39,239 nucleotides of DNA from an uncultured Candidatus Saccharibacteria bacterium. GTDB taxonomy: Bacteria > Patescibacteriota > Saccharimonadia > Saccharimonadales > Saccharimonadaceae. Positions 1 through 39,239 of the stretch are shown in pieces. The notes under the pieces are model-generated. The model had not been told where the DNA came from. It did no database searches and saw only the letters and a program-made list of their open reading frames with translations. The position numbers and the translations under genes were made by a program. Each line of letters starts with the position of its first letter. Position 1 is the stretch's first letter. The stretch is from contig CAMVNH010000004.1 of NCBI GenBank assembly GCA_947168825.1, forward strand, positions 1 through 39,239, written 5' to 3'.

Positions 1-2
1 TC

Positions 3-1049
3 ACTTGCTCTGCTCCTTCCCAATCCTCCTACACTACCTACAACGTCTCTATCTCCATCTCCAAGCTAGGCTACAGTAAGACCTTGACGAATGCGTATGA
101 GTATGCATTGCCACCAACTTTCTTCACTATCACTAAGATGCAACAAATGACCCATGATATCTGTACAGACTCAAATATCCCAACCCCATCCGCAGGCGAA
201 ACAACCACCCTAACTAAATCAGCTTATGACAGTGGTTCCCGTACCGGTATCCCAACCACCACCCTCCTAGACGATCGTGCTGGACAAGTATCCTACACCG
301 TGAAGAAACTCGCAGACGGCAAATGCTGGATGACGGAGAACCTAGCCCTTCCTGCCGGAGCAGTCCTTAGTGCTTCAGATTCAGACCTTGATGGCGTAAA
401 AGTATCTAGCTATACATTACCATCTAGTAGAACTCCGTTCACTAATTCTACTAAAAACGATACAGAAGAAATGTACGACCCAGTAGCTGGTGGTAGCAAT
501 AAAACTACCACCAGCCTAGGCTACAAAGTAGGCAACTATTACTCCTGGCGTACCGCTACCGCTGGTACTGGTAGAGGCGCAGAATCAAACCCGGGAACCG
601 GAGTACTAACTGATGCTTTCGGTACAGATATGACAGTACGAAACAACAATACTCTCGTCTCCATCTGCCCTAAAGGTTGGCGTCTCCCAACATCAGGCAA
701 TAACTCCACTACTGGCACTACCGACGTTACTACTCCAGGCTCTGCTACCAATCTCGTAAACGGAGACTTTGCCGCTCTTTATCAGGCTTATGGCGGTACA
801 GACACATACGGCAATGACACCACTATGTACACCCAACTGACCAACCCAAGTTACGGCCCTAACTTCGCCCTCTCTGGCTACGTCGACGCCAGCGGTCAGA
901 GCGGCGTTAGTAGCAGCGGCTTCTTCTGGTCTAGTACGGTGTACAGCTACGACAACGCGTACAGCATGTACCTGGATACGTCGTACGTCGCCTCGCAGGA
1001 CTTCAGCGACAAGTACTTCGGGCAGTCTATTAGGTGCGTCAGTCGTTAG
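3..1049 (+). CDS. FISUMP-type surface protein, 3' part (start lies left of window)
   Basis: The frame is open from the left edge, so the N-terminus is missing; the first in-window start candidate is a TTG at 84, but coding continues upstream of it. The protein has the hallmarks of the Fibrobacter succinogenes major paralogous domain (FISUMP): 'CWMTENLALPAG', 'ICPKGWRLPTSGN' and a C-terminal 'FFWSST...SIRCVSR'. These proteins are extracellular and are thought to adopt a C-type-lectin-like or sulfatase-modifying-factor-like fold. Composition is rich in Thr, Ser, Gly and Tyr, as expected for a secreted adhesin-like protein. The last ~57 codons differ sharply in third-base composition from the rest and look like a retroelement variable region (listed separately). 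The FISUMP call is fairly sure; a binding role is inference. Confidence 0.8.
   Translation, partial: TCSAPSQSSYTTYNVSISISKLGYSKTLTNAYEYALPPTFFTITKMQQMTHDICTDSNIPTPSAGETTTLTKSAYDSGSRTGIPTTTLLDDRAGQVSYTVKKLADGKCWMTENLALPAGAVLSASDSDLDGVKVSSYTLPSSRTPFTNSTKNDTEEMYDPVAGGSNKTTTSLGYKVGNYYSWRTATAGTGRGAESNPGTGVLTDAFGTDMTVRNNNTLVSICPKGWRLPTSGNNSTTGTTDVTTPGSATNLVNGDFAALYQAYGGTDTYGNDTTMYTQLTNPSYGPNFALSGYVDASGQSGVSSSGFFWSSTVYSYDNAYSMYLDTSYVASQDFSDKYFGQSIRCVSR
876..1046 (+). other. Candidate DGR variable repeat (VR) at the 3' end of the FISUMP gene
   Basis: From residue ~265 to the stop, codons switch to third-position C or G. In the core at 939-1019, 17 of 27 codons end in C: TAC, AGC, GAC, AAC, GTC, GCC and TTC. 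This is the set expected when AAC codons of a template repeat are randomised at adenines by a diversity-generating retroelement. Conserved scaffold residues (WSST, GQSIRCVSR) flank the variable positions, as in C-type-lectin-fold DGR targets. No reverse transcriptase or template repeat was seen in the window, so the assignment rests on codon pattern, position and family. Confidence 0.62.
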
Positions 1050-1065
1050 TGGCCGCGCTAGCCTT

Positions 1066-1118
1066 TGCCTCAGTTCCGCCTCCCTTTGCGGCGACGGAGT
1101 CGCCGCGGAATAAGGCAA
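1066..1118 (+). other. GC-rich hairpin just after the candidate VR
   Basis: A perfect 8-bp stem, GCGGCGAC (1088-1095) and GTCGCCGC (1099-1106), encloses the loop GGA. Flanking segments TTGCCT/AGGCAA (1066-1071, 1113-1118) and TTCCGC/GCGGAA (1075-1080, 1105-1110) are also complementary and partly compete with the inner stem. No T-run follows, so it is not a standard intrinsic terminator. DGR target genes often carry a short-stem cruciform just beyond the VR that aids mutagenic homing; this hairpin is ~40 bp after the stop codon. It may also end transcription of the surface gene. Confidence 0.55.
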
Positions 1119-1200
1119 GACAGCAATCAAAATAAGCAAACAAGAAAAACCATCAAAAAACCGCCGCAGACACTCTGTCATGTAGTAAAATAGAATCACC

Positions 1201-2184
1201 ATGACCACAAAACTAATCCTCGGCATCGACGAAGTTGGACGCGGTCCCTGGGCCGGCCCACTCGTCATCGGCGCCTGTGTTTTGAACTCTCGTTACGATG
1301 AAAACGACCAAGAAATCGCATCCGAACTCTGGCAGAATGAGCTCAAAGATTCGAAAAAACTCTCCGCCAAAAAACGTGAAAAGCTCGAAGCTGAAATCCG
1401 TAAGAAGGCCAAAGCTTTTGCTCTTGGCTGGGTTACGTCTCGTGAGATTGATGAAGTCGGTCTTAGCGAGGCGCTGAAGCTTGCGGCCAGGCGTGCTGTT
1501 TATCAGATTTCGTCCGAGGATTTTACGGAGATTGTTATTGATGGTATTCAGAATTTTCTTAAGGGCACGGAGCATGAAGGGAAAGTTACGGTTTTAAAGA
1601 AAGCCGACGACAAGGTCAAAGAGGTTTCTGCTGCCAGTATTCTCGCGAAAGTTGCACGCGACAGGTATATGATTGAGCTTGCCGAGAAGTACCCCGAGTA
1701 TGGTTTCGAGAAACATGTCGGCTATGGCACTGCTGGACATAAACGGGCTCTAGAGCTTTACGGCCCCTGCCCCGAACATCGCCGCGGCTTTAAGCCGATC
1801 CAGGATTTGGCAAGCTGTCATGATTGCACTACTAAGAAAGGGAATCGGGCTGAGCAGATTGTCGCCGAGTATCTTGAGCGCGAAGGTCATAAGATACTCG
1901 CACGTAATTATAAGACTAAGTACTACGAGATTGACATTGTTTCCGCGACGAAGGATCACGTTTATTTTACTGAGGTTAAATATCGTAAGAATAAAAAGTG
2001 CGGTTCTCCACTCGAAGCGATTACGGAGGAGAAGCACCGTCAGATGACTTTTGCAGCTGAATGTTTCATGGAGGTACTGGGCAGGAAATTGAAAGGTAAG
2101 CATCTTCCCTCTCCTATTTTGGCTGCTGCCAGCGTTACTGGCGAACCCCAGGAGCTAGAGACTTGGTTTGAAATTACCGACTAA
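1201..2184 (+). CDS. rnhB: Ribonuclease HII fused to a YraN/UPF0102 nuclease-like domain
   Basis: Residues 1-~205 are RNase HII, which removes RNA primers and misincorporated ribonucleotides from DNA. Visible are the DEVGRG motif with acidic residues D10/E11, D114 in 'VIDG', and the 'ASILAKVARDRYM' and 'YPEYGFEKHVGYGTAGH' blocks. Residues ~212-327 form a second domain of the YraN (UPF0102) family: 'KGNRAEQIVAEYLEREGH', E243-I-D245 and E258-V-K260, a PD-(D/E)XK-like arrangement. In most bacteria rnhB and yraN are separate neighbours; here they are one frame with no internal stop. A TAAAAT box lies 9 bp before the ATG and there is no Shine-Dalgarno site. The stop overlaps the ychF stop by 4 nt (convergent). 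Confidence 0.93.
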   Translation: MTTKLILGIDEVGRGPWAGPLVIGACVLNSRYDENDQEIASELWQNELKDSKKLSAKKREKLEAEIRKKAKAFALGWVTSREIDEVGLSEALKLAARRAVYQISSEDFTEIVIDGIQNFLKGTEHEGKVTVLKKADDKVKEVSAASILAKVARDRYMIELAEKYPEYGFEKHVGYGTAGHKRALELYGPCPEHRRGFKPIQDLASCHDCTTKKGNRAEQIVAEYLEREGHKILARNYKTKYYEIDIVSATKDHVYFTEVKYRKNKKCGSPLEAITEEKHRQMTFAAECFMEVLGRKLKGKHLPSPILAAASVTGEPQELETWFEITD

Positions 2185-3170
2185 ACGTTGAAGCGGAATT
2201 CAACCACGTCGCCGTCTTGCATGACGTAGTCTTTGCCTTCAGTTCGCATTAGACCGGCTTCGCGCACCGCTTTTTCTGACCCCAATCGCACTAGATCGTC
2301 GTAGGAACAGACTTGCGCCGCGATAAATCCACGCTGAAAATCGGTATGGATCGTGCCAGCCGCTTCCGGTGCCGTTGCGCCCCGCTTGATCGTCCAAGCT
2401 CGCGTCTCTTTTTCTCCCGCGGTCAAAAAGCTTTGTAATCCCAGTGTTCTATAGGCTGCTTTGATTAGCTCGCCGAGCGCGTCTTCGGATACGCCGTAAG
2501 ATTTCAAGAATTCCATTTTTTCGTCGTGGCTCATTCCAGACATTTCTTCTTCTAGCTTTGCGTTTACGAAAACTGCCTGCGCCGGCTCTACCAAGGCTCT
2601 GAGTTCTGCCTTTCTTGCCTCGTCGGTCAAGCCTGATTCGTCTACGTTGAACATGTAGATCACGGGTTTTTCGGTTAGATATGGAATTTGTTCGTCTGCC
2701 GCGTCTTTTTTCCGTTTCGCTGCAACTTTTTCGCGAGTCTCAAGGTCCGCCAACTCTAGTTCGGTGTTTATGATTTCGATGTCTGCTTTCGGGTTAATTG
2801 CTGCCGCTTCGTTTGCGTTTTTAGCTACGTGCATAATGTCGTCGTTTTCAAACGCTCGCACAACGTGGCAGATGATTTGACATTCCCGGATATTGGCTAG
2901 GAATTTATTTCCTAAACCTTCGCCTTTTGACGCCCCGCCTATTAGGCCGGCAATGTCGACAAATTCGACCGTTGCTGGGATTACTTTTGCGCTTTTATAC
3001 ATTTCCGCGAGTTTGTCTATGCGCTCGTCCGGTACCGGCACGATACCCACATTCGGCTCAATCGTCGCAAACGGATAGTTTGCCGCCAAAGCCCCTGCGT
3101 TTGTCAGTGCGTTGAATAGCGTCGACTTCCCCACATTCGGCAACCCCACAATTCCAATCTTTAAATTCAA
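2181..3170 (-). CDS. ychF: Redox-regulated ATPase/GTPase YchF (OLA1 family)
   Basis: A TRAFAC-class NTPase that binds ribosomes and is linked to stress and translation control. It begins 'NLKIGIVGLPNVGKSTLFN' (Walker A/G1), has 'DIAGLIGGASKGEGLGN' (G3 region, followed by the F-L-A-N-I-R run) and 'MFNVDES' where Ras-like proteins have NKxD, typical of the ATP-preferring YchF group. The C-terminal TGS domain ends 'YVMQDGDVVEFRFNV'. Length (~329 aa) is slightly under the usual ~360. I chose the TTG at 3170 because AGAAAGG then lies 6 nt upstream; a TTG at 3176 would leave no spacing. Its 3' end overlaps rnhB. Confidence 0.95.
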   Translation of the reverse strand: MNLKIGIVGLPNVGKSTLFNALTNAGALAANYPFATIEPNVGIVPVPDERIDKLAEMYKSAKVIPATVEFVDIAGLIGGASKGEGLGNKFLANIRECQIICHVVRAFENDDIMHVAKNANEAAAINPKADIEIINTELELADLETREKVAAKRKKDAADEQIPYLTEKPVIYMFNVDESGLTDEARKAELRALVEPAQAVFVNAKLEEEMSGMSHDEKMEFLKSYGVSEDALGELIKAAYRTLGLQSFLTAGEKETRAWTIKRGATAPEAAGTIHTDFQRGFIAAQVCSYDDLVRLGSEKAVREAGLMRTEGKDYVMQDGDVVEFRFNV

Positions 3171-3190
3171 AACCAACCTTTCTATCTGTT

Positions 3191-3247
3191 ATTATAGGTA
3201 TAATTATAACATATTTTGGTTTATAATTTAGATAAGATAATAGAAGG
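3191..3247. promoter_or_regulatory. Divergent promoter region ychF / zinc-ribbon gene
   Basis: Overlapping TATAAT boxes occur on both strands: minus at 3196-3191 and 3208-3203 (towards ychF), plus at 3199-3204 and 3222-3227 (towards the gene at 3254). The plus gene has a purine-rich AGAAGGA at 3241-3247 as ribosome site. Which boxes are used cannot be decided from sequence. Confidence 0.5.
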
Positions 3248-3253
3248 ATTAAA

Positions 3254-3514
3254 ATGAATAATGTTAAAATTTGTCAAAGTTGCGCAATGCCACTAACTTC
3301 AGAGGACATGTATGCCACCGAAAAGGATGGCAGCGTAAATACTGACTATTGTAAATGGTGCTTTAAAGATGGCGAATTCATCGATAAGTGTTCAATGGAG
3401 GAATATATTGAAAAATGCTCTCAATTTGGAGAGCAAGCTGGAATGACTAATGAGCAAATGAAGGAGTATTGCACTAAGATCTTTCCGACTCTGAAAAGAT
3501 GGAAGAAAGCTTAG
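3254..3514 (+). CDS. Small putative zinc-ribbon protein (PF12674-like)
   Basis: An 86-aa protein with a Cys-x2-Cys pair near the N-terminus ('CQSCAMPL') and a second pair 'YCKWCFKDGEF', spaced as in the 'putative zinc ribbon domain' family, which often follows the pattern CQSCGMP...DGS...YC.YCY..G.F. Further Cys residues (C47, C55, C74) lie in the helical C-terminal half. Function is unknown in the family; it is often found near regulators or as a stand-alone gene. It has a ribosome site 6-7 nt before the ATG, unlike the leaderless core genes. It sits at the left end of an AT-rich accessory patch. Confidence 0.75.
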   Translation: MNNVKICQSCAMPLTSEDMYATEKDGSVNTDYCKWCFKDGEFIDKCSMEEYIEKCSQFGEQAGMTNEQMKEYCTKIFPTLKRWKKA

Positions 3515-3516
3515 TG

Positions 3517-3570
3517 AAAAAAGAAAGCCCCGAACCTACGCAATCCAGCGTTGCCTGACGGACTTTCGAT
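3517..3570 (-). ncRNA. Hairpin RNA module E1 (own -10 box and T-run)
   Basis: On the minus strand a TATAAT (3579-3574) is followed after 6 nt by GAAAGTCCG, a CAGG motif, an inner hairpin (ACGC/GCGT), then CGGGGCTTTC and TTTTTT. The outer arms pair almost completely, so the whole unit is a closed ~50-nt hairpin ending in an intrinsic-terminator T-run. Two further units of the same design occur at 3584-3634 and 4182-4231. It matches no RNA family I can name. It could be a small RNA or an elaborate terminator with an adventitious promoter. Confidence 0.5.
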
Positions 3571-3583
3571 AATATTATAGCAT

Positions 3584-3634
3584 AAAAAGAAGCTCTTGCG
3601 CTCGGCACATACTGCGCCCTGCAAGAACTTCGAT
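3584..3634 (-). ncRNA. Hairpin RNA module E2
   Basis: Minus strand: TATAAT at 3646-3641 overlaps the end of the nuclease gene; ATCGAA starts the unit, as in E1 and E3. The outer arms GAAGTTCTTGC and GCAAGAGCTTC pair over 11 bp with one G-T wobble; a CAGG and an inner hairpin (GGCGCA/TGTGCC) lie between. A TTTTT run follows. It directly follows the nuclease stop and precedes E1 in tandem. Confidence 0.5.
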
Positions 3635-3646
3635 ATCTTTATTATA

Positions 3647-4039
3647 TCAAATTAGCGAAGAAATATCAATAATTTGGCCACGTTTTGTTACCATAATCAT
3701 ACGTTTTATCTGTTTTTGTTTGCGCATCTGATTAACGAGAAAGTTACGGACTTTTAAATCTCGGACTTTTTTCATACGAGAAGTATCAATGATCAAATTT
3801 GGCGATTGTTTTGTGGCATCTTTTAATTTATGTTCAAAGGTATTTGAATTAAAAGATTCTGGAGATTTTATTTCGTATTCTATACCATCCAATTTTATAT
3901 CTGCAGTATGTAAATTTCCTTCTTCTAAGAACTCAATATAATGTCCGGCCAAAGAAAGAATTTCTGCCACTCGCAGTTCGTGAGGCCAAGGTTTGCGCCC
4001 CGGCGCAATGAAAATTCCACTTTTTCTTTTATTTTGCAT
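3647..4039 (-). CDS. Stand-alone PD-(D/E)XK nuclease resembling the CdiA C-terminal tRNase toxin domain
   Basis: 130 aa. The pattern 'HELRVAEILSLAGHYIEFL...ADIKLDGIEYEIKSPES' gives E21, D47 and E56-x-K58, the acid/acid-x-lysine core of PD-(D/E)XK nucleases; it resembles the CdiA-CT tRNA-nuclease group (CdiA_C) seen at the ends of contact-dependent inhibition proteins and as stand-alone genes in mobile elements. There is no signal peptide or delivery domain. The ATG at 4039 is preferred over one at 4057 because a TATAAT (4051-4046) then lies exactly 6 nt upstream, as for many genes here; the longer start would be inside the promoter. No immunity gene is recognisable next to it. Hairpin RNAs lie on both sides. 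The fold is likely; the substrate is unknown. Confidence 0.68.
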   Translation of the reverse strand: MQNKRKSGIFIAPGRKPWPHELRVAEILSLAGHYIEFLEEGNLHTADIKLDGIEYEIKSPESFNSNTFEHKLKDATKQSPNLIIDTSRMKKVRDLKVRNFLVNQMRKQKQIKRMIMVTKRGQIIDISSLI

Positions 4040-4181
4040 GGTATCATTATAAAACATTTGATTTAGGAATAAAAATTGTTATGTTTTTCCATTTTGGTTT
4101 TGGTAGTTTAATTTTAAGAGAGAATGGGATATAAAATTTAGGTTGATTTAGGATTATAAGATTCCAATCTGTTGTTATATC

Positions 4182-4231
4182 ATAAAAGCCCCTACACGAG
4201 CATATCCATCACTACCTGGCGGATTTTCGAT
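4182..4231 (-). ncRNA. Hairpin RNA module E3
   Basis: Minus strand: an extended TGCTATAAT (box at 4243-4238) precedes ATCGAAAATCCG, CCAGG, a variable middle and GGGGCTTTT. From the first arm to ATCGA it has the same length (48 nt) as E1 and matches it at the ends. The terminal T-run is only four long. It lies ~140 bp upstream of the nuclease gene on the same strand. Confidence 0.45.
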
Positions 4232-4237
4232 GCTTTT

Positions 4238-4262
4238 ATTATAGCATGTTTTTTGCTATAAT
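4238..4262. promoter_or_regulatory. Divergent palindromic promoter pair between E3 and fic
   Basis: ATTATAGCA and TGCTATAAT form a perfect 9-bp inverted repeat separated by 7 nt. Read outwards, each arm is an extended -10 box: the left drives the minus-strand E3 module, the right lies 6 nt before the fic ATG. Confidence 0.6.
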
Positions 4263-4268
4263 ATAGAT

Positions 4269-4835
4269 ATGGGAAACGAAGAACTTCAGAGCAAAAAACG
4301 CGCTATTGAACTTTATGATAGTGGAAAAATTAACGAATTTGAAGTTGGAACTACTGAGGGGCTAAAACAAATTCATCAATTTCTTTTTCAAGATGTTTTT
4401 GATTTTGCGGGAAAGATTCGCGACATTGATTTAGCTAAGGGTAATTTTCGTTTTGCGCCGGCAATGTATCTAAATGACACTTTGAAAACTATCGACAACT
4501 TACCGGATGATAATTATGATGAAATAATTAAAAAATATGTTGAAATGAATGTGGCGCATCCGTTTCGTGAGGGAAATGGTCGGGCAACTAGAATCTGGCT
4601 TGATCAGATTTTAAAGAAAAAATTGGGTAAATGTGTAGACTGGTCAAAAGTAGAAAAAGAAGAATATTTATCAGCGATGGAACGCTCGCCTATCAATGAT
4701 CTCGAAATTAAAACACTTTTAGAAAAAGCCTTAACTTCCGATATTGATAATCGCGAGGTTTATATGAAGGGCATCCAGTCTTCATATGAGTATGAAGAAC
4801 AATCCGAATATGACGTGCATAATTTAGCTAACTAA
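4269..4835 (+). CDS. Fic-family AMP-transferase, single-chain self-inhibited (class III-like)
   Basis: 188 aa. The Fic motif HPFREGNGRATR (H97 to R108) matches HPFx(D/E)GNGRxxR, so catalytic His and both ATP-binding Arg are present; the flap segment 'NFRFAPAMYL' precedes it. Fic enzymes usually transfer AMP from ATP to Ser/Thr/Tyr of target proteins. The C-terminus has S172-x3-E176 ('SSYEYEEQ'), equivalent to the (S/T)xxxE(G/N) inhibitory helix of class III Fic proteins, with Glu instead of Gly/Asn at the last position. This would let the enzyme restrain itself without a separate antitoxin. TATAAT at 4257-4262 with 6 nt to the ATG suggests leaderless expression. AT-rich like its neighbours. 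Confidence 0.9.
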   Translation: MGNEELQSKKRAIELYDSGKINEFEVGTTEGLKQIHQFLFQDVFDFAGKIRDIDLAKGNFRFAPAMYLNDTLKTIDNLPDDNYDEIIKKYVEMNVAHPFREGNGRATRIWLDQILKKKLGKCVDWSKVEKEEYLSAMERSPINDLEIKTLLEKALTSDIDNREVYMKGIQSSYEYEEQSEYDVHNLAN

Positions 4836-4898
4836 AAATTATATCATAATTAGCCGATAATTACTGCTCGGAAATTTCTAGGAGAAAATCGGCAGATT

Positions 4899-5558
4899 CT
4901 AGCTCAGCTTTCCGCGCCTCAGCGTCAGCACTCTGTCTGCCTTTTTTGCTACTTGTCGCGAATGAGTCACGATGATTACAATTTTATTATTTTTATGTGC
5001 CAAATCGCGGAAAATCTCAATGATTTTTTCTTCGGTGTCTTCGTCCAAATTTCCGGTCGGCTCGTCCGCCATAATGATTGGCGAGTTTGAAGCCAGCGCT
5101 CGCGCAATCGCCACGCGTTGCTGTTGTCCGCCAGAAAGTTTACCGACCAGCCTCTTCCCCTCCTCGGCGGTAATTCCCACTTTCTCGAGATACTTGTTTG
5201 GGTCAACCTTCCGACCGTCAAAATCCGAAGCCACTTCGACATTTTCCGCCGCTGTCATGTATTTGATCAAGTTGTAGCTCTGAAAAACGATGTTCACGTA
5301 TTTTAGTCGAAACTCCTGTCCGGTAATTTCTCTCAAGCTCTTTGAGTTGAATTTGATATCGCCATCCTGCAATTTATCAAGTGCTGAAACCAGGCTAAGG
5401 AACGTCGTTTTTCCAGACCCAGATTCTCCCACAATCGCATAGACTTTACCAGCTTCAAACTTTGTGTTAATGTTGTCTAGCACTTTCTGTTCGTGCTCAC
5501 CGTTTCGGTAACTATATGAAAGATTTTCAATCGTCAAAGTATTTTTCTTCGTAGACAT
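4899..5558 (-). CDS. ABC transporter ATP-binding protein (MacB/LolD type)
   Basis: 219 aa, the usual size for this subfamily. Walker A 'GESGSGKTT', Q-loop region 'VFQSYNL', signature 'LSGGQQQRVAIARALA', Walker B 'IIMADEPTGNLD' and the H-loop 'VIIVTHSRQ' are all intact. It should power the permease encoded just upstream, 3 nt away; its AAAGGAG ribosome site lies in the last codons of the permease gene, so the pair is translationally coupled. Family members export peptides, lipoproteins or antimicrobials or work in mechanotransmission; the substrate here is unknown. Confidence 0.95.
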   Translation of the reverse strand: MSTKKNTLTIENLSYSYRNGEHEQKVLDNINTKFEAGKVYAIVGESGSGKTTFLSLVSALDKLQDGDIKFNSKSLREITGQEFRLKYVNIVFQSYNLIKYMTAAENVEVASDFDGRKVDPNKYLEKVGITAEEGKRLVGKLSGGQQQRVAIARALASNSPIIMADEPTGNLDEDTEEKIIEIFRDLAHKNNKIVIIVTHSRQVAKKADRVLTLRRGKLS

Positions 5559-5561
5559 TTT

Positions 5562-7070
5562 CTACTCCTTTCCTGCTAAAATTTCTTTTGGTTGGTAGCG
5601 CATAATTCCAGCTGACGGTACAATTAACGCGAGGATGATAACTAAGTATCCAGTTACAAATAGCAGTAGATAATCGACCGGCTGCGCATTAATGTCGAGT
5701 TCGACCGTGTTCTCGTTGCGCCCTGTCTGCATCACCTCTTTCATATTTGACATACTAGAGAAGTCTGGAGCGTCACCACGCGAGTTACCACTCATCGGCC
5801 CAGACATTCCAGAAGACTCCGGTCTGCCAAAGTTTCGCTCAGATTTTTCGCTAGCAGCAGTGGTCTGGTTTTCCAGAATCATATCTCCGAGTGTACCGGC
5901 AAAGATAGTTCCGGTTACGCTTGCTAGAGCAAAACCCAGGGTCCCCACAACTAGAAGCTCTGTCACGATCTGTCCGATGATGTTTTTCTTGCTTGCTCCA
6001 AGCGACATCAAAACTCCGATTTCATATCGACGATCTTTTACGTTTATGGTTACGATTAGCGTAATTATGATGATTGTCGCGATAATCACGATGATTAAAA
6101 TTGTGTTTGCAAAACCACCAACTGATTCTACTGAGCTAGCGATGCTATCATATTCAGATGTATCGACCGCGACCTTTAGGTTATTCTCAGAAAGCTCCGA
6201 AAATTCCTCGCTAATCTTGTTTACAAACTCGTCAGCATTTTCTGAATTTGTCATGTAAAAATTGACGTTATTTACATCATAGTTTCCGTCGTTATAGTCA
6301 TCCTCACTCAAGAATTTTGCCGCCGTCTCAGTATTCATATATAGCGTGTTCGCATCCGCTCGCCCCTCAGAACTATCGTAAATTCCGATAATCGTCAGCG
6401 AAATTTTATCCTCAGAATAGATATTTTTGAGATTGATCTTATCGCCAACTTTCAAAGAATTTAGCTCGGCAAATTCATAAGAAACCATCACGGAATTATC
6501 AGAACTTTCATCAAAATAAGTTCCGTCTTTGATCGTAATCGTTTCGTTCTCCACCCCGTCTATATAGGCGTAGGCATTAATTCCAGAAATTGTAATATCC
6601 GCGTCCAGTGTTGCATCCGACGAAGAGGACTGATTACCAAAGCCAGGGAATCCCATCGTCCCGCCGCTTGGTCCCTTACTCTCAACCGTCTCGAGGCCAT
6701 TCGCATTCGCAGAAGCCGAAACTTCGTAAGAATAATCCTTGACATAGTCGGTATAAGTTGCTGCAATTTCGTTTGCTGTTTCCACATCTACACTAGGCCG
6801 GTCCATCTCCTTGAACATTTCGCCCGGATCGCCGCCTTTCTCCATTTCAGCCTTTTGATTTTCACGAATCGTGTCCATGTCCGCTTGGATCGAGACCGTG
6901 CCGCCAAGCGTCGACTTCGCGTAATCCATCTGTGCTGACACGGCGGATTTGATGATGAACGCCGCCAGTACAAGATTTGCCATCATAAAGAAAATTAAGG
7001 TTAATATTACCGTCCGACCAAGCTTGCGCTTGACCGAAAGCCAACTCCTTTTTAGCATATTCCTAAACAT
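5562..7070 (-). CDS. MacB/FtsX-type ABC transporter permease
   Basis: 502 aa. One N-terminal membrane helix (~18-42) is followed by a large extracellular MacB periplasmic-core-type domain, then three helices (around 320-343, 370-395, 465-490), the usual topology of this family. A Met/Ser/Gly-rich insert ('SSGMSGPMSGNSRGD') lies in the last extracellular loop, and a Gly/Phe-rich stretch after residue 120 ('GGTMGFPGFGNQSS') is unusual. Promoter: TATAAT on the minus strand at 7101-7096, then AAAGG before the ATG. It forms a two-gene operon with the ATPase. Export of a peptide or lipid-like substrate is inference. Confidence 0.9.
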   Translation of the reverse strand: MFRNMLKRSWLSVKRKLGRTVILTLIFFMMANLVLAAFIIKSAVSAQMDYAKSTLGGTVSIQADMDTIRENQKAEMEKGGDPGEMFKEMDRPSVDVETANEIAATYTDYVKDYSYEVSASANANGLETVESKGPSGGTMGFPGFGNQSSSSDATLDADITISGINAYAYIDGVENETITIKDGTYFDESSDNSVMVSYEFAELNSLKVGDKINLKNIYSEDKISLTIIGIYDSSEGRADANTLYMNTETAAKFLSEDDYNDGNYDVNNVNFYMTNSENADEFVNKISEEFSELSENNLKVAVDTSEYDSIASSVESVGGFANTILIIVIIATIIIITLIVTINVKDRRYEIGVLMSLGASKKNIIGQIVTELLVVGTLGFALASVTGTIFAGTLGDMILENQTTAASEKSERNFGRPESSGMSGPMSGNSRGDAPDFSSMSNMKEVMQTGRNENTVELDINAQPVDYLLLFVTGYLVIILALIVPSAGIMRYQPKEILAGKE

Positions 7071-7129
7071 ATCTTACCTTTCGTTAATTTTCCCCATTAT
7101 ATTTAGCGAACCTGAAAGAAACCTGAAAA

Positions 7130-7852
7130 TTAAATTCCAACCGCCGGCTCATTTGGACACGTGTCCAAAATTCTGGCAATCGCCTGAAACTCTGCTTCCG
7201 TTACCCAGAGCTTATATTTATATTTCACCGAAACTTGTCTTGCCACATATTGACATCGAAACGCCTTATTCGATGGCAGCCACGTCGCCGCATCGCCATC
7301 AGATTTTTGTTGGTTCGCTTCCGCATCCGCCGCAATTAAGTTTAGCGGATCGGTCGCCAGCGCATACCTTTCATCCGCGCTCAAAAGTTGCGCACCTTTT
7401 TGCCACGCATCCGATAATGCCACGATATGATCAATCTGAATCCCCTTAGAAAAATCCGATTTTTGCGTCGCAACGAATTCCTTTCCTGTGTATGGTTCAA
7501 TAAAACTTCCCGCAACCACGTCGCAACCACTCATCACTGCGTTTTCACCCACTTCTCGCCGAATAATAATTTGTCTAAGGCTGCACCCATTCACATTCGG
7601 CCATGTCGCATAAAACTGCTCACTCCGTTTGTAGCCAGTTTTCGGCGCTCGCCCCTTGATTTCCAGTTTATCCAAAATTTCTCGCGCCAACGGGGAACCA
7701 CTAGACGCTTGCACGTCTGCAGAATTTTCCGCAAGCGAAGTATAATCTGGCTCATAGCTTGTAGGGTTAACTATTAACCAGACGCCAACTCCAGTCATTG
7801 CAACCAGAAATGCAATCAACCGGCGCAAGCGAAGATTTTTCGTATTCTTCAC
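7130..7852 (-). CDS. Membrane-anchored or secreted HNH nuclease (DUF1524-like)
   Basis: About 240 aa. A basic start (MKNTKNLRLRRL) and one hydrophobic helix (~11-28) point to a signal anchor or signal peptide; the rest is extracellular. The catalytic region contains 'IDHIVALSDAW', then 'ATDPLNLIAADAEANQQKSD' and 'WLP...FRCQYVARQ', the DH-xx-A...N-L...N..K.D...W.P pattern of secreted HNH nucleases. Such enzymes cut extracellular DNA and could supply nucleotides to an organism that cannot make them. The GTG start at 7852 is favoured over a TTG at 7870: a TTGACA-17-TATACT promoter ends exactly 6 nt before it and the TTG would lie inside the promoter. Confidence 0.83.
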   Translation of the reverse strand: MKNTKNLRLRRLIAFLVAMTGVGVWLIVNPTSYEPDYTSLAENSADVQASSGSPLAREILDKLEIKGRAPKTGYKRSEQFYATWPNVNGCSLRQIIIRREVGENAVMSGCDVVAGSFIEPYTGKEFVATQKSDFSKGIQIDHIVALSDAWQKGAQLLSADERYALATDPLNLIAADAEANQQKSDGDAATWLPSNKAFRCQYVARQVSVKYKYKLWVTEAEFQAIARILDTCPNEPAVGI

Positions 7853-7858
7853 TCCCCG

Positions 7859-7887
7859 AGTATAGTCCAAGCCAAAATTTTTGTCAA
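7859..7887 (-). promoter_or_regulatory. Promoter of the HNH nuclease gene
   Basis: On the minus strand TTGACA (7887-7882) and TATACT (7864-7859) are separated by 17 nt. The GTG start follows after 6 nt, so the transcript is probably leaderless. Confidence 0.7.
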
Positions 7888-7920
7888 AAATTTTAAAAAC
7901 TTAAGCATTTGACTACGTTG

Positions 7921-7975
7921 AGACTCTTTGCTACGATAAAGAAGTCTAACATTTCTTTTGAAAATCAGGTATAAT
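7921..7975 (+). promoter_or_regulatory. recA promoter with upstream inverted repeat
   Basis: TATAAT at 7970-7975 is the likely -10. Just upstream, AGACTCTTT and AAAGAAGTCT (7921-7947) form an imperfect inverted repeat with one bulge and an 8-nt loop, covering the region where a regulator would bind. It does not match the LexA boxes I know (CTG-N10-CAG or GAAC-N4-GTTC). Confidence 0.4.
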
Positions 7976-7998
7976 ATATATCATATAAGGAGGTCATT

Positions 7999-9063
7999 AT
8001 GCCAAAAAAACCAGAATCAGAAAATGTCAGTGGGAAAAGTGAAGCCTTAAATCTTGCTATTGCTCAGATTACCAAACAATTTGGTGACGGCTCGATTATG
8101 AAACTCGGCGAGACTAAAAAAATCGACGTTGAGCTCTTACCGTCCGGTTCTTTGAGCCTCGACCTCGCGCTTGGCGGTGGTTATCCTAAGGGTCGCATTA
8201 TCGAAATTTACGGTCCAGAATCTTCTGGTAAAACCACGCTCGCCTTGCACGCAATTGCCGAGATCCAGAAGCAAGGTGGCCAAGCCGCGTTTATCGACGC
8301 GGAGCACGCCCTCGATCCAGCTTACGCACGCAAAATTGGCGTCAAGACTGAAGATTTGCTTATCTCTCAGCCAGATAACGGCGAACAGGCCCTCGAAATT
8401 TGTGAGACCTTAGTCCGTTCCGGAGCAGTTGATTTGATCATTGTGGACTCCGTTGCCGCTCTCGTTCCACAGGCCGAAATTGACGGCGACATGGGCGACG
8501 CTCAGATGGGCCTCCAAGCTCGTCTCATGTCTCAGGCTATGCGCAAACTTACCGGCATTATCAGTAAGTCCAAGGCCACTGTTATTTTCATCAACCAAAT
8601 TCGTATGAAAATCGGTGTCATGTTTGGTAATCCCGAGACTACGACCGGCGGTAACGCTCTTAAATTCTATGCTTCCGTGCGTATCGATATTCGTCGTATT
8701 GGCCAGATTAAAGACGGCGACAATATTAGTGGTAACCGGACAAAGATCAAAGTCGTAAAGAACAAAATTGCCGCACCTTTTAGGACTGCCGAATTTGATA
8801 TTATGTATAACGAAGGCATCTCTAAAACTGGTGACATTCTCGATCTTGCTGTCATAAATGGCGTTCTTGAGAAATCCGGTGCATTCTTGAAATACAATGG
8901 CGAAACTCTTGGTCAGGGTCGCGAAAACGTGAAAAAATTATTCGTCGAAAAACCAGAGCTCATGGCTGAAATCGAACAAAAAGTCCGCGAAAAAATCATG
9001 CCAGATTTAGCCGAGCCTACTACTAAACCAAAAGACGAATCCGAGAAACCTGACAAGGCTTAA
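7999..9063 (+). CDS. recA: Recombinase RecA
   Basis: 354 aa, normal length. RecA forms filaments on single-stranded DNA and drives homologous strand exchange. Visible are Walker A 'GPESSGKTT', the 'DAEHALDP' block, Walker B region '[18 protein letters not shown]' followed by the loop L1 with '[19 protein letters not shown]', '[21 protein letters not shown]' in pieces (loop L2), and an acidic/Lys-Pro-rich C-tail. A strong TAAGGAGG ribosome site lies 7 nt before the ATG, so this gene is not leaderless. It heads a recA-nudix-recX operon with 1-nt spacing to the next gene. Confidence 0.99.
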
Positions 9064-9064
9064 T

Positions 9065-9616
9065 ATGCATCACGACGAACTTTGGCAACTTTTTGATCGT
9101 CGTGGCGAACGCATTATGGACGGCGTCTATGATTCGGCATTGGGTAACCCAGCCGACGATTCTGGTCTAATCTATGGTACTACTGTAGTTTGGATCTATC
9201 GTCATACCGATTCTGGTATCGAATTATTGTGGCAAAAGCGTTCAGCCAACGTTGATTGCAATGCTAATAAATGGGATGTTTCGGCTGGCGGCCATATCAA
9301 ATATGGTGAGCCATTAATGGAAGCTATCGTACGCGAAGCCTACGAAGAAGTTGGCGCAGAACTTAAGCCAGAAGATTTTCGATTCGTCGAATCTACTCCG
9401 TGTCGCAATAATAATATCTATTGGTGCTATGCGGCTGATTGGACTGGACGCCCTGATACTTTCCACTTTGATGACGGTGAGGTGTCGGAAGTCAAATGGG
9501 TTCCACTAGAACAAGCTGATGATTTCCGAAAAAAATACGCCAAAAAAGTTCTAGCAGAAGACGATCGCCATTTCTATGTTCTAAAAGAATGGTTCAAGAA
9601 TTATGGAAATCTATAA
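9065..9616 (+). CDS. Nudix hydrolase
   Basis: 183 aa. The Nudix box is complete (G-x5-E-x7-REAYEEVGA), here beginning GGHIKYGEPL, preceded by 'NKWDVSAGGH'. Members hydrolyse nucleoside diphosphates linked to other groups, or act on related pyrophosphates; the long N-terminal strand ('DELWQLFDRRGERI') resembles isopentenyl-diphosphate isomerase-type and YfcD-type Nudix proteins. The gene is placed between recA and recX, with 1 nt after recA and a 14-nt overlap with recX, so it is co-transcribed with repair genes; sanitising oxidised nucleotides would fit but is not shown by the sequence. Confidence 0.9.
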   Translation: MHHDELWQLFDRRGERIMDGVYDSALGNPADDSGLIYGTTVVWIYRHTDSGIELLWQKRSANVDCNANKWDVSAGGHIKYGEPLMEAIVREAYEEVGAELKPEDFRFVESTPCRNNNIYWCYAADWTGRPDTFHFDDGEVSEVKWVPLEQADDFRKKYAKKVLAEDDRHFYVLKEWFKNYGNL

Positions 9617-10355
9617 TCTCTCATCCGACAACGAAGAATCGAGTAAACTTACTATTACTGCCATTAAACCCGCAGTCAGAAGCGAGAACCGCGCCAATAT
9701 TTTTATTAACGACAATTACGAATTCTCACTTGATCTTGCCCAGGTCGTCGACTTTAAACTAAAGGTCGGTCAGAATATTACTGCCGAGAAATTAAATGAG
9801 TACAAACACGCTTCCGAATTCGGAAAACTATACCAGCGAACTTTGGAGTGGGTTTTAACGCGACCACATTCAATCAAAGAAACTTATGACTATCTAAATC
9901 GTAAGTTAAAAAAACGTGAAACCGAAAATCGTCAAGCAATTCGTAACCGTGAACGATCTAAAGAAGATCGTGAAAAATATCACCTACGGACTAAGGAATT
10001 ACCACTTTTTTCAGACAACGACATTGAGAAAATCATCACACGCCTCATTGAAAAAAATTATCTAAATGACTATGAATTCGCACGCTATTTTCTGGAGAAT
10101 CGAAATGCCGCCAAAGGCTCTAGCGTCAAAAAACTAAAGCTAGAACTTGCTAAAAAAGGAATCGAAAAAACTATCATTGACGAATTTTTAGCGGATAATG
10201 TTCGCAACGACGAAGAGGAAATCCAAAAAATCATCGCCAAAAAACGCACAAAATACGATGACAAGAAGCTTATTCAGTATCTAGCTCGTCAGGGATTTTC
10301 TTTTGAGCTTGCAAAGCAGGCTGTTTCCGAAACGGATTCACAAAATCAGGCGTAA
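9603..10355 (+). CDS. recX: Regulatory protein RecX
   Basis: 250 aa. RecX binds RecA filaments and limits their activity. The family signature is seen in the helical repeats 'YQRTLEWVLTRPHSIKETYDYL', 'IEKIITRLIEKNYLNDYEFARYF' (read in two parts) and 'GSSVKKLKLELAKKGIEKTII', ending 'LARQGFSFELAKQAV'. A ~75-residue N-terminal extension precedes the RecX core. Start is the ATG at 9603, inside the end of the Nudix gene. The 3' end runs 86 nt into the convergent PRC-barrel gene, an unusually long coding overlap. Confidence 0.93.
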   Translation: MEIYNLSSDNEESSKLTITAIKPAVRSENRANIFINDNYEFSLDLAQVVDFKLKVGQNITAEKLNEYKHASEFGKLYQRTLEWVLTRPHSIKETYDYLNRKLKKRETENRQAIRNRERSKEDREKYHLRTKELPLFSDNDIEKIITRLIEKNYLNDYEFARYFLENRNAAKGSSVKKLKLELAKKGIEKTIIDEFLADNVRNDEEEIQKIIAKKRTKYDDKKLIQYLARQGFSFELAKQAVSETDSQNQA

Positions 10356-10860
10356 AATCCTCTGCAACTTTTTGTTTAATTTTCGCTTCTTCATCCTTCA
10401 CGATTATCTGCGTATCGTTAATCTCTACTATTTCGCTCCTCCCCACCCAAAGCTCTGGGTCGTTAAACGCTTTAAAGAACGGGCGCTGCACCACAATTTG
10501 CTGAACCGTGAAATCATTAGTGTTCACCATGTAGTTAGACGCCTTACCAAGTTTCGTCCCTTTTTTCGTAACGACATTTAGTCCTATAATATCGAATCGA
10601 AGTTCCGAAATTTTATCTACTCTCACGACATCGCCCTGGTTCGCGAAAACATCTCCAGAATCTATAATCATTCCGATATTACTAAATTCACGAATATCGT
10701 CGGTCGTTAGAATATCTCCATCTTCGTATCCAGACGCTCGAAACGCCACAATTTTTAGACTCTCCGGATCTATAATTAATTCGGTCACTCTTGCAATTTC
10801 TCTGCCCATATGCAAACTCAGTATTGGATAGCCGATTAAATCAGAACCAAGAAGTAACAT
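10270..10860 (-). CDS. PRC-barrel domain protein
   Basis: 196 aa with two beta-barrel-like halves typical of PRC-barrel proteins (residues ~1-75 and ~80-150): 'LLGSDLIGYPILSLHMGREIARVTELIIDPE' pattern and 'DIIGLNVVTKKGTKLGKASNYMVN' pattern, each with the G-x-x-(V/L)-x-x-x-x-G-x-x-(L/I)-G-x-(V/A) rhythm. PRC-barrels act in RNA processing (RimM), sporulation and photosynthetic assembly as binding modules. The role here is unknown. TATAAT lies exactly 6 nt before the ATG (leaderless). The last ~28 codons overlap recX on the other strand. Confidence 0.8.
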   Translation of the reverse strand: MLLLGSDLIGYPILSLHMGREIARVTELIIDPESLKIVAFRASGYEDGDILTTDDIREFSNIGMIIDSGDVFANQGDVVRVDKISELRFDIIGLNVVTKKGTKLGKASNYMVNTNDFTVQQIVVQRPFFKAFNDPELWVGRSEIVEINDTQIIVKDEEAKIKQKVAEDFTPDFVNPFRKQPALQAQKKIPDELDTE

Positions 10861-10867
10861 AATTTTA

Positions 10868-11704
10868 TTATAGCACGAAACATTCTTTCGTAAAACGTAT
10901 TAGCCTATCGCCAGGTAAGTTAAAAAATTTACCTGACTGGTATTCGCGAATTGCACGCAAAAAATCCAAAATCTGTGGCCTTGTTGCTGAAATTCCGGCA
11001 CGAAGTAATCCCGCCCGCAAAATTTCCAGTGCTATCTCATCATCCAGATTCTTAAACCACGCCCGCTCAAACGTTCTATCAGTAGGTAAAATTTCACCCA
11101 AAACCTCATCGACAGTTTTTTTCAGATTATTCACGTTATGATATATTTTTAAAAGCTCGGAACAGACGTCAGGATCAAGCTCGGCGACCACCATTCGTAG
11201 TCGATTCCGTAAATATTTATCGTCTGTATTGGTCGGATCCTGTCGGAAAACAATTCCATGCGAAGCCGCATATTCATAAATCTCACGCTTACTAATAACA
11301 GGGGATTTTTCCAAAAAAGGCCGCCGAATGGTAACGTTGCCAAACGGTGTCAAACCTCGCCATCCCGTCCCTCGCACCAGGTTAATTACTATGCTTTCTA
11401 TTAAATCATTTGCATGGTGCGCTGTGTAAATCTCGCCGTCAAGCTCTCGAGCTAATCGTCCAAAATATTCATATCGTGATATACGTGCAGCCTCCTCTGA
11501 GGCATCAGGACCCAACTCGGCACGTTCAGAAAAAAATGGCAAACCATAGCGAGCGGCAACTTTTTCAACAAACTTAGCATCATCACGAGAACTTGGTCTT
11601 GTGCCGTGGTCAAAGTGCGCCACCACGACCGATGGATCATCTCGAAACATGTCCAGCATCACCATCGAATCCACCCCGCCAGAAATTGCCAAAATCTTCT
11701 TCAT
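10868..11704 (-). CDS. tilS: tRNA(Ile)-lysidine synthetase TilS
   Basis: 278 aa. TilS attaches lysine to C34 of the CAU-anticodon isoleucine tRNA, so that it reads AUA. The PP-loop 'ISGGVDSMVML' is at the N-terminus, followed by 'VVAHFDHGTRPSSRDDAKFV', 'TAHHANDLIES' and 'RDPTNTDDKYLRNRLR' patterns. It lacks the extra C-terminal domains of E. coli TilS, like short Gram-positive-type forms. The gene starts 18 bp from lepA on the other strand; a TATAAT (11718-11713) lies 8 nt before its ATG. Confidence 0.96.
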   Translation of the reverse strand: MKKILAISGGVDSMVMLDMFRDDPSVVVAHFDHGTRPSSRDDAKFVEKVAARYGLPFFSERAELGPDASEEAARISRYEYFGRLARELDGEIYTAHHANDLIESIVINLVRGTGWRGLTPFGNVTIRRPFLEKSPVISKREIYEYAASHGIVFRQDPTNTDDKYLRNRLRMVVAELDPDVCSELLKIYHNVNNLKKTVDEVLGEILPTDRTFERAWFKNLDDEIALEILRAGLLRAGISATRPQILDFLRAIREYQSGKFFNLPGDRLIRFTKECFVL

Positions 11705-11708
11705 ATTG

Positions 11709-11718
11709 TATAATTATA
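11709..11718. promoter_or_regulatory. Shared palindromic -10 box for tilS and lepA
   Basis: TATAATTATA is its own reverse complement and gives a TATAAT on each strand, each exactly 8 nt from its ATG. The intergenic gap is 18 bp, so both transcripts would be leaderless or nearly so. For lepA a TTGCCA at 11686-11691, inside tilS, is 17 nt upstream and can serve as -35. Confidence 0.75.
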
Positions 11719-11722
11719 TCAT

Positions 11723-13519
11723 ATGAACACCGACAAGATCCGTAATTTTTGCATCATTGCTCACATCGATCATGGCAAGTCCACTCTTGCTGATCGTATG
11801 ATGGAATTGACCGGCACCGTCGAAAAACGCGAAATGAAGTCGCAGCTTTTAGATAGTATGGAGCTCGAACGCGAAAAAGGCATCACGATTAAACTCGCTC
11901 CAGTCCAAATGCACTACAAAGGTTATGAATTAAATCTGATTGATACGCCAGGCCACGTCGATTTTAGCTATGAAGTTAGCCGCAGTCTTCAAGCCGTGGA
12001 AACCGCCGTTCTTGTCGTTGACGCTACACAAGGTATTCAAGCTCAAACTCTCGCCAACGTTTATCTTGCTATCGAACAAAACCTTACTATTATTCCAGTC
12101 ATTAATAAAGTCGATCTCCCTGCTGCTGATGTCGAAAAAGTCGAAGACCAACTCATTAATCTCCTCGGTTGCAAACGCGAAGAAATCATCGGCGTCTCCG
12201 CCAAAACCGGCCTCAACGTCAACGAGGTCCTAGACGCAATCGTAGAACGCGCACCAAGTCCGAGGGACACGTATCCGAAAAATAATTCGACTAGGCTGCG
12301 TGCTCTAATTTTTGACTCTTATTTCGACGACTACCGCGGCGTGGTTTTGTATGTACGCATTTTCGACGGCCAGCTCGACAAAAATTCCGAAATCAGAATG
12401 ATGGCCGCAGAAAAAACTGGTCTCGCTTTAGAAGTTGGCGTCCTTACTCCAAAAATGTCGCCAAAGTCAAGCCTAAACGAAGGCGAAATCGGTTATATCG
12501 TTACAAATTTAAAAACTACCCGCGAAGCAAAAGTCGGCGATACGGTTACACTAAATAAAGCACAAGCAAAAGACCCACTCCCAGGTTATAAAAACGTTCT
12601 GCCGTTCGTCTACGCCGGTTTCTTCCCAGTATCAAACGAAGACTATAAAACTCTAAAAGATGCTATTGAGAAACTAAGCCTCTCCGATTCTGCTCTCCAA
12701 TTCGAACCTGAAAATTCACCAGTCCTCGGCTTCGGTCTTCGTATTGGCTTCCTTGGTCTGCTCCATATGGACATTATCAAAGAACGTTTGGAACGCGAAT
12801 TCAATCTTGACCTTGTCATCACTAATCCATCCACGAATTATCAAATCACTATGAATGATGGCACCGAATTGGAAATAAAGTCGGCTGCCGATCTTCCAGA
12901 CGCCACTACTATCGCAGAAATTAGGGAACCGTGGGTCAAAGGTGAAATTATCGTTCCGAGTAATATGATTGGCAATGTGTTGAATCTTATCGTCGAAAAA
13001 CGCGGCCGCCAAACCAATCTCAGCTATATCGAAGACCGCGCGGTTATCGATTTCGAGGCACCGATGGCAAACCTACTTACCGATTTTTATGATCAGTTAA
13101 AATCTACTACCTCTGGATACGCCTCGTTTAACTATGAACTCTCTGACTACCGTCCTGAAGATTTGGTCCGCATTGATTTTCTAGTTGCTGGACAAAAAAT
13201 CGATGCTCTCGCAATCATGTGTCATAGGTCAGAAGCTGAAGCTATCGGCCGCGAAATCACCAAAAAACTAAAAGAGGTCATTCCTCGCCAAAGTTTTGAA
13301 GTCGCTCTCCAGGCTGCTATTGGCGCCCGCATTATCGCACGCGAGACTATTGGCGCCTATCGAAAAGATGTCACCGTTAAGATCCATACCGGCGATCGCG
13401 ATCGCAAAGCTAAACTTTTGAACAAACAAAAGCGTGGCAAGGCTCGCATGAAGCGCTTCGGTAAAGTTGACATTCCTTCCGAAGCCTTCACGGTTATGTT
13501 GAAACGTGACGATAATTAA
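11723..13519 (+). CDS. lepA: Elongation factor 4 (LepA), back-translocating ribosomal GTPase
   Basis: 598 aa, full length. G1 'AHIDHGKSTL', G2/G3 'EREKGITIKL' and 'LIDTPGHVDFSYEVSRSL', and G4 'NKVDLP' are intact; the C-terminus has the LepA-specific domain with 'RQSFEVALQAAIGARIIAR' and 'KRGKARMKRFGKVDIPSEAF' in sequence. LepA helps ribosome function under stress and in biogenesis. It is divergent from tilS with an 18-bp gap and convergent with an adenylate kinase-like gene, the two stop codons overlapping by 4 nt. Confidence 0.99.
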   Translation: MNTDKIRNFCIIAHIDHGKSTLADRMMELTGTVEKREMKSQLLDSMELEREKGITIKLAPVQMHYKGYELNLIDTPGHVDFSYEVSRSLQAVETAVLVVDATQGIQAQTLANVYLAIEQNLTIIPVINKVDLPAADVEKVEDQLINLLGCKREEIIGVSAKTGLNVNEVLDAIVERAPSPRDTYPKNNSTRLRALIFDSYFDDYRGVVLYVRIFDGQLDKNSEIRMMAAEKTGLALEVGVLTPKMSPKSSLNEGEIGYIVTNLKTTREAKVGDTVTLNKAQAKDPLPGYKNVLPFVYAGFFPVSNEDYKTLKDAIEKLSLSDSALQFEPENSPVLGFGLRIGFLGLLHMDIIKERLEREFNLDLVITNPSTNYQITMNDGTELEIKSAADLPDATTIAEIREPWVKGEIIVPSNMIGNVLNLIVEKRGRQTNLSYIEDRAVIDFEAPMANLLTDFYDQLKSTTSGYASFNYELSDYRPEDLVRIDFLVAGQKIDALAIMCHRSEAEAIGREITKKLKEVIPRQSFEVALQAAIGARIIARETIGAYRKDVTVKIHTGDRDRKAKLLNKQKRGKARMKRFGKVDIPSEAFTVMLKRDDN

Positions 13520-14148
13520 CGGCTAGCAAATTTATATAGCTCGTCAACCACCGACTCGAAGACTTGTTCGCGGCTCATTTCTCCACGCACTGGCACTAGT
13601 ATTCCCATCTGCTGATAAGTCCTCAGGACCGGTACAGTTTTTTCATTAAATTCGCGAATTCGCGTCTGGAAAGTCGCCTCGTCTTTGTCATCAGCCCTTA
13701 TGCTAGTAGTATGCGAAAGATCGCGCTTGCCAGCCTCTTTTACGGTTTCCCAACGTTTCAAAACCTCTGCTTCGGACACATTCAAAAGTATTACAGCCTT
13801 GATCGGATGTCCGCCATTTTCTGCAGCTCGCATCACCTCACCCTCTTCGCCAGACCATCTCCCGACCGATGATAAGACCAGCGGCGAATTCTCCAAATCT
13901 TTGCGCCCAAAATATGGCAGTACCCATTCATAGAAAATATCCGTTGGCAGTAGTTGCCCGCTATCAGTCATGTGGCTTTTTTGTTCCGCTTCCATTGTTC
14001 GGATAATCATACCAGACGATAAAAATTTTGCTCCCAGCATCTCTGCCAATCTTACCCCGACTGTGTCCTTTCCGCTCATCGGCAGCCCAAAAACATTGAT
14101 ACTACCAGTGCCTAGCCAGTTTTTTATTGCGATAATCTTTTCTTCCAT
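13516..14148 (-). CDS. Adenylate kinase-like P-loop nucleotide kinase
   Basis: About 210 aa. 'NVFGLPMSGKDTVGVRLAEML' in outline gives a P-loop (GxxxSGKDT), followed by a lid-like region and 'IREFNEKTVPVLRTYQQMGILVPV', which matches the C-terminal part of adenylate kinases. The NMP-binding part is divergent ('FLSSGMIIRTME'), so it is a paralogue rather than the main Adk, and substrate is uncertain. The ATG at 14148 is chosen over one at 14166, because TATAAT at 14160-14155 lies 6 nt before it and inside the longer frame. Divergent from hrcA. Confidence 0.75.
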   Translation of the reverse strand: MEEKIIAIKNWLGTGSINVFGLPMSGKDTVGVRLAEMLGAKFLSSGMIIRTMEAEQKSHMTDSGQLLPTDIFYEWVLPYFGRKDLENSPLVLSSVGRWSGEEGEVMRAAENGGHPIKAVILLNVSEAEVLKRWETVKEAGKRDLSHTTSIRADDKDEATFQTRIREFNEKTVPVLRTYQQMGILVPVRGEMSREQVFESVVDELYKFASR

Positions 14149-14173
14149 ACCGTAATTATAACACATTAAATAG

Positions 14174-14211
14174 TTGGCACTCTTGACACTAGAGTGCCAA
14201 CACGCTATAAT
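14174..14211 (+). promoter_or_regulatory. CIRCE operator overlapping the hrcA promoter
   Basis: TTGGCACTC-N9-GAGTGCCAA (14174-14200) is the CIRCE inverted repeat bound by HrcA (consensus TTAGCACTC-N9-GAGTGCTAA). Its spacer holds TTGACA (14183-14188), and 17 nt further is TATAAT (14206-14211), so repressor and RNA polymerase cannot bind together. The ATG follows after 6 nt. Confidence 0.95.
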
Positions 14212-14217
14212 AAAACT

Positions 14218-14964
14218 ATGGACATCACTAAACGTCAGAAAGAAATTCTCTTTGCTATTATTGAGGAGTACGCCGAAATGGCTGCTCCGGTTGGCTCAGT
14301 CACACTAGCTAAACTTTTTAACGTTTCGAGTGCTACGGTCCGTGCCGAAATGGCTAAGCTCGAAGAGGCCGGTCTTATTACTCATCCTCATACTTCTGCT
14401 GGCCGTATTCCAACTGACGCTGGCTATCGTCTCTATGTCAATTCTCTGACCGAGAGCCAGGAAACGATGACCTTGGCCGAAAGCAATCCGACTAAACTTC
14501 TCGAGGACAAGACCTACGAGCGCGGTGCGCACGCCCTCCAGATTCGTATCTCTTCCCAAGAGCGTGCTGATTATGCTATCCGTGGAGCCGTCGACTCGCT
14601 GGTCGAGCTCACAGGGAATCTTGGTCTTGCTACTATCGGTGACCAGCTTTATCTTGCCGGTATTTCGCACCTTTTCATGCAGCCTGAATTTGCGGACACG
14701 GCTCGCGTCCAGGCGGTTGCCAAACTTTTGGACAATTTGGAACCCTGGCTACGTGAAGCTGCCCCTGGCGAACCGCTAAATATCTTCATTGGTCAAGAAA
14801 ATCCTATTGGCAAAACTTCTGGAGTTTCGTTGATTATTAGTAGATTCCGTTCGCCGTATTCAGACAATAGCTATATTGGCGTACTTGGTCCTACTCGTCA
14901 AAATTATGGTCGCGTAATGTCTCTCGTGCGCCAGGCCGGTAACACATTGGAGGAAATTTTATAA
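14218..14964 (+). CDS. hrcA: Heat-shock repressor HrcA (short form)
   Basis: 248 aa; typical HrcA is ~340. The N-terminal winged helix is clear ('KRQKEILFAIIEEYAEMAAPVGS', 'SSATVRAEMAKLEEAGLITHPHTSAGRIPTDAGYRLYV' in pieces), as is the GAF-like core ending 'SPYSDNSYIGVLGPTRQNYGR'. The central part is shortened, mainly in the region of the inserted dimerisation domain. HrcA represses its own operon via CIRCE until unfolded proteins titrate GroEL. The start at 14218 fits the TATAAT-N6-ATG rule; an upstream start would lie within CIRCE. The stop shares a base with the grpE ATG. Confidence 0.95.
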   Translation: MDITKRQKEILFAIIEEYAEMAAPVGSVTLAKLFNVSSATVRAEMAKLEEAGLITHPHTSAGRIPTDAGYRLYVNSLTESQETMTLAESNPTKLLEDKTYERGAHALQIRISSQERADYAIRGAVDSLVELTGNLGLATIGDQLYLAGISHLFMQPEFADTARVQAVAKLLDNLEPWLREAAPGEPLNIFIGQENPIGKTSGVSLIISRFRSPYSDNSYIGVLGPTRQNYGRVMSLVRQAGNTLEEIL

Positions 14965-15383
14965 TGAAAAAAGACAGCCAAATTACCGAACTCACTAACG
15001 ATCTCCAGCGCACTCGTGCCGATTTTGAGAATTACCGCAAGCAAATGGATATGCAAAAAGCTCAGACCGCTAATTTTGCCAAACAGGAAACGATCAAAAA
15101 GGTTTTGCCACTTCTGGACGATATGTCTCGTGCAATCCAGGCCACTCCGGAACTAAAACCACTAGAAAAAACCTTTGAAAAAACTCTCAGCGAGTTGAAG
15201 CTCGAAAAAATTAATGCCGAAAAAGATACACCTTTTAACCCAGATCTACATGATGCTATCATGATGGAAGAAAATCCAGACGCAAAGGAAAACATCGAAA
15301 TTATTTCCGAAACTCTTCGCGATGGCTATCTCTACGAAGGCGAGGTTATTCGCCCAGCTATGGTCAAAGTCACGACGAAGTAG
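14964..15383 (+). CDS. grpE: Nucleotide exchange factor GrpE
   Basis: 139 aa, short for GrpE. A coiled-coil N-terminal half ('RTRADFENYRKQMDMQKAQ') is followed by the conserved beta domain 'PFNPDLHDAIMMEENPD' and 'LRDGYLYEGEVIRPAMVKV'. It releases ADP from DnaK. The acidic disordered N-terminal tail of longer GrpE proteins is missing. It overlaps hrcA by 1 nt and is therefore in the CIRCE regulon. dnaK and dnaJ do not follow; they must be elsewhere. Confidence 0.97.
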   Translation: MKKDSQITELTNDLQRTRADFENYRKQMDMQKAQTANFAKQETIKKVLPLLDDMSRAIQATPELKPLEKTFEKTLSELKLEKINAEKDTPFNPDLHDAIMMEENPDAKENIEIISETLRDGYLYEGEVIRPAMVKVTTK

Positions 15384-15396
15384 TATAATATAATAC

Positions 15397-16335
15397 ATGT
15401 ACGGGCTGGGCAGCATCGATTATCTTTCTCTAAAAAAACGTGTACGCGCGGCGGATTATCTTGTTGTAGCGCAGCTTTTTTTACAGTCAAATTTTCTGCT
15501 CAAAACTCCGCTGATGAGCGAAGATATCAAGTCTCGTCTGCTTGGCCATTGGGGAACTTGTCATGGTATTGATGTTGTCTACTCTAGCCTTAGACAAGCC
15601 ATTAAAAAATTTGAATTTGTCCTTGGTCCTGGACATGGTTTTCCGGCCCTCCAGGCCAACCTCTTTATAGACGGCGATCTCGAGAAAATCGACCCTGAGC
15701 TTAGCCGTAATAGCCAGGGAATCGCTAAACTCTGTCGAGAGTTTTCCTGGCCAGGTGGCTTTCCATCCCATGCTAGCCCATATACTCCGGGAGTGATTTG
15801 CGAAGGAGGTGAACTTGGCTACGCACTTGGTGCTGCCTACGGTTCGGCACTTGGCCACCCCGAAAAAACCATTGCAGTCTTGATCGGCGACGGCGAGTTT
15901 GAAACTGCTACTGCCCTCGCATCCATGAATCTCAGCAAAATTATGAGCAGTGATAAGCATGGCCTCGTTATTCCCATCCTTCATCTTAACGGTTACAAAA
16001 TTTCTGGACCAACTATTTCTGGCCGTAAATCGGATAGGGAATTGTCCGAGCAGATTCGTGGCTTCGGCTATCGGCCAATCTTAGCTGATGAGAATAATCT
16101 TGCCGATAAACTTATTACCTTTTCGCGTGGAGATTTTATCATCTTTAGATCCGAAAAAGGTGAAGGCGGTCCGAGCTTTGTTAAGGGTCAAAAAATCGCC
16201 GGCAACTATCTTTCTCACCAAATCCCCCTCAAAAATCCCAAAACTGATCCTCTCGAATTAAGCATCCTTGAAACTTGGTTAAAATCTTATAACTTCTCTG
16301 AGCTTTTTGACGAAACGAAAGGATTCACTCTATGA
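15397..16335 (+). CDS. xfp: Phosphoketolase, N-terminal half (TPP-binding subunit)
   Basis: 312 aa corresponding to the N-terminal domain of xylulose-5-phosphate/fructose-6-phosphate phosphoketolase, which cleaves sugar phosphates to acetyl phosphate. Landmarks: 'GHWGTCHGIDVVYSSL', 'GPGHGFPALQANLF', 'FSWPGGFPSHASPYTPGV', 'EGGELGYALGAAYGSAL', 'GDGEFETATAL' (TPP/Mg site) and 'PILHLNGYKISGPTI'. It stops where the interdomain linker would begin. The next gene starts within its stop codon (ATGA). TATAAT lies 7 nt before the ATG. Full-length enzymes are ~790-825 aa in one chain; here the two halves total ~708. Confidence 0.93.
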   Translation: MYGLGSIDYLSLKKRVRAADYLVVAQLFLQSNFLLKTPLMSEDIKSRLLGHWGTCHGIDVVYSSLRQAIKKFEFVLGPGHGFPALQANLFIDGDLEKIDPELSRNSQGIAKLCREFSWPGGFPSHASPYTPGVICEGGELGYALGAAYGSALGHPEKTIAVLIGDGEFETATALASMNLSKIMSSDKHGLVIPILHLNGYKISGPTISGRKSDRELSEQIRGFGYRPILADENNLADKLITFSRGDFIIFRSEKGEGGPSFVKGQKIAGNYLSHQIPLKNPKTDPLELSILETWLKSYNFSELFDETKGFTL

Positions 16336-17522
16336 TTAAGCTTCCCACTGAAATTAAAAATCCTGGCTCTGAGTTTTTCTCGCCCGCTGCACGTATTGGT
16401 GAACGTATCGCTGAAGAGATTGCTAATAATCGTCACTTCTATCTATTTTCCCCGGACGAGACCACTAGCAACAAACTTGATGCCGCCTATAATGTAAGTA
16501 CGAGACTATGGAACACCACGAGACAACCGTGGGATTTGCCAGAGTCCGATAACGGTCAGATAGTTGAACTACTTTCCGAAAACACGCTTTTTGCTGCTAT
16601 GTCGGGACATATTTTGGGTAACCACGAACCAGCTATGATGACGAGCTACGAAGCTTTCTTCAATATTATTACTTCCCAAATTATCCAGCATACAAAATTT
16701 TTGCAGCAATCGCTAGAGGTTAGTTGGCGAAACGCCGACCCATATCCTGCAGCCAACTTGCTCTCTACTAGTACCTGCTGGCGCCAAGACCATAATGGTT
16801 TTTCACATCAAACTCCAGCCCTAATTTCTACGCTGTTGAGTCTGCCCAGCGGCAAAGTTAACTGTCTTTTCCCGGCTGACGACATTTCTGCAGACGCAGC
16901 CTTCGACTTTATGATGAATTCTGAAAATGTTGTAAATCTTACAACATTTAATAAAACCGATGAACCGCGCTGGATTGATAAAAATCATGCTGCGTTCCAA
17001 TACGAAAATGGCGGCGCCAGTCTCTATGGCTTCGCCAGTGTTGAGAATCCGAATTACATTTTCACTGCGGCTGGCGACATCGCTACTCGTGAAACGTTGT
17101 ACGCAATCGAAATCTTAAAACAGGATCTCGGGCTAAATGATTTCCGCCCGCGTTTTATTGGTATTACTGCCCTGACTTATGGCGCAATCGGTACTACGGA
17201 AAAACGCCTTAGCTCTGAAAAATTCGACGAACTTTTTAGCGATTGGCAACCAATCATCGCGAATTTCCACGGTTATCCACAGGCTCTGCATCAAATTCTA
17301 TCTAGCTATACCAACCCTAATCGCATTCGCACTTTTGGTTTCCAAGATCAGGGTAGCACTACTACTCCTTTTGAAATGTTGAGATTAAATCATGCCTCTC
17401 GCTACGACCTAGCACTCTCAGTTGCTCGTGATTTTAATCGTCTAGATTTAATCGAAAAATACGAACGTATCCTGTCTGACAACGCCGCTTATGCTCGCGA
17501 GCATGGCATAGATATGATATAA
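16332..17522 (+). CDS. xfp: Phosphoketolase, C-terminal half
   Basis: 396 aa matching the middle and C-terminal domains of phosphoketolase: 'FYLFSPDETTSNKLDAAYNV', 'MSGHILGNHEPAMMTSYEAF', 'CWRQDHNGFSHQTPALI', 'TAAGDIATRETLYAIEIL' and 'FGFQDQGSTTTPFEMLRLN'. The DNA frame differs from the first half (shift), but this half has its own ATG, overlaps the previous stop by 4 nt, and the usual glycine/Asn-rich linker is absent, so a two-subunit enzyme is more likely than a sequencing frameshift. Together the two would give acetyl phosphate and ATP through acetate kinase in a cell with reduced glycolysis. Confidence 0.92.
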   Translation: MIKLPTEIKNPGSEFFSPAARIGERIAEEIANNRHFYLFSPDETTSNKLDAAYNVSTRLWNTTRQPWDLPESDNGQIVELLSENTLFAAMSGHILGNHEPAMMTSYEAFFNIITSQIIQHTKFLQQSLEVSWRNADPYPAANLLSTSTCWRQDHNGFSHQTPALISTLLSLPSGKVNCLFPADDISADAAFDFMMNSENVVNLTTFNKTDEPRWIDKNHAAFQYENGGASLYGFASVENPNYIFTAAGDIATRETLYAIEILKQDLGLNDFRPRFIGITALTYGAIGTTEKRLSSEKFDELFSDWQPIIANFHGYPQALHQILSSYTNPNRIRTFGFQDQGSTTTPFEMLRLNHASRYDLALSVARDFNRLDLIEKYERILSDNAAYAREHGIDMI

Positions 17523-17530
17523 TATCTTAC

Positions 17531-18238
17531 ATGAATTTTGTTATCATTATTTTTCTCGTTGCAATCTTTATTGAGACTTCTATTTTACTGAGCCGTCATC
17601 GAGACAAACTCTTAAGAAATAGTCAAAGACGTAAGGTTTATATAGATACCTCTGCACTCATCGATGGCCGTATTTTAGCTATCGCCGAAACCGGTTTTAT
17701 CGGCGATGACCTTATCATTCCGCGCAGCGCAATTCGTGAACTACAGCTACTCGCCGATGGCAAGGATTCCGAAAAACGTTCTCGTGCCAGACTCGGCATG
17801 GACACCGCTAACGCTTTGGAGCGAGTTATTAGTTGTAACGTCACGATTCTTCAAGACGAGCTTGATAGAACCCCAGTTGATGAACGTCTTATTACTCTTG
17901 CAAAAGAAAACCACGGCCTAATCCTAACTAACGATTTCAACTTAAATAAAGTTGCCAAGACCGAAGGCATCGAAGTCCTCAATGTCAACGAGCTTGCTAT
18001 GATCTTTCGTGAGCAATACCACCAAGGTGATAAAATCAAGATTCGTATCACCGAAAAAGGCACGAGTCTGAATCAAGGTGTTGGTCATCTTCCAGATGGA
18101 ACAATGGTCGTGGTTGACAACGCTGCTAGCCACATTAAGCATGAAGTTGAAATTGAAATCCTTAAAATCGTCCAATCTCCATCTGGAAAAATTATTTTTG
18201 CTAAGCTTTGTGGCAACAAACGTTCCCGCAAAGCTTAA
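17531..18238 (+). CDS. PIN and TRAM domain protein (YacL-like), membrane-anchored
   Basis: 235 aa. One N-terminal membrane helix (~2-20) is followed by a PIN nuclease domain: D41 in 'VYIDTSALIDGRI', 'IPRSAIRELQLLAD', and 'TPVDERLITLAKENHGLILTNDFNLNKVA' in outline, giving the acidic residues expected for Mg-dependent RNase activity. The C-terminus is a TRAM RNA-binding domain ('GTSLNQGVGHLPDGTMVVVDNA'). It matches Bacillus YacL-type proteins, whose role is poorly known. TATAAT lies 7 nt before the ATG. The stop is 7 bp from the stop of the convergent PBP gene. Confidence 0.9.
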   Translation: MNFVIIIFLVAIFIETSILLSRHRDKLLRNSQRRKVYIDTSALIDGRILAIAETGFIGDDLIIPRSAIRELQLLADGKDSEKRSRARLGMDTANALERVISCNVTILQDELDRTPVDERLITLAKENHGLILTNDFNLNKVAKTEGIEVLNVNELAMIFREQYHQGDKIKIRITEKGTSLNQGVGHLPDGTMVVVDNAASHIKHEVEIEILKIVQSPSGKIIFAKLCGNKRSRKA

Positions 18239-18245
18239 AGCTTAA

Positions 18246-20939
18246 TTACAACTCGTCACTTGCTTCGTATCCAAGCTCATCCGTCACGGTTACACGTACT
18301 GTTCCAGAAGCATTCTCTGGCTTTTCGACTACGAAATCTTTCTTCGTCACACTGCCACTTGCAATTGCAGTTCCACCCACGGTCACGGTATACTTCGACA
18401 ACGCTGCGCTACCCTGAGTGATCACGATGCGATATCCAGAGCCACTGTCGCTATTCGAGCTGATGCCGCCAGAACTATAGATGTTCACTGCTGGTGCCGA
18501 ATAAGAACAGTTGTCCGTCGTCTCACGGTCGTACGGTTCTGGTACATCCCAAACTTCCTGTTTTGTAATCGGATCAAGCGTCTTTGTTGCTTCAACTGTA
18601 ATCTTGTATCGCTCATCTGTACATTCCGAAGCGAGGTAATGTGTGTACTTATTAAACACCAAATTCTCTCTCGTCACACCAGAATTTTTCGAATTATACC
18701 AGCTCGGCCAGATATCAGTCCGACCGTTCACGGTCAATGTTTGTAGCCCATTAGGACGGCTAATTGCTGCGTTCCTCGTGTATTTACCCTCAGGTACATA
18801 AATATCTGCATGTACTTTCTGCATATAATCATTCGTCACGCGACGCACCACAGTCTTGTCAGAACTCTTTAGACCACTACCGTCATGTCTACCACTCCAA
18901 ACAACCGTTGCCACGACCGGAGAATAGCTAGCGAGCCACGAATCTTTTGCCGTCGAACTCACTGCAGTCGTAGTTGTACCAGACTTCGATGCCGTCCAAA
19001 CTCCAGGAATCACGAACCCGTAACCATTTGCCATGTTCGAGCCAAACGTCATCGTACGTGCTGCTGGATCATGTAAAATGTCTGAAATCATGTAGGCGAC
19101 TTGTTCATCATAAACTCTCTCGCCCTCAGAATCTTCCCACTTCTCAATCACCTCGCCAGAAGAATTTTTCATCTCTAGTACATAGGTCAAAGGTTTTGCT
19201 ACGCCACCACGAGCAATCGAAGCGTAGGCGTTTGCATGCTCAATCGGACGTACGGCACACCCAGAACCAATCGCAATTGAAAGCCCATATGATGTCGAAT
19301 CCGCACAGTACGATACATCGCCAAGCTTGTGTGCAATCTCCAAGCTGTTATCAATGCCGTTAATATATAGCGCTTTTACCGCTCCAATGTTCAACGAGTT
19401 ACCAAGCGACTCACGGATCGTAATATTACCATAAAACGCCCCGGAAGAGTTACGCAAAGAACATTTCCCACCAGTATATCCAGCACAATATAAACTATCA
19501 ATATTTTCATCTTTCAGCACCGAACCAGGACCATAATTTACGCCCGAGCGTTGCATAAACAGTGGACCATAATCGAGGATCGGCTTAATTGACGAACCTG
19601 GCTCTAGTGTCGCCGTCGCAGCATTCACTTGACCATAAATTTCGGTGTTCCAGTCGGCTGACCCCACCATTGCAATCACCTGCGAAGTCTCCACGTCTAC
19701 TGAAGACAGGGAAATATTATCACTGCCGTTTGTATACATATATTTTGCACCAGTCGCCACTGCCTCTTCAGCCATCTGTTGCGCACGCAAATCAATCGTC
19801 GTTTTGATTGTGTACCCACCAGCACGCATCGTCTTTACTCCGTATTTATCTTCTAGCTGACTCTTTACTGTCAGTACAAAATGCGGCGCTTTAATGTTCT
19901 CGTACTGGTTCTGCTCTGGCTGAATCGTATCAAGAATATTCACCGCCTTCGCTTCGTCGGCCTGTTCCTGTGTAATATAGCCAAGCTCGACCATCACATC
20001 TAGCGTCTTATGTTGGCGTGAAATCAACGCATTATTTGCTGCAGTGTTATAAGGATTCAAAACTGCTGGGTTATTCGGAATTGAAGCTAGAAGTGCGCTT
20101 TCTGCCAACGTCAAATCTTTTGCACTCTTATTAAAATAAGTCTGCGATGCACTTTCAACACCGTTTCTACGTCCACCATAAGGCGACTCATTTAGATACA
20201 TCGTAATAATCTGTTCTTTGTCGTACATCTTCTCGACTTCCACTGCAAGGAACGCCTCCTTAATCTTACGCGGGATACCAGTTAATCCTCGGTCTTTCGC
20301 TTCGTCAGAGAAGTAAACCTGTTTAATCAACTGCTGTGTCAAGGTCGAACCACCCTGTACGCCCTTCCCAGACAAAGTCGAAATCGCTGCACGTACCAGC
20401 GCCCAGAAATCAATTCCTGAATGATTATAGAAGTTCTTATCTTCGATCGCTACCGTCGCTTGACGCATATAAGTCGCAATATCGTTACCATCTACAACTA
20501 GGCGATAATCCCCGTCCCCCTTATCTTCCCAGAGAATCTCCCCATTTCGGTCCAGATAGGTATTGACCGTTTCCGACACCTTCATTTCATCTAGACGAAT
20601 CGATTCAAGATCCTTCTTATAATAGATAAATAACCCCGCTATCCCAATAATGCCGATCAAAATACAAGCCGCGACTATTTTCCCAAAAGTTTTCAGACCT
20701 CTTCGCGAAAACCAATATTTACAGACACGCTTTGGCTGAAAATGCGCAAAAAACCGCTTCACTGGATCTTTTGGCAAAGTCGCAAGATCCTCGGCACGTT
20801 TACGAGCTCGCTTATCCGCCTTTACTCGAGACTTATAGACTAAACTCGAGTAGGTATTCATACTCTTATTCTTCTTGGTGAGTAGCCCCTTTTTTGGAGC
20901 TTTTTTCTTCAAATCTGAGTTCTTCGAAGTTTTTTCCAT
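18246..20939 (-). CDS. Class A penicillin-binding protein (PBP1A-type, transglycosylase/transpeptidase)
   Basis: 897 aa. A long basic cytoplasmic tail (1-~80) and one membrane helix (~86-106) precede the GT51 domain, with catalytic E166 in 'AIEDKNFYNHSGID' and 'QGGSTLTQQLIKQVYF'. The transpeptidase has S449-x-x-K452 ('PGSSIKP'), S515-L-N517 and 'KSGTTTT'. The C-terminal ~150 residues include an Ig/fibronectin-like extension ending in a Ser/Gly linker and beta-rich module. It polymerises and crosslinks peptidoglycan at the outer membrane face. TATAAT and an AGGAG ribosome site precede the ATG. The very basic tail (K/R-rich) may bind nucleic acid or membrane lipids; that is inference. Confidence 0.97.
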   Translation of the reverse strand: MEKTSKNSDLKKKAPKKGLLTKKNKSMNTYSSLVYKSRVKADKRARKRAEDLATLPKDPVKRFFAHFQPKRVCKYWFSRRGLKTFGKIVAACILIGIIGIAGLFIYYKKDLESIRLDEMKVSETVNTYLDRNGEILWEDKGDGDYRLVVDGNDIATYMRQATVAIEDKNFYNHSGIDFWALVRAAISTLSGKGVQGGSTLTQQLIKQVYFSDEAKDRGLTGIPRKIKEAFLAVEVEKMYDKEQIITMYLNESPYGGRRNGVESASQTYFNKSAKDLTLAESALLASIPNNPAVLNPYNTAANNALISRQHKTLDVMVELGYITQEQADEAKAVNILDTIQPEQNQYENIKAPHFVLTVKSQLEDKYGVKTMRAGGYTIKTTIDLRAQQMAEEAVATGAKYMYTNGSDNISLSSVDVETSQVIAMVGSADWNTEIYGQVNAATATLEPGSSIKPILDYGPLFMQRSGVNYGPGSVLKDENIDSLYCAGYTGGKCSLRNSSGAFYGNITIRESLGNSLNIGAVKALYINGIDNSLEIAHKLGDVSYCADSTSYGLSIAIGSGCAVRPIEHANAYASIARGGVAKPLTYVLEMKNSSGEVIEKWEDSEGERVYDEQVAYMISDILHDPAARTMTFGSNMANGYGFVIPGVWTASKSGTTTTAVSSTAKDSWLASYSPVVATVVWSGRHDGSGLKSSDKTVVRRVTNDYMQKVHADIYVPEGKYTRNAAISRPNGLQTLTVNGRTDIWPSWYNSKNSGVTRENLVFNKYTHYLASECTDERYKITVEATKTLDPITKQEVWDVPEPYDRETTDNCSYSAPAVNIYSSGGISSNSDSGSGYRIVITQGSAALSKYTVTVGGTAIASGSVTKKDFVVEKPENASGTVRVTVTDELGYEASDEL

Positions 20940-20973
20940 AGCTACTCCTATTATACCATAAAACGCTTATTTT

Positions 20974-22218
20974 CTACACTGCAACCGCAAATTTATTTTT
21001 CCCCCGCTTCACAATCGCCGCCTCTGTTATCACGGCTTCCTCGTCTGTGATTTTAAAAGATTCTTTCCCAGCGGTCAAAACCGACACCGCACCAGACTTA
21101 ATCAGTCGTCTCGCCTCTGTTTTGCTTGTCGCCAAATCCGTAGCAATCAAGAAATCCACCGCGCTTATGCCTTTCTCAGCCCCTGGGAAGGCCTTAGCTG
21201 CGTCCGAAATATCAGACTGGGATAGAACGGCTCCTCGCGCAAAAAGCTTCTCAGAAAGGCTCTCAGCGGCTTTCGCAGCCTCGCGACCATGTACTACCTC
21301 TGTTGCACCCTTCGCTAGCGCTTTCTGACCAATGCGCTCACCCGGATGTGCCACGTGTTCCGCCAAAATCTCCTCTACCTCTGTTTTATCGTAAACGGTA
21401 TAGATTTTTATCAGGTATTCAACTGCATCGTCCGCCTGATTTAGCCAGAACTGATAAAAATCGAAAACAGAGGTAAAATTACCCTGACCATTATCCGAGG
21501 AGGCCAACCACACCGCATTTCCCTCTGATTTGCCGAATTTTCGTCCCGAAACCGGGTCAATCACCAGAGGCGTGGACCAAACGTCAGCCTCAGCATTCTC
21601 CAACTTCCGAATCAGGGAAATACCAGTAGAACAGTTACCGTATTGGTCTGCCCCACAAAGTTGTAGCTGAATCCCATATTTACGGTACAGATGTAAGAAA
21701 TCATACCCCTGTATCAGGGTGTAGCTGAATTCGGCATAAGAGATGCCAGAACCACCCTCACCAATTCGCGACTGAATAAATTTCCGGTCGAGCAGCTGCG
21801 TCATCGAAAAATTCTTCCCAATCTCGCGCAAAAACTCAATATAATTGATATCTTTAAACCAGTCATAATTATCTACCATTGTCACATTTTCAGCATTCAC
21901 TACACGCTGAATCTGCTCCCGAATACAAGCTTTATTATGCTCAACCTCAGAAAGCGGTTTCAAATCTCTCTCGCCAGTATCTTTCGGGTCGCCAATCTGC
22001 CCTGTCGCACCCCCGACTAATAGATACGGAGTATATCCGTGTCGCACAAAACAAGCGCACATCATCAGTGCCGCCAGATTCCCGATTGTCAACGAATCCG
22101 CCGACGGGTCAGCACCCCAGTAAAAACGCTTATTTTCGCGAGTATCAAGACTCGCCGGATCTTTAATCGTGGTTTCCGCCTGAAACCCACGCCAAACTAG
22201 TTCTTCAGATAACTTCAT
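20974..22218 (-). CDS. tyrS: Tyrosyl-tRNA synthetase
   Basis: 414 aa, class Ic synthetase. The HIGH-motif region reads 'ADPSADSLTIGNL' (TIGN in place of HIGH), the tyrosine pocket 'YTLIQGYDFLHLYRKYG' and 'QLCGADQYGNCSTGI' is intact, and KMSKS appears as 'KFGKSEGNAVWL', normal for this enzyme. An S4 RNA-binding domain closes the protein ('SKTEARRLIKSGAVSV'). TATAAT at 22230-22225 is exactly 6 nt before the ATG, so expression is probably leaderless and no T-box leader is present. Confidence 0.98.
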   Translation of the reverse strand: MKLSEELVWRGFQAETTIKDPASLDTRENKRFYWGADPSADSLTIGNLAALMMCACFVRHGYTPYLLVGGATGQIGDPKDTGERDLKPLSEVEHNKACIREQIQRVVNAENVTMVDNYDWFKDINYIEFLREIGKNFSMTQLLDRKFIQSRIGEGGSGISYAEFSYTLIQGYDFLHLYRKYGIQLQLCGADQYGNCSTGISLIRKLENAEADVWSTPLVIDPVSGRKFGKSEGNAVWLASSDNGQGNFTSVFDFYQFWLNQADDAVEYLIKIYTVYDKTEVEEILAEHVAHPGERIGQKALAKGATEVVHGREAAKAAESLSEKLFARGAVLSQSDISDAAKAFPGAEKGISAVDFLIATDLATSKTEARRLIKSGAVSVLTAGKESFKITDEEAVITEAAIVKRGKNKFAVAV

Positions 22219-22278
22219 ATATCAATTATACCAAAAACTATTTTTTTTGAAAAACCAGAAGATGTAGCAGTCATCACT

Positions 22279-22306
22279 TTGTCAGTACAAAATTCGGTGG
22301 TATAAT
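22279..22306 (+). promoter_or_regulatory. Promoter of the HAD phosphatase gene
   Basis: TTGTCA (22279-22284), 16-nt spacer, TATAAT (22301-22306). A strong AAAGGAGG ribosome site follows before the ATG at 22328, so this transcript has a short leader. Confidence 0.6.
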
Positions 22307-22327
22307 TGACCAAAAGGAGGTAAACCC

Positions 22328-23104
22328 ATGGAAAAAGTCACCAAAAAAGTCTTAGCTTTCGATATCGACCAGACTTTGAACGTCGCAAAAACCCCCATTC
22401 CCGACGAAATCGCCGATTTATTGATTGGTTGTCTAGACCACTTCGAAATCTGCCCCATTTCCGGCCAAAAATTCGACCAATTTCTCATCCAAATCGTCAA
22501 TCGTTTGATAGATCGTGGTGCAACAACGGCTCAGCTGCAGCACCTCCATCTCTTCGTCGCCCAGGGTACTCAATATTACCGCTACGAAGGTACGGATTGG
22601 CAACAAGTTTACAACTACCCCTTGACCGACGACGAAGTTCAGAAAATCACAAGCGCCATCGAATCCGCCGCCAGGGAACTAGGCTACTGGGAAGAAGATA
22701 AGCTACAACAAGGGGACGAAATCATCGAAAATCGCCTTAGCCAAGTCACCTTCTCCGCTCTCGGCCAAAAAGCAAAGACCGAAGACAAATACGCCTGGGA
22801 CCCAGATTGTAAGAAACGCGAAAAAATCGTTGAAAAAGCAAAGGAACAAGCCCCAGAATTCGATTATGAAATCGGTGGTACAACCTCCATCAATGCCTTC
22901 ACCCCTGGCATGAATAAGAAATTTGGCATGACCCATCTCCTAGAGGAGCTAAAAGTTAAGAAAGAAGACATTCTCTACTTTGGCGATATGACTCAGCCCG
23001 GTGGCAATGACTACCCAGTAAAAGAGATGGGTATCGACACTATTACTGTTAGAAGCCATGAGGATACGGCTTACGCTCTGAGAGGAATACTGGGTATTAT
23101 CTAG
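22328..23104 (+). CDS. HAD-superfamily phosphatase (class IIB, phosphomannomutase-like)
   Basis: 258 aa. HAD motif I is 'LAFDIDQTLN' (nucleophile Asp and the general acid two residues on), motif II is around 'CPISGQKF', and motif IV is 'ILYFGDMTQPGGNDYPV'. The cap region and 'GGTTSINAFTPGMNKKFGMTHLL' resemble eukaryotic-type phosphomannomutases and sucrose-phosphatase-like HAD-IIB enzymes. It probably acts on a sugar phosphate. It has its own promoter and an AAAGGAGG ribosome site. The last 8 nt overlap the convergent DUF1113-like gene. Confidence 0.85.
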   Translation: MEKVTKKVLAFDIDQTLNVAKTPIPDEIADLLIGCLDHFEICPISGQKFDQFLIQIVNRLIDRGATTAQLQHLHLFVAQGTQYYRYEGTDWQQVYNYPLTDDEVQKITSAIESAARELGYWEEDKLQQGDEIIENRLSQVTFSALGQKAKTEDKYAWDPDCKKREKIVEKAKEQAPEFDYEIGGTTSINAFTPGMNKKFGMTHLLEELKVKKEDILYFGDMTQPGGNDYPVKEMGIDTITVRSHEDTAYALRGILGII

Positions 23105-23699
23105 TCACCCCTCGCAAACGCTTCCGGACATACTTTTTGATTTCTCGGGTTTGGTCTTCACGCTTCGGCATTCGCCCCTTATGTTCTCGACTATAGCTGA
23201 TTGCAAAAGTCCCCGATACCAGAACATCCGTAAAGAATACCACCGCCATTATTCCTCCGAAAATTAAAATCTCCAATTCCGAAAAGTGGGTCAAAAACTT
23301 CGCAAACCACGGCCTTAGCACGAATAAAACGAACCATCCTACCATCCCGAACCCTATTGACGCCCAGAGGCAAATCCGCCCATTCAAGTTGAGTGACATC
23401 CCGCTATAGTCCCACCATCTAACCCCAAATAATTTCTCCAAAACTACACTTGACAGATATTCTAGTACCGTACAAATTCCAATTATCGCAAGCAGGTTTA
23501 ATATCGGTGGCAAGGTGAAATCATCCACGAATGTAGCCAATATAATCCCCCCCAGACCGTAAATTGGGCACCACGGCCCCATCAAAAAACCTCGACTAAC
23601 CAGTTTCTTTTCAATCACTGCGCAACAGATTGTTTCGAAAGCCCAGCCAAAAATCGAATACGCCAGAAAATACAGAAAAAGTTCGGCTAAACCAACCAT
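23097..23699 (-). CDS. DUF1113/PF06541-like integral membrane protein
   Basis: About 200 aa with five or six membrane segments. The N-terminal part 'FLYFLAYSIFGWAFETICC' with 'SRGFLMGPWCPIYGLGGI' is diagnostic of the 'putative ABC-transporter type IV' (PF06541) family, as is 'EYLSSVVLEKLFGVRWWDYSG'. Function is unknown; the ABC-transporter label of the family is weakly founded. The frame could extend to 23807, but that would run into tpiA; the ATG at 23699 has TATAAT (23711-23706) 6 nt upstream. A charged C-tail (HKGRMPKREDQ) is cytoplasmic. Confidence 0.88.
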   Translation of the reverse strand: MVGLAELFLYFLAYSIFGWAFETICCAVIEKKLVSRGFLMGPWCPIYGLGGIILATFVDDFTLPPILNLLAIIGICTVLEYLSSVVLEKLFGVRWWDYSGMSLNLNGRICLWASIGFGMVGWFVLFVLRPWFAKFLTHFSELEILIFGGIMAVVFFTDVLVSGTFAISYSREHKGRMPKREDQTREIKKYVRKRLRGVTR

Positions 23700-23738
23700 A
23701 ATCGTATTATACCATAGAAAATATGCTACAATAGAAAT

Positions 23739-24509
23739 ATGAAAACTTACATCGTGGGCAACTGGAAGATGAATTTCACCGTCGGTGAAGCTTCCATCTA
23801 TCTTCATAAACTTTTAAGAACTATCCGTTCATATCGTGGAATTGAGGTCGTTATCGCTCCAAGCACAGTTGCTTTGCAGCCGCTCTCGCTCCAGATTGAT
23901 CGTCACAAACTTAAACTTGCTGCCCAGAACTGTTACTACCGTGATTTTGGTGCTTATACTGGCGAAGTCTCGGTTGCTCAGCTACGCGGCCTAGTCGACT
24001 ACGTCATTATCGGTCATTCCGAGAGAAGATACATCTTCCGCGAATCCGACAAAGATATCCGTGAGAAAGTTGCTGCCGCTATCAGATGTGGCATCACCCC
24101 TATACTCTGCATTGGTGAAACTGAAAACGAACGTAATTTTGGCGAAACCGAAGACGTATTAAAGGATCAGCTTCTCGGTGGTTTACAAAATGTCTCCGAA
24201 GAAGATCTCGAAAAAGTCATCGTCGCTTACGAACCAGTCTGGGCAATCTCTAGTACGAAGGATGCCAAACTCGCTTCTCCGGATGACATCGCTAAGTCGA
24301 TTAGTCTTATTCGCAAACATCTAGAAGCCAAATTTGGAGCCAAGAGAGTTGAAAATATTCCCGTTCTCTACGGCGGCAGTGTTAATCCTTCAAACGCCGG
24401 GGCATATTTAACGATTCCAGGCATAAACGGCTTGCTCATAGGTGGAGCTTCCTTGATTGCGCCGCAATTTAATGATATAATAGAAGTCGCAAAAAGAGTA
24501 CAAGAATAA
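23739..24509 (+). CDS. tpiA: Triosephosphate isomerase
   Basis: 256 aa. It interconverts dihydroxyacetone phosphate and glyceraldehyde 3-phosphate. N/K residues in 'VGNWKMNFTVGEA', catalytic His in 'IIGHSERRY', catalytic Glu in 'VAYEPVWAI', and 'LYGGSVNPSNAGAYL' are in place. The mobile loop 6, normally AIGTGKxATP, reads 'AISSTKDAKLASP', which is altered and about three residues longer. TACAAT lies 6 nt before the ATG. Only 1 nt separates it from the following gene. Confidence 0.97.
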   Translation: MKTYIVGNWKMNFTVGEASIYLHKLLRTIRSYRGIEVVIAPSTVALQPLSLQIDRHKLKLAAQNCYYRDFGAYTGEVSVAQLRGLVDYVIIGHSERRYIFRESDKDIREKVAAAIRCGITPILCIGETENERNFGETEDVLKDQLLGGLQNVSEEDLEKVIVAYEPVWAISSTKDAKLASPDDIAKSISLIRKHLEAKFGAKRVENIPVLYGGSVNPSNAGAYLTIPGINGLLIGGASLIAPQFNDIIEVAKRVQE

Positions 24510-24510
24510 T

Positions 24511-25158
24511 ATGACGAAACAACAAGCTCCAGCGGTACACCCCGCTTCAAGACCCAGAGCCAAAGCTCCTTCTTCTAGGGGTCAGTATATCGATTTTCGT
24601 CCACGGCAGCGCCAGGTCGTCAAAAAAACGGCGGTAAGGCAAGACCATAAGCCGATCGTTAAAAAAGCTCCTGCAACATCGGAGCAAAAAAAAGAAATCG
24701 TTAAAAACGGCCATAAACCAGCCTCTACATCGGCCGATAAACCAGTTAACACAGTAACCACGATTAGTACCGAACAAGTTACTATAGAAACCATCGCAAC
24801 AGCTGACAAAGACGTAAAGTCCAACCCACTTTCTCCATTTATTAACTCTGTCAATGTTGATAAGCGCCCGCTTTCTAGTCGTCGTGTCGTTGCTGATAAT
24901 ATCGACAACTCTGGTGTCCCGACTGTTATCCGCGAAGAAGATTTTCATGGAGAAATTAAGAGTCCTTATACTACCAGACGTAATATTCAGCAGAAAGACC
25001 CACACAAAAAACTCAGAGGCGAAAAGGGTAGTAAGTCTAGTAGAAAAGAGAAAGGCGAAAGGGGATCGCTTTCAATTAGCTTCATTATTGCCGTTATTCT
25101 CACGGTCATTCTTGGTGCCGCCGTTGGCGCCTTCGTCTACCTTGCCTTTTTCCAGTAA
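24511..25158 (+). CDS. Unknown tail-anchored protein, basic and disordered
   Basis: 215 aa, not recognised. Residues 1-~180 are Lys/Pro/Thr/Ser-rich and probably disordered ('HPASRPRAKAPSSRGQ', 'KKAPATSEQKKEIVKNG'), with a very basic stretch before the membrane ('GEKGSKSSRKEKGERGS'). A single hydrophobic helix near the C-terminus (~186-213, 'SFIIAVILTVILGAAVGAFV') makes it a tail-anchored membrane protein with the long tail probably inside. It starts 1 nt after tpiA and must be co-transcribed with it. No catalytic motif is seen. Confidence 0.7.
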   Translation: MTKQQAPAVHPASRPRAKAPSSRGQYIDFRPRQRQVVKKTAVRQDHKPIVKKAPATSEQKKEIVKNGHKPASTSADKPVNTVTTISTEQVTIETIATADKDVKSNPLSPFINSVNVDKRPLSSRRVVADNIDNSGVPTVIREEDFHGEIKSPYTTRRNIQQKDPHKKLRGEKGSKSSRKEKGERGSLSISFIIAVILTVILGAAVGAFVYLAFFQ

Positions 25159-25179
25159 GACTTATGCTATAATTAGCTT

Positions 25180-25527
25180 ATGGTTACTAAGACCCAGCTC
25201 ATCAACCGAGTAATGCGAATTAAAGATAAATCCGAAGTTTTCCACAGCTCGGGCTACGCACGGGCTCAGAGTGGGCAAAACTTTGGCGCCGCCGGTTCGG
25301 ATGATTTTCATTCTCGCCAATCTGTAGATAACGCAAGGAAATTCGTGAGAAGTTATAATAACGCTCGCATCATCAACGATGCCCATGCTTTCGATCGTGT
25401 CAGAAACTATATCCCTAGGACAGGAGCAACAGAATCCGCCACTAACCCCCAGCCAAACAGTCGCGCGGCCCTTGCCCGAAAGCCGCAACCTATCAGAGCC
25501 AATTCAGGGGTTTCAAAGTCGCGATAG
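25180..25527 (+). CDS. Small unknown protein before the tRNA pair
   Basis: 115 aa, basic, Ser/Asn/Arg-rich, without membrane helices or known motifs. 'NRVMRIKDKSEVFHSSGYARAQS' begins an apparently helical N-terminus; the C-terminal third is Pro/Ala/Arg-rich and probably disordered. The best evidence for a real gene is an extended -10 (TGCTATAAT, box 25168-25173) exactly 6 nt before the ATG, the pattern of confirmed genes here, and the lack of room for another gene. Its end overlaps the region feeding the tRNA promoter. Confidence 0.6.
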   Translation: MVTKTQLINRVMRIKDKSEVFHSSGYARAQSGQNFGAAGSDDFHSRQSVDNARKFVRSYNNARIINDAHAFDRVRNYIPRTGATESATNPQPNSRAALARKPQPIRANSGVSKSR

Positions 25528-25533
25528 ATATGG

Positions 25534-25539
25534 TATAAT
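25534..25539 (+). promoter_or_regulatory. -10 box of the tRNA-His/tRNA-Gly unit
   Basis: TGGTATAAT ends 21 nt before the tRNA-His 5' end, just after the stop of the preceding gene. Confidence 0.6.
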
Positions 25540-25560
25540 TACAAAGTACTTTTACAGTAT

Positions 25561-25638
25561 GGCGGGTTTAGCTCAGTTGGTTAGAGCGTCTGATTGTGGT
25601 CCAGAAGGTCGCTGGTTCGATTCCAGTAACCCGCCCCA
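25561..25638 (+). tRNA. tRNA-His (GTG anticodon), CCA encoded
   Basis: The acceptor GGCGGGTT pairs fully with AACCCGCC (8 bp including the extra G-1 paired with C73, the identity element of tRNA-His); CCA is encoded at 25636-25638. D stem GCTC/GAGC and T stem GCTGG/CCAGT are normal. The anticodon loop TTGTGGT gives GTG. The last anticodon-stem pair is A31-C39, a mismatch; the rest of the stem pairs. Confidence 0.97.
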
Positions 25639-25646
25639 AGTTAGCT

Positions 25647-25721
25647 GCGGGTATAGTACAGCGGTTAGTATATCAGTTTTCCAAACTGAGGATTGGAGTT
25701 CGACTCTCCATACCCGCACCA
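25647..25721 (+). tRNA. tRNA-Gly (TCC anticodon), CCA encoded
   Basis: Acceptor GCGGGTA/TACCCGC, anticodon stem TCAGT/ACTGA with loop TTTCCAA (anticodon TCC), T arm GGAG/CTCC, and ACCA at the 3' end. It follows tRNA-His by 8 nt and is probably cut from the same precursor. The anticodon is TCC, not the TCA that would signal UGA-to-Gly recoding. Confidence 0.97.
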
Positions 25722-25726
25722 GAAAA

Positions 25727-25749
25727 GGAAAGGAAACTTTCCATTTTTT
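25727..25749 (+). terminator. Intrinsic terminator after the tRNA pair
   Basis: GGAAAG-GAAA-CTTTCC (25727-25742), a 6-bp stem with a GAAA tetraloop, followed by ATTTTTT. Confidence 0.8.
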
Positions 25750-25761
25750 ATGTCATAAATA

Positions 25762-25790
25762 TTGACAAAACAAAACTTGTGTGCTATAAT
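25762..25790 (+). promoter_or_regulatory. Consensus promoter of the 25.8-kb gene
   Basis: TTGACA (25762-25767), 17-nt spacer, TGCTATAAT (box 25785-25790). This is the full sigma-70 consensus. It gives a ~48-nt leader ending in a strong GGAGGTG ribosome site, unlike the leaderless core genes. Confidence 0.88.
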
Positions 25791-25844
25791 GAAAACTACT
25801 TAGTCGCAAACTAGGAGTTCTTTTACATTATGGAGGTGAATATT

Positions 25845-26405
25845 ATGTTTGGAGCACTTGAAGATGCATTGATGAATGCAACCGGATTAAAAAATCTGGT
25901 AAACGACGACCCTGATGATGAGATCAAGACGCCTGCAGATGACGAGCTCGAGGATATCGCAGTCGACCCGGCGCCGGCATCGCCTGAGAAAGAGGATAAA
26001 CCTGCCGTATCGGTTGTGTCCGATTCAACACTGGACCCCAGGCTTAAGGACTACCTCTTTGACGCTCTTAGATCCGATAAAGAGCTTCGTACGGAAGTCC
26101 GCAATCTTCTTGAGGATTATCCCGATCGAACCGAATACGTCTGGATATATAAGGGCCAGAAAGGTTCGATCGAAGGTCGGGAATTCATTGGTGAGGAAGC
26201 CGCAAAGGCAGCAGTCTCACCGGAAGTTCTCGAGTTTGTACCAATTTCGGAGCTTTTCACTCGCCAGCTGCATTACGTTAACGAAAACGGCGACGTAGGC
26301 GAAGAGGTTCCGAGGGATGAATGCCTCGCGTACATTGAGGCTACCAAAGATGAAGTTAGCGATAGTCAACCTGATAAGGACGATTCGTCCAGCACCGAGG
26401 GTTGA
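25845..26405 (+). CDS. Unknown acidic protein, first gene of the 25.8-28.9 kb accessory module
   Basis: 186 aa, very acidic, not recognised. The N-terminal ~75 residues ('DDPDDEIKTPADDELEDIA') and the C-terminus ('SDSQPDKDDSSSTEG') are probably disordered; the middle (~75-165) looks folded: 'DPRLKDYLFDALRSDKELRTEVRN' and 'YVWIYKGQKGSIEGREFIGEEAA'. No signal peptide or membrane helix. The ATG at 25845 is chosen over 25830 because GGAGGTG lies 7 nt before it and would be inside the longer frame. A strong terminator follows, so it is monocistronic. GC-richer codons (GAG, GCC, GTC) than the flanking genes hint at a different origin. Confidence 0.75.
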   Translation: MFGALEDALMNATGLKNLVNDDPDDEIKTPADDELEDIAVDPAPASPEKEDKPAVSVVSDSTLDPRLKDYLFDALRSDKELRTEVRNLLEDYPDRTEYVWIYKGQKGSIEGREFIGEEAAKAAVSPEVLEFVPISELFTRQLHYVNENGDVGEEVPRDECLAYIEATKDEVSDSQPDKDDSSSTEG

Positions 26406-26445
26406 CCACCTCCTAGGACCGCACTGGGCGGCCCGACTAAGTACA

Positions 26446-26471
26446 GCCCCCGCAAAAGCGGGGGCCTTTTC
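26446..26471 (+). terminator. Strong intrinsic terminator
   Basis: GCCCCCGC-AAAA-GCGGGGGC (26446-26465), 8 bp all G-C, then CTTTTC. It ends the transcript of the 25.8-kb gene. Confidence 0.9.
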
Positions 26472-26578
26472 TATCAAAAATTTATAAAATATTTAATAAT
26501 ATTTAGCAAAAAGATAAGCAATTTGGTAAATAGTCAGACTACCCCAGTAAGGATAAACATAAAAACATTATATACCTA
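26472..26578. other. AT-rich spacer
   Basis: About 107 bp of AT-rich sequence between the terminator and the next promoter. I see no gene, repeat or clear site in it. It is part of a 385-bp gene-free stretch (26406-26790), the rest of which is listed as promoter, RNA and switch leader. Confidence 0.5.
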
Positions 26579-26607
26579 TTGACTTTTTTGACAAAGTATG
26601 CTACAAT
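26579..26607 (+). promoter_or_regulatory. Promoter of the structured leader at 26.6 kb
   Basis: TTGACT (26579-26584), 17-nt spacer, TGCTACAAT (box 26602-26607). Transcription should begin near A26614, giving a leader of ~177 nt before the ATG at 26791, by far the longest in the window. Confidence 0.8.
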
Positions 26608-26613
26608 GTAATT

Positions 26614-26702
26614 AGTCTATGCGAAAAGGACGAAAGAGCCTTGACCGTAGTAGACGACCATTAAAATCAGATCATCTCAGGTACAATTAAGTACCTGTTT
26701 TT
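26614..26702 (+). ncRNA. Structured leader RNA ending in an intrinsic terminator (candidate riboswitch or attenuator)
   Basis: A long stem closes GTCTA-TGCG (26615-26623) on CGTA-(G)-TAGAC (26646-26655), with an inner AAGG/CCTT (26626-26629, 26639-26642) capping the loop ACGAAAGAG. After a ~22-nt single-stranded part comes CAGGTAC-AATTAA-GTACCTG (26678-26697) and TTTTT, an intrinsic terminator. The gene operon starts downstream, so the operon needs read-through. It does not fit the known riboswitch families I can recall (checked from memory: guanidine, glycine, THF, preQ1, fluoride). Confidence 0.55.
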
Positions 26703-26786
26703 GTGCATCACGTAACCCTTTGTTTCAGGAGGCGTGGTGCACCTCCTGTTCTGAATTTTGACAATTTCAATTTGAATAGGAGGTGC
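26703..26786 (+). promoter_or_regulatory. Switch-like leader with mutually exclusive pairings around an anti-SD
   Basis: Three overlapping stems are possible. (A) GTGCATCACG (26703-26712) with CGTGGTGCAC (26733-26742), 10 bp with one wobble. (B) CAGGAGG (26726-26732) with CCTCCTG (26742-26748). (C) GCACCTCCT (26739-26747) with the ribosome site AGGAGGTGC (26778-26786), 9 bp. C hides the ribosome site; A and B free it. B and C cannot coexist, and A overlaps both. This is the architecture of a translational on/off switch. Confidence 0.65.
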
Positions 26787-26790
26787 AAAT

Positions 26791-27384
26791 ATGTCAATAT
26801 TCTCATTACTCGTGACCCTTGCGGTCACACTAATTTGTAGCGTTGGATTCTGCCTTATGTCATCAACGATGTCTAAGGCAACTACAGGTGAGCCACTACG
26901 TTCGTCGACTTGGGTTTTTTGGGTCATCGGGACACTGGTCTTGCAAGTCGTCCTTGTTGAGCTGGCGTTTCACCCCATTACCTACATCATTCTCATGATC
27001 ATGGTTCTGGGCATGATCCTGCTTTCATGTAGAAGAAGAAAAACCTCAGACGAAACCAAACTAGCGGAAAGCCCATTCGGCAGACTCGCCAGTTGGCTCA
27101 CTTATGGACTTTGGATTCAGGCCTCAATTCTATTCTCGAGCGCTCAGCTCGCAGATAAGGGCGTAGATTCAGTTTGGTCCTTAAGCCACGGTGGCAGCGC
27201 CGGCCGTCAAATCCTCGCACTTCTTCTCCCGATCGCTATTACAGCTTTCATCGGTTTAATCGTGGCAGTTTTGAATACTGACTACGAGGAAGATTTGAGA
27301 GATGCTATCGACGCTATTACTACAGACAATAGTTTGGACGACGACGATATTGAAGATATCGATGTCCAGCTGGAGAATTCCTGA
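26791..27384 (+). CDS. Unknown polytopic membrane protein under the switch leader
   Basis: 197 aa, not recognised. Four or five hydrophobic helices (about 3-24, 42-60, 64-82, 104-122 and 142-166) are followed by a very acidic cytoplasmic tail ('NTDYEEDLRDAIDAITT', 'DDDDIEDIDVQL'). The N-terminal helix and 'STMSKATTGEP' are followed by 'WVFWVIGTLVLQVVLVELAF'. No transport or enzyme motif is visible. AGGAGGTGC lies 4 nt before the ATG and can be masked by the leader. It overlaps no gene and leads a two-gene unit with the next (14 nt apart). Role unknown; acidic tails occur in other module members as well. Confidence 0.78.
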   Translation: MSIFSLLVTLAVTLICSVGFCLMSSTMSKATTGEPLRSSTWVFWVIGTLVLQVVLVELAFHPITYIILMIMVLGMILLSCRRRKTSDETKLAESPFGRLASWLTYGLWIQASILFSSAQLADKGVDSVWSLSHGGSAGRQILALLLPIAITAFIGLIVAVLNTDYEEDLRDAIDAITTDNSLDDDDIEDIDVQLENS

Positions 27385-27398
27385 AAGGGGGGATAAAA

Positions 27399-28937
27399 AT
27401 GAAGAAGCGTAAGATAATGGCGGTATCAGCAATAGTTATTGCCGCCGCTATGATCATTGCTTGCCTTTCGGCAATTGTATTACCGGGTTTGCAGGGCACA
27501 ACAACTAAGGCGTCTGACGACGCCGCAGCCACCACTGAAGCGGAAGCCGACGCTGAACAGGCCAAGATCGAAGAATTCGAAGCTGCTCACTCGTATGGCC
27601 GCATCGAGGACGGCGCCATCACTCAATATCTCGATAAGTGGGGAATCTCCTACAAAGAGAAAGACGGCAAAATTCTCGTTTCCGCCGAGCGTACGAAAAA
27701 GTCGTTATACTATACTAACGATAATTCTCGTACGAAAAGCTCAGTAAAGGCTGGCCTTTCCAAGAACCCTATCTCTGACGCACCGGAATACGTTTTCAAG
27801 CTCAGCACCGAGCAGGTTAACAAAATTCTGGAAGCCGAAAAGAAGGGGTACGGAACAAAGATTAGCTTCACCAAGTCTGAGCGCAAGAAGCTCAAGAAGG
27901 CAGTATCCAAAACTTTGATCCAGAACGTGGTTATGGGCTTAGGTTACACGGATATGATCTCGGATATGCACTACGGCGAATCCAAGACGGTCTATGAGAC
28001 TTCTAGCGCTGTAGCTTATCTTGTCGATGAGACCGAGAAGGCTTATACTGAAGCAGACGATGATGGCTATATTGCCGGGGTTAACCGTTGGCTTTATTAT
28101 GACAAGTCAAACGGAAAGTTCTATTTAAGCCAGGACTATCTGGTAAATATTATCCCGGTAGTCTCTCAAATTATTGAAGGTTCTAAGATGTCCATCGAGG
28201 TCACTTATGCCGAATATAATTGGGGGCTTGATAGGTCCGACCTTTGTCAGCTTAGGCGTCTCGTGCTCAGCACCGAGCCCGATACTTTAACGTCTATCGT
28301 CTTCCGTCATTACTTCAAAGATGGAGAAGTTATGGAAGAGCCTTCCGTCAACATTCGTGATAGAAGGCCTGAAATTCCAAGCACGCCTCCGAACGCGAAG
28401 AAGAAGTCTCCAAATAAGGCCACTCCTGCTCCAAAGAAAGACGATCCTCCTTCCGATGATAAGGGCAATCCCCCGAAACCTGGCAAGGATGATAAACCTA
28501 AACCTGATAAGGATAATGACGACACAATTAAGCCGAAGGATGAGTCTGAGCGACCCGAACCTCGTGAAAAAGACGACAAAGGTCCGGGAGAGTTCGAACC
28601 AGTTCCTAAGGTTCCTAAATCTCCATCGGATAAGGTTGAAGAGTCTCAGTATCAGCCCCAGGCTAAGCCTCAGGGTGGCGGAATATCCACTTCCATAAAC
28701 GATATGACACCGGCTGGCACAGTTGATAACGGCGACGGTACTTCCACTACGACTTCTCATCGGATCTCAGCCGGTGGTCAGGAAGTAACCGACCAGACTA
28801 TTACCGATAATTCAACCGGTAAGTCGATTGAGTTTATCGAGAACGCCGAGGCTGAAACCAAGCCGATTGAAGTTAGGCCTTCTGAAGAAGGCACGAAAGA
28901 CGGCAACAACAATGGCGAATTCGCCATGCCAGACTAA
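27399..28937 (+). CDS. Unknown exported or membrane-anchored protein with long charged Pro-rich tail
   Basis: 512 aa, not recognised. A basic start (MKKRKIM) and a hydrophobic helix (~8-30) make a signal or anchor; the chain is otherwise extracellular. Residues ~60-320 look folded, with aromatic patches ('QYLDKWGISYKEKDGK', 'NRWLYYDKSNGKFYLSQDYL'). Residues ~325-420 are Lys/Pro/Asp-rich ('KPGKDDKPKPDKDNDD', 'KKSPNKATPAPKKDDPPSDD') and flexible, as in wall-spanning linkers; the C-terminus is Thr/Ser/Gly-rich with 'NGDGTSTTTSHR'. No LPXTG motif. GGGGGG precedes the ATG. It probably spans the wall and presents its last part outside. Function unknown. Confidence 0.8.
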   Translation: MKKRKIMAVSAIVIAAAMIIACLSAIVLPGLQGTTTKASDDAAATTEAEADAEQAKIEEFEAAHSYGRIEDGAITQYLDKWGISYKEKDGKILVSAERTKKSLYYTNDNSRTKSSVKAGLSKNPISDAPEYVFKLSTEQVNKILEAEKKGYGTKISFTKSERKKLKKAVSKTLIQNVVMGLGYTDMISDMHYGESKTVYETSSAVAYLVDETEKAYTEADDDGYIAGVNRWLYYDKSNGKFYLSQDYLVNIIPVVSQIIEGSKMSIEVTYAEYNWGLDRSDLCQLRRLVLSTEPDTLTSIVFRHYFKDGEVMEEPSVNIRDRRPEIPSTPPNAKKKSPNKATPAPKKDDPPSDDKGNPPKPGKDDKPKPDKDNDDTIKPKDESERPEPREKDDKGPGEFEPVPKVPKSPSDKVEESQYQPQAKPQGGGISTSINDMTPAGTVDNGDGTSTTTSHRISAGGQEVTDQTITDNSTGKSIEFIENAEAETKPIEVRPSEEGTKDGNNNGEFAMPD

Positions 28938-28983
28938 ATGTGATGCACAAGCACATTTCGGGGAGCAGATTATTCTGCTCCCC
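28937..28983 (+). terminator. Hairpins closing the accessory operon
   Basis: AAATG...TGC-ACAA-GCA-CATTT (about 28936-28958) is followed by GGGGAGCAG-ATTATT-CTGCTCCCC (28960-28983), a perfect 9-bp stem. There is no T-run after it, so it may be a processing or stability hairpin rather than a full terminator. Confidence 0.55.
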
Positions 28984-29061
28984 AATTCCAGGAAATTGTA
29001 GTTGAGATGATCTGATTTTACGGTCAAGACGAAAATTAAAAATTTGGCTAGCAAAAAAATG

Positions 29062-29080
29062 CAAGCAGTTTTTCTGCTTG
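29062..29080 (+). other. Leader hairpin before the LPXTG gene
   Basis: CAAGCAG-TTTTT-CTGCTTG (29062-29080), 7 bp. It lies ~20 nt upstream of the AAAGGAG ribosome site. It could protect the 5' end of a highly expressed mRNA. No clear promoter boxes are seen in 28984-29061. Confidence 0.5.
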
Positions 29081-29112
29081 ATCATAAAATCAATCAAATT
29101 AAAGGAGTAATT

Positions 29113-30363
29113 ATGAACAAATCTATCAAAGCTCTCTCCGCGGTTGCAGCAGCTGCTGCTATCGTCGGTACTTCCGTTGCTGCCTCTGCCAATGTTATGG
29201 CTTGGGGTGACAACACTGGTGGTCGCGCAAGCTACACCAAAGCACAAATCAACGATAACATTCTTGGCGACAAGATTGTCTTCAACTCCATTAGCGACGG
29301 TGCTGATGGTGATGAGAAAAACTTCGTTTCCGCTCGTGAAACCGGTGCTACTGGTCTCTGGAGCGCTAACGAAATCACCGTCTCTGAAGGTAAAACTTAC
29401 GACGTAAGTCTTTACATTCACAACAACAGCCCTAAGGGTTATGCTGCAACCGCTAAAAACGTGATTGCAACTTTTGCCCTTGAGCAAAAATACGGCAACA
29501 CTGTTACCGTCGAAGGTTACATCGATGCTAAAGATGCTACCCCTTCCCAGTACTGGGACTACGTCACTTTCAAGAGTGCTAATGGCCAGAACTTCTACCT
29601 TGACTACGTCGAGGGTTCTGCAGTCATGAACTACAACGAAGTTGATGCCAATGGTAACATCACCAAGAAAAACGTTGTTAAAGCTCTTTCCGATAGCGTT
29701 ATCACTAAGAGTGGTGTCAGCGTTGGTGACGTTCCAGGTTGCTATGCGTTCTCTCGCTACGTAACCATCAAAGTTAAACCTGTCTTTACTGACGCTAACT
29801 TCACTGTTGAAAAGACCGTCCGTAAAGCTGGCGACAAAACTTGGTCCGAATCTGTCAACGCACAGGTTGGTGACAAAGTTGAATACAACATTCACTACAA
29901 GAACACTACCGAAGGTAAAGTCGAGAACGTTATGTTTAAAGACGTCCTTCCTACCAACATGAAGATTGTCGGCGATGTTAAACTTTACAACGCTACCAAC
30001 CCTAACGGTCTCGTTAAGACTGGTGACATTGTTAAAGATGGTATCAACATCGGTGGTTATGACATCAACGGTGATGCCTATATCCGCTTTACCGCTGAAG
30101 TTATCGACAACAACCTCATCTGTGGTAAAAACACCCTTCGTAACTGGGGTCAGATTGGCGTAAAAGCCATCACCCTTCAGGACTCTGCTGACGTTGTCGT
30201 TCAAAAGACTTGTACCGAAGAACAAAAGAAAACCACTCCAACCGCTACTGTATCTTCTCTACCAAAGACTGGTCCAGAAGCTATTGCAGCCGGCATCGTT
30301 GGTGCTGGTTCTATCGTAACCGCTGCCGGTTACTACGTTGCTAGCCGCAAACAACTTCGCTAA
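29113..30363 (+). CDS. LPXTG-anchored surface protein with DUF11-like domain
   Basis: 416 aa. Signal peptide at 1-~30 (MNKSIKALSAVAAAAAIVG...ASA), a large extracellular part with beta-rich sections, one DUF11-like domain ('DKVEYNIHYKNTTEGKVENVMFKDVLP' in outline), a Lys/Thr-Pro linker, then LPKTG, a hydrophobic helix and the basic tail RKQLR. This is a classic sortase substrate, fixed to peptidoglycan. Codons are strongly biased to AAC, GTT, GCT and AAA and avoid rare ones, a sign of high expression. Start 29113 is chosen over in-frame starts up to 29044 because AAAGGAG lies 6 nt before it and the signal peptide begins there. A strong terminator follows. Confidence 0.93.
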   Translation: MNKSIKALSAVAAAAAIVGTSVAASANVMAWGDNTGGRASYTKAQINDNILGDKIVFNSISDGADGDEKNFVSARETGATGLWSANEITVSEGKTYDVSLYIHNNSPKGYAATAKNVIATFALEQKYGNTVTVEGYIDAKDATPSQYWDYVTFKSANGQNFYLDYVEGSAVMNYNEVDANGNITKKNVVKALSDSVITKSGVSVGDVPGCYAFSRYVTIKVKPVFTDANFTVEKTVRKAGDKTWSESVNAQVGDKVEYNIHYKNTTEGKVENVMFKDVLPTNMKIVGDVKLYNATNPNGLVKTGDIVKDGINIGGYDINGDAYIRFTAEVIDNNLICGKNTLRNWGQIGVKAITLQDSADVVVQKTCTEEQKKTTPTATVSSLPKTGPEAIAAGIVGAGSIVTAAGYYVASRKQLR

Positions 30364-30411
30364 TTAGGCCGCTCCACGAAGTTACCTTCGGCGGGTCTAT
30401 TAGCCCAAAAC

Positions 30412-30447
30412 AAAAAATCCCTCAATCTCGAGGGATTTTTTGTTTTT
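30412..30447. terminator. Strong intrinsic terminator after the LPXTG gene
   Basis: AAAAAATCCCTC (30412-30423) and GAGGGATTTTTT (30430-30441) form a 12-bp stem, loop AATCTC, then GTTTTTT. A second small hairpin (CGAAG-TTAC-CTTCG, around 30377-30390) precedes it. Confidence 0.93.
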
Positions 30448-30478
30448 TCTGTTTCGCTTATGGTATAATAAAAGCACA

Positions 30479-31390
30479 ATGGATCCAAAACAAACACCAC
30501 CTCAGGTGGGTAGCAATAGCGTTAATTCAGATAACGCGTCTCTTTCAGTGACTGGGCGCTCAGTTTTTGCCAATCCCCAGAACCGCTTTAAAGACACAAA
30601 CCCCCACGGCGATATTTTAATTCCACCGAGCCAACCAGCTAAGTCGCAAAAGCCACTAAATAGACCTCTCATTTTTGGTATTATCGCAGTTATTGTAATC
30701 GCGATAGTTGCTGTTATTCTTGCTATAACGTTGAGCTCAAACAGTGGTGGTGGAAAAACCAGCGGCGGCAACAAAGTCGCAAATGCCGACCTGGATGATT
30801 ATGTTGAGTATTTTGTTTACGGTACCGAAGGCGAGAATGAAGTCTCCGACGCCACGTTTACTATCGATACAGATGAATATGCCGTTTGGCTAGAGTCAAA
30901 CGACCAGGGTGACTTACCAAGCAGCGAGTACTACGATATACTTTCCGATAAGATTAATTCCTTAGTTACTACCGACAGCAATAAATATTCTAATCAAGCC
31001 AACCTGCTCGTTGCCTTTTGGCTATCTTCTCAAATTTCAGATTCTGGCCAGATAGTTGAGTACTACATTAATGACAATTCCGATGAACTAAGATCTAGGA
31101 TCAATGAAATCTCTGAATTCGGCACGGGGTGGAGCGCCGAATCCGCAAAAATCATGAATGACTATCTTTCTTCAGAAATGTCGCGTTTCCAAACACTGAA
31201 GGACAATGGCTGTCTCGACGAAGAGGGTGTCCTCGAGAATTGTTATGAAAATCAGACCGACGCTTTCTCCAGTAGTCTTTTCTCCGACGAAGCTCAATCC
31301 GCGGCACTTAGTGACTTAAACTTCAAACTCTACAGTCAATTAACCGACTCACTAAAGACACTTTATTTCGGAGAAGACGAAAATGCGTAA
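30479..31390 (+). CDS. Unknown single-pass membrane protein upstream of the VirB6-like gene
   Basis: 303 aa. Residues 1-~60 are Pro/Ser/Asn-rich and cytoplasmic, a membrane helix follows at ~61-86 ('LIFGIIAVIVIAIVAVILAI'), then a Gly/Ser linker and an acidic extracellular alpha-helical domain. Not recognised. The ATG at 30479 is chosen because TATAAT ends 9 nt upstream; a longer frame to 30440 would lie in the promoter. It overlaps the next gene by 8 nt, so the two are translationally coupled and likely work together. Confidence 0.8.
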   Translation: MDPKQTPPQVGSNSVNSDNASLSVTGRSVFANPQNRFKDTNPHGDILIPPSQPAKSQKPLNRPLIFGIIAVIVIAIVAVILAITLSSNSGGGKTSGGNKVANADLDDYVEYFVYGTEGENEVSDATFTIDTDEYAVWLESNDQGDLPSSEYYDILSDKINSLVTTDSNKYSNQANLLVAFWLSSQISDSGQIVEYYINDNSDELRSRINEISEFGTGWSAESAKIMNDYLSSEMSRFQTLKDNGCLDEEGVLENCYENQTDAFSSSLFSDEAQSAALSDLNFKLYSQLTDSLKTLYFGEDENA

Positions 31391-34300
31391 AATCCTCAAG
31401 CTTCCAATCATTATAGCTATCATCGGGTTTTCACTATTCTTCGCCATAGCGCCGCAAAGCGCTTACGCTGAGACTGCCAGTGAGGACAAGCTTTATAAAT
31501 GGGCACTCTTGAACATGATGGCTAAATGTTATTCGGCGAACTACATGGAGAAGAAAGTTGACGCAGGCACTTATAGCACATTTAACGAATCAGTTCTGCA
31601 CGGTAGTGCCAAAAACCGAAAGCAGCAAAAATTTTATATTCCGACGCAGGTTGGCAATACGGTAGAAAGCGACAACAACAAAGTTGGTTGTTATGAAATA
31701 TTCTTGGGTGATCCGACTGGCTCCGGAACATTCCACGGCACCATGAGCGGGGTCTTTGATCTTTATGGTACAGATTATGAGGTTGTTGGTACTGATAGAG
31801 TAGGGACTTTTTTGAAAGGCATTGGCTATACTAGCGTCAGCGCTAGTGGCACTTCTAAGAGTTGTATTACTGCAAAGTATACTGCTGGAACTCCACAGGA
31901 CCCATATTCACTTAGTGGCAATGATCTTGGTTCAGGCAAGATCTGTTGGGATGATGAGTTGCTCAATAACCCCAACAATAACATTGCTCAATTCAGCACT
32001 GAAGCCATCATCAACAACAATGGTAGGACCACTAGTCGTACCAATCCTACGCCAATTAATATCTATCCTCAATACCTTCCAGACGGATATACAATTGGCA
32101 TTAGCGTCGGCGGCGACCGAATAACCAATAATGATGTCTACCCACAGGTCACTGTCACAAGTGGGCATGTCACCATAGATGATGTAAAAGAATTTGATGG
32201 CAAAACTATTACCTTTTCCGATCTCGATACTGATTTTGTCTATACTGCAACATTGTCCTACTCTAACGAGTCAGACTCTAGTGGGTCATTCTCTGTTTAT
32301 AGTATACCAAATTACAACGGCACCCTCTTGAATTGGAGACAAGCCAACAAAGATGCTAGAAAATATATTTCAAACAGTCAGGCAGCAGAAGAATATCATA
32401 AATTCTCCGACAACAACAAGTATGATTTGTATACGTTGTATTTGTCCAAGGTCTATCACATTACAGAATCTAACGCTCAGGAGTGTACCGAGACAAAGCC
32501 ACGTAGAGCTGTAGACGGTGAAAGATACTGGCTTTACACATCTCAAGGTTGGTGTAGGATCGCAGGTAGTGACGACACTGATATGAATGCCAAGGTTGCT
32601 GGTTTCACTAACTCGGAAAGAAGATACCTCAATACCGAATATGATTTTAAGGGATTACTTGAAGCTCTCTTCAGACTCAACCAAGGTCGCATTGACCCTG
32701 CCAATCTTGACGATTTAACTCAACCTAACGAAGATACCGATGAAGGCAGCGAAGGCTGTTTTGACGGTGCCGGTGCACTTGGCTGGATTATTTGTCCAAT
32801 TCTGTCCGGCACCGCCAAAGCTATCAATTTCATCTATGAGCAGGTCATTGAACCATTCCTCCAAATCAATGCTGGACTCTTTAGCAGCAGCAATAACTCA
32901 TACGGTAGCTGGCAAATTTTCCAGACCTTTGCTAACATCGCTTTCGTCATCATGCTACTATTTGTGATTTTCTCACAGCTCACCGGCGTCGGTATTGATA
33001 ACTACGGCATCAAGAAAATCCTCCCTCGCCTCATCGTCTCCGCGGTATTGATTAACTTATCATACATCATTTGCCAACTACTGGTTGACACGTCCAACAT
33101 TCTTGGCGTTAGTCTCAAAAGTCTTTTCGACGCACTTGCCAGTAATGTTGATATTAGTAGTACGCCGGTGTCTGGTAGTGCTACTGTCTTGACTGGCATC
33201 GTCGCAGTTTTAGCTGGTGGTGGAGCACTCATGGCGACTGGTGGGCTTGGTATAATTCTTCCACTCATTCTTGCACTCATCACTACCTTTATCTCAATTT
33301 TATTTGTCTTTGTCCTGCTTGGTGCTCGTCAAGCTATAGTCGTAGTCTTAGTCGTTGTCTCCCCACTCGCTTTTGTTTGTTACATGCTCCCGAACACGAA
33401 AAAATATTTCGATAAAATCGTAGGACTGTTTACGAGTATGCTAATTATCTTCCCAATCTGCGGTCTTCTCATCGGCGGCGGTAACTTCGCTTCTAAAGTT
33501 ATTCTCGCTGCTGGTAGCGGAACCGGAGACAGCGAATTTTTCTTCCAACTTTCCGCCATGCTCATTAACATCGTCCCGTTCTTCTTCATTCCTTCGCTCG
33601 TTAAGAGCTCGTTTAACGCTATCGGCAATATTGGTAATCGCGTCGAAGGTATTACCCGTGGTGCCGGTGCTAGATTTAATCGCGGTGTCAGTAATTCCCA
33701 AGTTTATAAAGGCGCTATAGCTCGCTCTCGGGCTGGCATTAGAGCCGACGGTAAGTCCTCCAGACTCGGCAATGTACGCCGTCGTCTCGCCGGATCAAAT
33801 AACGCTATTGGTCGTGCTATGCAACGCTCGATGGCCGCCGGCCAGACCGAAGTATTAAAAGGTGCGGCTGAACAGCGACGTGCGAGACTTATGACTGACC
33901 CAACCCACATTGAAGCGATGGCCGCCGGCGAACGTGCCGAAGAAATGCGCCATCAAATTTCTGACCAGGAGATGTTAATCAAAGACATGACTGATAATGA
34001 TGGTAACTACATTGCCAATAGTCCAGAGAAACTTGGCGACATGTACGCATCCTCTCTTCGTACGCTCAATGACAATCCAGAAGATGCAGAAGCTAGAACT
34101 CGTGTCATGGCCCTCCAGAATATCTTATCGAAAACTGATGCTGGTCGTGCACAAATCCAGAACCGCATGGAAGATTTCGTCGACAACTTACCGGAAGGTT
34201 CAGATACAAAAGGAATATCTGCTGCTGCTGGGCATCTTCTTGGCGAACACGGCGACACTTATAAGTCTAAGAACCGCGGCTTCAATAACTGGATTTCTCA

Positions 34301-34907
34301 GGCTGCTAATGGTAACGTCACTAAAGTCAGTTCCCATGATTCTGAGGGCGCTCAGAAGTACACGGCTGAGTCTCTTGCTAACGCCGATGATGAAGCTTTG
34401 AGGCGTATCGTTAGAAGCTACGAATCTGGCAATATGAGCGCAGAAGATCGCGCAGCCATCTCTAATACTGCCGGCGAAGCACTCAGCAACAAAAATATTC
34501 AGGTCAAGCCAGAAGTTGCTGCCTACCTCAAGCGTATTGCCCCACAAGGCAGCGGAGAGTCTGATGATAATGAAACTCCATCTAGTGGTAACATGAATGA
34601 GGGCCAGGACATTAATATTCATGGTCAATCCTCTACCCCATCGACTACTACAACCACAGCCTCTAATCAAACCTCGTCCACGCCAGTAACCACACAGCCG
34701 ACCCCGCGCATCCCATCAAGTAGCCCTGATTTGGCCGAACGTGTTCGTCAAGCTGAAGTTTCTCGCGATGGTATCCTAAATATCCAAGGCGAAGGCAGCT
34801 TCCGTCAAACCGATAGTGGCATTATCATCCCAAACCGCGGCAGCAACACTAACGCCAACACCAATGCCAACGCTAATAGTAATACCAACAGCAATAACGC
34901 CAGCTAG
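31383..34907 (+). CDS. Large VirB6/TrbL-like type IV secretion membrane protein
   Basis: 1174 aa. A signal peptide (1-~29) precedes a ~430-residue extracellular region with several Cys ('CYSANYMEKKV', 'SESTEAR' absent; 'NAQECTETKPRRA'). A cluster of six or more membrane helices spans residues ~490-745, including 'ILPRLIVSAVLINLSYIICQ' and 'GIILPLILALITTFISILFV', the pattern of VirB6/TrbL-type channel proteins of Gram-positive and CPR type IV systems. A ~430-residue Ala/Arg-rich then Ser/Thr/Asn-rich cytoplasmic tail follows, ending in an Asn repeat (NTNANTNANANSN). SD GGAG lies 6-7 nt before the ATG. No VirB4 or other T4SS gene is in the window. Confidence 0.8.
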   Translation: MRKILKLPIIIAIIGFSLFFAIAPQSAYAETASEDKLYKWALLNMMAKCYSANYMEKKVDAGTYSTFNESVLHGSAKNRKQQKFYIPTQVGNTVESDNNKVGCYEIFLGDPTGSGTFHGTMSGVFDLYGTDYEVVGTDRVGTFLKGIGYTSVSASGTSKSCITAKYTAGTPQDPYSLSGNDLGSGKICWDDELLNNPNNNIAQFSTEAIINNNGRTTSRTNPTPINIYPQYLPDGYTIGISVGGDRITNNDVYPQVTVTSGHVTIDDVKEFDGKTITFSDLDTDFVYTATLSYSNESDSSGSFSVYSIPNYNGTLLNWRQANKDARKYISNSQAAEEYHKFSDNNKYDLYTLYLSKVYHITESNAQECTETKPRRAVDGERYWLYTSQGWCRIAGSDDTDMNAKVAGFTNSERRYLNTEYDFKGLLEALFRLNQGRIDPANLDDLTQPNEDTDEGSEGCFDGAGALGWIICPILSGTAKAINFIYEQVIEPFLQINAGLFSSSNNSYGSWQIFQTFANIAFVIMLLFVIFSQLTGVGIDNYGIKKILPRLIVSAVLINLSYIICQLLVDTSNILGVSLKSLFDALASNVDISSTPVSGSATVLTGIVAVLAGGGALMATGGLGIILPLILALITTFISILFVFVLLGARQAIVVVLVVVSPLAFVCYMLPNTKKYFDKIVGLFTSMLIIFPICGLLIGGGNFASKVILAAGSGTGDSEFFFQLSAMLINIVPFFFIPSLVKSSFNAIGNIGNRVEGITRGAGARFNRGVSNSQVYKGAIARSRAGIRADGKSSRLGNVRRRLAGSNNAIGRAMQRSMAAGQTEVLKGAAEQRRARLMTDPTHIEAMAAGERAEEMRHQISDQEMLIKDMTDNDGNYIANSPEKLGDMYASSLRTLNDNPEDAEARTRVMALQNILSKTDAGRAQIQNRMEDFVDNLPEGSDTKGISAAAGHLLGEHGDTYKSKNRGFNNWISQAANGNVTKVSSHDSEGAQKYTAESLANADDEALRRIVRSYESGNMSAEDRAAISNTAGEALSNKNIQVKPEVAAYLKRIAPQGSGESDDNETPSSGNMNEGQDINIHGQSSTPSTTTTTASNQTSSTPVTTQPTPRIPSSSPDLAERVRQAEVSRDGILNIQGEGSFRQTDSGIIIPNRGSNTNANTNANANSNTNSNNAS

Positions 34908-34909
34908 AA

Positions 34910-34946
34910 CGTTATTAGCAGACAATGCTAACGGTATTTAGTTTTT
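34910..34946 (+). terminator. Probable terminator after the VirB6-like gene
   Basis: CGTT (34910-34913) and AACG (34930-34933) with inner AGC/GCT form a bulged stem around AGACAAT; TTTTT lies 8 nt further, inside the 3' end of folD. Confidence 0.55.
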
Positions 34947-35738
34947 CTGCGCCGCAGAAATTACATTTTCAAATAGCACACTTACCGTTAGCGGCCCTAC
35001 GCCGCCCAGTTTCGGCGTGATTGCGTACAAATCTTCGCGTTCACGCACTGAGTCGTCCACGTCACCCACCAAAACTCCATCTTCGCTCGCCGTTCCAGCA
35101 TCTACCACTGTTGCCCTCGGAGAAACCAAACCGCCAGAAATAAGATGCGGCTTGCCTGTCGCTGTTATGATAATATCACATTCGCGTAATTTTGTCAAGT
35201 CAGAATCATGTCCAAACACAGAAACATCATACCCCGACGCCTTGTACATTCGAATCAGTGGTCCTCCAACCAACCGTCCACGTCCCACGATTCCAATCTT
35301 TGATGTTGCTACCGGTACATCATAGCCCGAAAGTAGCCAGTTAATCGCTGTTGCTGTTGCCGAATCAAATTTTGAATTTTCGCCACTTAATCCATCAACA
35401 TCCTTAGCTGGAGAAATTAGCGACACCACCTCGTCCGTTCGCGAAGGATCTTTCAATGGTAGCTGTACAATCATTCCTGAGATCGAGGAGTCTGCGTTTG
35501 CCTCCAAAATCCGCGCTCGAATCTCCTCGATTGATTTCGCATAAAAATCTTCAACCGCGACCCCGATATCCTCGCCATAGCGTTTTTTCAGCTCCACGTA
35601 TTTCACAATCACTGGATTGTCACTATCGCGAATAATCAAAAGTTTTGGAAAAACTTTCTCCGCGCGAAGACTCCGCACTACATGCGCTTGACGCTCTTTG
35701 ATAAATCCCGCAAGTTCTCGTCCGTTCAAAATTTTCAT
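34938..35738 (-). CDS. folD: Methylenetetrahydrofolate dehydrogenase/cyclohydrolase FolD
   Basis: 266 aa, slightly short. Bifunctional enzyme of one-carbon metabolism, from 5,10-methylene-THF to 10-formyl-THF. 'YVELKKRYGEDIGV' carries the catalytic Lys motif (Y-x3-K), 'GMIVQLPLKDPSRTDEV' and 'SPAKDVDGLSGENSKF' form the substrate cleft, 'GIVGRGRLVGGPLIRM' binds NADP and 'PKLGGVGPLTVSVLFEN' is the C-terminal signature. It overlaps the murB stop by 4 nt (ATGA), so the two are co-transcribed and coupled. Confidence 0.97.
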   Translation of the reverse strand: MKILNGRELAGFIKERQAHVVRSLRAEKVFPKLLIIRDSDNPVIVKYVELKKRYGEDIGVAVEDFYAKSIEEIRARILEANADSSISGMIVQLPLKDPSRTDEVVSLISPAKDVDGLSGENSKFDSATATAINWLLSGYDVPVATSKIGIVGRGRLVGGPLIRMYKASGYDVSVFGHDSDLTKLRECDIIITATGKPHLISGGLVSPRATVVDAGTASEDGVLVGDVDDSVREREDLYAITPKLGGVGPLTVSVLFENVISAAQKN

Positions 35739-36763
35739 TTCGCCACAATCTCCACTGGCTCTTGTTCTAGTCGGAACCCAAATTTATCAAATACTGTCTC
35801 TACGATTTCCTCGCGCGCCGCCGCTAGATCCGCATAGCTTTTCGCATTCTCATTAATCAAAATCAGCGCCGCCTTGTCCGAAACATAAAAACCATGCAGT
35901 CGCGCGCCCTTCAGTCCTGCCTGCTCAATTAAATATCCCGCATTAATCATGTGCCGCCCATCTGGTTTGTCATAAACTTTCAAACCTCGCTCGCGCGCCA
36001 ACTCCGCCTCATCATCAGACAAATACACATTCTTAAAGAAACTTCCTGCGCTTGCTTCAACCTTTGGATCCGGTAATTTCGCAGCCCTTACCGCTCGCAC
36101 TGCCCGGGCTAGCGACGACGGGGAATAATCAGAAATTCCGTTTTCATCCAAATATTTCTGCAAACTTGCGTAAAACGGCGGCTCCATCCACCCATCATTT
36201 TCTAGTCGAAAAGTTACCGCAGTGATGAAATATCGTCCGGCATCTGCACCAGTATTAAAAATCGTTGAACGATACGACATTTTCATTTCATCTCTCCCAA
36301 TCACCACCATCTCGTCCTCACGAGAATCGTACGCTTCCACATGGTCAATTGTCTGCGCAATTTCTTGGCCATACGCACCGATATTTTGCACCGGCGCTGC
36401 CCCGACCGTTCCCGGAATTGCCGCCAGACATTCAATGCCTGAATATCCACGCTCCGAGCAGAATTCCACGAACTCGTCCCAATTTTCGCCACCCATCGCC
36501 CGTACGAATACGTCATCAGAAGTTTCCTCCACGACTTCAATCCCACGCATCCGGTTCAAAATCAAAACTCCGCCAAATCCTTCATCGCGCCCGATTGTAT
36601 TTGCTCCATCCCCCAGCACAAAAACCGGAAGTTTCCGTTCGCGCAAAAAATCATACGCCTCTTTCAACTCCGGCAAATTTGTCACTTCGGCCACATAACG
36701 CGCTCTTCCTCCGAGCCGCATAGTCGTAAGTTTAGAAATCAAAACATTTTCGCGCATTTTCAC
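35735..36763 (-). CDS. murB: UDP-N-acetylenolpyruvoylglucosamine reductase
   Basis: 342 aa. FAD enzyme that reduces UDP-GlcNAc-enolpyruvate to UDP-MurNAc. FAD-binding 'TTMRLGGRARYVAEV' and 'FVLGDGANTIGRDEGFGG', substrate loop 'LAAIPGTVGAAPVQNIGAYG', the active-site Ser in 'ASAGSFFKN' and a C-terminal Glu ('LEQEPVE') are as in type I MurB. The GTG at 36763 is favoured: TATAAT (36775-36770) lies exactly 6 nt upstream; an ATG at 36757 and a longer frame to 36814 are possible but fit less well. Confidence 0.97.
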   Translation of the reverse strand: MKMRENVLISKLTTMRLGGRARYVAEVTNLPELKEAYDFLRERKLPVFVLGDGANTIGRDEGFGGVLILNRMRGIEVVEETSDDVFVRAMGGENWDEFVEFCSERGYSGIECLAAIPGTVGAAPVQNIGAYGQEIAQTIDHVEAYDSREDEMVVIGRDEMKMSYRSTIFNTGADAGRYFITAVTFRLENDGWMEPPFYASLQKYLDENGISDYSPSSLARAVRAVRAAKLPDPKVEASAGSFFKNVYLSDDEAELARERGLKVYDKPDGRHMINAGYLIEQAGLKGARLHGFYVSDKAALILINENAKSYADLAAAREEIVETVFDKFGFRLEQEPVEIVAK

Positions 36764-36841
36764 CCATTTATTATACCATATTTTCACCGTTAATAAAACC
36801 AGACCTTGCGCCATTAACCACGAACGGTATATAATATAACC

Positions 36842-37741
36842 ATGAACGTTTTAGACTATACTAAAGGCGTAGAACGCATGGTAAATCCCATGGACGTCGG
36901 CAAAACTCACTATCTCCAGACTAAGCTTAAATTTCTTCCGGTTTGCCTTCAGCGCAAAATCGTAAAAAGCGCCGCAAAAAAAGCCGACAAAATGCCGTTC
37001 GTGGTTGAGCCGTATTGTAGCTTTATGTTTTTTGAACTTTTGCATCCAGAGCAAATTCAGGAGTTTCTGCCCACCGATTTTGTCCCTGCAAAATCTAGCA
37101 TCTTTGCCGGCGACCCGCCAAAATATTATGGTATCGTTTCCATGTTCCGGATTCACACTAGTGTATTTTGGGGTGCGCGCACCGAGTTTTATCTCATGGC
37201 CGAGAACCAAAAAACCGGCCTGCTTTCCTGGGTGATGATGGACTATATCAGCGACACGATTTCCTATGACGAAAAACATGGTCTCAAATCTCCAGACTCT
37301 AATCACGCGGTGATGACTACAACTTGTGACGGCGATTTTGTTTGCGATATGGAAAGTCTAGACGGCAAAAAATACGCGCACTGCGAGGCAAACTTGGACA
37401 ATGCCAAGATGCGTAAACTAGACGCGCGTCTTTGGATTGAAGGCAACACTTCCATCGCCTATGGCCGCTTGGCTGGCGAAGACGACGGCGATCTTTTCTC
37501 GCTCACATTTTTCCCGGAAGAAATGGCGCGCGCCCTGGAAGTGCCAATGAAAGATGTGCATGTCGCCAGTGCCAGCACCGGCAAGAACTTTGACATCAAA
37601 CTCGACCGCGTTGTTTCGTTCCCATATGCTCAGCACATGCTCTCCGACAGCCCCGGCACACACACGCACTATGGCTCCGAGGAAGCTTTACGAAAAGCCG
37701 TCGAAAAAATCAATTTCAAAAAACTCAAAAATTACAGCTAA
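36842..37741 (+). CDS. Unknown conserved-looking protein, 299 aa
   Basis: Not recognised with confidence. The layout of residues ~70-200 ('FMFFELLHPEQIQEFLP', 'FRIHTSVFWGARTEFYLMAE', 'SWVMMDYISDTISYDEKHGL') is reminiscent of the acetoacetate-decarboxylase-like fold (DUF2071-type), but no catalytic Lys environment can be confirmed. It is soluble, without signal peptide, and has a normal amino-acid composition. TATAAT lies exactly 6 nt before the ATG, so the gene is real. It stands alone between the divergent murB gene and the small 63-aa gene. Confidence 0.7.
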   Translation: MNVLDYTKGVERMVNPMDVGKTHYLQTKLKFLPVCLQRKIVKSAAKKADKMPFVVEPYCSFMFFELLHPEQIQEFLPTDFVPAKSSIFAGDPPKYYGIVSMFRIHTSVFWGARTEFYLMAENQKTGLLSWVMMDYISDTISYDEKHGLKSPDSNHAVMTTTCDGDFVCDMESLDGKKYAHCEANLDNAKMRKLDARLWIEGNTSIAYGRLAGEDDGDLFSLTFFPEEMARALEVPMKDVHVASASTGKNFDIKLDRVVSFPYAQHMLSDSPGTHTHYGSEEALRKAVEKINFKKLKNYS

Positions 37742-37776
37742 AAACACGATCAAACAAAACGTGCTAAAATAGAAAA

Positions 37777-37968
37777 ATGAGAAAAATCAACTATCAGATG
37801 CCAGAGCCGCAGCGTTGTTGGGTCGGCGACACGCAAAAAATTTGCTACGGCTCGCGTGAGGAAGCCGAAATGTCTGCGCGCGTTGCTGAACACGATCATG
37901 GCATTTCCGGACTTACGGTTTATAAGTGCGAGTATGGTGACCATTGGCACTTGGCAAGCGAGAAATAA
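37777..37968 (+). CDS. Small protein, 63 aa, upstream of tag
   Basis: A short protein with scattered Cys and His: C14, C23 and the C-terminal 'YKCEYGDHWHLAS', a pattern seen in small bacterial and phage proteins annotated only as hypothetical. TAAAAT (37765-37770) preceded by TGC is 6 nt before the ATG. It ends 2 nt before the tag ATG, so it heads a two-gene operon with a DNA glycosylase; a metal-binding or repair-accessory role is a guess. Confidence 0.7.
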   Translation: MRKINYQMPEPQRCWVGDTQKICYGSREEAEMSARVAEHDHGISGLTVYKCEYGDHWHLASEK

Positions 37969-37970
37969 CT

Positions 37971-38510
37971 ATGAACCGTTGTAGCTGGTGTAATCCAAAC
38001 AACCCACTCTATGTTAAGTATCACGACGAAGAGTGGGGAAGGCCGAATTTTGACGAACGCTATTTGTACGAAATGTTGATTTTGGAATCTTTTCAAGCTG
38101 GACTCTCGTGGGAATGTGTTTTGAATAAACGCGAAAATTTTCGGAAAGCCTACGACGATTTTGATCTCGAAAAAGTCGCAAGCTACGACGATGATAAAGT
38201 CACCGAACTCTTACAAAACCAGGGAATTATCCGCAACAAACTAAAAATCAAAGCCAGCCTCAGCAATACAAAAATCTTCAAACAAATTCAATCAGAGTTT
38301 GGCAGCTTCTGTAATTATCTCAAAACTTTTTTGCCCATAGACGCTAAACTTCCAATTCGCGAAACTGGCAGGACCACCAACGAAATCTCCGACGCCATTT
38401 CCGTCGACCTAAAATCTCGCGGCATGAAATTCGTCGGCAGCACAATCATCTACGCCTATCTTCAAGCCATCGGCGTCATCAACTCTCATGACCCTGGTTG
38501 CTTTAAATAA
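37971..38510 (+). CDS. tag: DNA-3-methyladenine glycosylase I
   Basis: 179 aa. Tag excises 3-methyladenine from alkylated DNA. N-terminal 'RCSWCNPNNPLYVKYHDEEWGRP', 'LILESFQAGLSWECVLNKRENF' (both read in part) and C-terminal 'SRGMKFVGSTIIYAYLQAIG' with 'NSHDPGCF' are diagnostic, including the Cys/His zinc ligands. The start at 37971 (ATG, MNRCSW) fits the family and the 2-nt gap after the 63-aa gene; a longer frame to 37944 lies inside that gene. Its stop overlaps the convergent XRE gene by 8 nt. Confidence 0.96.
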   Translation: MNRCSWCNPNNPLYVKYHDEEWGRPNFDERYLYEMLILESFQAGLSWECVLNKRENFRKAYDDFDLEKVASYDDDKVTELLQNQGIIRNKLKIKASLSNTKIFKQIQSEFGSFCNYLKTFLPIDAKLPIRETGRTTNEISDAISVDLKSRGMKFVGSTIIYAYLQAIGVINSHDPGCFK

Positions 38511-39105
38511 TCTTTTTCTGCCAAGTTTTCTTATGGCATTTTGGGCAGGTCATATAGCGCGTGCGGCCAAGGTGCGGTGCAAAATAGACGGTTGAATATT
38601 TCGGCACATACAGGTTCCCGCAATTTTTGCATTCATATTTTCCCACTTCGGTTTCAATTTTCAGACAAAAACTCACACCAATCATCAGTAGCGCAAAACC
38701 GAGCAGAATTAAAATCACTCGCGCGACGGTTGGCATTTCTATATAAGCCGCCGTGAAAATTAGAATTATAAATGAGATGGACGACATCCAACCGAGCACA
38801 ACTTCATACATCAAAAACTTTTTATTCAGAACGGTTTCGTGTTTCGCAAATTTTTTCAAATTTTCTTCTGCCCACTTTTCGTAATCAGACTTTTGCAAAT
38901 TTTCACCCGACAAAAGTTCATTGTACGAAATCTTAAACAACTTACAAAGCTTCGCCATATTGTTTGCATCCGGAAGACATATTCCACGTTCCCATTTTGA
39001 AATTGAACGGTTAGAAATGTCCAGCTCTTCCGCCAAACTTTCTTGCGTAAAATTATTTTCTTGGCGCTTCTTTGCAATAAATTTACCAATTTTTTCTAAG
39101 TCCAT
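38503..39105 (-). CDS. XRE-family regulator with two membrane helices and zinc ribbon
   Basis: About 200 aa. Residues 1-~60 form a Cro/CI-type helix-turn-helix ('FTQESLAEELDISNRSISKW', then 'ERGICLPDANNMAKLC'). Two membrane helices (~105-125, 130-150) follow, then a C-terminal zinc ribbon with two Cys pairs ('YECKNCGNLY', 'MTCPKCHKKT'). This layout (HTH, two helices, ribbon) is common in Firmicutes, and the gene may have come from there. AAGGAG lies 5 nt before the ATG at 39105 (2 nt before the one at 39108). The regulator may sense a cell-surface signal. Its targets are unknown. Confidence 0.88.
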   Translation of the reverse strand: MDLEKIGKFIAKKRQENNFTQESLAEELDISNRSISKWERGICLPDANNMAKLCKLFKISYNELLSGENLQKSDYEKWAEENLKKFAKHETVLNKKFLMYEVVLGWMSSISFIILIFTAAYIEMPTVARVILILLGFALLMIGVSFCLKIETEVGKYECKNCGNLYVPKYSTVYFAPHLGRTRYMTCPKCHKKTWQKKII

Positions 39106-39174
39106 CATAGCTCCTTAGTTTATGATTTTATTTTACAAAAATCACAACCATAACACCACAAACCGAAGGTTGAA

Positions 39175-39239
39175 TTATTTATCTTTGTCGCTGATACTAA
39201 TGCCGCCAAATCCACCAGCCGCATCCAGATAAATTGTAT
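39175..39239 (-). CDS. C-terminal end of a gene continuing beyond the right edge
   Basis: The minus strand reads without a stop from the edge to a TAA at 39175-39177, giving 'IYLDAAGGFGGISISDKDK'. The short Gly-rich end is compatible with a real protein but too short to name. It may be chance. Confidence 0.35.
   Translation of the reverse strand, partial: TIYLDAAGGFGGISISDKDK

Follow-up and report, generated by a model that had tools for sequence, protein, structure and literature searches.

A remote variable repeat in a Saccharibacterial FISUMP gene and the antisense-template retroelement that very probably diversifies it

The window analysed in this work (39,239 nucleotides; contig C4:1-39239 of a genome assembly of 577,894 bp in 8 contigs) opens within a FISUMP (Fib_succ_major) surface-protein gene, and positions 864-1071, at the 3' end of that gene, are very probably a variable repeat (VR) rewritten in trans by a diversity-generating retroelement (DGR) located on contig C1 of the same genome. 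The initial annotation had proposed a DGR variable region made by adenine-specific mutagenesis, and this is borne out: every one of the 23 differences from the template repeat (TR1) falls at a template adenine, and TR1 lies beside a DGR-type reverse transcriptase (RT). A second DGR, the antisense orientation of the template, an RNA element on its 5' side and the two-domain Avd had not been anticipated in that annotation. The relevant features of the window are as follows.

1-1049, plus strand: 3' part of the FISUMP (Fib_succ_major) surface-protein gene, the DGR target (Pfam PF09603, E 2.5e-11; reading frame 3-1049)
864-1071, plus strand: variable repeat (VR), homologue of TR1 (C1:2372-2152, minus strand; 88% identity, 221 nt)
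879-1018, plus strand: mutated core, with substitutions at 23 template adenines (19 codons, mostly AAC)
1020-1071, plus strand: IMH-like invariant 3' end of the repeat, spanning the stop codon, template adenines unmutated; putative IMH role by analogy with BPP-1
1088-1106, no strand: perfect 8-bp inverted repeat with GGA loop; putative cruciform-type homing element

The start of the FISUMP gene is missing because the gene is open at the left edge of the window. A change to NNC/NNG codons near its end, fixed flanks (WSST and GQSIRCVSR) within a C-type-lectin-like scaffold, and a hairpin behind the stop codon had been described beforehand, and all were recovered. The third codon position is C or G in 47 of the 57 codons from 876 to the stop versus 132 of 291 in the remaining gene fragment (Fisher P 1.9e-7), with TAC, AGC, GAC and TTC the commonest codons of the VR; both flanks occur in the translated frame, and the scaffold corresponds to the Pfam Fib_succ_major match. 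The predicted fold of the target gave weak matches (4eps, probability 0.35, then a CLEC domain), so the lectin fold is assigned from the Pfam family. The limits of the VR were refined: homology to the template begins at 864, mutated positions extend from 879 to 1018, and near-identity continues past the stop codon until about 1071. The perfect 8-bp hairpin (arms 1088-1095 and 1099-1106, 3-nt GGA loop) begins 38 nt past the TAG codon (1047-1049). It is present 3' of the VR and absent 3' of the TR, and among 69 related loci perfect hairpins were found on the VR side in 15, on the TR side in 2 and in shuffled sequences in 2. The same hairpin occurs in a copy at C1:55-125. This left end of C1 (L015:1-125, genome G000) carries a FISUMP-like 3' end (YSTNGLTLRPVY followed by a stop) that lacks a VR and is followed by the post-VR sequence and hairpin of the window; this may be the DGR1 cis target after loss of its VR, or the contig end may be chimeric. 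Downstream in the window, positions 1201-2184 encode a 327-aa protein in which RNase HII is fused to a UPF0102 (YraN) nuclease-like domain (Pfam RNase_HII 1e-39, UPF0102 7e-21).

The check proposed in the initial annotation, a search of the genome for an adenine-rich near-copy next to an RT, found both on C1: window positions 850-1150 match C1:2152-2372 on the minus strand at 88% identity, and the match is AAC-rich and adjoins the C1 RT gene. Across a 190-nt alignment with TR1, the window VR departs from the template at 23 of 58 adenines and at none of 132 other bases (Fisher 3.5e-14), the substitutions being 10 A to T, 12 A to G and 1 A to C. The 19 changed codons are mostly AAC, a codon unable to become a stop, and the mutated interval holds 53 adenines across 34 codons. 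Chance codon bias is ruled out by this adenine-only pattern. The sequence could also be read as an ordinary duplicated FISUMP gene with GC-rich third positions and no retroelement, and FISUMP paralogues are indeed common, with Fib_succ_major matches at seven places in the genome (four ending in a VR, three in unrelated tails). However, duplication leaves unexplained the adenine-only differences from an AAC-rich copy beside a DGR-type RT, and TR1 and the template of the second DGR (TR2) differ from each other with no adenine bias (8/58 adenines versus 27/132 other bases). We regard this reading as refuted by the TR1/VR differences, with a negligible chance of being correct. DGR2 was likewise ruled out as the source of the window VR by 24/129 non-adenine differences from TR2. 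Since TR1 and the RT sit on C1 and the window on C4, the window VR is a remote target, one of the two placements that had been offered for it. The link between C1 and C4 is drawn from binning together with repeat identity, as the two halves lie on different contigs of a fragmented assembly.

The genome encodes two DGR-type RVT_1 proteins, on C1 and C2, and in total has two DGRs and four FISUMP targets. DGR1 consists of an accessory protein gene (C1:162-1019), the RT gene (C1:about 1021-2124) and TR1 (C1:2372-2152, minus strand). DGR2, on C2, has its target directly upstream, and TR2 differs from the C2 VR at 22/61 adenines and 0/129 other bases. A VR of TR1 type at C1:167,069 (20/58 adenines, 8/132 others) and one of TR2 type at the end of C3 (29/60 adenines, 11/127 others) make up the remaining targets; the 8 and 11 non-adenine differences of these two, among four VRs in all, show that not every target has been freshly rewritten. 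Such differences, together with decayed DGR remnants in a relative, would fit a target that was written in the past and is now static, homing having stopped. Against this, the window VR agrees with TR1 at every non-adenine position, neither RT frame is interrupted, and the RT, Avd and TR components are all intact; we consider a static target unlikely, and the C1 DGR is probably still active. The contig ends C1:1, C3:1, C3:101179 and C4:1 (G000) break at or inside FISUMP/DGR genes; fragmentation of the assembly thus coincides with these repeats, and additional VRs may be absent from it.

The host had been called a member of the CPR, and this was upheld. RT relatives in named genomes all belong to Candidatus Saccharibacteria, mainly from ruminant gut, one of them being Nanosyncoccus alces, and RT matches were found in 25 of 60 relatives, nearly all of the same genus; judged by its nearest RT relatives, the host is a gut Saccharibacterium. 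The RT contains the motifs GIVIGNLSSQ (IGN-x-SSQ) and YVDD; among solved structures it matches 8ub7, the BPP-1 DGR RT, best (E 2.8e-42; next match 1.3e-12). The accessory protein encoded upstream of the RT is 285 aa long (150-383 aa among relatives in an ORF survey in which some are shortened by locus ends) and gave no match to Avd at the sequence level. In the structural model of a close relative's protein (pLDDT 95.5), residues 160-277 form an Avd/S23 four-helix bundle that superimposes on the 4dwl and 8ub7 chains with Z of about 14 and an rmsd of 2.0 over about 108 residues, the best unrelated bundle scoring 12.2. On this model, the accessory protein is an Avd four-helix bundle placed behind a further N-terminal domain. 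The latter (residues 1-155) is modelled as an alpha/beta domain whose strand-turn-strand arrangement resembles MutS_I by eye; structural searches with the model returned matches to the Avd bundle only. MSL accessory proteins, a known DGR type, carry a MutS_I domain (PMC10053308). The hhalign comparison of the accessory N-terminus with MutS_I was of low probability and not significant (P 0.016 and 0.08), there was no Pfam match to PF01624 in the accessory protein, and a MutS_I domain was found in 0 of 117 genomes across the Saccharibacteria class. Absent mismatch repair in Saccharibacteria could favour the keeping of DGR-made mismatches. An N-terminal helix-turn-helix-like segment (e.g. GWSQADTASKLGVSAKTLGFWLNG) is present in the accessory proteins of loci L035, L081, L088, L094, L101, L104, L107 and L109, which suggests, as far as sequence goes, a DNA-binding or regulatory fusion.

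In both DGRs of this genome the TR is antisense to the RT gene and starts less than 30 bp past the RT stop codon. We surveyed the layout in 91 distinct related RT loci, in 73 of which a TR/VR pair was resolved; the C1 locus entered the survey through the match between TR1 and the window, its VR lying elsewhere. Of the 73 resolved loci, 69 have an antisense TR immediately 3' of the RT (exceptions L045, L120, L123 and L086). When 68 loci were classified, 52 had the VR and target upstream on the RT strand with the TR alone inverted, as in the C2 locus of this genome, and 16 had the VR downstream and on the other strand from the RT. In loci of other genera and orders, the TR is either sense and upstream, the canonical layout, or, in a single genus, antisense and located 5' of the RT. 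The latter loci (L145, L146 and L137, from another genus of the family) form a separate DGR lineage, an apparent second template inversion. Antisense TRs in Saccharibacteria may have earlier mention in the CPR DGR literature.

The template also has a conserved leader. On the TR strand, the TR is preceded by a TATAAT-type promoter-like sequence. A 20-nt motif 5' of the TR was detected by motif finding on that strand (log-likelihood 209 versus 60-66 for shuffled sequences), and 32 of 49 loci have TANAAT boxes about 65-110 nt upstream of it, versus 9 on the other strand. A first leader alignment gave no structure in RNAalifold; the helix was found by the motif search and then a search for pairing partners. 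The segment AGAAGCA within the motif pairs with TGCTTCT 50-105 nt downstream, the partner beating 90% of shuffled partners in 29/49 loci and the total pairing score being 775 versus 594 with shuffled partners. In an alignment of 33 sequences, 94.3% of the helix cells are paired, with covariation of 0.76 versus 0.15-0.24 for slid versions; the paired percentages lean high because the 3' partner was picked by complementarity, which the shuffles and later model matches offset in part. In the present genome the helices are GAAGCA/TGCTTC for DGR2 and GAAACAG/CTGTTTC for DGR1, both downstream of an identical TGCTATAAT.

A covariance model of the leader matched seven loci outside the training set (L031, L061, L067, L072, L075, L120 and L128), in each of which the element lies beside a resolved or apparent TR and nearly all of which pair fully. 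L120 and L075 have a TR in sense orientation relative to the RT, and there too the leader element lies 5' of the TR on the TR strand; since it keeps this place when the orientation of the TR flips, the element belongs to the template RNA. Across 60 genomes the matches were confined to this genus, eight of them belonging to RT loci and one to a DGR remnant, and among the loci searched in other genera (L136-L165) there was no match. The remnant (L249:1417-2074, contig C2 of genome G022) has an orphan leader element and the 68-bp 3' end of a TR alone, with no RT nearby, and the 68-bp end is identical to the end of a nearby FISUMP gene; it is apparently a TR from which the variable core was deleted. 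A search of Rfam with the element from five loci gave no match (E up to 5), and the folded leader is apparently undescribed.

How the leader acts can be read in two ways, which concern its role alone and do not affect the DGR reading. It may be an attenuator-like regulator of the level of TR RNA, the RT/Avd binding site lying in the short 3' flank as in BPP-1. The DGR1 leader has a hairpin and then a U-rich stretch, and terminator-like sites are found downstream of the TR in 20 of 70 loci (3.8 in shuffles), often about 45 nt past the TR, which indicates that a 3' tail exists; yet little room is left for this tail, which is antisense to the RT gene (usually 0-90 nt before the RT stop is reached), and the covarying helix invariably sits on the 5' side of the TR and moves along with it. 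We give such a regulator somewhat less than an even chance. Alternatively, the template would be an independent small RNA antisense to the RT gene whose RT-Avd-binding structure is 5' rather than 3', so that priming would differ from BPP-1, and the N-terminal domain gained by Avd may read this RNA; we offer this tentatively, as a proposal that may well prove wrong.

With the leader taken as part of the template RNA, the following cycle can be proposed. The minus-strand promoter would produce a separate TR RNA made up of the conserved-helix leader and then TR1, and the leader might help recruit RT-Avd. The RT and the Avd-like protein would copy the TR RNA into cDNA, placing random bases opposite adenines, and the cDNA would replace the matching VR, guided by the identical IMH-like 3' end and the downstream hairpin. 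In this way the lectin-like tip could change at as many as about 34 codons, 19 of which differ from the template in the window, while the scaffold stays. The FISUMP protein probably helps the bacterium attach to its host cells or recognise them. Since cultivated Saccharibacteria live on the surface of other bacteria, rewritable surface lectins suggest partner change or phage evasion. The remote VR is tied to its template within a genome assembly of less than 0.6 Mb, in which one RT/TR unit would serve surface proteins elsewhere. A covariance-supported RNA element is now available for the template RNA of this gut-Saccharibacteria DGR clade, and how template RNA is located and used for priming by RT-Avd in systems other than BPP-1 becomes a directly testable question. 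A naturally separate, trans-acting template RNA could also simplify DGR engineering.

Several known DGRs can be compared with the systems described here. Clade 2 (Roux et al. 2021, PMC8144416) comprises the Patescibacteria/CPR DGRs, of which there are several per genome (PMC10907252); the present DGRs share the host phylum, the cellular location and the multiplicity. The targets described for clade 2 are without recognisable domains, whereas those found here are FISUMP proteins, a comparison made by description. DGRs with Fib_succ_major targets are known from human gut metagenomes (PMC4159848), the likeness to them being drawn from the shared target domain. In archaeal DUSEL4 DGRs the VR is followed by a hairpin whose trinucleotide loop reads GRA, and the IMH motif is TGGGGT/TGGAAT (PMC4372165); the post-VR hairpin is shared, with GGA as its loop, but the host here is not archaeal and the IMH motif was not seen in this sequence. 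Inverted DGRs are known yet rare (PMC3521204, PMC6642488). In those of Shewanella, Vibrio and Photobacterium (three cases only; DiGReF, PMC3521204), the RT occupies one strand and the TR, VR and target share the other. As in those DGRs, RT and TR are on opposite strands and hence form two transcription units; unlike DiGReF group 4, the target and VR are on the RT strand in 52/68 classified loci, the VR being inverted as well in 16. The Bordetella phage BPP-1 DGR (mtd/avd/TR/brt) resembles the present system in its adenine-specific TR/VR difference, C-type-lectin-type target, IMH-like 3' end, hairpin after the VR, Avd bundle and RT (8ub7). In BPP-1, the avd-TR-brt operon contains the TR-RNA on the same strand as the RT, and bRT-Avd is recruited, and cDNA synthesis primed, by a structured spacer located 3' of the TR (PMC12875486). 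Here, in contrast, an antisense TR comes with a promoter-like sequence of its own, and the conserved RNA structure is on the 5' side of the TR.
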